From NCBI GenBank assembly GCA_944349635.1, contig CALVNH010000007.1, positions 1 to 49,054 of the forward strand: DNA of 49,054 nt, given 5' to 3'. Source of the stretch: an uncultured Clostridia bacterium. GTDB taxonomy: Bacteria; Bacillota; Clostridia; Christensenellales; CAG-917. Below, in pieces: positions 1 through 49,054 of the stretch (positions are counted from its first letter, which is position 1; each line of letters opens with the position of its first letter). The notes under the pieces are model-generated. The model had not been told where the DNA came from and made no database searches. It saw nothing but the letters and a program-made list of their open reading frames with translations. The position numbers and the translations under genes were made by a program.

Positions 1-58
1 CGACCTGAGTCTGCCTGCGTTTTTACCCCCTGCCGGCGTTACCAAGGAAGTGTGCATA

Positions 59-87
59 TTGACACAATGCTATTCTTATGCTACATT
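59..87 (+). promoter_or_regulatory. Candidate sigma-A promoter for the lipoprotein gene
   Basis: A perfect TTGACA (59-64) is followed after 17 bases by TACATT (82-87). Transcription would start near 94, giving a leader of about 170 bases before the lipoprotein start at 265. The leader contains an intrinsic terminator, so this promoter and that terminator together look like an attenuated unit. The promoter is inferred from sequence alone. Confidence 0.5.
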
Positions 88-145
88 TACAACAGATGGA
101 AGATTTACAACACATTTTCACGCGCTGTAAACCCGTCTCCGAAAC

Positions 146-174
146 CGGGAGAGGACTACTCACCCGTTTTTTTT
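146..174 (+). terminator. Intrinsic terminator inside the leader (possible attenuator)
   Basis: Arm 146-153 (CGGG, A, GAG) pairs with 159-166 (CTC, A, CCCG) around a five-base loop with one A-A mismatch. Eight T residues follow directly (167-174). TCTCC at 136-140 could instead pair with GGAGA at 148-152, which would break the terminator, so an antiterminator is possible. A further hairpin (104-109 with 126-131) lies upstream. It may instead terminate a gene outside the window. I recognise no known riboswitch class here. Confidence 0.55.
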
Positions 175-264
175 ACTCATCGGAACGGTGTGACGCACGG
201 AGGACAATATCCGCCGCCGACGCGCACGAATATTGTGTAAACTTTCTGTTAAGGAGGTAGAATT

Positions 265-1365
265 ATGAAAAAGACTATCGGACTGATTGTATTGCTTATC
301 GCACTCTCGGTCTGTGTGGTGTCGCTTGCCGCCTGCGACCCCGGCAGCGGCAATCAGGCCACGCCGCAAAGCATTCAGTTCGAAGACAAGGACGGCGCGG
401 ACCGTTCGACTTACTGGGACCTCGGCACATTCCCGTACGGCACCGCCTATGAGGACATTTTGCCGACTTTCAAGGTCAACCTGTGTTATTCCGACGGCTC
501 GACAAAGGAACTTGCCGCGGGCGACTACACCGTCTCGTACAAGTTCGATATATGGGAAACTCCTCTTGCCGCCATACCCGCCGTGCCCAAAGGCGGGTTC
601 TATCAAATAGTGTTCGAGAAGGACAATTTTCAGGCGAGAATTGTTTTCATAATTGACAAAACCGCCCGACCCGGATGCGAATTGATTCTTAAAAGGAACG
701 CATGGAGTTACAATGAAACTCCGCCTAAAATGAGTGTGACCAACTACACTGCCACCGAGGATGCCGCTCCCTTATATTACGCCGTTCCCAAAAAAGTTTA
801 CGACGATCTTACCGACGTGCAAAAGGTCGAATATTGGAATCATCTGAATGACTCCGCCATTATGCTCGGCGATTACGCCAAAGGGCTCTCCGCCGGTCAG
901 TACTACGCGTTCGCCGTCGTTCCCGGCGACGACGTTGCCTACACCGAAACCCACACTCCGATTTCCGACGACGTGCTCTTCACCGTCAACAGAACTGCCA
1001 TATCCAAACCGTCGCCGAAAGTCGCCGATTCCGTGGTTTTGGATGACGGCAGCATAGTCGTGTACAGCAACGACGAAAACGCCGCATTCGATGTCATTCT
1101 GGAAAATTTGCGCTACGATGACCCCGAAACGGAAATCAGCAACATTACCTATGTGGTATCCATATCAGCCGAAAACAGCGGTGTTCCGCTTGAACTCGGC
1201 GTAGATTACAATTTCGGATACAGTCATCACAGCGAATACTATACGTTCTCGTTGTTCGGACACGGAGATTTCACGGTTACCATTGCACCCAACACAAACG
1301 GTTACTGCTGGGACGACGGTACCACTGACCCGGTCTCTTGCAGTTTCAAAGTCCTAAAACCGTAA
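265..1365 (+). CDS. Predicted exported lipoprotein of unknown function
   Basis: The 366-residue product starts with a lysine-rich n-region, a hydrophobic stretch (residues 5-20) and the lipobox LAAC (Cys24), followed by DPGSG. It should be exported, lipidated and held on the outer face of the membrane. The rest is rich in Asp, Thr and Tyr with alternating hydrophobic residues, as in beta-sandwich surface proteins. I cannot assign a named domain. The start is supported by AAGGAGGTAGAATT just upstream. It is monocistronic, with a candidate promoter and a terminator-bearing leader in front. Adhesion or ligand binding is possible but not shown. Confidence 0.8.
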   Translation: MKKTIGLIVLLIALSVCVVSLAACDPGSGNQATPQSIQFEDKDGADRSTYWDLGTFPYGTAYEDILPTFKVNLCYSDGSTKELAAGDYTVSYKFDIWETPLAAIPAVPKGGFYQIVFEKDNFQARIVFIIDKTARPGCELILKRNAWSYNETPPKMSVTNYTATEDAAPLYYAVPKKVYDDLTDVQKVEYWNHLNDSAIMLGDYAKGLSAGQYYAFAVVPGDDVAYTETHTPISDDVLFTVNRTAISKPSPKVADSVVLDDGSIVVYSNDENAAFDVILENLRYDDPETEISNITYVVSISAENSGVPLELGVDYNFGYSHHSEYYTFSLFGHGDFTVTIAPNTNGYCWDDGTTDPVSCSFKVLKP

Positions 1366-1780
1366 AAGAGCCTGAACAACAATACAGACAGACTGTTGCG
1401 GTTTTACAAACGAGGGGCATACGCAATTTGTCCAAACCGTCATAGAATGTGTGTCAGGCGGACTGCCCCGCGCACATGCAATTTCAGCGGTGCCCGAAAG
1501 CGGCGAGCTGGACCCGGCAGCCTTTCGTGCGGCTGCAACATTGTCGTCGACGCAGAATTCATGGGCGCGGAGTTGAAGTCGAATGCCTTTTCAATTCGAT
1601 GATATCTCTGCGCCTGTGCAAAATGTGCCCTGCTTGCCAAACGAATATCTCAGACGCAACTTTGCCGCTTTGAAGTGTTTTTTAACGGGTCAGGAAAAAC
1701 ACTTTGTTGAAAATACCGACGGGACTTGTGAAATCCACAAACGGAAAGACTTTCGTTTTATCCTATTCATAGCAATGAAA
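1366..1780. other. Intergenic stretch without a supported gene
   Basis: About 400 bases between the lipoprotein gene and the terminator shared with icd. Short open frames here have no Shine-Dalgarno site, atypical composition and no recognisable motif. I see only a weak possible hairpin (TAAAACCG near 1354 with CGGTTTTA near 1398) that might end the lipoprotein transcript. Confidence 0.4.
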
Positions 1781-1808
1781 AATCCGCCGCAAAAACGGCG
1801 GATTTTTT
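1781..1808 (-). terminator. Bidirectional intrinsic terminator downstream of icd
   Basis: A nine-base perfect stem (1781-1789 with 1796-1804) encloses a six-base loop. A runs on the left and T runs on the right give a U-tract in either direction. It lies about 60 bases past the icd stop, so it most likely ends the icd transcript on the minus strand. Confidence 0.85.
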
Positions 1809-1868
1809 GAAAACGGTTATGATTCCGCGCTTTCGAAAATCGTTTGCGCCTTACGCACGAAGCGTCGA

Positions 1869-3056
1869 TTACAGACGCGCGGCTATGGCTTCCAGGAATT
1901 CCCTGCTGTCAAGAGCCTTGACGGTCACGCCTTCGAGAGAGAACATCCCGGCGAGGTCTTTTGTCATTTCTCCGCTCTCTATGGTGTCGAGGGTGGCCTT
2001 TTCCAGCTTGTCGGCAAAAGCGGACAGCTCCTTGTTGCCGTCGAGTTCGCCGCGTTTGCGCAGAGCTCCCGTCCAGGCAAACAGCGTGGCAACGGAGTTG
2101 GTGGAAGTGCTCTCGCCCTTCTGATACTTGCGGAAATGCCTTGTCACGGTTCCGTGAGCCGCTTCGTACTCATAGGCACCCGTGGGCGAAACAAGCACGG
2201 AGGTCATCATGGCAAGCGAACCGAAAGCCGTTGCGACCATGTCGCTCATAACGTCGCCGTCGTAATTTTTGAGTGCCCAGATAAACCCGCCCTTGGAGCG
2301 CATAACGCGCGCGACGGCGTCGTCAATCAAGGTGTAGAAATACTCGATGCCGGCAGCCTCGAACTTTTCCTTGTACTCGTTGTCGTAAATCTCCTGGAAA
2401 ATGTCCTTGAAAGTGTGGTCGTAAATTTTGGAGATGGTATCCTTTGTGGAGAACCACAAATCGGTTTTGGTGTCGAGAGCGTAATTGAAGCAGCTTTTCG
2501 CAAAACTCCTGATGCTGGCATCGGTGTTGTGAATTGCCTGCAAAATGCCGCTCTTTTCGCCGAAATCGAACACGGTCTTTTTGTCATCGCCGCAACTGAG
2601 CTCGGCCTTGCCGCCCTTGACGGACAATTCCACACCCTTGTAGACGTCGCCGTAGGCGTGACGGGCAATGACAATGGGTGCCGTCCAGCCGGGGACAAGA
2701 GGCGTGATGCCTTTTACGAGCACGGGAGCACGGAACACGGTGCCGTCCATGAGAGCACGGATTGTGGCGTTGGGGCTTGCCCACATCTTTTTCAGACCGA
2801 ACTCCTCCACTCTGGCGGCGTTGGGGGTAATTGTGGCGCACTTGACGCCGACGCCGTATTTAAGGCACGCCTGCGCCGCTTCGACGGTGACTTTGTCGTC
2901 GGTGGCGTCGCGGTTTTCCAACGACAAATCGAAATAAACTGTTTTGAGGTCCACATAGGGAGTAATGAGAATTTCTTTCACCCACTTCCAGAGGATACGG
3001 GTCATTTCGTCTCCGTCCATTTCGACGAGAGGGGTTGTCATTTTGATTTTATCCAT
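1869..3056 (-). CDS. icd: NADP-dependent isocitrate dehydrogenase
   Basis: The 395-residue protein begins [18 protein letters not shown] and contains the '[19 protein letters not shown]' region. This is the homodimeric eukaryote-like (subfamily II) NADP-IDH family of about 400-410 residues. It also has the YDGDVMSDM and [15 protein letters not shown] active-site and cofactor segments. It oxidatively decarboxylates isocitrate to 2-oxoglutarate in the cytoplasm, supplying NADPH and the glutamate precursor. No other TCA gene is adjacent, so it is monocistronic. GAGGTGAATT precedes the start, a strong promoter lies at 3077-3105 and a terminator at 1781-1808. Codon choice is strongly biased to C-ending codons, as expected for high expression. 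Confidence 0.96.
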
Positions 3057-3076
3057 AATTCACCTCACGGTGAAAA

Positions 3077-3105
3077 AGTATATCACAAAAGGCAGCGTTT
3101 GGCAA
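3077..3105 (-). promoter_or_regulatory. Promoter of icd
   Basis: On the minus strand TTGCCA (3105-3100) is separated by 17 bases from TATACT (3082-3077). It lies about 20 bases upstream of the icd start codon, with the ribosome-binding site between. Confidence 0.7.
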
Positions 3106-3317
3106 GAACTTCGACGGGCGACGGAAAAACAAGCCTAGAAAATGCAGGAAGCAATCTTCGAGAACCGACATCTTACCCGAAATTTTCCGCGGAAAATCTG
3201 CCCTTGAAACGCATCGGTTTTCGGGACGCGGAAAAAATGTGCTCTTTCCCGAAAAGCAAAATCATGACTGAACCCGATGTTTAACTTCGCTTTCTGCCTG
3301 ATAAAGCGCTCTTTGGT

Positions 3318-4442
3318 TTATTTACGTATTTTTCCGCCGTGTTTGTATCGCGAAAGAACCGCCGACTTGAATACGGTGACGGAGGATTTTTCCGCCTTGC
3401 GTCGCAACGCGTCCTTCACCTGGGCTTCCAAAAGTTCTCCGAACTCTATGCCGACGGGACGGAAAAGATAAAACGCCAGAGATCCCGGAATGGTGTTGAT
3501 TTCGTTGATGTAAACCTTGTTGCGGTTCTTGTCCACGAGAAAATCCACCCTCACGATTCCGTTCAACTCCAATTCGCGGTATACCCTCTCAGTGTTGGTT
3601 CTGACAACGGCGTTCAGATATCCTATGTCGGCGGGCACGACGTGACCGCCGCCGCTCATTTTTCCGTTGTCCATATATTTGTCCTCGAAAGTCAGCACGT
3701 CGCCAGCACCCAGGGGTTGTTCCGTTTCGGAAACGACAATTTCGTTGCCTCTGCGAAACGCGGCGCAGTTTACTTCCGTGAATTCGACTAGTTTTTCTTC
3801 CACAAGAATCTTGTCGTCGAAATGACAGGCGGTTTCCAACGCATCGGCAAGCCCTTCTCTGTCCTCTGCCACCCTGATGCCTATGCTGCTGCCCTGGCAG
3901 GCGGGCTTGACTATGAGCGGATAGTCGAGATAGGATTCAAGGTGCAACAGCAATTTTTCCCTGTCCTCCTCGAACTCCCTCCTGAAAACCACCGTATGCG
4001 ATATTACGTTCATCAACATGTTTTCGAATATGCATTTGGAGACCACCTTGTCCATGCCCACGGCAGAGCCCGTGACTCCCGAGGAGCAATACGTCAGGTT
4101 GTTGAAGTCCAAAACCCCTTGCAACACGCCGTTTTCGCCCTCGCCGCCGTGACAGCACAAAAAAGCCAAATCCGGTTTGAACTCTCTTTTGAGTTTGTTT
4201 TTCTTTACGGAGCAGAAAGTACCGTTAATCAGAACGGTTCTGGTGTGTTTTTCGGGACAAAAGGGCGTGAAAGCGTCCAACTCTCCGACGCCGTCGATGT
4301 AAAAGTCACCCTCGTAAAGATAAACCGGCTCCACGTCGTATTCGCTCTCCGAAAACTGCGCAAGAGTCTGCATGGCCGTAATTACGGAAATGTCGCTCTC
4401 CAATGACCTGCCGCCGAAAATCAAAGCTATTTTTACGCTCAT
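3318..4442 (-). CDS. ddl: D-alanine--D-alanine ligase
   Basis: ATP-grasp ligase of 374 residues that joins two D-alanines for the peptidoglycan stem peptide. Visible family marks are the N-terminal ALIFGGRSLESDIS, FLCCHGGEGENGVLQG, the ATP-binding PLIVKPACQGSSIG, and the C-terminal VDFLVD...YINEINTIPGS with the metal-binding Glu/Asn residues. I use the ATG at 4442 because it follows GGGGGGGTGCG. A TTG five codons upstream is less likely. It lies 49 bases after murF, the next enzyme of the pathway, in the same transcript. The product dipeptide is MurF's substrate. Confidence 0.94.
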   Translation of the reverse strand: MSVKIALIFGGRSLESDISVITAMQTLAQFSESEYDVEPVYLYEGDFYIDGVGELDAFTPFCPEKHTRTVLINGTFCSVKKNKLKREFKPDLAFLCCHGGEGENGVLQGVLDFNNLTYCSSGVTGSAVGMDKVVSKCIFENMLMNVISHTVVFRREFEEDREKLLLHLESYLDYPLIVKPACQGSSIGIRVAEDREGLADALETACHFDDKILVEEKLVEFTEVNCAAFRRGNEIVVSETEQPLGAGDVLTFEDKYMDNGKMSGGGHVVPADIGYLNAVVRTNTERVYRELELNGIVRVDFLVDKNRNKVYINEINTIPGSLAFYLFRPVGIEFGELLEAQVKDALRRKAEKSSVTVFKSAVLSRYKHGGKIRK

Positions 4443-4491
4443 CGCACCCCCCCACAATCCACAACGCCCGTTCTCGGCGCACCCTGTCGCC

Positions 4492-6084
4492 CTACTCGTC
4501 GTAACAATCGGGCAAATCGTTCAGGATGAGAAGAACGTCCCCGAGATGCAAAATTCCGTTGAACGCCCGCTCAGCCTCATCCAGGGAAGAAAAAACGTAG
4601 GTTTCTCCGCCGAATCCGCCTTCTTTCAATCCTCTGCCTATCGCCGCCGTCCTCTTTTTTCCGACCAGCATAACGACGTCCGCCGTGCGCGCCAACGCCG
4701 CACCGAGTTTGAAATTCTCCTCGTTTTCGGAGTCGCCGAGTTCCACCATTCCCGGCGTGAGCACCACTTTTCTTCCCGCAAACAGTTCCAGCACGTCGAG
4801 AGCCGCCGCCGCTCCGTCGGGATTCGCATTGAAACTGTCATCGATTATTTTTATGCCGTTTCCTTCTATAAGTTGCAGACGGTGAGGCGTGGGCTCCAAC
4901 TCGTAAACGGCGTTTCTGATTTGTTCGGGAGAGACACCCAATCTGTACGCCATTGCCGCCGCCAGAGTTATGTTGACAATGTTGCGCACGCCCAACAGCA
5001 CAGTGGAACACTCTATTTCCCTGCCGAACAGCGACAGCGTGAATACGCTTCCGTTTTCGCATACCGCAATGTCGGAACATCTCACGGGAGACGTTTCGCT
5101 CTCTCCCGCGAGAATGATGTTCATGTTCTTGTCGTCGCGCACTTTTTCATAGCGGATAAGCGCGTCGTTGACGACACAAACGCCGTCCTCGGAACGGATG
5201 TCCAGAACCCGCAATTTTTCGGCGGCAATGGCTTCCCTGCTTCCGAAGGTCTGAAGATGTTGCTCGTTTATCGCCGTGAGCACGGAATGGGTGGGCCGCA
5301 CTATTTTCATGAGCTTCTTTATATCCCCCGTTCTTCGCGCTCCCATTTCCGCGATGAAGACGTCGTGCGTGGAATCAAGATTTTTCACCGACTTCGCTAT
5401 GCCCATGGGAGTGTTGTAGCTTTCGGGAGTCGCAAGCACGCGGAACTTTTCGGAAAGCATGGCACAAAGAATGTTTTTCACGGAAGTTTTCCCGCAACTT
5501 CCGGTGACGGCGATTTTGATAAGGTCCGGCCTCGAAGCGAGAATTCTCGCGGCACGACGTTCGTACCGCGCGTTGTTTGCACGTTCGAAAACATTGATTG
5601 CCGCAAGCGTCGCCGCAAAAATCAAAGGATAAAACAGCGAAAGTCCGAAAAACGACAGATACCTCAGATACGAGTCCGCCGCATAACCGTTCACCGCCAT
5701 GAGGGCAAGCGTCACGCACGCAGTCGACACGCACGCCACGGCAAAAAACGCGCGGACGGCGCGTTTGGTGTAACGCAGCGGTTTCTTCTTTGCGGGCAAT
5801 TCCTCCACGAAATAGAGAGCCAGTTCCGCCACAAAGAAAAAAAGTCCCGTCAAAAAGCCCCAAAATACCCTTGACTGAACGAAATAGAATCCGCCCCACG
5901 CCGCTCCGAACACGGCAATGCACACCAAGTCGGTGAGATACGCCGTTCTCACGCGTTTTGCAGTGAATATTTCTTTCACTCTGTAGTTGTCCTGCTGAAC
6001 GGCGTACACGTATGGACGTGCCATAAAGAAGGCAACCGCAAACGTCAGCAATACGAAAAACCAATCCCCGCGCGCAAGAATCAT
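4492..6084 (-). CDS. murF: MurF-type Mur ligase with N-terminal membrane domain
   Basis: Residues about 190-530 carry the Mur ligase ATPase core: P-loop AVTGSCGKTS (near 192-201), ESYNTPMG, IAEMGARRTGDI and a C-terminal domain with DSFNANPDG. These match MurF, which adds D-Ala-D-Ala to UDP-MurNAc-tripeptide. The first ~165 residues are instead about five hydrophobic helices (roughly 8-26, 52-70, 74-94, 111-133, 141-163) where classical MurF has its UDP-substrate domain. The ATG at 6084 follows GGGAGGACGT; a longer frame to 6159 lacks such a site. It sits directly upstream of ddl, supporting a cell-wall role. Whether it uses a soluble or membrane-bound acceptor is open. Confidence 0.9.
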   Translation of the reverse strand: MILARGDWFFVLLTFAVAFFMARPYVYAVQQDNYRVKEIFTAKRVRTAYLTDLVCIAVFGAAWGGFYFVQSRVFWGFLTGLFFFVAELALYFVEELPAKKKPLRYTKRAVRAFFAVACVSTACVTLALMAVNGYAADSYLRYLSFFGLSLFYPLIFAATLAAINVFERANNARYERRAARILASRPDLIKIAVTGSCGKTSVKNILCAMLSEKFRVLATPESYNTPMGIAKSVKNLDSTHDVFIAEMGARRTGDIKKLMKIVRPTHSVLTAINEQHLQTFGSREAIAAEKLRVLDIRSEDGVCVVNDALIRYEKVRDDKNMNIILAGESETSPVRCSDIAVCENGSVFTLSLFGREIECSTVLLGVRNIVNITLAAAMAYRLGVSPEQIRNAVYELEPTPHRLQLIEGNGIKIIDDSFNANPDGAAAALDVLELFAGRKVVLTPGMVELGDSENEENFKLGAALARTADVVMLVGKKRTAAIGRGLKEGGFGGETYVFSSLDEAERAFNGILHLGDVLLILNDLPDCYDE

Positions 6085-6161
6085 ACGTCCTCCCGAACCG
6101 AGAAGCAAACTTAGGTTTTCCTTCTCATTCGGAACATTATATTGCGGAGTGCCGCGCAAGG

Positions 6162-6917
6162 TTACTTGCGCTCGGACAAACGCGACGGCCCTGCCTCACC
6201 TGCTACGGGGAAAACGCCGTTCAGAAAAGCACGGAACACCGTCAGGAAGTTGGCACTGTCTTCAAGGTACGCGAAATGTCCGCCTTTAAGCCAGAATACA
6301 TGGGAATCCGCAATGCCGCGGTTCAGTCTTTTTGCCATATACGGCGGAGTGTCCGTGTCGTTTTCTCCCCAAAACACGGCCACGGGACAACGGATTTTTT
6401 TGAGCAGGGGCGTCTGGTCGTAATTCACCACGTTGCAAAATGTGGCTTTCATGACGGGCGACAGCCTGCGGTAGTCCTCCGACCCTTTCAATCCGTTTCC
6501 GCCCAACTTTTTCAGCAGTTTGTGCAACGCAACTTTGACGTAATAGCCCGCCCCGCGCCTCGGTTTCAGTCCCGCGCTGTCGACAAGCGCGAGAGCTACG
6601 GTCTTTTCGGGGTGCTTTGCCGCGATTTCCATGGCAACCCGTCCTCCGAAACTGTGTCCCGCAAACACCGCCTTGCGCACACCGTTTTTCTCCATGATTT
6701 CCACCACGCCGTCGGCATAGTCGGAAACCGTCAAAGGGGTTTCGGGCTCTGGCGTTAGACCGAATCCGTAAAAGTCCACCAGAATGCCGTCGTATGAGTC
6801 TTTGAGATTTTCCGCGCAAAATAAAAAGGCGGAAGCGTCACCGCCCCAGCCGTGCAGATATATCACCGTCCTTTCCTCTTTTGCGTCGGAACACGCGGTT
6901 ATCGTTTTATAGTGCAA
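6162..6917 (-). CDS. Alpha/beta hydrolase
   Basis: A 251-residue cytoplasmic hydrolase of the alpha/beta fold. HGWGGD (oxyanion region) is near residue 22, the nucleophile elbow GHSFGG near 91, an acidic residue in WGENDTDTPP, and the catalytic His in GGHFAYLED near the C-terminus. The substrate cannot be told from sequence. It begins with TTG at 6917, just after AGGAGG, which overlaps the rimI stop region. Spacing is short but no better start exists. It sits between rimI and murF in the tsaE-to-ddl operon. Confidence 0.85.
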   Translation of the reverse strand: MHYKTITACSDAKEERTVIYLHGWGGDASAFLFCAENLKDSYDGILVDFYGFGLTPEPETPLTVSDYADGVVEIMEKNGVRKAVFAGHSFGGRVAMEIAAKHPEKTVALALVDSAGLKPRRGAGYYVKVALHKLLKKLGGNGLKGSEDYRRLSPVMKATFCNVVNYDQTPLLKKIRCPVAVFWGENDTDTPPYMAKRLNRGIADSHVFWLKGGHFAYLEDSANFLTVFRAFLNGVFPVAGEAGPSRLSERK

Positions 6918-6924
6918 GAGCCTC

Positions 6925-7356
6925 CTAGACGTCCAGCCACATCACCAGAGCGTCGTACATGTTGTTGTAGTACCTCTTACGTATTCCGGCCGCCTTGAAT
7001 CCGAACCCCTCGTACATGGATATTGCGGGCAGATTCGTGGTTTTAACTTCCAAAGTGACGTGTTTAACTCCCTTTTCGCGCGCTTTTGCCAGCAACGTCG
7101 CCATAAGGAATTTGCCTATTCCTCTGCCGCGTTCGCCCTTTTTCACTGCGATGTTGGTAATGTGAGCCTCGTCCAGCACGGTATGGAAACCGCCGTAACA
7201 AATCACCTCGTCGCCTCTCGTACCAACAATATATGTCGCGTCCTCGCAGTTGAGTTCGGGAATGAACATATTTTCCGTCCACGGCATGTCGAAAGCCTCT
7301 TTCTCGATTTCCGCCATCTGCCGCAGATGTTCGAATCGCAGGGGTTCAAATCTCAT
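6925..7356 (-). CDS. rimI: Ribosomal protein S18-alanine N-acetyltransferase
   Basis: A 143-residue GNAT acetyltransferase with the acetyl-CoA loop RGRGIG (near residue 76) and the ITNIAV and SMYEGFGF strands typical of RimI. RimI acetylates the N-terminal alanine of ribosomal protein S18. The first 11 bases overlap the end of tsaB, and GGAGAGG precedes the start. tsaE-tsaB-rimI is a classic gene order in Firmicutes, which supports the call over other GNAT enzymes. Confidence 0.9.
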   Translation of the reverse strand: MRFEPLRFEHLRQMAEIEKEAFDMPWTENMFIPELNCEDATYIVGTRGDEVICYGGFHTVLDEAHITNIAVKKGERGRGIGKFLMATLLAKAREKGVKHVTLEVKTTNLPAISMYEGFGFKAAGIRKRYYNNMYDALVMWLDV

Positions 7357-7930
7357 CTCTGTTCCTCTCCGCCTGCGACTTTCTCATATAATAAGGACGG
7401 AAAACATCCGTGAATTCGCCTCGCTCCGCCTTGCGAAGAGCTATTTCCGCAAAAACATCCGCCGTAGGTCCGAGAGGTGAAAACAGGAATTTCTCGCCCC
7501 TCTTTTCGGCTTGCGCGCGCTCCTCCGCCGTCAGGAAGAAATCCTCCCGCACAGACCCGTTCGTGCAATGTGCGGCATAAAGATTGCCATGCCCCGCTTC
7601 CACCGCGGCGGTGACGTCCTGTCTGCCGTGCGAGATTATCTCGAAAGCCGTGACGGCAATCCTTTTCGCGCCCGTGGCCTGGCAGAATGCCGTTGCCGTT
7701 GCGGCTCCTATTCTGATGCCCGTAAACGACCCCGGTCCCGTGACGAGAGCCACGGCGTCGACTGATGAAACGTCCGTGCCCGCTTCTTTCAGCACCGCGT
7801 CCGTGACGGACAGCAAAACCGCAGTATGTCCGCTTTTGCCGACGTCGAGAGAACGGACGGCTTTTCTGCCGTCCGCGACAAATACCACGGTCAGTATGTT
7901 GGAAGTGGTGTCAATGCAAAGACAATTCAT
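7346..7930 (-). CDS. tsaB: tRNA threonylcarbamoyladenosine biosynthesis protein TsaB
   Basis: A 194-residue member of the ASKHA-fold TsaB family. N-terminal LCIDTTSNILTVV, the SVDAVALVTGPGSFTGIRIG signature (about residues 57-76) and VEAGHGNLYAA are diagnostic. TsaB is the inactive Kae1-like partner of TsaD in the complex that makes t6A37 in ANN-decoding tRNAs. It follows the TsaE-containing fusion by 59 bases and overlaps rimI. The Shine-Dalgarno is weak, so translation may be coupled to the upstream gene. Confidence 0.92.
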   Translation of the reverse strand: MNCLCIDTTSNILTVVFVADGRKAVRSLDVGKSGHTAVLLSVTDAVLKEAGTDVSSVDAVALVTGPGSFTGIRIGAATATAFCQATGAKRIAVTAFEIISHGRQDVTAAVEAGHGNLYAAHCTNGSVREDFFLTAEERAQAEKRGEKFLFSPLGPTADVFAEIALRKAERGEFTDVFRPYYMRKSQAERNRDEI

Positions 7931-7989
7931 TTCAATCCGTCGGCGGACTGACGGGGAACCCGTTCGGACACCGTCGTGCTCCGTATCGT

Positions 7990-9138
7990 TCAGGCCTGCC
8001 CTTTCTCTATTGCGATTTTGGCAGGTGCCGTCCGCTCTTTTTTGATTTTTTCTTTTTTACCGTGCGGTTTGTGTTCCGCGCTGTCGGAAATCTCGAAAAT
8101 TCTGCAATTATCGTCCCCGCCGGTTATTTTGACATCTATGACGCGTCCTGTCAAGTTTTGAAGTTTATTCCATTCCACCACTTTGACGGCGTTTTGCGGA
8201 ATGGTCTCTTCGAAGCCCAGTTCTTCCGTTTCGCTTTCGTCCTCGATGCGGTACATATCAAGGTGATACAGAGGCAAACGCCCGTCCTCGTACACGTTCA
8301 TAACCGTAAACGTGGGGCTGGTAACCTCTTCCTCGACGCCCAGTGCCGCCGCAAGTCCTTTCGCGAACGTGGTCTTGCCCGCGCCCAAATCTCCCGAGAG
8401 CAACACGGTTTCTCCGCCTTTGAGTGTGTTTGCGACCTTCTTTGCCAGTTCGAAAGTCTCCTCTTCGCTGTCGCTCTCGTAAACACCCGACAATCTGTGA
8501 ATCAAAGATGAGCCCTCCCAATGCAGAATTGCGCTGAGTTTCTTGTAAAGCAGGAATGTAAGCAAAGACATTATCGCGCAACGGAGCAGGTTGAAAGGCA
8601 CGATTCCCAGACCGAGATAGAAAGCATAGAAAGTGTCTGCGGTTGCGTTGGGATAAAGTGCGCTGCACACTCCGACTATTGCGTTGAAATTTCCGCCGAA
8701 ATAGAGCTCCGTATAAAAATGAATGGAGATGAAGCGATTGACGACCACCGCGACGACAACCGTAAGAATCGTGCTCGCGGTCAATCCCAACGCCGCGTGC
8801 TTCTTATCCTTTTTGAACATGTAGATAAGCGACGCGGGCAATACTATGACTATGCCCAGCAACATATCGGTGAGTTCCCCGACAAACGCCGTACTCGTGA
8901 GCGGGAATTTCAAAAGGCACTTGAAAACCACGACGAGCACACCGGCAACCGGTCCCATGGAAAAGCCGGCAAGCAAGGCAGGCAGTTCGGAAAACTGCAT
9001 TTCCAAAAACGAGGGGAACATTATCGGCAGATTGAATTTGGCAAGGTACAGCGCAAAGGACAGCGCGGTGAGCAAAGCCAGTTTTGCGACGTAAGCCGCC
9101 GACATTCTGAAAGTGATTGTTTTGTTTCCGATTTGCAT
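7990..9138 (-). CDS. Riboflavin ECF transporter S component fused to TsaE ATPase
   Basis: A single uninterrupted frame of 382 residues. Residues 1-206 are hydrophobic helices with FPSFLEMQFSELPALLAGF and GPVAGVLVVVFKCLLK, marks of RibU, the substrate-binding subunit of ECF riboflavin transporters. After a linker (207-222), residues 223-352 are TsaE: Walker A SGDLGAGKTTFAKG (about 248-261), VTSPTFTVMNVYE, YHLDMYRI and VVEW. TsaE is the ATPase that drives t6A synthesis. A basic tail (353-382) follows. The start is ATG 9138 behind AAGGAGAAAGT; a longer frame would begin inside the riboswitch. An FMN riboswitch and terminator precede it, and tsaB-rimI follow. RibU's cytoplasmic C-terminus would place TsaE correctly. 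Confidence 0.9.
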   Translation of the reverse strand: MQIGNKTITFRMSAAYVAKLALLTALSFALYLAKFNLPIMFPSFLEMQFSELPALLAGFSMGPVAGVLVVVFKCLLKFPLTSTAFVGELTDMLLGIVIVLPASLIYMFKKDKKHAALGLTASTILTVVVAVVVNRFISIHFYTELYFGGNFNAIVGVCSALYPNATADTFYAFYLGLGIVPFNLLRCAIMSLLTFLLYKKLSAILHWEGSSLIHRLSGVYESDSEEETFELAKKVANTLKGGETVLLSGDLGAGKTTFAKGLAAALGVEEEVTSPTFTVMNVYEDGRLPLYHLDMYRIEDESETEELGFEETIPQNAVKVVEWNKLQNLTGRVIDVKITGGDDNCRIFEISDSAEHKPHGKKEKIKKERTAPAKIAIEKGQA

Positions 9139-9160
9139 ACTTTCTCCTTCCGGGGCCGAC

Positions 9161-9188
9161 AAAAAAGCCCCGATATACAAATCGGGGC
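9161..9188 (-). terminator. Riboswitch expression-platform terminator
   Basis: On the minus strand a perfect eight-base stem (9188-9181 with 9174-9167) with a six-base loop is followed by six U residues (9166-9161). It lies between the FMN aptamer and the ribU-tsaE start, as expected for transcriptional attenuation by FMN. Confidence 0.9.
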
Positions 9189-9200
9189 GCGAAAAACGAG

Positions 9201-9319
9201 AATCCGCTTCTTTCATCCGGACTGTACCGTCGGTACGGGAATTTCACCCGTTCGGCTTGCAAAGCAAGTTCGCGGACTTTAACCGCCGGTGAGGAATTGC
9301 ACCTCGCCCCGAAGCAATC
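9201..9319 (-). promoter_or_regulatory. FMN riboswitch (RFN element)
   Basis: The minus strand shows the conserved RFN core. P1 is formed by GATTGCTTC (9319-9311) with GAAGCGGATT (9210-9201). CTTCGGGGCGAGGTG and CCTCACCGGCGGT follow, then AGTCCGCGA, GGTGAAATTCCCG, ACCGACGGT and AGTCCGGATG. FMN binding by this element normally favours the downstream terminator, so high flavin should shut off ribU-tsaE and perhaps the rest of the operon. Its promoter is at 9322-9350. Confidence 0.96.
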
Positions 9320-9321
9320 TC

Positions 9322-9350
9322 ATAATATTACCTCGACGCTGAAATGTCAA
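9322..9350 (-). promoter_or_regulatory. Promoter of the riboswitch-ribU-tsaE operon
   Basis: Perfect TTGACA (minus strand, 9350-9345), 17-base spacer, TATTAT (9327-9322). Transcription would start just before P1 of the FMN aptamer, which fits well. Confidence 0.85.
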
Positions 9351-9955
9351 CGGTTTGGCGGAAAACAACGATTAAATTTTCTTCCGCGGCAAGCGGTTCC
9401 CGCGATTCTTCCGCCCCGTTTTTCCACCCGTCTCCGACTTTCACGTATGCACTTTGCACTCCGTCGCTTCTCGTTGCGTGCGGCACGCAAGAAAAAACAA
9501 TTGCCGCGGGTACAAATTGCCGCGGGTATAAAACGGTGCGCAGGGTCAAAAATACGGGTATGGAATATCTGCCTCCCTCTTTCGAAGTCACGCAACCCTT
9601 TCGTGAAGAAACGTCGCTTGCCGACGCTCTTCCCTCCGACGTCGCGCAAACGGACGCCGTCGCCCCTTCCTCTCCTTCCGTCGAAGCAATAGTTCTCATG
9701 AACGATTTGGTGACGTATGTCCGCTCCTTCGAATGCGACGGCACCGTGGTTGCGGCAATTCTCACGCAACCCATTTACCTGGCAAGCGAAAGAAAAAAGC
9801 TCAAAGACGACCTTACGGACAAACTGACCTCTGCTTTGGGCAAACCCGCCGTCGTGACTTTCGATATGGAAGTTTTCAGAAAAATCAAGGGCGACCTCTC
9901 CGACGACGACAAACGCAGACTTCTCAAAACGGCGTTGAAAAACGGCGTTCTCTGA
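9344..9955 (+). CDS. Small protein of unknown function (faint YhcN/YlaJ-like C-terminus)
   Basis: The frame gives up to 203 residues. From about residue 73 (ATG 9560) onward it looks coding: an acidic region, then VAAILTQPIYLASERKKLKDD, a helix, and AVVTFDMEVFRKIKGD. This faintly recalls the C-terminal domain of YhcN/YlaJ sporulation lipoproteins. A possible lipobox LVAC (Cys46) would agree, but no convincing signal peptide precedes it. The start is uncertain: no Shine-Dalgarno site, 9344 overlaps the divergent promoter, and an out-of-frame 16-base-period repeat (9499-9528) lies in the N-terminal part. I do not assign a function. Confidence 0.45.
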   Translation: MSTVWRKTTIKFSSAASGSRDSSAPFFHPSPTFTYALCTPSLLVACGTQEKTIAAGTNCRGYKTVRRVKNTGMEYLPPSFEVTQPFREETSLADALPSDVAQTDAVAPSSPSVEAIVLMNDLVTYVRSFECDGTVVAAILTQPIYLASERKKLKDDLTDKLTSALGKPAVVTFDMEVFRKIKGDLSDDDKRRLLKTALKNGVL

Positions 9956-10158
9956 CCCGCCGCATCATGTAATAACAGGGTTTTCCGACGCTTTTTCCCC
10001 GCGTAGCCTCCGTACGTTTGCCAAGCACTGGTATAATATGACGGTTGTAGAGTAAAACCGAAACGTGTCAGGCATTATGTCATGACGGCATTTTGACTCT
10101 TTTTCCCGAAAATTTCGGCCGTTTCGCCGAAAAATATTGCATTGAGGACATTTTTTTC

Positions 10159-10188
10159 TTGATATTGTGCCGAACAAGAGTGTATAAT
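10159..10188 (+). promoter_or_regulatory. Promoter of the hypB operon
   Basis: TTGATA (10159-10164) with an 18-base spacer to a perfect TATAAT (10183-10188). The expected start near 10195 is about 15 bases before the hypB ATG. Confidence 0.75.
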
Positions 10189-10209
10189 AGTATAAAATAA
10201 GAGGTGATT

Positions 10210-10923
10210 ATGGACAAATTCCGCGTTATCGAAATCAAAGAAAGCGTTTTCGCCGACAACAACGCCGACGCGGCGGAACTCAGAAACACCCTGAAAAAAC
10301 AAGGGACTTTTCTGCTCAATCTGATGTCGTCTCCAGGTTCCGGCAAAACCACTCTGCTCAAACGCACGATAGGAGAACTCAAAGGCGAGATGAACATCGC
10401 CGTGCTGGAAGCGGACATCGACTCCGACGTGGACGCCCGCACGGTTTCCGAAGCGGGAGCCAAAGCCATACAGTTGCACACGGGCGGCATGTGCCATCTG
10501 ACTGCTTCGATGACGCGTCAGGGCGTGGAGGAAATCGGACTCGACGGTATCGACCTTGCCATACTCGAAAACGTGGGCAACCTGGTGTGCCCTGCCGAAT
10601 TCGACACGGGCGCTTGCAAAAACGCGATGATACTGAGCGTGCCCGAAGGCGACGACAAGCCTTTGAAATATCCGCTTATGTTTTCGATATGCGACGTTCT
10701 CGTCATCAACAAAATTGACGTCGCACCCTACTTCGACTTCGATTTCGAAGCCTGCAAGGAACGCGCAAAGAAGCTGAATCCCGCCATTGAAATAATCACT
10801 CTTTCCGGCAAGACGGGAGAAGGTTTCGGGACTTGGACGGAATGGCTCCGCAAGTCCGTGAAAGAATGGAAATCCGCCGCTGGCGTGGGCGACAACGCCT
10901 TCGTCAGGTACGGCAGAAAATAG
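10210..10923 (+). CDS. hypB: Nickel-insertion GTPase HypB
   Basis: SIMIBI-class GTPase of 237 residues. P-loop MSSPGSGKTTLL lies near residue 42, EADIDSDVDA follows, and GGMCHLTASM carries the Cys-His metal site at the dimer interface. ENVGNLVCPAEFD and the NKID guanine motif complete the family signature. HypB with HypA delivers nickel to NiFe hydrogenase (and in some bacteria urease). It lacks the N-terminal CxxCGC or His-rich stretch seen in some homologues. ATG 10210 follows AGAGGTG; a GTG two codons earlier sits inside that site. It is 21 bases upstream of the flavoprotein gene. No hydrogenase structural gene or hypCDEF is in the window. Confidence 0.95.
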   Translation: MDKFRVIEIKESVFADNNADAAELRNTLKKQGTFLLNLMSSPGSGKTTLLKRTIGELKGEMNIAVLEADIDSDVDARTVSEAGAKAIQLHTGGMCHLTASMTRQGVEEIGLDGIDLAILENVGNLVCPAEFDTGACKNAMILSVPEGDDKPLKYPLMFSICDVLVINKIDVAPYFDFDFEACKERAKKLNPAIEIITLSGKTGEGFGTWTEWLRKSVKEWKSAAGVGDNAFVRYGRK

Positions 10924-10944
10924 AACAAATTACAGAGGGTTACT

Positions 10945-13638
10945 ATGGCATTGAGAAAGAAAATCGTCAAACTTGCTAAACTCGCAGGCGGCACCGCGGG
11001 TATGCTCAACAAAATCGACGAGAACGCACCCGAGTACTACGCGCTCGAATGTTGCGTTACCGACGAAGAAGCGGACGCGGCGTGTCTGCTGAAATGGAGA
11101 ACGGAAACGCCTATATCCGAACTGCAGAAACGCGGACAGGCAAAGCTGGGCTTCTCTCCCGAAAAGACATATTCTCTCCTGCTCGGACTCGCTCAGAAAG
11201 GCGTTCTCCGCGTCAACAAGAACGAAAAAGGCGAGGATTGCTTCTTCATCCAGACCTTTGCTCCCGGCATTCTTGAAATGCTGGTCGGCAACAAGGAACT
11301 GGTCGAGAAATATCCGCAGATTGCCCGTGCATTCGAGGAATACACCCGCATAAGAATGGCAACGTTGTCCCCCATGCTTCCCCAAGGCACGGGACTTATG
11401 CGCGTCATCCCCATCGAGAAAACCATTGACGGCAACTCGCAGGTCATGGACGTCGAAAGACTGAGCTACTACATAGACAAGTACGACATCTATTCAGTCG
11501 CTCCCTGCTCCTGCCGCCGTACGCGCCGTATGCTCGGCGAAGGTTGCGGACACCTCGAACACGACATGTGCATTCAGATGGGTAAAGGTGCGGAATATTT
11601 CATCCGCATGGGCAGAGCCCGTCAGATAACCAAAGAGGAAGTGTACGAAATTCTCCGCAAAGCCGAAGAAAACGGCCTCATGCACGAAATTCCCAACATC
11701 GACGGCACCGGCAATACGGTTGCAATCTGCAACTGCTGCTCGTGCTCTTGCTTCGGTCTGCGCGTCGCCACTCTGTTCGGAGGATACCGCGTTGTCGCCA
11801 GCAACTATCATTCCGCCGTCGACAAAGAGAAATGCGTGGCTTGCGGACAGTGCGTCGAAACCTGCCCCACCAACGCGCTCAAACTCGGTCAGAAACTCTG
11901 CACCAAGACTCCTCTCAAAGAAGAAAAATACGACCGCGTCGTCGATTCCGTGTGGAATAAGTCCAAGTGGAACGTCGACTACCGTACCAACAAAGAGGAC
12001 GTCGTCGAAACCGGTACCGCGCCCTGCAAGACCAAGTGTCCCGCACACATCGCGGTTCAGGGTTACATCAAATTCGCCGCACAGGGCAAATACGACGAAG
12101 CTCTCGAACTCATAAAGAAGGAAAATCCCCTTCCCGCAGTCTGCGGCAGAATTTGCAACCACGCTTGCGAAGACGCCTGCACACGCGGTCAAATCGACCA
12201 GCCCATCGCCATCGACGAAATCAAGAAGTTCATCGCCGAACGCGAACTCAAAAAAGAGACCCGCTTCATTCCCAAGAAGATGCACGACTATTCCGACAAG
12301 AAGATAGCCGTCATCGGCAGCGGTCCCGCCGGTCTTTCCTGCGCTTATTATCTCGCCATCGACAACTACTCCGTCACCGTTTTCGAAAAGGAGAACAAAC
12401 TCGGCGGTATGTTGACTTTGGGCATCCCCTCCTTCCGTCTCGAAAAGGACGTCGTCGACGCGGAAATCAGCGTGTTGAAGGACATGGGTGTCGAGTTCAA
12501 GACCGGCATCGAAGTCGGCAAGGACGTCACGTTGGACGAACTGCGCAAGCAGGGCTATAAAGGCTTCTACATCGCAATCGGTGCACAGGGCGGCAGAAGC
12601 ATCGGCGTCGAAGGCGAAGACGCCAAGGGCGTTATCGCCGGTATCGATTTCCTGCGCAACGTCAACTCCGGCAAACCCAGCGGCATAAGCGGCAAAGTCG
12701 TCGTAATCGGCGGCGGTAACGTCGCAGTCGACGTCGCACGCACCGCAATCCGCGAAAAGACGGAAAGCGTGGGTATGTACTGCCTCGAAAGTGCAAAAGA
12801 AATGCCCGCAAGCCCGGACGAAGTGGAAGAAGCAGTCGCGGAAGGCATCGCCGTCAACAACGGTTGGGGTCCCAAGCGCATTCTCACCGAAAACGGCAAG
12901 GTCGTCGGCGTGGAGTTCAAGAAATGCGTGTCCGTTTATGACGCAAACCGCAAATTCGCTCCCAAATACGACGAAAACGACACCATCACCGTTCCCGCGG
13001 ATTACGTGCTCCTCACCGTCGGTCAGTCCATCATCTGGGGCGACCTCCTCAAAGGCAGTAAGGTCGAACTCAACCGCAACAACACCGCAAAGGCGGACGG
13101 TTTCACCTATCAGACGGCAGAGCCCGACATCTTCGTCGGCGGCGACGTCTACACCGGACCGAAGTTTGCAATCGACGCAATCGCGGCAGGCAAACAGGGT
13201 GCCGTTTCTCTGCACCGCTTCGTACAGCCCGGTCAGAGCCTCGTGCTCGGACGCGACAGACGTCAGTATGTCGAACTCGACAAGGACAACATCGAAGTCG
13301 AAGGCTTCGACAACACCCCGCGTCAGGTTCCCGGCTACGACAAGAGCAAGGACAAGACTTACTCCGACGCGCGTCTTACCTTCACCGAAGAACAGCTCAA
13401 AAAAGAGACGGAACGTTGCCTCGGCTGCGGTGCAACCGTCGTCGACGCTTACAAGTGCATCGGTTGCGGTCTGTGCGTGACGCGTTGCAAGTTCGACGCA
13501 ATCCACATGGAGCACAACGACGAAAACTTCTTCTCCAAGAAACTGGAAAGCCTGCCCTTCCGCGCCGTCGGTTACGCCGTCAAGCGTGCGGGCAAAATCA
13601 CCTCGAAGAGCATCAAAGACGCATTCGTCAAAAAATAA
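10945..13638 (+). CDS. Large Fe-S flavoprotein with GltD-like NAD(P)H oxidoreductase core
   Basis: 897 cytoplasmic residues. N-terminal part: a winged-helix-like segment (56-90), a Cys cluster APCSCRR/GCGH/MC (188-209) and CNCCSCSC (262-269). Then a ferredoxin motif CVACGQCVETCP (297-308) and the two Fe-S clusters of the GltD/NfnB family (Cys 361-412). An FAD Rossmann (GSGPAG, 458-463), an NAD(P) Rossmann (GGGNVA, 589-594), the FVGGDV flavin motif and a C-terminal CIGCGLCVTRC ferredoxin follow. It should pass electrons between NAD(P)H and a ferredoxin-like partner. It lies between hypB and hypA, so a hydrogen- or nickel-linked role is likely but unproven. GAGGGTTACT precedes the ATG. Codon bias suggests very high expression. 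Confidence 0.85.
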   Translation: MALRKKIVKLAKLAGGTAGMLNKIDENAPEYYALECCVTDEEADAACLLKWRTETPISELQKRGQAKLGFSPEKTYSLLLGLAQKGVLRVNKNEKGEDCFFIQTFAPGILEMLVGNKELVEKYPQIARAFEEYTRIRMATLSPMLPQGTGLMRVIPIEKTIDGNSQVMDVERLSYYIDKYDIYSVAPCSCRRTRRMLGEGCGHLEHDMCIQMGKGAEYFIRMGRARQITKEEVYEILRKAEENGLMHEIPNIDGTGNTVAICNCCSCSCFGLRVATLFGGYRVVASNYHSAVDKEKCVACGQCVETCPTNALKLGQKLCTKTPLKEEKYDRVVDSVWNKSKWNVDYRTNKEDVVETGTAPCKTKCPAHIAVQGYIKFAAQGKYDEALELIKKENPLPAVCGRICNHACEDACTRGQIDQPIAIDEIKKFIAERELKKETRFIPKKMHDYSDKKIAVIGSGPAGLSCAYYLAIDNYSVTVFEKENKLGGMLTLGIPSFRLEKDVVDAEISVLKDMGVEFKTGIEVGKDVTLDELRKQGYKGFYIAIGAQGGRSIGVEGEDAKGVIAGIDFLRNVNSGKPSGISGKVVVIGGGNVAVDVARTAIREKTESVGMYCLESAKEMPASPDEVEEAVAEGIAVNNGWGPKRILTENGKVVGVEFKKCVSVYDANRKFAPKYDENDTITVPADYVLLTVGQSIIWGDLLKGSKVELNRNNTAKADGFTYQTAEPDIFVGGDVYTGPKFAIDAIAAGKQGAVSLHRFVQPGQSLVLGRDRRQYVELDKDNIEVEGFDNTPRQVPGYDKSKDKTYSDARLTFTEEQLKKETERCLGCGATVVDAYKCIGCGLCVTRCKFDAIHMEHNDENFFSKKLESLPFRAVGYAVKRAGKITSKSIKDAFVKK

Positions 13639-13660
13639 CATAACCGCTTAACGTGCGTAC

Positions 13661-13681
13661 GACGGGGGCACCACCCCCGTC
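13661..13681 (+). other. Stable intercistronic hairpin without U-tract
   Basis: A perfect eight-base GC-rich stem (13661-13668 with 13674-13681) and five-base loop lies between the flavoprotein and hypA genes. No T-run follows, so it is not a standard terminator. It may protect the 3-prime end of the abundant flavoprotein message or lower hypA expression. Confidence 0.6.
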
Positions 13682-13702
13682 GGTATCGCAATGAGGAAAA
13701 CT

Positions 13703-14044
13703 ATGCACGAACTTGGTCTGCTTGCCGAAATAGTCGATAAAATCGAAGCAGTGGCAAAAGAAAACAACGTAACCGAAATCGAAAAGCTGGTGCTCGACGT
13801 CGGCGAGTATTCGGGCGTCGTTCCCGAATATGTCGAAACGAGTTACCCCGCCGTCATAGGCGGCACCATGCTCGAAAACACTAAGTTGCAGATGAACATC
13901 ATAAAAGGCGTGGCGTTCTGTCACTCCTGCAAAAAGAAGTTCGACATTAAGGGCAACGAACAGAGATGCCCTTATTGCGGCTCGCAGGAATGCGAAGTCG
14001 TCGAGGGCGGCGAATTCATCATCAAAGAAATTGTTGCGCGATAA
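13703..14044 (+). CDS. hypA: Hydrogenase nickel-incorporation protein HypA
   Basis: 113 residues beginning Met-His-Glu, the N-terminal nickel ligand set of HypA. The zinc site has two CxxC pairs (CHSC and CPYC, about 20 residues apart). I choose ATG 13703, not 13691, because nickel binding needs MHE at the very N-terminus and because the upstream ATGAGG then supplies the ribosome-binding site. HypA hands nickel to the large hydrogenase subunit together with HypB, encoded two genes upstream. Confidence 0.95.
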   Translation: MHELGLLAEIVDKIEAVAKENNVTEIEKLVLDVGEYSGVVPEYVETSYPAVIGGTMLENTKLQMNIIKGVAFCHSCKKKFDIKGNEQRCPYCGSQECEVVEGGEFIIKEIVAR

Positions 14045-14104
14045 CCCTCCGCGCGGCAAATCCGCAAGATTTGCTCTCAAACGGTTTCAAGAAAGGAATT
14101 CAAC

Positions 14105-14134
14105 AAAAAAAGTGCCCGAACAAGGCACTTTTTT
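14105..14134 (+). terminator. Terminator after hypA
   Basis: AGTGCC (14111-14116) pairs with GGCACT (14124-14129), extended by A-T pairs, and is followed by six T. It ends the hypB-flavoprotein-hypA transcript, about 60 bases after the hypA stop. Confidence 0.85.
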
Positions 14135-14203
14135 CGTAGCGTTTTCGCCTCTTCCGTCCTGAGCGCGATTCGGAAACAACTCCCGGCACAATTCGGAAAA
14201 CAG

Positions 14204-14234
14204 CAAAAAATAACCCCCGCATTTTGCGGGGGTT
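14204..14234 (-). terminator. Terminator of the fatty acid isomerase-like gene
   Basis: A perfect ten-base stem (14212-14221 with 14225-14234) has a three-base loop. On the minus strand a U-rich stretch follows at 14211-14204. It directly follows the stop codon at 14244. Confidence 0.88.
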
Positions 14235-14243
14235 TGCTTTTTA

Positions 14244-15602
14244 TCAGAAGAATCTTGCGATGAGGTCTTTGGAATACTGGACGGTCTCTTCCATATCGCC
14301 GAAGCTCATAATCTCGCCTGCATAATAGGTGTTGAGATTGCCCTGCATGGCTTCCACCTTGTCGTACCAACCGGACGCGTAGTCCTCCTGGAAGACGTGG
14401 GGGAAATAATACCACTTGCGCTCGTAAACGCACTTGTCGCGTTCCACACCGCAGGTTGCGAGGTCTTCCCACGCCATCTTCTTGCCTTCCTCATATCCAA
14501 CCGCTTCCTTGCCCTTGTGGTTGCGGAGAATATAGGTTGTGATGACCTGATTGGGCTCGTTCTTCCAACGGAGATAGAAGACCATCATGTGTCCGAGACG
14601 TTCCGGCTTCATGTTGTCGAAAACGTAACTGGACATTTCGGGATAATAAGTGCCCTTCTTGATGGTGTTCGCCGTGACGTCGTAACGCTCGTAGTCAATC
14701 TTGGCAAAGAGTGCCTTTTCCTTGTCGGTGGCGTCGAAGTAATCGGGCAGATACTGCAAGGGAGAAGTGACGATGATGGCGTCGTACTCTTCCACGGCTC
14801 CGTTTGCGTACACCTGAACTTTGCCGTTGTTGCGGGTGACTTTCTCGATGTTGACGTTGAGGCGTGCGGGATTCTTGAGTTTGTTGTTGACGCACTCGTA
14901 AATGCTCTGGGTTCCTTCAATCCAGGTCCAGAGATTCTTGTTGACGAAATACATCGCGGTCTCGAAGTCGAGGTATTTGAGAACGTAGCCTGCGGGAATT
15001 TCGTCGAAATAGCCGTAGCCGAAAGCAGTGAAAGGCGCAATCCAGATGTCCTGGCACAGCGACACGCCGTTCATCTTGCAGAATTTGTCGAAAGGCAGCG
15101 CCAAATCTTTCAGGTTGGGGTTGACGCCCGTAACGTGTTCGCCCGTAACGGGGTCGAAACCATCGTATTTGCCTTCCGCCACTCCGCGGTGACCGGTATA
15201 TTCGTATCCTTTATACTTGGTTTTGAGAAGTGTGCCGAGTTTCTTGACCTGATTCTTGGTGCGAAGAAGTCTGGGAATGAGGAAAGGATTCCTCTTGGGG
15301 TCGAACGGGTCGTAGGGTTTGCCGTTCAGACGGCGGTAAGAACGTTCGAGTTTCGGACCGCCCTCGTGAGACGCGCCGCCGAACTCTTCGAGTTCGTGCA
15401 CTGCGTGGTAGGTGGGGCAACCCATAATTGCACCCATTTCGAAACGTTTGCCGTCGTGATGAGGAGAATGGCACTTGCCGCCCACCCAGTTCTCTTTTTC
15501 GAGAATGGTATAGTTGGTGTAGCCTTTCTTTTCCAGCTGTACTGCGGCGGAAAGCCCTGCGGGGCCGCCGCCAATGATACAAATTTTAGCGTTTTTGTCC
15601 AT
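14244..15602 (-). CDS. FAD-dependent polyenoic fatty acid isomerase-like protein
   Basis: 452 residues with an N-terminal FAD-binding CIIGGGPAGLSAA (8-20) and ILEKENWVGGKCHSP (33-47). The pattern agrees along its whole length with what I know of the Cutibacterium acnes polyenoic fatty acid isomerase: EMGAIMG, LPFDKFCKMNG, WIAPFTAFGYGYFDEIPAGYVLKYLDF, LWTWIEGTQ, MKPERLGHMMVFYLRW, WYYFPHVFQEDYASGWYDKVEAMQG and a C-terminal YYAGEIMSFGD...KDL..RFF. That enzyme moves a double bond in linoleate to give conjugated linoleate, with no net redox change. The ATG follows AAAGGAG. The gene is divergent from an acyl-ligase/ACP/thioesterase operon, supporting a fatty-acid substrate. Codon bias is strong. 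A related amine-oxidase-like activity is the alternative. Confidence 0.82.
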   Translation of the reverse strand: MDKNAKICIIGGGPAGLSAAVQLEKKGYTNYTILEKENWVGGKCHSPHHDGKRFEMGAIMGCPTYHAVHELEEFGGASHEGGPKLERSYRRLNGKPYDPFDPKRNPFLIPRLLRTKNQVKKLGTLLKTKYKGYEYTGHRGVAEGKYDGFDPVTGEHVTGVNPNLKDLALPFDKFCKMNGVSLCQDIWIAPFTAFGYGYFDEIPAGYVLKYLDFETAMYFVNKNLWTWIEGTQSIYECVNNKLKNPARLNVNIEKVTRNNGKVQVYANGAVEEYDAIIVTSPLQYLPDYFDATDKEKALFAKIDYERYDVTANTIKKGTYYPEMSSYVFDNMKPERLGHMMVFYLRWKNEPNQVITTYILRNHKGKEAVGYEEGKKMAWEDLATCGVERDKCVYERKWYYFPHVFQEDYASGWYDKVEAMQGNLNTYYAGEIMSFGDMEETVQYSKDLIARFF

Positions 15603-15664
15603 AATTCCGCTCCTTTACCTTATTTCCTGAAACGCAAAGTGTTTGCAAGGTACTTTGTAAAATT

Positions 15665-15673
15665 ATTATAGCA
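15665..15673 (-). promoter_or_regulatory. Extended -10 promoter of the isomerase-like gene
   Basis: On the minus strand TGCTATAAT (15673-15665) is a perfect extended -10. The -35 position 17 bases upstream is only TTACAT. A weak -35 with an extended -10 suits activator control by the repeats just upstream (15703-15744). Confidence 0.6.
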
Positions 15674-15702
15674 CATCGCTGTCAAATATGTAAATAGTAA
15701 TC

Positions 15703-15744
15703 TTATACATATCACGGTGGAATTTTATACATATCACGGCGGAA
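15703..15744. repeat. Two 20-bp direct repeats (candidate operators)
   Basis: Copies at 15703-15722 and 15725-15744 read TTATACATATCACGGYGGAA and differ at one base. The 22-base period equals two helix turns, so a protein bound at both would lie on the same DNA face. They sit between the divergent extended -10 promoters of the isomerase-like gene and the ligase operon, upstream of both. A shared regulator is inferred; none is encoded nearby apart from the Crp/Fnr gene 6 kb away, whose usual palindrome is not seen here. Confidence 0.7.
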
Positions 15745-15770
15745 AGGGTATTTATTTCCCAAAAAAAACG

Positions 15771-15779
15771 TGTTACAAT
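15771..15779 (+). promoter_or_regulatory. Extended -10 promoter of the acyl-ligase operon
   Basis: TGTTACAAT (15771-15779) matches an extended -10, with a poor -35 at the expected place. The start codon follows about 23 bases later behind GGAGG. The direct repeats end about 27 bases upstream of this box. Confidence 0.5.
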
Positions 15780-15801
15780 TATATCGTAAACGGAGGTGCT
15801 T

Positions 15802-17154
15802 ATGAAGTTCACGAGTTTTGAAGAAATGCTGACGCGCAATCTGCACGACTATGCGGACAAACCCGCTTTCCGATATGAGAAAGACGGCTCTTGCGTCACG
15901 GTAACACACGCCGAATTCTTTGCCGACGTGACGAACCGCAAAAAATATTTTCTGGATTTGCCTTTGGGAGCCGTCGGTCTTTATCGCGCATATACGTACG
16001 AATGGATAAGGGATATGTTCGCTTCTGTTCTCGCAGGAAGACAAACGGTGCTCATAGATCCTTCCGTGGAAGGTGCTCTGCTGCAAAAAATCGCTTTGTA
16101 CGCCGATATAGCCAATTTCGTGACCGACGATACGACTGCGGACGAAGTCGCAGCGCTTCAACTCTCACCCGTGCGCGTTCCGACGGCACAGGGAGAAGGC
16201 AATCTGCTCTTCTTTACTTCCGGTACCACCGGCGCGTCCAAAGCAGTGGTGCTGACGTCGAAATCACTTTGCGCGAGCGCCTGGAACGGCAACGACAAGC
16301 TCACCTGCCGTCCCGACGACAATCTGCTTGCCCTGCTGCCCTTGTCTCACGTTTTCGGTTTCGTATGCTCCATGATGTGGCCCCTGTCGCAGGGAGCGTG
16401 CGTTTCCGTGGGAAGAGGCATGCGCCATCTGCACGACGACTGCGCTTTCTTCCGTCCGACGGTGATTTCCGTGGTGCCGTCTTTGCTTGCTTTCTTGCTT
16501 GCCAAACAGGCTCTCAACCCCGAACTGCGCGTGGTTCTGGTGGGTGCCGGTCCGATGGACGGCAAAATTCTTGCCGCAGCCGCAGCCGCGGGATGCGAAG
16601 TTCATTTCGGCTACGGACTGACCGAAACTTCCAGCGGCGTTGCCATCAGCACGGGCGACGACCCGTTCGCGATGACGGTATGCCACGACAGCAAAATCAC
16701 TCTCGCCGAAGACGGTGAAATTCTCATATATTGCCCCGAATGCATGATGCAAGGCTACTACAAAATGCCCGAGGCAACCGCCGCGGTGCTCAAAGACGGC
16801 GTCCTCTCCACAGGCGATTTGGGCTCGTTTGACCGCGACGGCAAACTGCACATCACCGGCAGAAAAAAAGACATTCTGGTGCTCCCCAACGGCAACAAAA
16901 TTTATCTGCCCGAATGGGAACAGGAATTGCAGGCGGCTTTCGGCGGAAACGAAACGGCAATTACGATGAAAGACGGTGTGGTGACCGCCATTGTCGTCGA
17001 CAAATCGGGCAACGCGGACGTCGCCGCCCTCAAAGCCGTACTGGACGAATTCAACCGTTCAAAGCCTTTCGATATGCAAGTCACCTCGCTGTGCGTGACG
17101 GAATCGCCGCTGCCGCGCACCGCAACGGGGAAAATAAAAAGATGGATGCTGTGA
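15802..17154 (+). CDS. AMP-forming acyl-CoA/acyl-ACP synthetase
   Basis: 450 residues of the ANL adenylating family. The P-loop FFTSGTTGASKAV (137-149), LLPLSHVFGF, GYGLTETSSG, LSTGDLG, GRKKDILV and a C-terminal PRTATGKIKR with the catalytic Lys are all intact. It activates a carboxylate as acyl-AMP and passes it to a thiol. At 450 residues it is shorter than typical long-chain acyl-CoA synthetases. The next gene, seven bases on, is an acyl carrier protein, so the acceptor is probably ACP. ATG 15802 is chosen because GGAGGTGCTT precedes it; a GTG two codons earlier lies inside that site. Confidence 0.88.
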   Translation: MKFTSFEEMLTRNLHDYADKPAFRYEKDGSCVTVTHAEFFADVTNRKKYFLDLPLGAVGLYRAYTYEWIRDMFASVLAGRQTVLIDPSVEGALLQKIALYADIANFVTDDTTADEVAALQLSPVRVPTAQGEGNLLFFTSGTTGASKAVVLTSKSLCASAWNGNDKLTCRPDDNLLALLPLSHVFGFVCSMMWPLSQGACVSVGRGMRHLHDDCAFFRPTVISVVPSLLAFLLAKQALNPELRVVLVGAGPMDGKILAAAAAAGCEVHFGYGLTETSSGVAISTGDDPFAMTVCHDSKITLAEDGEILIYCPECMMQGYYKMPEATAAVLKDGVLSTGDLGSFDRDGKLHITGRKKDILVLPNGNKIYLPEWEQELQAAFGGNETAITMKDGVVTAIVVDKSGNADVAALKAVLDEFNRSKPFDMQVTSLCVTESPLPRTATGKIKRWML

Positions 17155-17161
17155 GGTAAAA

Positions 17162-17425
17162 ATGAAAGCCGACAAACAAGAAATCTTCGACAAAGTCGTA
17201 TCCCTCGCCAAACGCTATATGCCTCAGATTGTTGCGCGCGTGGGCGAAATCACTCCCGAATCGAACATCAACATCGACGGATTCGAGTCGCTCAATTTCA
17301 TAATGCTGATTTGCGAAATCGAAAACGATTACGGCATAAAAATCCCCGACAAAGTGTGGAAAAAACTTCGCACCGTGGGTGACGTCGTCGACGCCGTCGC
17401 CGAAGCGGTGGAAAAGAAAAGATGA
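17162..17425 (+). CDS. Acyl carrier protein (dedicated copy)
   Basis: 87 acidic, helical residues. The 4-phosphopantetheine serine is Ser43 in GFESLNF; the usual Asp-Ser-Leu is Glu-Ser-Leu here. Helix III, ICEIENDYGIKIPD, is typical. It should carry the acyl group loaded by the preceding ligase and serve the following thioesterase, whose start overlaps its stop (ATGA). Its position in this cassette, not next to fab genes, suggests a specialised carrier and not the general fatty-acid-synthesis ACP. Confidence 0.9.
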   Translation: MKADKQEIFDKVVSLAKRYMPQIVARVGEITPESNINIDGFESLNFIMLICEIENDYGIKIPDKVWKKLRTVGDVVDAVAEAVEKKR

Positions 17426-18159
17426 AAAAGATTTATTCTTTCACCCGCAAAATCCTCGCCGACGACGTGGATATGTTTCGCAATATGCGCCACTCCGTCT
17501 TTCTGCGCTGGTTGCAGGAAGCCTCCATAGCCCACACGGAGACTTTGGGCGCAGGTCGTGACAAAACTCTGGACAAAGGCGCTCTTTGGGTTGTTGCCAG
17601 AATCAGCGTGGAAATACGGCGCATGCCCTGCTACGACGAAACCGTTACATTCCGAACTTGGGCGGGAAAGACACGTCACGTTCTTTTTCCGCGCTACTAC
17701 GAAATTCTCGACGCAGAGGGCAACACCGCCGTTCGCGCGTCGGCGGTATGGTTGCTCATGGACGCGAAAACCCGCAAAATGGCTTTCCCCGACAAATACG
17801 GCGTCAAAGTTCCCGACACGGTTACGGGGACGGAACTTGCTCTGCCTGCGGGCATACAGCCGCAGGACGCACCCGTCGTATACCGTCACACGGTGCGCTT
17901 TCAGGACGTTGACATCAACGGGCACATGAACAATTCCAGATACATCGACATCGTCGAGGACGCTCTGGGATTCAGGTTTATGCACGACTACGAGCTCACG
18001 GCGTTCGAAATAGGTTACGAGGAGGAAATCCGCGCAGGCAAACGCGTTGCTCTCGGCGGCGCGTACGGCGACGGAAACATCTATTTCGAAGGAAAAACCG
18101 GGGGCAGAATCTGTTTCCGTCTCCGTGCCGCTTACCGCGACAGAGCCGTACTCTACTGA
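17422..18159 (+). CDS. Acyl-ACP thioesterase (FatA/FatB-type double hotdog)
   Basis: 245 residues forming two hotdog folds. The first has DVDMFRNMRHSVFLRWLQEA, while the second has QDVDINGHMNNSRYIDIVED with the Asn/His residues of the plant-like acyl-ACP thioesterase family. It hydrolyses acyl-ACP to a free fatty acid in the cytoplasm. ATGA overlap with the ACP gene implies coupled synthesis. With the ligase it could form a closed load-process-release cycle for exogenous fatty acids. The chain-length preference cannot be read. Confidence 0.88.
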   Translation: MKKIYSFTRKILADDVDMFRNMRHSVFLRWLQEASIAHTETLGAGRDKTLDKGALWVVARISVEIRRMPCYDETVTFRTWAGKTRHVLFPRYYEILDAEGNTAVRASAVWLLMDAKTRKMAFPDKYGVKVPDTVTGTELALPAGIQPQDAPVVYRHTVRFQDVDINGHMNNSRYIDIVEDALGFRFMHDYELTAFEIGYEEEIRAGKRVALGGAYGDGNIYFEGKTGGRICFRLRAAYRDRAVLY

Positions 18160-18265
18160 CAAAAAACGGCATTTATTGCGTCATTTTTATGTTTTATCCG
18201 TATTTTTCTGCGAATGCTTGCGACAAAAGCATGTTTATGACATAACGAGTGTACGAGGTGCGAAT

Positions 18266-19510
18266 ATGTGCGATACGCTTTATCTGAAACGTGGCGGAAA
18301 AAGTTTCTTCGCAAAAAACAGCGACCGCTCCCCCAACGAAGCTCATCTTATGATTCGTTGTCCCGCACGCGATTACTTGCGGGGCGAATCCGTAAAAACC
18401 ACCTATGTGATTCTGCCGCAGGTCGAACACACCAACGCTTGCGTGCTTCTCAAACCGCACTGGATATGGGGCGCGGAAATGGGTTGGAACGAACACGGAC
18501 TCCACATAGGCAACGAGGCCCTCTTCACCAACGTAAAGATGGAACGCGAGTGCGGATTGATAGGCATGGACCTTTTGCGACTTGCTCTGGAACGCACCGC
18601 CTCCGCCCTTGACGCGGCAGAGCTCATTATATCGCTTATAGCCGAATACGGACAGGACGGAAACTGTGCTTTCGACAAAAAGTTTTTCTACCACAACGCT
18701 TTCCTGATTGCCGACGGCAATGACGCCTATGTACTTGAAACGGCAGGCAGACACTGGGCTTTGAAAAAAGCGGGCGACGTCTGCACGATATCCAACTGCA
18801 TAAGCATCACCGACGACTATATGCGCGCCGATGACGGCGTGAAAGGCAATTTCAAAAAGCAGTTCGAAAACAAACTCTTCACCGCTGTCGCGGGAGCGGA
18901 AAACAGACGTCGCCTGACAATGGAAAAAATCTGCGAAAACGGCGACCCCGTCGCGCTCATGATGTCCGCACTTCGTCTGCACGCGTCATGCGATGTCGAC
19001 GTAAACCGCAGTTCCACGTCCAGCCCGTGCATGCACGCGGGCAATTTGTTCGGTGACCAGACCACGGGCAGCTACGTTTCCGAAACGGGCAAACTGAGTT
19101 TCGTCACGGGTTCGTCTTTCCCCTGTCTTTCCGTCTTCAAGCCTCTGACAACGAAAGCGGAGGTTCTCCCCACCGACGAAAACGCGGCTTTGCGCTACTG
19201 GGTGCGAAGGGAACTCGTCAACCGTTACATCATGTGCGGCGTTCCTTTCGCAGATGAATATCTGCGCATCGGGCGTGAAACGGAAAGCAAGTATCTTGCC
19301 GCCGCGCTTGCCGCACGGAGCGAAGAGGAAACGGAAGCAATCTCACGCGCTTGTTTTGCCGAAGAGGAATCACTGGTTGCCGACTTTCTTTCCCGCGCAA
19401 AAGACACTCCCCTGCACACGGAAAAAGGAAGTCCGTTCTTCCGCAATTATTGGAACAAGAAAAACAAAGCATTTTCGGAGCATTATGACATCGCTTCCTG
19501 TCTTGAATAA
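18266..19510 (+). CDS. C69-family (dipeptidase/secernin-like) N-terminal nucleophile hydrolase
   Basis: 414 residues starting Met-Cys-Asp-Thr. Removal of Met exposes Cys2, the catalytic nucleophile of family C69/U34 and secernins. FFAKNSDRSPNEAH, the GAEMGWNEHGLHIGNEA segment, AYVLETAGRHWA and ISNCISI are typical. It likely cleaves dipeptides or small amide substrates in the cytoplasm. The ATG at 18266 follows GAGGTGCGAAT and puts Cys at position 2, which excludes the longer frame upstream. Its last 26 bases overlap the glycerate kinase gene. The upstream promoter is unclear (weak TTGCGA and CATAAC). Confidence 0.88.
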   Translation: MCDTLYLKRGGKSFFAKNSDRSPNEAHLMIRCPARDYLRGESVKTTYVILPQVEHTNACVLLKPHWIWGAEMGWNEHGLHIGNEALFTNVKMERECGLIGMDLLRLALERTASALDAAELIISLIAEYGQDGNCAFDKKFFYHNAFLIADGNDAYVLETAGRHWALKKAGDVCTISNCISITDDYMRADDGVKGNFKKQFENKLFTAVAGAENRRRLTMEKICENGDPVALMMSALRLHASCDVDVNRSSTSSPCMHAGNLFGDQTTGSYVSETGKLSFVTGSSFPCLSVFKPLTTKAEVLPTDENAALRYWVRRELVNRYIMCGVPFADEYLRIGRETESKYLAAALAARSEEETEAISRACFAEEESLVADFLSRAKDTPLHTEKGSPFFRNYWNKKNKAFSEHYDIASCLE

Positions 19511-20576
19511 AATTCTTATCGCTCCCGACAAATTCAAGGGCTCGCTGACGGCAAGCGAATTCTGCCGTATAGCCGAAGACGTATTTCACGCCGCGTTTCC
19601 GCACGCGGAAACGGTCAGCGTTCCTCTTGCGGACGGCGGAGAAGGCAGTCTGGACTGTTACGTGCAGGCAACGGGCGCAAAAACAGTGGAGGACGCTTTC
19701 ACCGGACCCGACGGACAACGGGTGCGCGCGCGTTTTGCCTTGGACGGCGACACTGCTTTTATAGAAATGTCCGCGACTGCGGGGCTGGGACTCACTCGAC
19801 TTCGCAATCCTCTTTACACCACGACGTACGGTGTCGGCGAACAGATTGCACGCGCCTGCCGCGAAGGTGCAAAGCGCATTTTCCTGTCCGTGGGAGGCAG
19901 TGCCACAAACGACGCCGGTTGCGGAATGGCTGCGGCTTTGGGTTGGCGGTTTCTCGACGGCGAAGGCAACGACTTCATTCCCGTGGGCGGCACGTTGGAG
20001 CGCATACGCGCGATAGTTCCCCCTCGTCCGTCCGAAGTTCGGTTCGTCACGCTTTGCGACGTGACAAATCCCCTCTTCGGGTCAAACGGCGCCGCATACG
20101 TCTATGCTCCGCAAAAAGGCGCAAGTCCCGAAGACGTGGAAGTGCTCGACCGAAATCTGCGGCATTTCGGCAATATATGCTCCGCTTACGGCAAAAATCT
20201 TGCCTCTGTTCCGGGTGCCGGAGCTGCCGGCGGACTTGGTGCGGGAAGCATATTCTTTCTGAACGCAAAATTGCAAAAAGGAGCGGAAACCTTCTTCGAA
20301 CTCACTCGTCTTCGCGAAAAAATCGCCGAAGCCGACCTCGTTGTCACGGGTGAAGGAAAAATCGATTTTCAGACTCTGCAAGGGAAAACCGTGGGTGCAT
20401 TGTATTCGGCGGCGCAAGGAAAGCGTTTTGTGGCTTTTTGCGGTTGTGCCGAAGGCAATCTTCCTTTCGAGTGTATCGAAATCAACGATGCCTCCCTTTC
20501 TCTTGCCGAAAACGTTTCTCTCTCACCCGAACATCTTCGCGACGCACTCTCGGAATTTTCCTCGAGGTGGAACTGA
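19485..20576 (+). CDS. glxK: Glycerate kinase (type I)
   Basis: 363 residues of the GlxK/GarK family: IAPDKFKGSLTA at the N-terminus, PLADGGEGSLD, SVGGSATNDAGCGMAAALGW and VTGEGKIDFQTLQGK. It phosphorylates D-glycerate, usually to 2-phosphoglycerate. The start overlaps the end of the peptidase gene by 26 bases and follows TCGGAG, so the two are co-transcribed, although I see no metabolic link between them. A terminator follows at 20647-20684. Confidence 0.93.
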   Translation: MTSLPVLNKILIAPDKFKGSLTASEFCRIAEDVFHAAFPHAETVSVPLADGGEGSLDCYVQATGAKTVEDAFTGPDGQRVRARFALDGDTAFIEMSATAGLGLTRLRNPLYTTTYGVGEQIARACREGAKRIFLSVGGSATNDAGCGMAAALGWRFLDGEGNDFIPVGGTLERIRAIVPPRPSEVRFVTLCDVTNPLFGSNGAAYVYAPQKGASPEDVEVLDRNLRHFGNICSAYGKNLASVPGAGAAGGLGAGSIFFLNAKLQKGAETFFELTRLREKIAEADLVVTGEGKIDFQTLQGKTVGALYSAAQGKRFVAFCGCAEGNLPFECIEINDASLSLAENVSLSPEHLRDALSEFSSRWN

Positions 20577-20646
20577 TTTTTTTGTATGCGATTTTTTGTA
20601 TGCTACCCGTATAACGGCTTGCATCAAACGCTTATACGTTGCAAAA

Positions 20647-20684
20647 ACAAAGCCGCCCTTCGAACGAGGGGCGGTTTTGTTTTG
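20647..20684 (+). terminator. Terminator after the glycerate kinase gene
   Basis: A 12-base stem with one G-T pair (20647-20658 with 20669-20680) and a ten-base loop, with a T-rich tail. It lies about 70 bases after the stop codon. Confidence 0.75.
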
Positions 20685-20862
20685 CCGACAGTCGGTGCTG
20701 TTTCTCATTTGTTGTCATTCGTTTCAGCCGTTTGTCGCTTTGGAAAGGAAACGTCTTCTCAATCAAAGAAGACTCCTTTGTTTTTTTGTAAAGAACGAAC
20801 CGACGCCGTATGCTATGAGCAATGATTCGGGAAAATGCCGATTCGGTTCTACCCGCACGCTG

Positions 20863-21282
20863 TCAGACGGTCACCGTCCCGTCGGCGCATATTATTTCCG
20901 TGACGCTCACATAAGTGAACGCATCTGTCCCAATACTGATTGCGTTCCATTGCTCCATCTTTCCTTCGTATGTGATTGTGGTGAGCGCGGTGCAACCGTA
21001 GAAAGCACTCTCGCCTATCGTCGTCACGCTGTCTGGGATATTGATTGAAGTGAGCAAGGTGCAACCGCGGAAAGTGCTGTAACCTATCGTCGTCACACCG
21101 TCGGTGCATATTATTTCCGTGACGCCTGAGCCAGTGAATACATCTGTTCCTTTATTGATTGCGTTCTGTTGCTCCGTAGTACCTTTAATGTGACAATGGT
21201 AAACGAGGTCCCGTTTTCGATGCGGAAACCCGCTTATATCCGTCACACCCTTAACGATAGCAACCGACGCAAGACCATGCAC
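20863..21282 (-). pseudogene. Remnant of a BspA-type leucine-rich-repeat surface protein
   Basis: The minus-strand frame reads as C-terminal BspA/LRR_5 repeats: IPDSVTTIGESAFYGCTALTTITYEG, MEQWNAISIGTDAF and EIICADGTVTV, with an earlier decayed copy (TEQQNAINKGTDVF, EIICTDG). The C-terminus looks natural, but the usual signal peptide, anchoring parts and many repeats are missing. No ribosome-binding site precedes the first Met (21282), and nothing LRR-like continues upstream. The GC content is lower than in its neighbours. I read it as the tail left from a deleted surface-protein gene. Confidence 0.7.
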
Positions 21283-21441
21283 TTAAGGGAAGTAAAATAT
21301 AATTATGCCTCATTATATCGAAAGATGCAACCCTGCTTCAAATCGACGTTGCTCCCCTTGTTTATCGACTGCGTCTATTTGAGAACAAAACATGAGTCGT
21401 TTGCGGTTCCGACGGACGCCAATTCCCCTGCCGCATTACAT

Positions 21442-21468
21442 AAAAAGCCGCCTTCACGGCGACTTTTT
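21442..21468. terminator. Terminator-like hairpin
   Basis: Eleven-base arms (21442-21452 with 21458-21468), one C-A mismatch, five-base loop, A-run on the left and T-run on the right. It could function in either direction and separates the LRR remnant from the regulator gene. Confidence 0.6.
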
Positions 21469-21535
21469 GTCTCATTGCTCCAATCCCGTGACCCGTTTCC
21501 TCTCATTTATACGTTTTATCGTTTCGATACGGGCT

Positions 21536-21563
21536 TTGCTTTTACGGACGCGCGTGATATAAT
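21536..21563 (+). promoter_or_regulatory. Promoter of the Crp/Fnr regulator gene
   Basis: Extended -10 TGATATAAT (21555-21563) with TTGCTT at 21536-21541, spacer 16. The start codon lies 30 bases downstream behind TCGGAG. Confidence 0.65.
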
Positions 21564-21592
21564 GTGCACAACAATAAATTTCGGAGATTGCC

Positions 21593-22252
21593 ATGGATTT
21601 GTCGGAATTTTTCCCGATGTGGAACAAACTGACCGATACGGAGCGCAAAACACTTGCCGATTCCGCATACTGCCGCACCTTTTCCAAGGGCGACACTCTG
21701 CATCGCGGCGGAACGGAATGCACGGGGCTTGTGCTCGTAAAATCGGGACAGTTGCGCGCATACACCACGTCACAGGACGGAAAGGAAATCACTCTTTACA
21801 GGCTGTTCGAGCGCGACATGTGTCTGCTCTCGGCGTCCTGCATGATGAAAGGCATACAGTTCTCCGTCACTCTGACGGCCGAAAAGGACACGGAAGCTCT
21901 CGTTATTCCCGCCGAAATTTACAAAAGCGTCATGAAAGAATCGGCACCGCTTGCCAATTTCACCAACGAAGTGATTGCAAGCAGACTGACGGAGACCATG
22001 TGGCTCATAGAACAGATTATGTGGAAGAGTTTCGACCGTAGGCTTGCCGCTTTTTTGGCGGAAGAAAGCGCTATAGAAAACGGCAACGTGCTGAAAATCA
22101 CGCACGAAATCATCGGCAATCACCTCGGCAGTCCACGCGAGGTAGTCACGCGAATGCTGAAATACTTTGCGGACGAAGGTTTGGTGCGACTGTCTCGCGG
22201 CACAATAGAAATCTTGGACGAAGAGGCGTTGCGAACCCTCGCAGACAAATAA
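21593..22252 (+). CDS. Crp/Fnr-family transcriptional regulator
   Basis: 219 residues: a cyclic-nucleotide-binding-type beta barrel (about 15-125), a dimerisation helix, and a winged helix-turn-helix (about 155-215) with THEIIGNHLGSPREVVTRMLKYFADEGLV. Cysteines at 27, 43, 77 and 83 do not match the Fnr iron-sulfur spacing, so the effector is unknown. It is convergent with the thioredoxin-rhodanese-CoA-disulfide reductase operon and shares a terminator with it. Redox or sulfur sensing would fit the neighbourhood but is only inference. Confidence 0.92.
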   Translation: MDLSEFFPMWNKLTDTERKTLADSAYCRTFSKGDTLHRGGTECTGLVLVKSGQLRAYTTSQDGKEITLYRLFERDMCLLSASCMMKGIQFSVTLTAEKDTEALVIPAEIYKSVMKESAPLANFTNEVIASRLTETMWLIEQIMWKSFDRRLAAFLAEESAIENGNVLKITHEIIGNHLGSPREVVTRMLKYFADEGLVRLSRGTIEILDEEALRTLADK

Positions 22253-22278
22253 AAAAGCCGATTAGATATCGGCTTTTT
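22252..22278. terminator. Bidirectional terminator between crp and the CoA-disulfide reductase gene
   Basis: Perfect 11-base stem (22252-22262 with 22268-22278) flanked by A and T runs. It overlaps the crp stop region and ends both convergent transcripts. Confidence 0.88.
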
Positions 22279-22295
22279 GCGTATTTCAGGTCGAT

Positions 22296-23987
22296 TCAGT
22301 CCGCGTCTTTGCCGCACGCCGTCGACGCAACGGAACACAGTTTGTCGTTTTTGACCGCAGCATAATAGCGGTAGCCTCCCGCAAAATTGTAAACGTCGAA
22401 TCCCTTCCCCGCTAGTATGCGGGCGGCGATGTAGCTTCTCAGTCCGCTTTGACAGATTATGTATACGGGCTTGTCTTTTTCTATTTCCCCGATTCTTTCG
22501 CGAAGTTCGTCCACGGGAATATTGACAAAGCCGTTCAGTGCTCCGCTCCGACACTCCTCTCTCGTTCTGACATCCAGCAAAGTCACGCTTCCGTCTCTCG
22601 GCAACAGCGGCTCGTCCTCCGTGTACCACTGTTTCACAAGCCCGTTCATTATGTTTTCCGCCATGAATCCCGCCATGTTTACGGGGTCTTTCGCGGAAGA
22701 ATACGGAGGAGCGTAAGCAAGGTCGAGCTCCGCAAGGTCGTACACTTTCATGCCGGCTCTTATCGCTGTGGCAAGAACGTCGATTCTCTTGTCCACACCG
22801 TCGTAACCTATTATCTGAGCACCGAGCAAGCGGTAACTGCTCTTTTCGAAAACCACTTTCATCGTCATGATTTTTCCGCCGGGATAATACCCTGCGTGAC
22901 TCATCGGTGAAAGAATGACTTTGTCGCAGACTATTCCCTCGCTTGCGGCAACCCTTTCGTTGATTCCCGTAGAAGCCGCGGTGAGACGGAATACTTTAAT
23001 CACGGAACTTCCCTGCCCTCCGCCGTAACGACTCGACAAACCGCAAATGTTGTCGGCAGCAACTCTGCCTTGCTTGTTTGCCGGACCTGCCAGAGATATA
23101 AGCGCGGGTTTTCCCGTCACGAAGTTGGTTATCTGAACCGCATCCCCCACCGCATAGACGTCGGGAACGGAAGTTTCCATTCTGTCGTTTACGACAATGC
23201 TGCCCTTCAGACCAAGCACCAAACCCGCTTGCTTTGCCAATGCGGTGTCGGGAGTTACCCCGATTGCCATCACGGCCATATCGGCACGGACGACTTCGCC
23301 GTTGCGGAGCCGTACCCCGAAAGAATCTCCGGTTTCGAATCCATCCACCATAGCGCCCAAAACCAGGTTTACGCCCATTGCGCGCATTTCCGCATGAATG
23401 AACGCCGCCATATCGGCGTCGAAAGGCGCCATAAGCTGGGGTGCTGCCTCAATCAGGGTCACTTCAATGCCGAGTCCTCGCAGGTTTTCCGCCGTCTCCA
23501 CTCCTATGAATCCTCCGCCTATGACGACAACGTGTTCGGGATTGCGTCCCGTAACGAAATCTTTTATGCGGAAAGTGTCCTCAACGTTACGCAAAGTGAA
23601 AACTCTGGCGTCGTCCACTCCTTCGAACGGAGGTCTTACGGGTTTTGCCCCGGGAGAAAGCACGAGTTTGTCGTATTTTTCGTCAAAAACACGCCCCGAT
23701 GTCAAATCCTTGACTTTGACGGACTTTTGGGAGGTATTCACTTCAATCACCTCATGGCGCACTCTGACGTCTATACGGAAACGGGCGTAAAAACTCTCGG
23801 GAGTCTGAAGGGTCAACTGCTCCTTATCCGATATTTCCCCTCCTATATAATACGGAAGTCCGCAATTTGCGTAAGAAATATAACCCGACTTCTCAAAAAC
23901 GGTAATTTCGGCGCTTTCGTCCAATCTTCTTATGCGCGCTGCGGCCGTCGCACCGCCCGCAACTCCTCCGACAATGACAACTTTCAT
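22296..23987 (-). CDS. cdr: CoA-disulfide reductase with C-terminal rhodanese domain
   Basis: 563 residues. The FAD motif VIVGGVAGGATAAARIRR, the single active Cys in SYANCGLPYYIGG (about residue 43), an NAD(P) fold VVIGGGFIGVETAENL and the DVYAVGDAV flavin motif define the CoADR/NADH-oxidase family. Residues about 455-545 add a rhodanese domain with active Cys in ICQSGLRSY. Such fusions reduce CoA disulfide, persulfide or polysulfide. It is the last gene of an operon with a stand-alone rhodanese (TAATG overlap) and thioredoxin, so sulfane-sulfur or thiol redox handling is likely. AGGTGGTGAAA precedes the ATG. Confidence 0.92.
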   Translation of the reverse strand: MKVVIVGGVAGGATAAARIRRLDESAEITVFEKSGYISYANCGLPYYIGGEISDKEQLTLQTPESFYARFRIDVRVRHEVIEVNTSQKSVKVKDLTSGRVFDEKYDKLVLSPGAKPVRPPFEGVDDARVFTLRNVEDTFRIKDFVTGRNPEHVVVIGGGFIGVETAENLRGLGIEVTLIEAAPQLMAPFDADMAAFIHAEMRAMGVNLVLGAMVDGFETGDSFGVRLRNGEVVRADMAVMAIGVTPDTALAKQAGLVLGLKGSIVVNDRMETSVPDVYAVGDAVQITNFVTGKPALISLAGPANKQGRVAADNICGLSSRYGGGQGSSVIKVFRLTAASTGINERVAASEGIVCDKVILSPMSHAGYYPGGKIMTMKVVFEKSSYRLLGAQIIGYDGVDKRIDVLATAIRAGMKVYDLAELDLAYAPPYSSAKDPVNMAGFMAENIMNGLVKQWYTEDEPLLPRDGSVTLLDVRTREECRSGALNGFVNIPVDELRERIGEIEKDKPVYIICQSGLRSYIAARILAGKGFDVYNFAGGYRYYAAVKNDKLCSVASTACGKDAD

Positions 23988-24304
23988 TATTTCACCACCT
24001 TTCCTCTATATGAAACCATACCGCCGAGGTCGGTAACGTCGCGATATCCGAGACTCTGCAAAACGCGTGTCGCGCTTCTGCTCCTGGCACCGCTGTGACA
24101 ATAAACGTACAAAGGCGTGTTTTTGTCCGATATCAGGTTTACGGCACTCTCTATGCATTGCAAAGGAATATTCCTGCTGCCCTCTATGTGTCCGCCGTCG
24201 TACTCGGCGGGAGTACGCACGTCCAGCAATACGGCACCCGGTTCCGCGGCACATCTGCCGACTCCTTCGTTTATATCGTTATGACGGAAAAAGAAAAATC
24301 CCAC
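23987..24304 (-). CDS. Single-domain rhodanese-like sulfurtransferase
   Basis: 105 residues. LLDVRTPAEYDGGHIEGSRNIPL and the active-site loop VYCHSGARSRSATRVL show a complete single rhodanese domain that can carry sulfane sulfur on Cys. I start at GTG 24304 because AAGGTGGT precedes it and the domain begins soon after; the frame upstream lies inside the thioredoxin gene. It overlaps cdr by one base (TAATG). Confidence 0.88.
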   Translation of the reverse strand: MGFFFFRHNDINEGVGRCAAEPGAVLLDVRTPAEYDGGHIEGSRNIPLQCIESAVNLISDKNTPLYVYCHSGARSRSATRVLQSLGYRDVTDLGGMVSYRGKVVK

Positions 24305-24315
24305 GGAACACCACC

Positions 24316-24627
24316 TTACTCGGAGAACATCGAGAGAATTTCTTCCTTTTTTCTGACGCCGACCATTCCGTTGACCGCCTTTCCGTCCTTGAACGCAACC
24401 AGCGTCGGAATGCTCATAATGCGGAAAGCACCCGCAAGCTCGGACTCTTCGTCGACGTTCACTTTTCCGACTTTGATATCGTTGCGCTCTTCGGCGATTT
24501 GCTCCACGACGGGGCTCATCATGCGACAAGGTCCGCACCAGCTTGCCCAGAAATCCAGCAATACGGGCTTATCGGATTCGAGCACTTCGGAATCGAAATT
24601 GGTTTTGGTTATTTTGATTACTGACAT
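24316..24627 (-). CDS. trxA: Thioredoxin
   Basis: 103 residues with the classical active site WASWCGPCRMM (about residues 28-38), the cis-proline segment SIPTLVAFKDG and the FxxEV N-terminal strand. A small cytoplasmic dithiol reductant. It heads the operon with rhodanese and CoA-disulfide reductase, which it may reduce. GAGGTGCGAT precedes the ATG. A second thioredoxin lies at 37528-37851. Confidence 0.94.
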   Translation of the reverse strand: MSVIKITKTNFDSEVLESDKPVLLDFWASWCGPCRMMSPVVEQIAEERNDIKVGKVNVDEESELAGAFRIMSIPTLVAFKDGKAVNGMVGVRKKEEILSMFSE

Positions 24628-24932
24628 ATCGCACCTCGCTTTTTTTTGTTTTTTATATCATATCCCCGAAAGAAAAATTTTTCCGTAACAAAGTCACACT
24701 TTGCAATCCTGCGGCAAATTCACTCCGCCAACACACTCGAAAAATCGGGTAAGACGCACTCGCCGAACCCAAAAGTATTCTATAAAATTCATTTTTGTAT
24801 TATACTTTTTGACGTTTTTGAGAATAGTTTTGTCTCTCGGAAGCCTCTGGAAGATATTTTGCTCCTTTTTGAAAACAATTAAAATTCCTCTCCCAAACGG
24901 CCTGTTTCGCATTTTCCGAAAGCGAAACAACA
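24628..24932. other. AT-rich intergenic region upstream of the thioredoxin operon
   Basis: About 300 bases with no supported gene. It must contain the promoter of the thioredoxin operon. A TATGATATAAA stretch around 24650-24665 (minus strand) is a plausible -10, but no good -35 is visible. Confidence 0.4.
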
Positions 24933-24963
24933 TAAAAAGCGCACGGACTATGTTCCGTGCGCT
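24933..24963 (-). terminator. Terminator of the nadD-yqeK-rsfS operon
   Basis: Perfect ten-base stem (24938-24947 with 24954-24963), six-base loop, and on the minus strand a run of U (24937-24933). It starts 24 bases after the rsfS stop. Confidence 0.9.
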
Positions 24964-24987
24964 TCCGGTTCGGCAAAGCATGCCGAA

Positions 24988-25341
24988 TCACTTCTTATCG
25001 GGATAGAAAGAGACGTTGTCACCGTCCGTCCAGAGTTTTTCCAGACAATAGAACATTCTGGTGTCGTCATTGAAGATATGGACAATTACGCTGCCGAAAT
25101 CCAGCACCGCCCACTTGCCCTCTCGCACTCCGTCGCTGCGCAACGCCTTGACTCCGTCGTCTTCCATCTTTTCTTCGACGTATTCCGCAAGCGCCTTGAC
25201 CTGCTTGTTGCTCCTTGCCGTGCAGATGACGAAATAATCCGCGACGACGGTGAGGTGTGCCACGTTCAGCACCGTGATGTCGACGGCCTTTCTTTCGTCG
25301 AGTTCTTTGCATATTGCGTCTTTGATTTCTTCGGGATTCAT
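24988..25341 (-). CDS. rsfS: Ribosomal silencing factor RsfS
   Basis: 117 residues of the Iojap/RsfS family: KAVDITVLNVAHLTVVADYFVICTARSNKQVKALAEYVEEK and GKWAVLDFGSVIVHIFNDDTRMFYCLEKLW. RsfS binds ribosomal protein L14 and blocks subunit joining when nutrients are low. It follows nadD-yqeK by 33 bases, the usual Firmicutes order. Confidence 0.95.
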   Translation of the reverse strand: MNPEEIKDAICKELDERKAVDITVLNVAHLTVVADYFVICTARSNKQVKALAEYVEEKMEDDGVKALRSDGVREGKWAVLDFGSVIVHIFNDDTRMFYCLEKLWTDGDNVSFYPDKK

Positions 25342-25374
25342 TTAAACTCCTTTTCGCGGATGACCGCGTTGTTT

Positions 25375-26487
25375 TCATAAATAGTATTTTGCCGCCTCTT
25401 CCGTCAACGGATACACTCCCCTGCCTTTTGCCTTCACTTTTTCGAAGGTGTAACGCAGAAGTTCACAAAAGCCGTTCTCGAAATCTGCGTCCACAAGCGC
25501 TCTGTAATAAGGCATCGGCGCGTACTCTCTGTCGTACGAGGTGCTGTCCGCTGTGTAAATAAGTTTTTCAAGCAATGTCATTCCGGGCTTTGCCGTCGTG
25601 TGGTAACGGATTGCGTCGAGAATTTCGCTGTCGGTCACGCCGAAATCCCTTCTTGCCTTTTCCGCGCCCAGAAACTGATGCAACACCGGAGTGCCTATGC
25701 TGTCGGACGGCACGTCGAGTCCGTCCACAGAAGGACGTTCCTTGGCGTTGTCGTGCAAAAGCGCCGCCAGAAACACTTTTTTGAAATTTTGTTTCAGGTT
25801 GTGTGCGGAATTCAAATCCACGGCTCTGAAAAGCGCCGCCTTGCTGTGCTCGTAAAGTTCGGAGCTTTCGAAGCGTTTGACCTTTTCCACGGTTTCGAGA
25901 TACTCGGCAAACAAACCGTCCTGCCTAATTATATCCGCCACGGCGGCAGGAATGTCGTCGGAACTTTCCCCGAGAAGCAACGTCGCTTTTATTCTTCCGG
26001 AGGAAACCTCTTTCCCCACATACCGCAACACGCGTAGTTCCCCGCCGAAACGGCGTTCAGTTTCGCGGGCAAGCGGTTCCGCCCCCGCAAAGCCCTCTCT
26101 TTCGCACACCAGAACGGGACAAACCGCCAGTATGTCGGAGGGATTGCGCCAGGTATCGAAATATTGCAGACTGTCTCCGCCTATGAGATAGGCAATGTCG
26201 CCGTACTTCTTTTTCATCAGAGGAAGCAGAAAACTTGCGTAATTGTCCTTTCCCCTTGTCTTTTCCTCTTCGTCGACGATGACGTTGTCCGCCACGTCGC
26301 AAAATGCCGCTTTGGCGAGTTTCACCCGCTCTTCGAAGCTCAAAAAGCCCGCGCTTTTGTGAGGCGGAACGAAAGTCGGCAGTATCACAACTCTTTCCGC
26401 GCCCGTTTCGCGGACAGCTTCGCGCACCATATTCACGTGTTCGGAATGCGGAGGGTCGAACGCACCTCCGAAAATTATCGTCTGCAT
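25375..26487 (-). CDS. nadD: NadD-YqeK fusion: nicotinate-nucleotide adenylyltransferase / HD-domain phosphohydrolase
   Basis: 370 residues. Residues 1-195 are NadD: GGAFDPPHSEH (the nucleotidyltransferase H-x-G-H motif is changed to HSEH), LPTFVPPHK, LIGGDSLQYF and the SSGRIK equivalent of SSTxIR. It adenylates nicotinate mononucleotide for NAD synthesis. Residues about 204-370 are YqeK: HSKAALFRAV and AALLHDNAKE with the HD metal site, and IRYHTTAKPGM, a family known to cleave Ap4A symmetrically. There is no Shine-Dalgarno site. The -10 box ends six bases before the ATG, so the message is probably leaderless. Confidence 0.92.
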   Translation of the reverse strand: MQTIIFGGAFDPPHSEHVNMVREAVRETGAERVVILPTFVPPHKSAGFLSFEERVKLAKAAFCDVADNVIVDEEEKTRGKDNYASFLLPLMKKKYGDIAYLIGGDSLQYFDTWRNPSDILAVCPVLVCEREGFAGAEPLARETERRFGGELRVLRYVGKEVSSGRIKATLLLGESSDDIPAAVADIIRQDGLFAEYLETVEKVKRFESSELYEHSKAALFRAVDLNSAHNLKQNFKKVFLAALLHDNAKERPSVDGLDVPSDSIGTPVLHQFLGAEKARRDFGVTDSEILDAIRYHTTAKPGMTLLEKLIYTADSTSYDREYAPMPYYRALVDADFENGFCELLRYTFEKVKAKGRGVYPLTEEAAKYYL

Positions 26488-26493
26488 AATTTT

Positions 26494-26521
26494 ATTATAT
26501 CATTCGGCACGGAAATTTCAA
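26494..26521 (-). promoter_or_regulatory. Promoter of nadD-yqeK, placed for a leaderless transcript
   Basis: TTGAAA (26521-26516), 16-base spacer, extended -10 TGATATAAT (hexamer 26499-26494). Counting seven bases on from the hexamer puts +1 on the A of the nadD ATG at 26487. Confidence 0.7.
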
Positions 26522-26604
26522 TACGGGCGCAGGAAATTCCGTCAATCCTCAACGCGTTTCAGTTTTGCCGCATAAAATCCGTGCGCGGCGGCAACAATCC
26601 GTTT

Positions 26605-27558
26605 ATGGCGCGCACGTTGGATTACGTCTCTTTCACTGTGATTGTCTTTTTGCTGACCCTGGTATGGTCGGGAATCCTGTTTGCGGAATGGGTACCCGCC
26701 ATAATTTTTTCCGTTGCGTTCGCTCTCATAAGCGCCGTAACTTTGCATTACATAACAAAAGGCAGAGAGCGACCTTATTCACCTGACCGTCTGGCAACGG
26801 AGTTCGGCGTGAGAGGTCCACTGTATCTCATAAACTTGCTCAAAAGCACCCTGAAAGGAGCGCCGCCCGAAAGCGGCGCAAACTACATTATTCTCGAAGA
26901 CTGCATCCTGTTTGCGGCGTTCAAATTCGGGCAACTCACCGTGAACGACTTGAACGGGTTGCTCACCACCGCCGTTTCGCACGACAGAAAAACCGTTTAC
27001 GTCATGACGCGCGGAATCGAACGCAAAGCCTTTTTCCTTTTGCAGTTTTACGACGTGCGCGTCCGCATTGTCAGAATACGCGCTCTGTACAGGTATCTGA
27101 AAAAGCACGACGCGCTCCCCGAACTGAAACCCGTCAAACGCAAGTTTTCGCCTGCGGCTCTGGTAGACGCCGTGCTGCAACGCTCAAACCTCAAAAATTA
27201 TCTATTCTCGGGATGCATACTCGTTGCCGTGGCGTTTCTCACGCCGCTCAAAATTTATTATCTGGTGCTGGGAAGCGTGTCTTTGGTGCTGGCTCTTTTG
27301 ACATTGACGCCTCTCGGAAGAGGAAGCGGAGGCGGCGACAAATTTTTCGAGAAACTGGAAAACGCGCCCTGCGCGAAAAACTTCGACGAAAGCGACGACG
27401 ATTCTGTCTCGGAAGAATCAACAGACACCGCAACTCCGTCCGCAGCCGAAAAGCCCGACGACAGAAACACGGCATCGGACACGCATACCCCCGTGCAAGA
27501 CGACGAAAAAGCAACTCACGATGACAGCACCTCCGAAGCGCCGAACGACGGGCCTTAA
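26605..27558 (+). CDS. Membrane protein of unknown function with acidic tail
   Basis: 317 residues. Two hydrophobic helices near the N-terminus (about 9-28 and 30-50) are followed by a soluble domain (about 60-185, with ANYIILEDCILFAAFKFGQL). A second hydrophobic pair sits near 205-240. The last ~80 residues are a low-complexity Asp/Glu/Ser/Thr tail. I recognise no family. The start is uncertain because no clear Shine-Dalgarno site is present; GTG 26581 is an alternative. It lies on the opposite strand between nadD-yqeK and obgE, which are usually neighbours. Confidence 0.65.
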   Translation: MARTLDYVSFTVIVFLLTLVWSGILFAEWVPAIIFSVAFALISAVTLHYITKGRERPYSPDRLATEFGVRGPLYLINLLKSTLKGAPPESGANYIILEDCILFAAFKFGQLTVNDLNGLLTTAVSHDRKTVYVMTRGIERKAFFLLQFYDVRVRIVRIRALYRYLKKHDALPELKPVKRKFSPAALVDAVLQRSNLKNYLFSGCILVAVAFLTPLKIYYLVLGSVSLVLALLTLTPLGRGSGGGDKFFEKLENAPCAKNFDESDDDSVSEESTDTATPSAAEKPDDRNTASDTHTPVQDDEKATHDDSTSEAPNDGP

Positions 27559-27664
27559 ACAAAGCGCTCGTTTCCTGTCTTCGTCATACACGGTCGCGTG
27601 CGGCTCTTTCGCCGTCGACACCGCTCGGAGTTCCTTTTCGCGAACGGCGAACGCGCACGCTTCA

Positions 27665-27688
27665 TAAAAAAGGACGGACAATCCGTCC
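27665..27688 (-). terminator. Terminator after obgE
   Basis: Seven-base stem (27672-27678 with 27682-27688), three-base loop, then six or so U on the minus strand. It ends the nth-nfnA-nfnB-obgE transcript. Confidence 0.85.
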
Positions 27689-27735
27689 GTCCCCGTTTGA
27701 TTACTTCGCCGAAGAACAACAACTTCGCGGACAAA

Positions 27736-30454
<2,719 letters not shown>

Positions 30455-30458
<4 letters not shown>

Positions 30459-31291
30459 TTTGCCGTCCCCCTCAGTCTGCAAACGTGTTCTTTCTCGGCC
30501 TCGCGATACATGACGGCGCGGGAAGCCGCTTCGTCGAAATCGACTTCGTGTCCGTCGAATTCAGGACCGTCGATGCAGGCGTAACGGATTTTCCCGCCCA
30601 CGGTGATTCTGCAACAGCCGCACATTCCCGTGCCGTCCACCATAAGCGAGTTCATGCTCACCACGGTATGAACGCCGAATTCGCGTGTCACGTTGCACAC
30701 CGCTCTCATCATACCGAGAGGACCGACGGCAAACACCGCGTCGTAACCGACGCCCTTTTCCAGAAGTTCGCGCACTATATCGGTGACAAACCCCTTTCTG
30801 CCGCTGGACCCGTCGTCGGTGATGAGATGAAAATTCTTGCAATACTTCCTGAACTCTTCTTCGTACATGACGAGGGACACGTTTCTCGCACCGAGCACGA
30901 CATCCGCCGCGCGGTTTTCCGAAAACAGCTGCTTAGCCTGCGGATAAATCACCGCCGCGCCTATTCCGCCGCCGACAAGCAGTATACGCTTGTATGCGGA
31001 CAAATCCGTCGGATTCCCCAAAGGTCCGACAAAATCGGCAAGCCTGTCGCCGACTTTCGTTTCGGCAAGTTTCATCGTTGTGTAGCCCACTTCCTGCACG
31101 AGAATGGACACCGTGCCGACGGCGCGGTCGTAATCGCAAACCGTGAACGGCACTCTCTCTCCGTCGTCGTCGACGCGGAGAATGACGAACTGTCCCGCAA
31201 GACAGTGTCTTGCCACGGACGGAGCATAAACGACATACTCGTTCACGCGATCGGCAAGCGTTCTTTTAGACACAATCTCGTATTTTTCCAT
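30455..31291 (-). CDS. nfnA: NADH-dependent reduced ferredoxin:NADP+ oxidoreductase, small subunit
   Basis: 278 residues related to dihydroorotate dehydrogenase electron-transfer subunits: an FAD-binding barrel (about 1-95), an NAD-binding LLVGGGIGAAVIYPQAK, and a [2Fe-2S] site with GMCGCCRITVGGKIRYACIDGPEFDG. It partners NfnB. The start Met follows the nth stop directly, with little Shine-Dalgarno, so translation is probably coupled. It is in the operon nth-nfnA-nfnB-obgE. Confidence 0.92.
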
Positions 31292-31292
31292 A

Positions 31293-31943
31293 TCAAACCG
31301 TTTTCGGCGACGGACTTTCCGTGCCGTGTTCTTTTCGGTATTTGCAATTATCCGCAAGCAGGCAACCCGCACAATCCGGTCTTTGCGCATGGCAGACGTA
31401 TCTGCCGTGAAAAATCAGCAAATGATGCAGGCTGTTCCACAGCGAAGAATCAAACTCCGCCATAAGCTGTTTTTCCGTTTCTTCGGGGGTTTTCGCGTTG
31501 ACCAGTCCTATTCTGTTGGAAACCCTGAAAACATGAGTATCCACGGCGATTGCGTCCCCGCCGTACGCCACGGCATAAACCACGTTTGCGGTCTTTCTTC
31601 CCACGCCGCGGAGTTTCATGAGTTCCTCGCGCGTTTCGGGCATTTTGCCCATCTCGACTATGCTCTGCGACGCCTCCTTGATGGCGCGCGCCTTGTTGTG
31701 ATAGAACCCGCAAGAAAAAATCAGTCTTTCAAGTTTCTCCGTCGGCATGGCGACAAACTGTTCCGGCGTATTCGCTTCCCGAAAGAGCGCGGGTGTTATC
31801 ATGTTCACCCTTTTGTCGGTGCACTGAGCGGACAGAATAACCGCGACAAGCAACTCGAAAGGCGAAGCGAAATTCAGTTCGCAGGCGGCGTCGGGGTGCA
31901 TTTTTTTCAAGGTCTCGTAGACATGCAGGAAGAAATCTTTCAC
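31293..31943 (-). CDS. nth: Endonuclease III
   Basis: 216 residues from GTG 31943. Helix-hairpin-helix LRGVGRKTANVV with the catalytic Lys, the catalytic Asp in VDTHVFRVSNRIGL, and a C-terminal [4Fe-4S] cluster (C-x6-C-x2-C-x5-C). It excises oxidised pyrimidines and cuts abasic sites. A TTG at 31961 would lengthen it by six residues but lies upstream of the -10 box. GTG 31943 coincides with the predicted transcription start, so a leaderless message is likely. No Shine-Dalgarno site is present for either. Confidence 0.93.
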   Translation of the reverse strand: MKDFFLHVYETLKKMHPDAACELNFASPFELLVAVILSAQCTDKRVNMITPALFREANTPEQFVAMPTEKLERLIFSCGFYHNKARAIKEASQSIVEMGKMPETREELMKLRGVGRKTANVVYAVAYGGDAIAVDTHVFRVSNRIGLVNAKTPEETEKQLMAEFDSSLWNSLHHLLIFHGRYVCHAQRPDCAGCLLADNCKYRKEHGTESPSPKTV

Positions 31944-31949
31944 GCGGAT

Positions 31950-31978
31950 ATTATGGCACAATTATCCGCGGCTGGCAA
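31950..31978 (-). promoter_or_regulatory. Promoter of nth, placed for a leaderless transcript
   Basis: TTGCCA (31978-31973), 17-base spacer, extended -10 TGCCATAAT (hexamer 31955-31950). The predicted +1 is the G of GTG 31943. The geometry is the same as for nadD. Confidence 0.65.
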
Positions 31979-32043
31979 CTCTTTGGAGGGCTTTCGGCGC
32001 GCACGCGCGTTTTTTGCGTGCGCGTGCCCTCCGCGCGGAGCGT

Positions 32044-32298
32044 TCAGGCGTTCATACGACGCGCGGAACCGTTTTCCGCGAAATAAAAAAATCCGATGGC
32101 GGACGCGAGGCGCGACCTTTCCAGAACTATTTTTACCTGTTGCAGATTTTTTGCCAACAGTTTTACCGACAGTCCGCAACCTACCCCGGCGGACGACGGA
32201 GTGTTGATAATCCGCGCTGGAATTCTGTACGTTGTCAGCTCCTCGTAGAACCGCATTGCGTCGGAGCGCGAACGGAACGCAATAAAAAACTCCCTCAT
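32044..32298 (-). CDS. DUF3343 protein (putative sulfur/selenium carrier-like)
   Basis: 84 residues: MREFFIAFRSRSDAMRFYEELTTYRIPARIINTPSSAGVGCGLSVKL is the DUF3343 pattern, with the conserved Cys in VGCGLSVK. The family is often next to cysteine desulfurases and proposed to carry sulfur or selenium; no biochemical proof is known to me. ATG 32298 follows GGAGGGAAAC, so the longer frame to 32367 is rejected. It is divergent from a cysteine desulfurase gene 133 bases away. Confidence 0.85.
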   Translation of the reverse strand: MREFFIAFRSRSDAMRFYEELTTYRIPARIINTPSSAGVGCGLSVKLLAKNLQQVKIVLERSRLASAIGFFYFAENGSARRMNA

Positions 32299-32430
32299 GT
32301 TTCCCTCCGAATATTGTATGTATCCGTCCGCTAATATACAATATTGCCGCAAAATTTCTTTTGACACCGAAAAACCTCAATCGGATATCAACCGTACCTC
32401 CGCTTTCATATCATAATTAGCGGAGGGACT

Positions 32431-33558
32431 ATGATATATTTCGACAATGCGGCGACGTCCGCCTTCAAACCGAAAGGAGTTGCGGAAGTTCTGCAATACG
32501 ACCTTGCCCATTCCGCCAACAGCGGAAGAAGCGGGCACAAATACGCTTTGGACGCGGCAATGAAAATAGAGGATTGCCGACGGTTTCTTTCCGCCGCTCT
32601 CGACGCTCCCGAGCAGGAGTACTGCGTGGCTTTCACGAAGAATTGCACGGAAGCACTTAACCTGGGGATTTTCGGCTTTCTGCGGGAAGGAATGCGCGTT
32701 GTGACAACGGCTTTCGACCACAATTCGGTGCTGCGTCCGCTATTCGAGCTGGAAAAACGAGGAAAAATCGAGCTTATGGTCGTGCAACCCTCCGAAAAAT
32801 GCAAAATCCTCCCCGAACATCTGGACCGCGCAATGGAAAACGCCGATTTCTGCGCCGTGAACGCCGTGTCCAACGTGACGGGCGCACGGTTGAATCTAGC
32901 AGAACTGTCCAAATCGGCAAAGCGTTACGGCATTGTGACGCTGGTGGACGGAGCGCAGGCAGTTCCCTATGCCGACATTTCCATGAAAAAACTGGGATTC
33001 GATATGCTGGCGGCACCCGGACACAAAGGCTTGCACGGACCGCAAGGCACGGGATTTCTCATTTTCAGGCGCGACCTGCGCCTGCAACCCCTGCTAATGG
33101 GCGGCACGGGTACGGCGTCGGACAGCACTCTGCAACCTACCGAACCGCCCGAAGCCCTGGAAGCGGGTACGCTGTTCGCGGGAGGAATAGCAGCCCTGCA
33201 CGAGGGCGCGAAATGGAGTTTTGCCAACAGAGAAAAAATCACCGCACACGTTAGCAGACTGGCGGCCGAACTCATTGAGTATCTGAAAGTGCTGGGAGCC
33301 GAAATATACACCGACGACCCTGTTGCGGGCGTGGTGTCTTTCAATCTGAAAGGCAAAGACAGTTCTTTTGTCGCAGACGCACTCGCTCAAAGGGACTTTG
33401 CCGTGAGAAGCGGTCTTCATTGCGCACCCCTGGTGCACGAATGGCTGAAAACCACGAAAAGAGGCGCTGTACGCGCAAGTCTGGGCGCGGAAAACACGGA
33501 AAAGGAAATTTACCGTTTCGTGGCGGAACTTGAAAGAATCAACGCCGCAAAGCCCTAA
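32431..33558 (+). CDS. Cysteine desulfurase-like PLP enzyme (class V aminotransferase fold)
   Basis: 375 residues: YFDNAATSAFKP at the N-terminus, FTKNCTEALNLG, DGAQAVPYADI, the PLP lysine in APGHKGLHGPQGTGFL and a Cys in RSGLHCAPLVHEWL at the place of the persulfide cysteine of SufS-type enzymes. It probably removes sulfur from cysteine. CGGAGG precedes the ATG. TTGACA at 32361 may be its -35, but its -10 is ambiguous. The divergent DUF3343 gene may encode the sulfur acceptor. Confidence 0.88.
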   Translation: MIYFDNAATSAFKPKGVAEVLQYDLAHSANSGRSGHKYALDAAMKIEDCRRFLSAALDAPEQEYCVAFTKNCTEALNLGIFGFLREGMRVVTTAFDHNSVLRPLFELEKRGKIELMVVQPSEKCKILPEHLDRAMENADFCAVNAVSNVTGARLNLAELSKSAKRYGIVTLVDGAQAVPYADISMKKLGFDMLAAPGHKGLHGPQGTGFLIFRRDLRLQPLLMGGTGTASDSTLQPTEPPEALEAGTLFAGGIAALHEGAKWSFANREKITAHVSRLAAELIEYLKVLGAEIYTDDPVAGVVSFNLKGKDSSFVADALAQRDFAVRSGLHCAPLVHEWLKTTKRGAVRASLGAENTEKEIYRFVAELERINAAKP

Positions 33559-33617
33559 ACAAACAAAACCGACGTCAAATCAAAACAACCGTTTAGATAA
33601 TCGAAAACGGCATAAAA

Positions 33618-33640
33618 TAAAGGCGCTTCACGCGCCTTTA
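33618..33640. terminator. Terminator shared by the desulfurase and subtilase genes
   Basis: Perfect nine-base stem (33618-33626 with 33632-33640) and five-base loop, flanked by A/T-rich tails. It overlaps the stop codon of the minus-strand protease and lies about 60 bases after the desulfurase stop. Confidence 0.75.
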
Positions 33641-34822
33641 TCTTTCCATTGAAAACACCTTGATTCCCCGCACGTCCGCGCAAGCTCTTATCAGCATTTG
33701 CTTCGCTTCGCGCGGGGTAAGCCGCCTGAAACGCTCGTGCAACAGACAGCACGCACCCGCAACGTACGGTGCGGAAACGGAAGTCCCGGACATAACGGAA
33801 TAGGTTCCTCCCGCGTCCACGCCTCTGATTTTGACACCGGGTGCATAAAGGTCGGGTCTGAATACACCCTGATAAACTCCGCTTGATGAAAACTCCGCCG
33901 GATTCAAATCGTCGTCGACCGCTCCCACTGTTATGACTTCGGCGCTCACCCCAGGAGATTTCAACCCGCCCGCTCCGCTGTTTCCCGCGGCACACACCAC
34001 GGTAAGTCCGCTGCGCGACAACATCTCCGCACCGAGTTTCAACGGGTCTGCCCTTGCCACGGGGTCCGCGCCGAAACTCATGCACACCACCTTGACGCCG
34101 AGTTCCTCTGCGTGTTCGTAAAGCCACTGCATGCCTTCCAGTATTTTAAAGGTTCCCGTCTCTCCCGACGCGGAAATCACTTTGAGCCCGACGATTTCGG
34201 CACAAGGCGCCACGCCCTTGATTTTATTTGCCGAAAGCACTCCGTTGCCCGCGGCCACTCCCGCAACAAAGGTGCCGTGACCGTTGTCGTCGTAGGCAAA
34301 CTCCTTGCCTCCGACAAGGTCCTTGAACACTTTTATTCTGTCCTTGGGCACGCATATATCCGTGTGCGGAGATACGCCCGTATCCATCACGCACAACGTC
34401 ACTCCGGCTCCCGTGAGTTCGTTGGCTCGACCGAAAATTTCCGCGTACACGGAGTTTTCGTCCGTGCTTGCGCCAATTCGCGAGGATAAATCGTTTGTGT
34501 TTCCGCTCTCGGCCCGGTGAACGCGTGCGCTTTCCTCATCCTTTGCGGGAAACGTCCGCTCCGTTCGACGAACTCCGTCCAGTGCGCTGACCCGGCCTTG
34601 CGCGGTGACACACTCCACTTCCTGCATTGCCGCAAGCCTGTTCACCTCATTTCTGTTGCAACGTATCCCCAAAGCGTTTATGAAAGGGAAAGCGGCAACG
34701 ACGTCGAAGCGCCGTGCAACGTAACCGAGTTGCGCGGGCGTACGTACTCTGACCACCGCATAAGCGTTGGATTCAACGCATAATGCATTGACGAGACTGT
34801 TGTCTATTTTAGGCATACTCAT
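33638..34822 (-). CDS. Subtilisin-family (S8) serine protease, intracellular type
   Basis: 394 residues without a signal peptide. The catalytic triad is complete: Asp147 (VMDTGVSPHTD), His182 (NGHGTFVAG) and Ser348 (SGTSVSAPYVAG), with the oxyanion Asn281 (AAGNSGAGG). The first ~100 residues look like an inhibitor/propeptide domain. This resembles cytoplasmic AprX-like subtilases more than secreted ones. Its ATG overlaps the stop of the upstream repeat protein gene (ATGA), so the two are co-translated. That partner may be substrate, inhibitor or scaffold. The start MSMPKID is the only one that fits. Confidence 0.92.
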   Translation of the reverse strand: MSMPKIDNSLVNALCVESNAYAVVRVRTPAQLGYVARRFDVVAAFPFINALGIRCNRNEVNRLAAMQEVECVTAQGRVSALDGVRRTERTFPAKDEESARVHRAESGNTNDLSSRIGASTDENSVYAEIFGRANELTGAGVTLCVMDTGVSPHTDICVPKDRIKVFKDLVGGKEFAYDDNGHGTFVAGVAAGNGVLSANKIKGVAPCAEIVGLKVISASGETGTFKILEGMQWLYEHAEELGVKVVCMSFGADPVARADPLKLGAEMLSRSGLTVVCAAGNSGAGGLKSPGVSAEVITVGAVDDDLNPAEFSSSGVYQGVFRPDLYAPGVKIRGVDAGGTYSVMSGTSVSAPYVAGACCLLHERFRRLTPREAKQMLIRACADVRGIKVFSMER

Positions 34823-35274
34823 CTTCCCGCCAACATTTTAATGAGTTCGCGCATACGCGCAACCTGCTCTGCCGACATAAACGGTGCGGCGCGGTTGCAG
34901 AACTCGTTGAGTTCGGCGACGTCCAGTCTGCCGTCGGCGCGCAGCTCCGCCGCCTGCGACAGCAACTCCGACATCAAGTCGTCGCGGCTCATATTGCCGT
35001 ATCGCGCGATTTTTTCGTTCAAATCCTGCGACACGTCGCCGAACGAGTTGCCGTTGCGGTTGCAGCTCCCGTATGAAGAATCGTATGCACCGTACTGCGC
35101 ACCGTACTGCGCACCGTACTGCGCACCGTACTGCTTGCCCGCATCGAAGCCGTTAAAGTCTTGCGAAGAAGCGCGACCTTCGTCCTCGGACGTTCTCCTT
35201 CCGAAGCCGTATGTACCTCCGCCGTTCTTTCCGTCCGAACCGTAATCTCCGTAATTGCCGAAACCGTAACCCAT
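34819..35274 (-). CDS. Small Gly/Tyr-rich protein with QYGA repeats and helical C-terminus
   Basis: 151 residues. Residues 1-70 are low complexity (Gly, Tyr, Asp, Ser) and include four exact tandem QYGA units. About residues 85-151 form a charged helical domain (EKIARYGNMSRDDLMSELLSQAAELRADG, then EQVARMRELIKMLAG). ATG 35274 follows GGAGGATTT; the frame extends further upstream without such a site. It is translationally coupled to the subtilase and divergent from a second low-complexity protein. I know no named family. A role in spore or cell-surface assembly is a guess. Confidence 0.75.
   Translation of the reverse strand: MGYGFGNYGDYGSDGKNGGGTYGFGRRTSEDEGRASSQDFNGFDAGKQYGAQYGAQYGAQYGAYDSSYGSCNRNGNSFGDVSQDLNEKIARYGNMSRDDLMSELLSQAAELRADGRLDVAELNEFCNRAAPFMSAEQVARMRELIKMLAGR
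35087..35134 (-). repeat. Four exact 12-bp tandem repeats inside the small protein gene
   Basis: Four copies of GCACCGTACTGC at 35087-35098, 35099-35110, 35111-35122 and 35123-35134 encode QYGA on the minus strand. Exact identity at the DNA level suggests recent slippage expansion; copy number may vary between strains in four-residue steps without a frameshift. Confidence 0.95.
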
Positions 35275-35332
35275 AAATCCTCCGTCACAATCATAATATG
35301 CCGGCATATATTGAAGGTGCGTGAGGTGAATT

Positions 35333-35908
35333 ATGAATTTTGACGTCAACACTCTGATGACCCTTATGTCGATGACGGGAGGACAAGGAATGTCGGGAAA
35401 TATGCAGAACCTTCTGCCTCTGCTCATGACAATGATGAACAAAAACAATGCTCCGACGTCCTGCGAACAAGGCAGACCGCAATCGTTCGGAGGCGCGTCG
35501 GGAAACGGATACGGCACCGAAAGCAACCAAAACGCTTTCAAAAACAATTTTTCACAATCGGCATTTAACAATCAGCAACAGGCAGGACAAAACCCGTTTT
35601 TCGGCAATAATTCCATGAACCTTATGCAACTTCTGCCCTTGCTTGCAGGGTTGAGCGGGGGAAAAAACAACTTCGGAGTCAATCCGTTTGCCGCAGCGAA
35701 ATCCGCCGACGCGGCGCGGGGTTTCGAGAACGGCAACGGAGCGTATGACAGCTTCGACCGCACGGCGCCGAACGAACGGGGACGCGCGTATAGCCGAAGC
35801 ACTGAAGCACCGCGCAATTACGGTTCACCTTTTGAGGACATAGGATTTGCGGGCTCCGAGGTGCGCGGCTTCATGGAAAAACTCTGGCGCATAAGAAAGC
35901 GCATCTGA
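35333..35908 (+). CDS. Asn/Gln/Gly-rich low-complexity protein of unknown function
   Basis: 191 residues, rich in Asn, Gly, Gln, Phe and Met, with no signal peptide. A short motif LLPLL with flanking Met/Leu occurs twice (MQNLLPLLMTMM near 24-35 and MQLLPLLAGL near 98-107). The C-terminus is basic (MEKLWRIRKRI). GAGGTGAATT precedes the ATG. It is divergent from the QYGA-repeat gene with only 58 bases between start codons, so the two likely share regulation. No family recognised; self-assembly is plausible from composition only. Confidence 0.75.
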   Translation: MNFDVNTLMTLMSMTGGQGMSGNMQNLLPLLMTMMNKNNAPTSCEQGRPQSFGGASGNGYGTESNQNAFKNNFSQSAFNNQQQAGQNPFFGNNSMNLMQLLPLLAGLSGGKNNFGVNPFAAAKSADAARGFENGNGAYDSFDRTAPNERGRAYSRSTEAPRNYGSPFEDIGFAGSEVRGFMEKLWRIRKRI

Positions 35909-36104
35909 ACCCTTCGGCATCAAAGCTCGGATAAAGACGCCTTCGCGGTTTACATTCTCCTCGCGGTACGTTTCGTGAACGCCCGCGAGTCAATTTCACG
36001 CACGCGAATGAATGCTCGATGCGCTCTCCTCGCGGACGTCCCGAATCGGAAGCCGCCTGAAAGCGCACACGGTGCAACCGTGTTAACGGCAGACGGATTG
36101 CCGA
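35909..36104. other. Intergenic region before the glyA terminator
   Basis: About 200 bases with no supported gene, promoter or repeat. Frames through it lack start signals. Confidence 0.4.
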
Positions 36105-36134
36105 TAAAAAAGCGCCGTGCGGACGCGCGGCGCT
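36105..36134 (-). terminator. Terminator after glyA
   Basis: Seven-base GC stem (36111-36117 with 36128-36134), ten-base loop, six U on the minus strand (36110-36105). It ends the long comM-to-glyA run. Confidence 0.85.
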
Positions 36135-36183
36135 GTGTGATTATCATTGTTGTTGCTGATGTTTTCCGCGATACGGAAATTTG

Positions 36184-37440
36184 TCAGAACTGAACGTCGT
36201 TTTCGTAAAGAGGATATTTTTCGCAGAGAGCGATGACTCTTGCCGTGACGTCGGGAATGGCCGCTTCGCCCTTTTCGATGATGTCGGCAATGCAGTTGCC
36301 GATTTCTTTCATATCGTCTTCTTTCATTCCGCGTGTGGTCACGGCGGGGGTGCCGATTCTCACGCCGCTGGTGACAAAGGGCTTTTCGGGGTCGTTGGGA
36401 ACGGAGTTCTTGTTGACGGTGATGTGGGCTTCGTCAAGCCACGCTTCAAGCTGTTTGCCCGTCACGCCGGTTCCCACGAGATTGAGCAGCATCAGATGAT
36501 TGTCCGTGCCGCCTGAAACGAGGTTGACTCCTCTTCCGAGCAAGGTCTCCGAAAGCGCCTTTGCGTTTTTGACGACCTGGGTCTGGTACTCTTTGAATTC
36601 GGGAGAAAGAGCCTCTTTGAAAGCCACCGCTTTCGCCGCGATTATGTGCATGAGAGGACCGCCCTGCGAACCGGGGAAAATGGTCTTGTCAATGCGTTTG
36701 GCAAGTTCTTCGTCGTTTGTCATAATCAGACCGCCTCTGGGTCCGCGAAGCGTCTTGTGCGTGGTAGACGTGACAAAATCGGCATAGGGCACGGGGCTGG
36801 GGTGAAGTCCTGTGGCAACCAGACCTGCGATGTGTGCGATGTCCACCATAAAGTAGGCTCCCACTTCGTCGGCTATCTCTCTGAATTTGGCGAAGTCTAT
36901 GGTTCTGGCATAGGCGGAAGCGCCTGCGACGATGAGTTTGGGCTTGTGCTCAAGCGCCATTTTGCGAACGTTGTCGAAATCGATTCTGCCCGTTTCGGGA
37001 TTGATGCCGTAGGACACGAACTTGAACAGTTTTCCGCTGAGGTTCACGGGAGAACCGTGAGTGAGGTGTCCGCCGTCGGAAAGCGACATACCGAGAACGG
37101 TGTCACCCGGTTGCAGAATTGCGTAATAGACCGCAAAATTGGCATTGGAACCGCTGTGTGCCTGGACGTTGGCGTACTTCACGCCGAAGAGCTGTTTTGC
37201 ACGCTCGATGGCCAGTTCTTCCGCCCTGTCGACGAACTGACAACCGCCGTAATAACGCTTGCGGGGATAGCCCTCTGCGTACTTGTTTGTGTAATAACTG
37301 CCTGCCGCCGCCATTACCGCGGGCGAAACGATGTTTTCGCTGGCAATGAGTTCGAGATTGTGTTGCTGACGGCGAAGTTCCTCCACCATGGAGTCGTAAA
37401 GTTCTTCGTCTACCGCTTTAATGCTTTTGAGGTCTACCAT
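36184..37440 (-). CDS. glyA: Serine hydroxymethyltransferase
   Basis: 418 residues of the PLP fold-type I family: [46 protein letters not shown] and the PLP lysine in [15 protein letters not shown]. It interconverts serine and glycine and supplies methylene-tetrahydrofolate. GGAGAATAAC precedes the ATG. It is 87 bases after trxA with a hairpin between. Codon bias points to high expression. Confidence 0.97.
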
Positions 37441-37493
37441 GTTATTCTCCTTGAAGTGAGTTCTTTTCCTTTGAAGTCGGCGTAATGCCCGTT

Positions 37494-37520
37494 AAAAAAG
37501 TCAAGCCCGTAAAAACGGGC
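37494..37520 (-). terminator. Hairpin with U-tract between trxA and glyA
   Basis: Six-base stem (37505-37510 with 37515-37520), four-base loop, and on the minus strand TTGAC followed by six U (to 37494). It may partly terminate after trxA, leaving glyA to readthrough or its own promoter. Confidence 0.55.
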
Positions 37521-37527
37521 CCGATGC

Positions 37528-37851
37528 TTACAGATACTTATCCAGTGCGGCGGCAAGTTGCGCCTTCTGGCGGAAGCCTATCATCTTGTCCACAACCTCG
37601 CCCTTTCTGAACACGAACACGGCAGGTATGGTCATTATGCCGAATTTTTCGGCGAGTTCCGCGTTGTCGTCCACATTGACTTTCCCGACGACGGCTTTGC
37701 CCTCGTAATCCTCCGCCAGTTCCTCAATGACGGGAACCAGCATTTTGCAAGGGCCGCACCACGACGCCCAGAAGTCGACCACCACAAGGTCGTTGGACGA
37801 AACGATTTCATCGAAATTGGCGTTGTTGATTTCCAAACAATGCTTGCTCAT
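37528..37851 (-). CDS. trxA: Thioredoxin
   Basis: 107 residues with WASWCGPCKMLVPV, NVDDNAELAEKFGI and TIPAVFVFRKGE. A standard thioredoxin, the second in the window. It lies 58 bases after the RseC-like gene at the end of the long minus-strand run. Confidence 0.95.
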   Translation of the reverse strand: MSKHCLEINNANFDEIVSSNDLVVVDFWASWCGPCKMLVPVIEELAEDYEGKAVVGKVNVDDNAELAEKFGIMTIPAVFVFRKGEVVDKMIGFRQKAQLAAALDKYL

Positions 37852-37909
37852 TTCACAATCTCCTTATTGTCATAATCCGCATCGTGCGCCCCGTTGACGC
37901 ACGGAAAAG

Positions 37910-38380
37910 TCAGCCTTCGGAGGATAAATCCGCGTTTGCGTCGCTATCGGAAGGTGCATCCGGCACGGTCACGGAAGAAGGGGCGCAGATTTCCGTCATT
38001 ACCGGCGAAAACCCTTTGCGTTTTCTTATGACGAATCTGTCCAGCAAGAATGCAATGACGAATCCGACCACAAGCCCGCCTACCGCAAGCAGCACCTGCG
38101 CAAGTTCCGAAAGCAGGCTGCCCACGCCCACTCCGATTCCGACAAGTACAAGGGGTATTATATAAACTATGAGCGCGGCTGTCAACACAAACCGCTCCCC
38201 CATTTGAACATTGACGATGTCGCCCACCGCGGCGTTGAGCGAATTCTCTATGACAATCTGCACTTTCATTCCGTCGCGGGTCACCGCGCACATGTGACAG
38301 CTGTCGCAAGCGCTCTTCCTGTCGAACTGAACCGTGGCCTTGGTGCCTTTGACTTTGGTGACGACCCCGCGTTCGGTCAT
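37910..38380 (-). CDS. RseC/MucC-like membrane protein
   Basis: 156 residues: an N-terminal small domain with a Cys cluster (SACDSCHMCAV, about residues 24-33), then two membrane helices (about 64-85 and 92-112) and a charged tail. This is the layout of the SoxR-reducing RseC/MucC family, also present in Clostridia, where it may pass electrons from Rnf-like systems. The start overlaps the hisS stop (ATGA). Confidence 0.82.
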   Translation of the reverse strand: MTERGVVTKVKGTKATVQFDRKSACDSCHMCAVTRDGMKVQIVIENSLNAAVGDIVNVQMGERFVLTAALIVYIIPLVLVGIGVGVGSLLSELAQVLLAVGGLVVGFVIAFLLDRFVIRKRKGFSPVMTEICAPSSVTVPDAPSDSDANADLSSEG

Positions 38381-39627
38381 TTTAACGCCTCCGCAAAAAC
38401 GGCAAATTCAGTCGCGGCACTTTCACCCGTCGACATGTTTTTGATTTCGGCGCCGCCTTTCGAAATTTCCTCCTCGCCTATGACCGCGACAAAACGCGCG
38501 CCGCTCTTGTCGGCATATTTCATCTGGGCTTTGAGTCCGCGCTCCATGAGGTCGAACTCCGTCTTTACGCCCTGCATGCGCAGTTTCGCCGCAAACGATG
38601 GAACGAATTTCCGTGCCGCGTCGTCCGCGCACGCGAGATAGATGTCGCTGTTTTCGGGTTCGGCTTGCAGTTTACCCGTGTTTTCCAGCACCATGAGCAG
38701 TCTTTCGAGCCCGAGTCCGAATCCCACGGCGGGAGTGGGCTTACCACCCACTTCTTCCACCAGATTGTTGTATCTCCCGCCTCCGCAAACGGTACCTTGC
38801 GCGCCTATGTCGCAGGAAACGAACTCAAACACCGTGCGAGTGTAATAGTCCAGTCCGCGCACCACTGAAGGATTGACTCTGAACGGAATGTTCAAATCCT
38901 TCAAAATGCCTTGCACGCTCTCGAAATGTGCCTTGCAATCGTCGCAGAGATAATCCGTAATACGCGGAGCGTCGGCCGTAATCGCCCTGCACTTCTCTTC
39001 CTTGCAGTCCAGAATCCGCAGAGGGTTTTTGTCGAATCTTTCCCTGCACTGGGCACACATCTTGTCAAGGTTGTTGCCTATATAACTCTTCAAGGCGGCG
39101 TTGAATTCCGCGCGACAGGTCTTGCAGCCTATGCTGTTTAGGTTGAGTTCAAGCGAAGTGAGTCCCACGGACGTTAGAAAAGCGTACGCAAGCGAAATCA
39201 CTTCCGCGTCGGCGGAAGGATATTCGCTGCCGTAGAGTTCGACTCCGAACTGGTGGTGTTCGCGCAATCTGCCGTTTTGGGGTCTTTCATAGCGGAACAC
39301 CGACGCCAGATAATAGGCTTTCATGGGCAGAACGCCCTGTGACAGCCCGTTTTCTATGAATGCGCGGGCGACGCCTGCCGTTCCTTCGGGACGCAATGTC
39401 ATACTGCGGTTTCCCTTGTCGGTGAAGGTGTACATCTCCTTAGTGACAATGTCCGTGGTGTCGCCGACTCCGCGGCTGAAAAGTTCGGTGTGCTCGAAAG
39501 TGGGAGTTCTGAACTCCCTGAATCCGAACAGTGCCGCGGTTTCACGCGCCTTGCTCTCAACGAAATGCCACTTGTACGCCTCCGACGGAAGCATATCTTT
39601 GGTACCCTTCGGAATTGAAATGTTCAT
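38377..39627 (-). CDS. hisS: Histidyl-tRNA synthetase
   Basis: 416 residues, class II synthetase: motif 1 around FREFRTPTFEHTELFSRGVG, motif 2 LRPEGTAGVARAF...FRYERPQNGRLREHHQFGVE, the His-specific GLDYYTRTVFEF, motif 3 AVGFGLGLERL and a C-terminal anticodon-binding domain. AAGGAGAGGATAT precedes the ATG. No T-box is visible in the 75 bases upstream. Confidence 0.96.
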   Translation of the reverse strand: MNISIPKGTKDMLPSEAYKWHFVESKARETAALFGFREFRTPTFEHTELFSRGVGDTTDIVTKEMYTFTDKGNRSMTLRPEGTAGVARAFIENGLSQGVLPMKAYYLASVFRYERPQNGRLREHHQFGVELYGSEYPSADAEVISLAYAFLTSVGLTSLELNLNSIGCKTCRAEFNAALKSYIGNNLDKMCAQCRERFDKNPLRILDCKEEKCRAITADAPRITDYLCDDCKAHFESVQGILKDLNIPFRVNPSVVRGLDYYTRTVFEFVSCDIGAQGTVCGGGRYNNLVEEVGGKPTPAVGFGLGLERLLMVLENTGKLQAEPENSDIYLACADDAARKFVPSFAAKLRMQGVKTEFDLMERGLKAQMKYADKSGARFVAVIGEEEISKGGAEIKNMSTGESAATEFAVFAEALK

Positions 39628-39702
39628 ATATCCTCTCCTTGCGCGGCAACCGCGCTTTCGTGTGCGCGTTGTACGCGGCAGGCGCGCGGTGCGCGCGTGC
39701 GC

Positions 39703-41028
39703 TTACAATATATATTTGCGGAGATTTGCCGCACGCACGGACGTCGCAAGATGTTCTTCGACGTACTGCTTCGTGATGTTGATTTCCTTCGTCACGTTGT
39801 CGTCGGCCTCGTACAGAATGTCTTTGAGCAGATGTTCCAGCACTGCGTGCAACCTTCTCGCACCGAGGTTTTCGCTGTTTTCGTTCTCATAAAACGCCGT
39901 TCTTGCGATTTCTCTTATGGCGTCGTCGTCGAAGTTGAGTGACACGCCGTCCACGGCGAGAAGCGCTTTGTACTGTTTCAACACGGCATTGTCGGGTTCG
40001 GTCAGAATCTTGACGAAATCTTCTTCCGTGAGATTGTCGAGTTCCACCCTTATCGGGAAACGCCCCTGCAATTCGGGAATGAGGTCCTCCATTTTGGACA
40101 TGTGGAATGCACCCGCCGCGATGAACAAAATGAAATCCGTGCGGATAGAACCGTATTTTGTCTGCACTGTGCTGCCTTCGACGATGGGCAGAATGTCACG
40201 CTGAACGCCCTCCCTCGACACGTCGTGTCCCTGGTCTCTTCCCGCCCTTGCGGCAACCTTGTCGATTTCGTCTAGGAACACCACTCCGTCCTGTTCCGCA
40301 CGCGCAAGCGCTTCCGTGGTGATGGCGTCCTGGTCCACCATCTTTTCGGCTTCCTGGTTGACGATGAAATCCATGGCCTGCTTGACGGTGAGCTTTCTCT
40401 TCTTTTTCTTGACGCCGCCCCCGAACATTCCGAAGATGTTGCCGAGGTCGATTTCGTTTCCGGGTGCGTTGCCGCCGGGCGAAATCTGTATGGGTTTGGG
40501 CTGTTGTTTGATTTCCATTTCGATGGTGATGCCGTCGAGATGTCCCGCTCTGATTTCGCTCAACAGTTCCTCGCGCAGCTGTGCGTCGGACTTTTCGCCG
40601 GTATCGGCTTTCTTGCGAATGGGCAAAAGCAAATCCACCAGCTGATTCTCCGCGATTTCCGTGGCTTTGGGCATGACCTCTTTGAATTTCTCGTCCTTGA
40701 CCATTCTGATTGCCACTTCGACAAGGTCGCGGATTATGCTTTCGACGTCACGTCCCACATAGCCCACTTCCGTGAACTTCGTGGCTTCCACTTTGACGAA
40801 AGGCGCTCTGACAAGTTTAGCGAGCCTTCGCGCGATTTCCGTTTTGCCGACGCCCGTCGGACCTTTCATGAGAATGTTCTTCGGAGTGATTTCCTCTCTC
40901 ATATCTTCGGGCAGACGGCTCCTTCTGTAACGGTTGCGCAAAGCGATGGCGACGGCGATTTTCGCATCGTTCTGACCGATGATATATCTGTCCAGTTCCT
41001 TGACTATCTGTTTGGGGGTAAGTTCCAT
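39703..41028 (-). CDS. hslU: HslU ATPase subunit of the HslVU protease
   Basis: 441 residues: LTPKQIVKELDRYIIGQNDAK, Walker A MKGPTGVGKTE (about 54-64), the I-domain (about 110-230), Walker B GVVFLDEIDKVA, arginine finger region and the C-terminal NLRKYIL that docks into HslV. It unfolds substrates for HslV. ATG 41028 follows GGAGGAGTT, eight bases after the hslV stop. Confidence 0.96.
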   Translation of the reverse strand: MELTPKQIVKELDRYIIGQNDAKIAVAIALRNRYRRSRLPEDMREEITPKNILMKGPTGVGKTEIARRLAKLVRAPFVKVEATKFTEVGYVGRDVESIIRDLVEVAIRMVKDEKFKEVMPKATEIAENQLVDLLLPIRKKADTGEKSDAQLREELLSEIRAGHLDGITIEMEIKQQPKPIQISPGGNAPGNEIDLGNIFGMFGGGVKKKKRKLTVKQAMDFIVNQEAEKMVDQDAITTEALARAEQDGVVFLDEIDKVAARAGRDQGHDVSREGVQRDILPIVEGSTVQTKYGSIRTDFILFIAAGAFHMSKMEDLIPELQGRFPIRVELDNLTEEDFVKILTEPDNAVLKQYKALLAVDGVSLNFDDDAIREIARTAFYENENSENLGARRLHAVLEHLLKDILYEADDNVTKEINITKQYVEEHLATSVRAANLRKYIL

Positions 41029-41036
41029 AACTCCTC

Positions 41037-41570
41037 CTACACCGTTTCGACCGTGATGTGGTCGTTCGTGAATACGCACAGTTCGGACGCTATTTTGAGA
41101 GCGCGGTAAGCAATCTCCTTGGCGTCGAGGTCCGTGGCTCCCGCGAGAGCGCGTGCCGCCGCAAGCGCGTAATTGCCGCCGCTTCCGATGGCGCAGATTC
41201 CGCTTTCGGGTTCGATGACTTCACCGCTGCCCGACACGATGTAAAGGGAATTCGCGTCGGCGACGATGAGCAGAGCTTCCAGTTTGCGGTAAACTTTGTC
41301 GCTTCTCCACAGTTCGGCAAGTTCCACCGCCGACCGCATGAGATTTCCGCTGTACTTTTGCAACATTTCTTCGAATTTTTCCGACAGAGCAAACGCGTCG
41401 GACACGGAACCCGCAAATCCGATGACGACTTTGTCGTTGTATATTCTTTTTACTTTGACGGCGTTTCCCTTCATGATGACGCTTTCGCCCATCGTGACCT
41501 GCCCGTCTCCAGCAATCGCCGTAACGCCGTTCTTCTTGACGGCACAGATGGTTGTACCTCTGAATTCCAT
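41037..41570 (-). CDS. hslV: HslV protease subunit
   Basis: 177 residues. [15 protein letters not shown] puts the catalytic Thr after a short propeptide, followed by DGQVTMG and [16 protein letters not shown]. It is the proteasome-like peptidase of the HslVU (ClpYQ) complex. AAGGAG precedes the ATG. hslU follows directly. Confidence 0.96.
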
Positions 41571-41644
41571 AAACTACTCCTTGCCCGCACGTCGAACGCG
41601 TGCGGCGCGTGTTGCGGTGGAATTAGGCGCGCGCGCCTCCGCTT

Positions 41645-42964
41645 TCACACGCGGGGCAAAAACCCCGTCTCCGAGGTAAATTGCATTATATCACGAACCG
41701 CTCTGTCGCGGTAGTGTTTTTTTCTTTCCTTCTTGCCCACTCCTTCGGCACACGGCAGAACTCCGAAGTTGGCGTTCATGGGTTTGAAGCCGTCCGCCGC
41801 CGAGGAGACGTAAGCGCACAAAGCCCCCGTGACCGTGGTTGCCGGCGGTACCGCCGTCGGTTCGCCGTTCAGACGCCGTGCCAGCGAAACTCCCGCAATC
41901 AACCCGCTCATTATGCTTTCGACATAGCCTTCCACTCCGCACAGCTGCCCCGCTACATACACTTCACCGTAACCCTTCAAGCTGAAATCCGCATTAAGAA
42001 TTCCGGGAGAATCGAGATAAGTGTTGCGGTGCATTATTCCGCAACGCAGGAATTCCGCATGCGCGAGAGCGGGTATCAGGGAGAACACTCTCTTCTGCTC
42101 CCCGTAAGTCAAATTGGTCTGAAATCCCACCAGATTGTAACAGTTTCCCGCCGTATTCTCTCTTCGAAGCTGAACGACGGCGTAGGCTCCCTCTCCCGTT
42201 TCGGGATTTCTCAACCCCACGGGACGCATGGGTCCGAAGCGCAATGTGTCTTTCCCGCGTCTTGCAAGTTCTTCGACGGGCATACATCCCTCGAACAACT
42301 CCCTCTTTTCGAAATCTTTGAGAACGACGGTTTCGGCATTGACCAGCGCGTCGTAAAACGCGTCGTATTCCTCACGGTTCATAGGCAGATTGAGATAATC
42401 GTCTCCGCCTTTTCCGTATCTCCCGCCGAAATAAGCGCGTGTCATATCGATTCCGTCAAAGTCCACCACGGGGGCTATGGCGTCGTAAAAATAGAGCCTT
42501 TCGCGTCCCGTAATCGCCGCGAGCGCTTCCGCAAGCGGAGCGGATACCAAGGGTCCCGCCGCGATAACCGCGGGAGCGGACGGAACCTCTTTCACCTCTT
42601 CCCGTATCAGGGAAAACCCGTCGTAGGAAAACAGTTCGTTCTCCACCTCCGCGGAAAAAGCTTCTCTGTCCACGGCAAGCGCGCTTCCCGAAGGCACTCT
42701 GCATTTACGCGCGATTCCGAGCAGACGGCAACCGAGAATGTCCAATTCCTCTTTGAGCACTCCCGATGCGGTTTCCTGCCCCTCCGATTTCAGAGAGTTG
42801 GAACATACCAGTTCCGCAAGTCCGCCCGTCCTGTGCGCACCCGTGGTCTTTCCGGGGCGCATCTCGTACATCTTGACGGAAAAGCCTCTTTCCAACAGCT
42901 GAAAAGCCGCCTCGCACCCGGCGAGACCGCCTCCCGCTATCGTGACGACGGGCTTGCCGCTCAT
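41645..42964 (-). CDS. trmFO: Folate-dependent tRNA (uracil-5)-methyltransferase TrmFO
   Basis: 439 residues: FAD motif IAGGGLAGCEAAFQL, LVCSNSLKSE and EGCMPVEELARRG with the two functional Cys, NLPMNREEYDAF, and RPVGLRNPETGE. It makes m5U54 in the T-loop of tRNA using methylene-tetrahydrofolate. ATG 42964 overlaps the topA stop (ATGA) and follows GGAGGACAA. GlyA at the end of the run makes the folate donor. Confidence 0.95.
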   Translation of the reverse strand: MSGKPVVTIAGGGLAGCEAAFQLLERGFSVKMYEMRPGKTTGAHRTGGLAELVCSNSLKSEGQETASGVLKEELDILGCRLLGIARKCRVPSGSALAVDREAFSAEVENELFSYDGFSLIREEVKEVPSAPAVIAAGPLVSAPLAEALAAITGRERLYFYDAIAPVVDFDGIDMTRAYFGGRYGKGGDDYLNLPMNREEYDAFYDALVNAETVVLKDFEKRELFEGCMPVEELARRGKDTLRFGPMRPVGLRNPETGEGAYAVVQLRRENTAGNCYNLVGFQTNLTYGEQKRVFSLIPALAHAEFLRCGIMHRNTYLDSPGILNADFSLKGYGEVYVAGQLCGVEGYVESIMSGLIAGVSLARRLNGEPTAVPPATTVTGALCAYVSSAADGFKPMNANFGVLPCAEGVGKKERKKHYRDRAVRDIMQFTSETGFLPRV

Positions 42965-45087
42965 TTGTCCTCCGCACCGTCGGGCGCGGTTTCGCGGTGT
43001 TTGCACGCACGGTTCGTGCACACGTAATACTTCTTCTCGTCACGCACGGCGACTCTCATTGTCGAACCGCATTCGGGACAGAATTTCGGCGCGGGCAAAT
43101 CCCAGCTGGTGAAATCGCAGGCGGGATAATTGTTGCACCCGTAGAAAATTTTGCCCGACTTCGTAATCTTTTTTGTGACTATTCCGCCGCATTTCGGACA
43201 TTGTCCCACGGCTTCGACCAGTTTTTTGATGTTCTTGCAATCGGGATAGTTCGGGCAGGCAAGGAATCTGCCGTACTTTCCGTCCTTGATGACCATGCGC
43301 GCGCCGCACTTGTCACAGATTACGTCGCTCTCCTCGTCGGGCAATCTGCTGCCGCCGCCGGACTTGTATGCACGGTCGATAAAGCGTTGCAGACGGGGAT
43401 AAAACGCTCCGATGAGCTCTTGCCAGTGCTGACCGCCTTCCGCAATCTTATCCAACGCGCCTTCCAGTCTTGCCGTGAAATCCAGGCTCATGATGTCGGG
43501 GAAATTCTTTTCCATGTACTCGCACACCACCTCGCCGAGTTGAGTGGGCTTTATGCACTTGCTCTCTTTCTCGGTGTATTCGCGTTTTGCGAGCACGGAG
43601 ATAATGGAAGCGTAGGTGCTCGGTCTTCCGATTCCGTTCTCTTCCATGGCTTTTACCAGCGTGGCGTCGGTATATCTGGACGGGGGTTTTGTGAACTTCT
43701 GTTCGCTCTGAATATCGTCAAGCAGGAGTTTTTCTCCCACGTTGAGGTCGGGCATGGTGTCCATTTCGACTCCGTCGTCCTCCGTCTCCGCCGTAGAAGT
43801 GTAAACGGCGGTGAATCCTTTGAACTTCACGCTTCTGCCCTTGACGACAAAACCGAGTTTTTCTTCCGCTTCGCCCGTGATGTGCACCCTCATCGTGTTG
43901 AACTGAGCGCTCTTCATCTGCGACGCCAGATAGCGTTCGTACACGAGTTTGTAAAGTCTGTACTGGTCTCTGTCGATTTTTCCTTCCAGAGACTTGGGCG
44001 TGCGTTCCAGCGAAATGGGTCTGATTGCCTCGTGTGCGTCCTGAGCGTTTTCGCTGGACTTGTAGACGTTGGGCGAATTCGGCGCATATTCGCTGCCGTA
44101 ATTCTCCTCGATGAAGCGGAGCGTGGCTCTCGCGAAATCGGGAGACACACGCACGCTGTCCGTTCTGATATAGGTAATGAGAGCGTGAAGTCCCTCGTCG
44201 CCCACGTTAACGCCCTCGTAAAGCTGTTGCGCGACGCGGATTGCTCTGTCCGCCGTCATATTGAGTTTGTGGTTGGCTTCCTGTTGCAACGTGCTCGTGG
44301 TGAACGGCGGCGCGGGTTTGGTGGTGGCGACGCTTTTTTTGACGTCGTCGACAATGTAATCCGCCCTTCTCATCATGGAAGTGATGCGTTCGGCTTCCGC
44401 ACCGTCGGGAACCTTGTGTTTCTCTCCGTCGATGTCGTTAAACGCCGCTTTGAAGAGATTTGCTTTGATTCTCTTCGCGCCGTCCTTGATTAAAAGTGCC
44501 GCAATGCTCCAATATTCCTCAGGCTTGAACGCGCGTATTTCGTTCTCGCGGTCGACAATCATTTTGAGAGCGGCGGACTGCACTCTTCCAGCCGACAGAC
44601 CGGATTTCTTGTTTGCCTTGATTTTCCTGGAAAGTATGGGTGAAATCTTGTAGCCCACAAGTCTGTCGAGCACTCTGCGCGCCTGCTGGGAATCCACCAG
44701 ATTCATGTCTATTTCCCTGGGCTTTTCCATTGCCGCACGCACGGCTTTCGGCGAAATCTCGTTGAACTCTATACGGACGTTGTCGCCCTCGATGCCGAGA
44801 GTGTTTTTAAGGTGCCAGCTTATGGCTTCTCCTTCGCGGTCCGGGTCGGTCGCGAGATAAACTTTCTCATACTTTTTAACTGCCTGCGAAAGCTTCTTTA
44901 TTGTTTCTTCTTTGTCCGGAGTGACGATGTACTGCGGCTTGAAACCGTTTTCGACGTCAATGCCCAAGGTGCGCTGCGGAAGGTCGCAAACGTGCCCTTT
45001 GGACGCGAGTACCGTTACTTCGCCGCCCAGATACTTCTGAATGGTCTTGGCTTTTGACGGCGATTCGACGATAATTAGTTGTTTCAT
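42961..45087 (-). CDS. topA: DNA topoisomerase I
   Basis: 708 residues of type IA: TOPRIM domain (IIVESPSKAKTIQKYLG, TDPDREGEAISWHL), the catalytic Tyr in ALITYIRTDSVRV, LSAGRVQSAALK and three C-terminal four-Cys zinc ribbons (from about residue 585). It relaxes negative supercoils. AAAGGAGAATAA precedes the ATG. Gene order dprA-topA-trmFO is the usual Firmicutes arrangement, here without xerC. Confidence 0.97.
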   Translation of the reverse strand: MKQLIIVESPSKAKTIQKYLGGEVTVLASKGHVCDLPQRTLGIDVENGFKPQYIVTPDKEETIKKLSQAVKKYEKVYLATDPDREGEAISWHLKNTLGIEGDNVRIEFNEISPKAVRAAMEKPREIDMNLVDSQQARRVLDRLVGYKISPILSRKIKANKKSGLSAGRVQSAALKMIVDRENEIRAFKPEEYWSIAALLIKDGAKRIKANLFKAAFNDIDGEKHKVPDGAEAERITSMMRRADYIVDDVKKSVATTKPAPPFTTSTLQQEANHKLNMTADRAIRVAQQLYEGVNVGDEGLHALITYIRTDSVRVSPDFARATLRFIEENYGSEYAPNSPNVYKSSENAQDAHEAIRPISLERTPKSLEGKIDRDQYRLYKLVYERYLASQMKSAQFNTMRVHITGEAEEKLGFVVKGRSVKFKGFTAVYTSTAETEDDGVEMDTMPDLNVGEKLLLDDIQSEQKFTKPPSRYTDATLVKAMEENGIGRPSTYASIISVLAKREYTEKESKCIKPTQLGEVVCEYMEKNFPDIMSLDFTARLEGALDKIAEGGQHWQELIGAFYPRLQRFIDRAYKSGGGSRLPDEESDVICDKCGARMVIKDGKYGRFLACPNYPDCKNIKKLVEAVGQCPKCGGIVTKKITKSGKIFYGCNNYPACDFTSWDLPAPKFCPECGSTMRVAVRDEKKYYVCTNRACKHRETAPDGAEDK

Positions 45088-45098
45088 TTATTCTCCTT

Positions 45099-46181
45099 TC
45101 AGCACAAGCTGTAATAGTTTCCGCCTGTTTGCTCCACCGCTCCCGCGAGTTCGAGGTTGACAAGCACGTTCGAAAGCTCCGCGGCGGTGAGACCGCTGGC
45201 TTCCAGAATCTCCTCGAAATGCAGTTCCCCGTCGTGCAAAGCTTCCAGCACGGCAGTTTCCGCTATTCCGAAGTTCTCTTCCCTTTCTTCCCCGGAGCGG
45301 GAGGGCGACAATCTGTAATATTCCAGCACGTCGTCGGGCGATACCGTGAACGCGTGCGGCATTTCTTTGAGAAATGCGTTGCACCCCGCGCTCTCCTGCG
45401 AATAGACGTTTCCGGGCACTACGAACACGTCCTTTCCCTGTTCGACTGCGCAATTCACCGTTATCAGCGAGCCGCTCTTTTCGGCAGCCTCCGTGAGCAA
45501 CACGCCCTTGGAAATCCCGCTGATGATTCTGTTCCGTTCCGGAAAACGGTATTGTGCGGGACGGGTGCCCAAGGGATATTCCGACACAATGAGTCCGCCG
45601 CCTTTCAGTACGGCGTCGTAAAGCCAGCGGTGTTCAGCGGGATAGCACACGTCCACTCCGCAAGCGAAAACCGCTATCGTCGGCGCTCCCGATTCCACGC
45701 AAGCCTTGTGAGCGGCGCCGTCAATGCCTCTTGCGAATCCAGACACGACGGTGAGCCCCGCTCTTGCGAACTCACGCACGAAAGAATCCGTGAGTTTCAG
45801 TCCGTATCTCGTGGGTTTTCTGGTGCCGACCACTGCTATGCAAGGCGTGGACAGCAATCCGACGTCGCCCTTTGCGAACAGCATGAGAGGACGCATATCC
45901 ACGGCGCGAAGAGTCTCGGGATAGGCGTCGTCGAGATATGACACCCACGAAACTCCCTTGCTCTCCATAATTGCGGCGTATTCCTCCGCTTTTGCCGCGT
46001 GAGAGAAAAACTCGTCCGCCGATTCTCCCAACAAAGTACGGACAAACGCGCTCTTTTCGCTCAGCAGTTGAGCGGGAAATTCCACAGCGTTCAAAAGACT
46101 TTCCTTCTTTTTGATGGAAAGTTTTTCGGTGTACTGCATCGCCAACAAAACGGCATTGTCCGCATTCAAAGTTCCGCTCAC
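45099..46181 (-). CDS. dprA: DNA-processing protein DprA
   Basis: 360 residues: Rossmann-like core with VVGTRKPTRYG, VSGFARGIDGAAH, VDVCYPAEHRWL and FPERNRIISGIS, and a C-terminal winged helix. It loads RecA on incoming single strands during transformation, and is present in many non-competent species. It starts with GTG 46181, overlapping the comM stop (GTGA), behind GGAGAGG. Confidence 0.95.
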   Translation of the reverse strand: MSGTLNADNAVLLAMQYTEKLSIKKKESLLNAVEFPAQLLSEKSAFVRTLLGESADEFFSHAAKAEEYAAIMESKGVSWVSYLDDAYPETLRAVDMRPLMLFAKGDVGLLSTPCIAVVGTRKPTRYGLKLTDSFVREFARAGLTVVSGFARGIDGAAHKACVESGAPTIAVFACGVDVCYPAEHRWLYDAVLKGGGLIVSEYPLGTRPAQYRFPERNRIISGISKGVLLTEAAEKSGSLITVNCAVEQGKDVFVVPGNVYSQESAGCNAFLKEMPHAFTVSPDDVLEYYRLSPSRSGEEREENFGIAETAVLEALHDGELHFEEILEASGLTAAELSNVLVNLELAGAVEQTGGNYYSLC

Positions 46182-47704
46182 TGTCCAATCCTCTCCGAAT
46201 TACGGTACTGTATGGCTTCGGCGATATGTCCGGGTTGAATGTCCGTACTGCCTTGCAAATCGGCGATTGTGCGTGCGACTTTGAGTATGCGCGCAGTACC
46301 GCGTGCTGTCAACCCCATTTTTTCGAAAGCTCTTTTCAGCAAGCGTTCTCCGTCCTCTCCGACGGCACAGAACTCGGCTATTTCCTTGGCGCCCATGGCG
46401 GCGTTGGTGCTTATGTTGCGACCGCGGAATCTGTCACGCTGAACTGCGCGTGCCTTCTCGACGCGGTTTCTTATTTCCGCCGAAGTTTCTCCGCGTGTTC
46501 CGCCGCGCAGTTCGGCGTATTCCACGCCGTCAACCTCGATGCGAAGGTCAATTCTGTCAAGCAACGGTCCGCTGAGTTTGGAAGTGTAAGCGTGTATCTG
46601 CGCCGCCGTGCAGGTGCAGGCATGCGTGCGCGAACCGAAGTTTCCGCAGGGACAGGGATTCATGCTTGCTATCAACATGAAATCCGCAGGATATTCCACC
46701 GAACGCATAACCCTTGCAACCGTTACTTTTTTGTCTTCCAGCGGTTGGCGCAGAGCTTCCAGCGTTCTCCTGCCGTATTCGGGCATTTCGTCAAGAAAAA
46801 GCACTCCGTTGTGCGCGAGGCTGACTTCTCCGGGCAGAGCCTTGGAACCGCCCCCTATGAGCGCAGGCACGGTTGTGGTGTGGTGTGGCGACCTGAAAGG
46901 ACGAACACCGACTATTCCGGCCGTACCGTCCAACACTCCCGCAACGCTGTGGATTTTGGTGACTTCCACCGCCTCTTCGAACGTCATGCACGGCATTATG
47001 GAGGGAACACATTTCGCAAGCATGGTTTTGCCTGCTCCCGGAGGGCCCGACATGAGCACGTTGTGCCCGCCGGCAACCGCGATTTCGAGAGCGCGTTTGG
47101 CAACGGCTTGTCCCTTCACGTCAGAAAAATCCGTTCCGCAACCATGCACTGCGGAAGTCGCGTCGTATTCGCAGGACTCCACGGGCGCGGCTTCTGCTCC
47201 GTTGAGAAAATCCGCGACTTCGCGCAGATTGTCGAAAGCATACACCGTAATTCCGTTTATGTAGGAAGCTTCCTTTGCATTGGCCGACGGCACTATGAAG
47301 CGTTTCTCTCCTCTTTGCATTGCGGAAATGATGAGCGGCATAATGCCGTTGACGTGACGGAGAGCACCGTTCAATGCGAGTTCACCCACCATGACGAAGT
47401 CTTTGTAACGCCTGTCCGTGAAACAATCCGAACACACCAACAATCCAACGGCAATCGGCAAATCCAGCGCCGCGCCCTCTTTCTTGGTGTCGGCGGGTGC
47501 TAGATTCACGGTTATCCTTTTCATGGGATAAGGAAAACCGCTGTTCTTAATGGCGGCGCGCACTCTCTCTTTCGACTCTTTCGTCGCGGTGGAAGCAAGT
47601 CCGACGATTTCGAAGGAAGGCAGACCGTTGTTGACGTCCACTTCTACGTCCACTTCGTAACCTTCCAAACCTTCTAGCGCATAGCTTTTCACGCTGGCAA
47701 GCAT
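46178..47704 (-). CDS. comM: ComM/YifB-type AAA ATPase (Mg-chelatase-like)
   Basis: 508 residues: a Lon-protease-like N-terminal domain (1-170, GLPSFEIVGLASTATKESKERVRAAIKNSG), Walker A SGPPGAGKTMLAK, FRSPHHTTTVPALIGGG, Walker B VLFLDEMPEYGR and PCPCG zinc-like motif. ComM helps branch migration of recombined DNA. ATG 47704 follows ACGAGG; a TTG two codons earlier sits inside that site. It heads the long minus-strand run, behind a good promoter. Confidence 0.94.
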   Translation of the reverse strand: MLASVKSYALEGLEGYEVDVEVDVNNGLPSFEIVGLASTATKESKERVRAAIKNSGFPYPMKRITVNLAPADTKKEGAALDLPIAVGLLVCSDCFTDRRYKDFVMVGELALNGALRHVNGIMPLIISAMQRGEKRFIVPSANAKEASYINGITVYAFDNLREVADFLNGAEAAPVESCEYDATSAVHGCGTDFSDVKGQAVAKRALEIAVAGGHNVLMSGPPGAGKTMLAKCVPSIMPCMTFEEAVEVTKIHSVAGVLDGTAGIVGVRPFRSPHHTTTVPALIGGGSKALPGEVSLAHNGVLFLDEMPEYGRRTLEALRQPLEDKKVTVARVMRSVEYPADFMLIASMNPCPCGNFGSRTHACTCTAAQIHAYTSKLSGPLLDRIDLRIEVDGVEYAELRGGTRGETSAEIRNRVEKARAVQRDRFRGRNISTNAAMGAKEIAEFCAVGEDGERLLKRAFEKMGLTARGTARILKVARTIADLQGSTDIQPGHIAEAIQYRNSERIGQ

Positions 47705-47738
47705 CGTCAACCTCGTAATAGTATTATTATATTAAAAG

Positions 47739-47767
47739 ATTCTAACATACACGGAGCGAAAAGGCAA
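47739..47767 (-). promoter_or_regulatory. Promoter of the comM-dprA-topA run
   Basis: TTGCCT (47767-47762), 17-base spacer, extended -10 TGTTAGAAT (hexamer 47744-47739). The predicted start is about 28 bases before the comM ATG. Confidence 0.65.
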
Positions 47768-47877
47768 GACGAACGCGGATATGCGAGAGAAAAAAACAAA
47801 CACGAAAAAATGCAAACGCCGCACCGCGCGCTCCGCAAACGTCCTCAAAGCGCGTTACCGTTTCTAAATATGCGACG

Positions 47878-48444
47878 TCAGGTGCGGTCGGAGTTCTTCA
47901 CGCGCACTCTGCCGCGCGAAGCAAACGCTATTTCCAACGCCACGGCAACAGCCGCGAACACCGAAGGCAAGCCGAACATCACGCCTTTACCTGCGGGCGT
48001 ATCTCTGAAATTCATAAAAGCAGTCAGCACAGTGAGCTTTTTGCGAAATTTTGCCACAACGTCGTCTTCGGAAAGTTTTCGGGTGTCAGCCGAATCCGAC
48101 GCGTCGCCCTTGGTCACCAGCACAACGCCTTTCTCCGTGTCCTCTTTTGCAACAACCCTGTGCAGGACGTATCTCCCCGCATACACTCCCGACGCGGCAC
48201 GGAAAAGAACGACGTCACCCGTTGCCACACTCTCCGCTTCATCGCAAAGAACCACGTCGCCTGCATCGAGAAAAGGAGCCATACTGCCGCTTTCCACCCG
48301 AAGTACAGTCGTGCCGAACACGTTTTTCGGTGCGTAAGATACCACGGAAAGCAAAATTACTCCGATGAGAAAGGCCACCGCCACCAGCGCAATCACTCCC
48401 AGCGCCACAGAATACGCTCTGTACAATCCCGCAGATTTTCTCAT
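47878..48444 (-). CDS. SipW-like (ER-type) signal peptidase I
   Basis: 188 residues: an N-terminal membrane helix (about 12-35), catalytic Ser in RVESGSMAPFLDAGDVV, His (not Lys) in YVLHRVV as in the archaeal/ER S26B type, KGDASDSADTRKLSEDDVVAK, and a second helix near the C-terminus. Such enzymes mature TasA-like or spore proteins. No TasA-like substrate gene is in the window. GAGGAGGGACG precedes the ATG. Confidence 0.88.
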   Translation of the reverse strand: MRKSAGLYRAYSVALGVIALVAVAFLIGVILLSVVSYAPKNVFGTTVLRVESGSMAPFLDAGDVVLCDEAESVATGDVVLFRAASGVYAGRYVLHRVVAKEDTEKGVVLVTKGDASDSADTRKLSEDDVVAKFRKKLTVLTAFMNFRDTPAGKGVMFGLPSVFAAVAVALEIAFASRGRVRVKNSDRT

Positions 48445-48552
48445 CGTCCCTCCTCACAGACTTTACACAAACGGCAGCTAATATCTCCGAAACACTTCTT
48501 AAACCTCTTGTTGCGGCAATTTCGTTCGAGTCGGCAAACGGCCTTCCGAAAG

Positions 48553-48581
48553 ACAACGGCTGTCTTTGCGACAGCCGTTGT
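48553..48581 (-). terminator. Terminator downstream of tRNA-Leu
   Basis: Perfect 12-base stem (48553-48564 with 48570-48581) and five-base loop, with a short U-run on the minus strand. It lies 19 bases after the tRNA-Leu 3-prime end. Confidence 0.7.
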
Positions 48582-48599
48582 TGCATCTGCCTTGCGGCA

Positions 48600-48686
48600 T
48601 GGTGCCGAGAATCGGGCTCGAACCGATACGAAGTCACCTTCGAGGGATTTTAAGTCCCTTGCGTCTGCCAATTCCGCCATCCCGGC
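48600..48686 (-). tRNA. tRNA-Leu (anticodon TAA)
   Basis: Minus-strand cloverleaf: acceptor GCCGGGA with TCTCGGC (one G-U pair), D-arm GGCGGAATTGGCAGAC, anticodon stem GGGAC/ATCCC enclosing TTAAA with anticodon TAA, a long variable arm typical of class II tRNA, and T-arm GGTTCGAGCC. CCA is encoded (48602-48600). It reads UUA and probably UUG. Confidence 0.95.
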
Positions 48687-48732
48687 ACGCTATTCAATTT
48701 ATCTTCGAAACGCCATTGCGTGTATGCACTGC

Positions 48733-48787
48733 GCAGACGCCGGGTAACATCGGTTGCCCCGTCTGCCAATTCCGCCATCCCGGCACG
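48733..48787 (-). pseudogene. tRNA-Leu 5-prime fragment with attached hairpin
   Basis: Bases 48761-48787 repeat exactly 27 bases of the tRNA-Leu 5-prime end (48663-48689). The rest of the tRNA is absent. Instead the sequence folds on itself: GCAGACG (48766-48760) pairs with CGTCTGC (48739-48733) around a smaller inner stem. It is most likely the relic of a second tRNA-Leu copy lost by deletion. It could be transcribed with tRNA-Cys, but a terminator lies between. Confidence 0.75.
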
Positions 48788-48830
48788 TTATGTTTTATTA
48801 TTAAGCCATTTTGCGTTCGGATTCAAAATT

Positions 48831-48863
48831 AAAGGCGGTATCGTTGGATACCGCCTTTTTTTT
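48831..48863. terminator. Terminator next to tRNA-Cys
   Basis: Perfect 12-base stem (48831-48842 with 48847-48858), four-base loop, eight T on the plus strand and a T-rich tail on the minus strand. It is directly downstream of the minus-strand tRNA-Cys and probably ends its transcript. Confidence 0.85.
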
Positions 48864-48937
48864 GGAGGCACCATCCAGATTTGAACTGGAGAATGAAGGT
48901 TTTGCAGACCTTTGCCTTACCACTTGGCTATGGTGCC
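48863..48937 (-). tRNA. tRNA-Cys (anticodon GCA)
   Basis: Minus-strand cloverleaf: acceptor GGCACCA with TGGTGCC, D-arm AGCCAAGTGGTAAGGC, anticodon stem-loop AAGGTCTGCAAAACCTT with GCA, T-arm CCAGTTCAAATCTGG, discriminator T and encoded CCA (48865-48863). Confidence 0.96.
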
Positions 48938-49054
48938 GTTACCATATATGTTGACTTCGTCGCACTCGACACAGGAGCTTCCACACACTTTCCTGCCCCT
49001 GTCTGCCGCATAAGACACGCGCTCCGTTTGCGGCGGTTCGCTTCGCTCTCACGA
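48938..49054. other. Right window edge, no supported feature
   Basis: About 117 bases upstream of tRNA-Cys. It should contain the tRNA promoter, but I see no convincing -35/-10 pair and no gene. Confidence 0.35.

Follow-up and report, generated by a model that had tools for sequence, protein, structure and literature searches.

On the minus strand of the window, by which the whole analysed stretch of 49,054 nucleotides from an uncultured Clostridia bacterium is meant, a promoter, an FMN riboswitch and a terminator precede one reading frame that joins ribU to tsaE, and this frame is followed by tsaB and rimI (Table 1). A preliminary description of the DNA had listed a RibU part and a complete TsaE part in one frame, an RFN element, a terminator, a promoter, tsaB and rimI, and every one of these elements was found. 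A promoter-like TTGACA-17-CAAAAT is also present at 8154-8126 on the minus strand, within the end of the TsaE part, and possibly serves tsaB.

Table 1. Features of the ribU-tsaE locus, with positions in the window.
Feature	Position	Strand	Basis
Promoter, sigma-70 type, TTGACA-17-TATTAT	9322..9350	-	Consensus scan, 11/12 matches
FMN riboswitch aptamer (RFN element, RF00050)	9201..9320	-	cmscan, 109.6 bits (gathering score 66.2)
Candidate antiterminator arm CGGGGCG, 5' part of aptamer	9305..9311	-	Read from sequence
Intrinsic terminator GCCCCGATTTGTATATCGGGGC + T6	9167..9188	-	Terminator scan; second scan agrees
Shine-Dalgarno AAGGAG ahead of ATG 9138-9136	9144..9149	-	Sequence
ribU-tsaE fusion gene, 382 aa	7990..9138	-	ORF, family matches, same frame in relatives
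RibU-type ECF S component domain, aa 17-198	8545..9090	-	PF12822; 3p5n
Possible internal TsaE translation start, GGGAGGG-7-TTG	8503..8519	-	Layout shared with relatives
Linker, aa 199-222, without own tsaE promoter	8473..8544	-	Sequence, promoter scans
TsaE ATPase domain; Walker A GDLGAGKT, SPTF, HLDMYR, EW	8113..8472	-	PF02367; invariant residues
tsaB	7346..7930	-	TIGR03725, 98.2 bits (cut-off 69.3)
rimI	6925..7356	-	TIGR01575, 127.9 bits (cut-off 86.4)

The N-terminal half of the protein matched PF12822 with an E-value of 8.6e-22 (78.4 bits; cut-off 30.7), and its nearest sequence in the PDB was 3p5n, 'riboflavin uptake protein' (E 7.3e-18), which we take to be RibU of S. aureus. The score for the NCBIfam folate S-component family stayed below the cut-off (27.2 of 60 bits). 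Thus, the earlier naming of this half as RibU was borne out by the PF12822 and 3p5n matches, as far as family assignment goes. A crude hydropathy scan and lysine-rich stretches (KKDKKH in a loop, and YKK behind the final membrane helix) fit a cytoplasmic C terminus.

The C-terminal half matched PF02367 at residues 223-341 (E 1.8e-37) and the equivalog TIGR00150 with 118.2 bits (cut-off 60.1), and the nearest PDB sequence was the TsaE 5mvr (E 7.5e-27). The P-loop G-GK-T (Walker A), SPT, H-D-YR and EW, the motif residues of TsaE, were invariant in 39 of 39 fused proteins; SPTF, HxDxYR and EW were kept in all eight fusions added later, and the P-loop of the fusion in genome G911 reads GDLGVGKT. 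With both families matched, TIGR00150 over its cut-off, and the motifs kept, the TsaE half was as complete as had been proposed. The median dN/dS in the window's genus was 0.11 for RibU (25 pairs) and 0.13 for TsaE (44 pairs), values that are rough since dS was near or above 1. Judged from its sequence, the TsaE domain of the fusion looks active.

Aptamer and terminator, the latter serving as the expression platform, make up an FMN riboswitch whose switching is predicted from the sequence, in line with the control by FMN that the preliminary description had put forward. The arm CGGGGCG is the exact 7-nt complement of CGCCCCG (9189-9183), the first arm of the terminator, and the pairing of the two is a candidate antiterminator. 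Folded as a single sequence, the leader was only mildly more stable than its shuffles (z -1.9), which counts against the reading. In the family of the window (f1), the riboswitch lies immediately 5' of the fusion in 30 of 32 cases, and in the remaining two (G022 and G030) the contig stops where it would be. Among nine fusions examined outside f1, seven carry it, while none was found at the gathering score in G043 and G797. Among the fused loci whose riboswitch motif was recognised by pattern, 12 of 31 gave no terminator, and the pattern overlooked eight further loci; where none was found, control may be translational, or the terminator may have been missed. In several f1 members, a second, weaker FMN riboswitch stands ahead of another ECF S component, and the frames behind it are too short for TsaE (e.g., G019:C1:387288-387931 and G026:C5:82470-83304).

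Occurrence and origin of the fusion

Joined frames were read in 47 genomes (39 first and eight added later), which belong to a single uncultured order and fall into six families and 16 genera. Family f1 contributed 33 of them, f32 nine, f9 two, and f14, f20 and f24 one each; three of the frames (G022, G025, G030) run to a contig end. All nine relatives of the same genus (9/9) carry the fusion, and in a search of 60 genomes, i.e., the window's own and 59 relatives, a long tsaE frame was found in most of f1. The linkers are 17 to 102 residues long and variable in sequence. In the window's genome (89% complete), the fusion is the only tsaE over the cut-off, and exactly one tsaE over the cut-off was counted in 35 of 36 f1 genomes. 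Genome G033 of the same family (97% complete) gave no tsaE over the cut-off and weak S-component matches only; the missing tsaE and strong S component may reflect an assembly gap. The preliminary description had advised a search of relatives for the fusion and for a second tsaE, and had named two ways in which its reading could fail. A frameshift or assembly error at the junction is contradicted by the joined frame in 47 genomes, and a separate functional tsaE beside a degraded fused domain by the single tsaE with its motifs kept. In most f1 genomes tsaB adjoins tsaE; in G015, no same-strand tsaB follows the fusion. At L037 and L039, one stop-to-stop frame holds tsaB and rimI.

A fusion profile run over 396 genomes of the order returned 43 fusions as counted by eye (29 in f1 and 14 elsewhere), with G030 cut at a contig edge and one stop in the stretch of G092, ahead of the start of the frame as read. 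The 33 f1 genomes in this draw included G028, in which the fusion is split across contigs, and G017, which has separate genes; G033 and G888 gave no fusion match in the profile search. Among 398 genomes of the phylum, the fusion was found in the window's own genome only, and in eight others both halves fell within one stretch interrupted by internal stop codons, i.e., in neighbouring genes. Frame length revealed no further fusion in 138 genomes of the class, with the frames of G229 (290 aa) and G223 (342 aa) left unread. The long tsaE frames of G110, G112, G103, G068, G149, G165 and G079 (220-738 aa) were rejected as fusions, since none of them includes RibU; that of G079 consists mostly of N.

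Beyond the preliminary description, separate riboswitch and tsaE neighbours are common in the order and occur elsewhere in the class. As counted by eye, 38 of 141 genomes of the order have the riboswitch and tsaE on the same strand, 0.6-1.2 kb apart and in separate frames, and 11 more have tsaE divergent from a nearby riboswitch. At the divergent loci L116 and L159-L168, a single short gap holds both the promoter of tsaE and that of the riboswitch. Wherever the DNA of separate-gene members of the order was read, ribU lay between riboswitch and tsaE. The same spacing was seen by eye in 11 genomes of other orders of the class, ribU being observed in between for G230 and G193, and the Cellulosilyticum loci L041-L044 have the order ribU-tsaE-tsaB-rimI. 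At L033-L035, the stop of ribU overlaps the start of tsaE. On sequence comparison, the riboswitch-ribU-tsaE order predates the fusion.

A single origin of the fusion was rejected (AU test on TsaE, p 0.00013; constrained tree 90.6 log units worse). The TsaE tree required six state changes, at least three of them forced by well-supported branches, and with two more rows seven changes, at least four of them forced. For the RibU tree these numbers were nine and at least six, and a weakly supported branch placed the separate genes of G010 among the fused rows. Each distinct sequence was entered a single time, and the six-change tree and the AU test were computed without G028 and G079. Since the fused TsaE domains form no single clade, the trees indicate that the fusion arose several times within the older gene order, a point also absent from the preliminary description; because TsaE is short (125 alignment columns, with many forks open), the number of origins is uncertain.

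Parts of the fusion have been exchanged. In G005 and G008 of the window's genus, RibU is only 28-30% identical to that of the compared congeners, and TsaE is 72-94% identical. Between these two genomes, DNA identity is 94-100% over a stretch that runs roughly from the riboswitch into the early TsaE domain and falls to 62-84% further downstream. This pattern indicates that one cassette, comprising riboswitch, RibU, linker and the start of TsaE, moved without loss of the fusion. At L083 and L086, a riboswitch-RibU-linker cassette was exchanged between two species of the genus, with the breakpoint early in TsaE.

These data bear on the view that the crowding of genes in small genomes produced the fusion as a near-neutral side effect, without regulatory meaning. 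The fusion-bearing genomes measure about 1.0-2.2 Mb and the overlap of ribU and tsaE at L033-L035 is what crowding would produce, but the several origins, the spread over 16 genera and the retention of the fusion when the RibU half was exchanged argue against it, and we consider this view rather unlikely.

Promoters and possible internal starts of tsaE

Unfused tsaE genes often have a promoter of their own. The arrangement TTGCAA-17-TATAAT followed by ATG after about 6 nt was present in 33 of 65 cases, as scored by the -10 element and the start codon, a count that is not blind because the consensus had been derived from unfused examples beforehand. A duplicate of G010, G028 (contig edge) and G079 (N) were left out. 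The same criterion was met by tsaB in 3 of 65 and by rimI in 2 of 62 unfused genomes (Fisher p 2e-9), and in fused genomes by 2 of 38 and 1 of 38, respectively. With a spacing of about 6 nt, the arrangement is that of a leaderless transcript, and the unfused tsaE genes that have it appear to be so transcribed. About half of the unfused tsaE starts that were read have this layout, e.g., those at L005, L095, L129 and L135.

In the f1 fusions, the promoter has been lost: it was absent from all 33 fusions scanned, and the comparison of 33/65 unfused with 0/32 f1 fusions gave a Fisher p of 4.5e-8. It is present in G010 and G017, the f1 members with separate genes. When the scan was loosened, it flagged one f1 fusion, that of G014, in which TTTAAT precedes a TTG within the TsaE domain.

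Other fused genera retain the promoter to different degrees. In genus g88 of family f32, a perfect TTGCAA-17-TATAAT-6-ATG with a leaderless start lies inside the frame, upstream of the TsaE domain, in all five species read (L123, L124 and L195-L197). There it encodes (V/L/F)A(N/K)...VYN..M, and the codons GCA, GTG, TAT and AAT do not vary among the five species; elsewhere in these genes, codons at identical residues agree in 40% (RibU) and 47% (TsaE) of cases. This conservation argues for selection on the DNA and thus points to a working embedded promoter. All three loci read in the fused genus g56 have a weaker TATACT with GTG or ATG, and no match to the promoter was found in G797 and G813. 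The internal promoter that the preliminary description had offered as a means of keeping TsaE up, the alternative being a drop in t6A when flavin is high, was therefore seen in relatives, both unfused (33/65) and in g88 (5/5), and not in the f1 fusions (0/33). Because none of the latter carries one, escape through an internal promoter is unlikely in f1, where the FMN-controlled transcript is probably the sole source of TsaE, mainly as a membrane-attached fusion.

Free TsaE could also arise by internal translation. At the junction, a start codon stands behind a Shine-Dalgarno-like run at an HWEG motif in 13 of 33 f1 fusions, including that of the window. The layout GGGAGGG-7-TTG is found in 9 of 12 fusions of genus g4 and in 3 of 10 in the window's genus. 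In g4, all nine HWEG carriers have TTG, a codon that accounts for 25% of the leucines of these genes; for the window's genus, the figures are three of eight motif carriers and 16%. In part of f1, the same transcript may thus also yield free TsaE by way of an internal start, and such TsaE would leave the membrane yet stay under the riboswitch.

These observations give an alternative in which one gene yields two products, the fusion and a free TsaE, whose source would be either an internal start, under control by FMN, or an internal promoter, beyond that control. The conserved in-frame promoter of g88, the junction starts in f1 and the uniform TTG of g4 speak for two products. However, the f1 fusions lack the own promoter altogether, 11 of 33 lack any ATG, GTG or TTG in the stretch that separates the domains, TTG is used by a minority of the motif carriers in the window's genus, and GGGAGGG is also simply what HWEG residues encode. 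We regard two products as rather unlikely.

Probable riboflavin import and a proposed role of the fusion

Lumazine synthase (RibH), the sole riboflavin-synthesis gene tested, was found in 0 of 36 f1 genomes and in 1 of the 60 genomes searched, all 14 control genomes being positive. EcfT was present in 34 of 36 f1 genomes and in 58 of 60 overall, including the window's genome (PF02361, 152 bits; G000:C1:285214-285879). As lumazine synthase was not found in f1, riboflavin is probably imported there, via an ECF importer.

With somewhat better than even confidence, we favour the following explanation. The locus encodes a genuine two-domain RibU-TsaE protein, which would have originated when the stop codon of ribU disappeared from the older order riboswitch-ribU-tsaE-tsaB-rimI. 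In f1, the own promoter and the ATG of tsaE were subsequently lost, so that TsaE would be made there only from the FMN-riboswitch transcript and mainly in joined form. The N-terminal RibU would bind riboflavin for a shared ECF importer, and the C-terminal TsaE would work on a flexible linker at the cytoplasmic side, serving TsaD-TsaB in making t6A37. Both domains would be active while joined, and no second promoter would be used. TsaE must cycle on and off TsaD-TsaB, and linkers of 17 to 102 residues would fit a tether rather than a rigid coupling. In a cell that imports riboflavin, growth would dilute flavin and keep the switch partly open, so that RibU and TsaE would always be made; upon flavin excess, the dose of TsaE should drop, i.e., its level would depend on FMN. 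The modification t6A is universal and essential in tRNA, and shutting off an essential enzyme by a riboswitch looks costly, which counts against this explanation.

A further-reaching reading holds that t6A formation is gated by flavin, the only TsaE of f1 being a membrane-anchored fusion under the FMN riboswitch, and that the own promoter of tsaE was repeatedly first embedded and then lost. This reading is somewhat less likely than not; by it, tRNA modification may be tied to vitamin supply, and t6A-dependent decoding would track the vitamin B2 status of the cell.

The variability of the linker in length and sequence, expected where it has no rigid function, would also suit a fusion that is cut in the linker after synthesis, so that TsaE becomes soluble and the joining merely serves co-expression. 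However, no common cleavage motif was apparent by eye in the part of the alignment viewed, and we think such cutting quite unlikely. That the TsaE domain was recruited as the ATPase of the transporter and no longer serves tRNA, as its physical link to an ECF S component might suggest, is highly improbable, given that 35 of 36 f1 genomes have no other tsaE over the cut-off and most have tsaB beside it, that the TsaE residues are kept and that EcfT is present.

Relation to known systems

The S-component domain, the riboswitch with its terminator and the EcfT in the genome are shared with ECF-RibU importers under FMN riboswitches, from which the window's protein differs by the additional C-terminal TsaE. 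In comparison with the bacterial TsaE (YjeE) of the TsaD-TsaB-TsaE system, the domain is complete with its motifs and tsaB and rimI are adjacent, but here TsaE is joined to a membrane protein. TsaE is fused to a phosphotransferase in Alphaproteobacteria; this partner is soluble and a riboswitch is absent. In tsaB-rimI fusions a t6A gene is likewise joined to its neighbour, but both partners are soluble, and neither a riboswitch nor a transporter is involved. Such a tsaB-rimI fusion is mentioned in PMC5335608. In the parts consulted of PMC4418817 and PMC3766115, ribU is listed as riboswitch-controlled with no mention of a fusion of this kind, and the portion seen of a review on t6A (PMC9654439) describes fused YrdC and Kae1 domains with no mention of a TsaE fusion. 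The 5TMR receptors, as presented in PMC11109136, similarly attach cytoplasmic modules to a membrane domain with the S-component fold, but are signalling receptors; a word search of that paper did not find TsaE.

The titles and beginnings of abstracts among the literature matches listed, which covered few subscription papers, contain no description of a RibU-TsaE fusion, in agreement with the preliminary description, which knew of no described system joining the two. We know of no earlier case in which the regulation of vitamin import is linked to a universal and essential modification of tRNA, and the proposed role of the fusion, if true, would be the first known tie of this kind. It would also mean that TsaE can function while attached to a membrane protein. 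Relatives at each step, with separate genes, with fused genes and an embedded promoter, and with fused genes without it, would amount to a natural experiment on the surrender of its own promoter by an essential gene.

Elsewhere in the window, at 10204-14044 on the plus strand, lies a row of hypB, a gene for an NAD(P)-binding oxidoreductase and a hypA-like gene (78.7 bits, below the cut-off of 88.1). The oxidoreductase, of 897 residues, is related to the small subunits of glutamate synthase.
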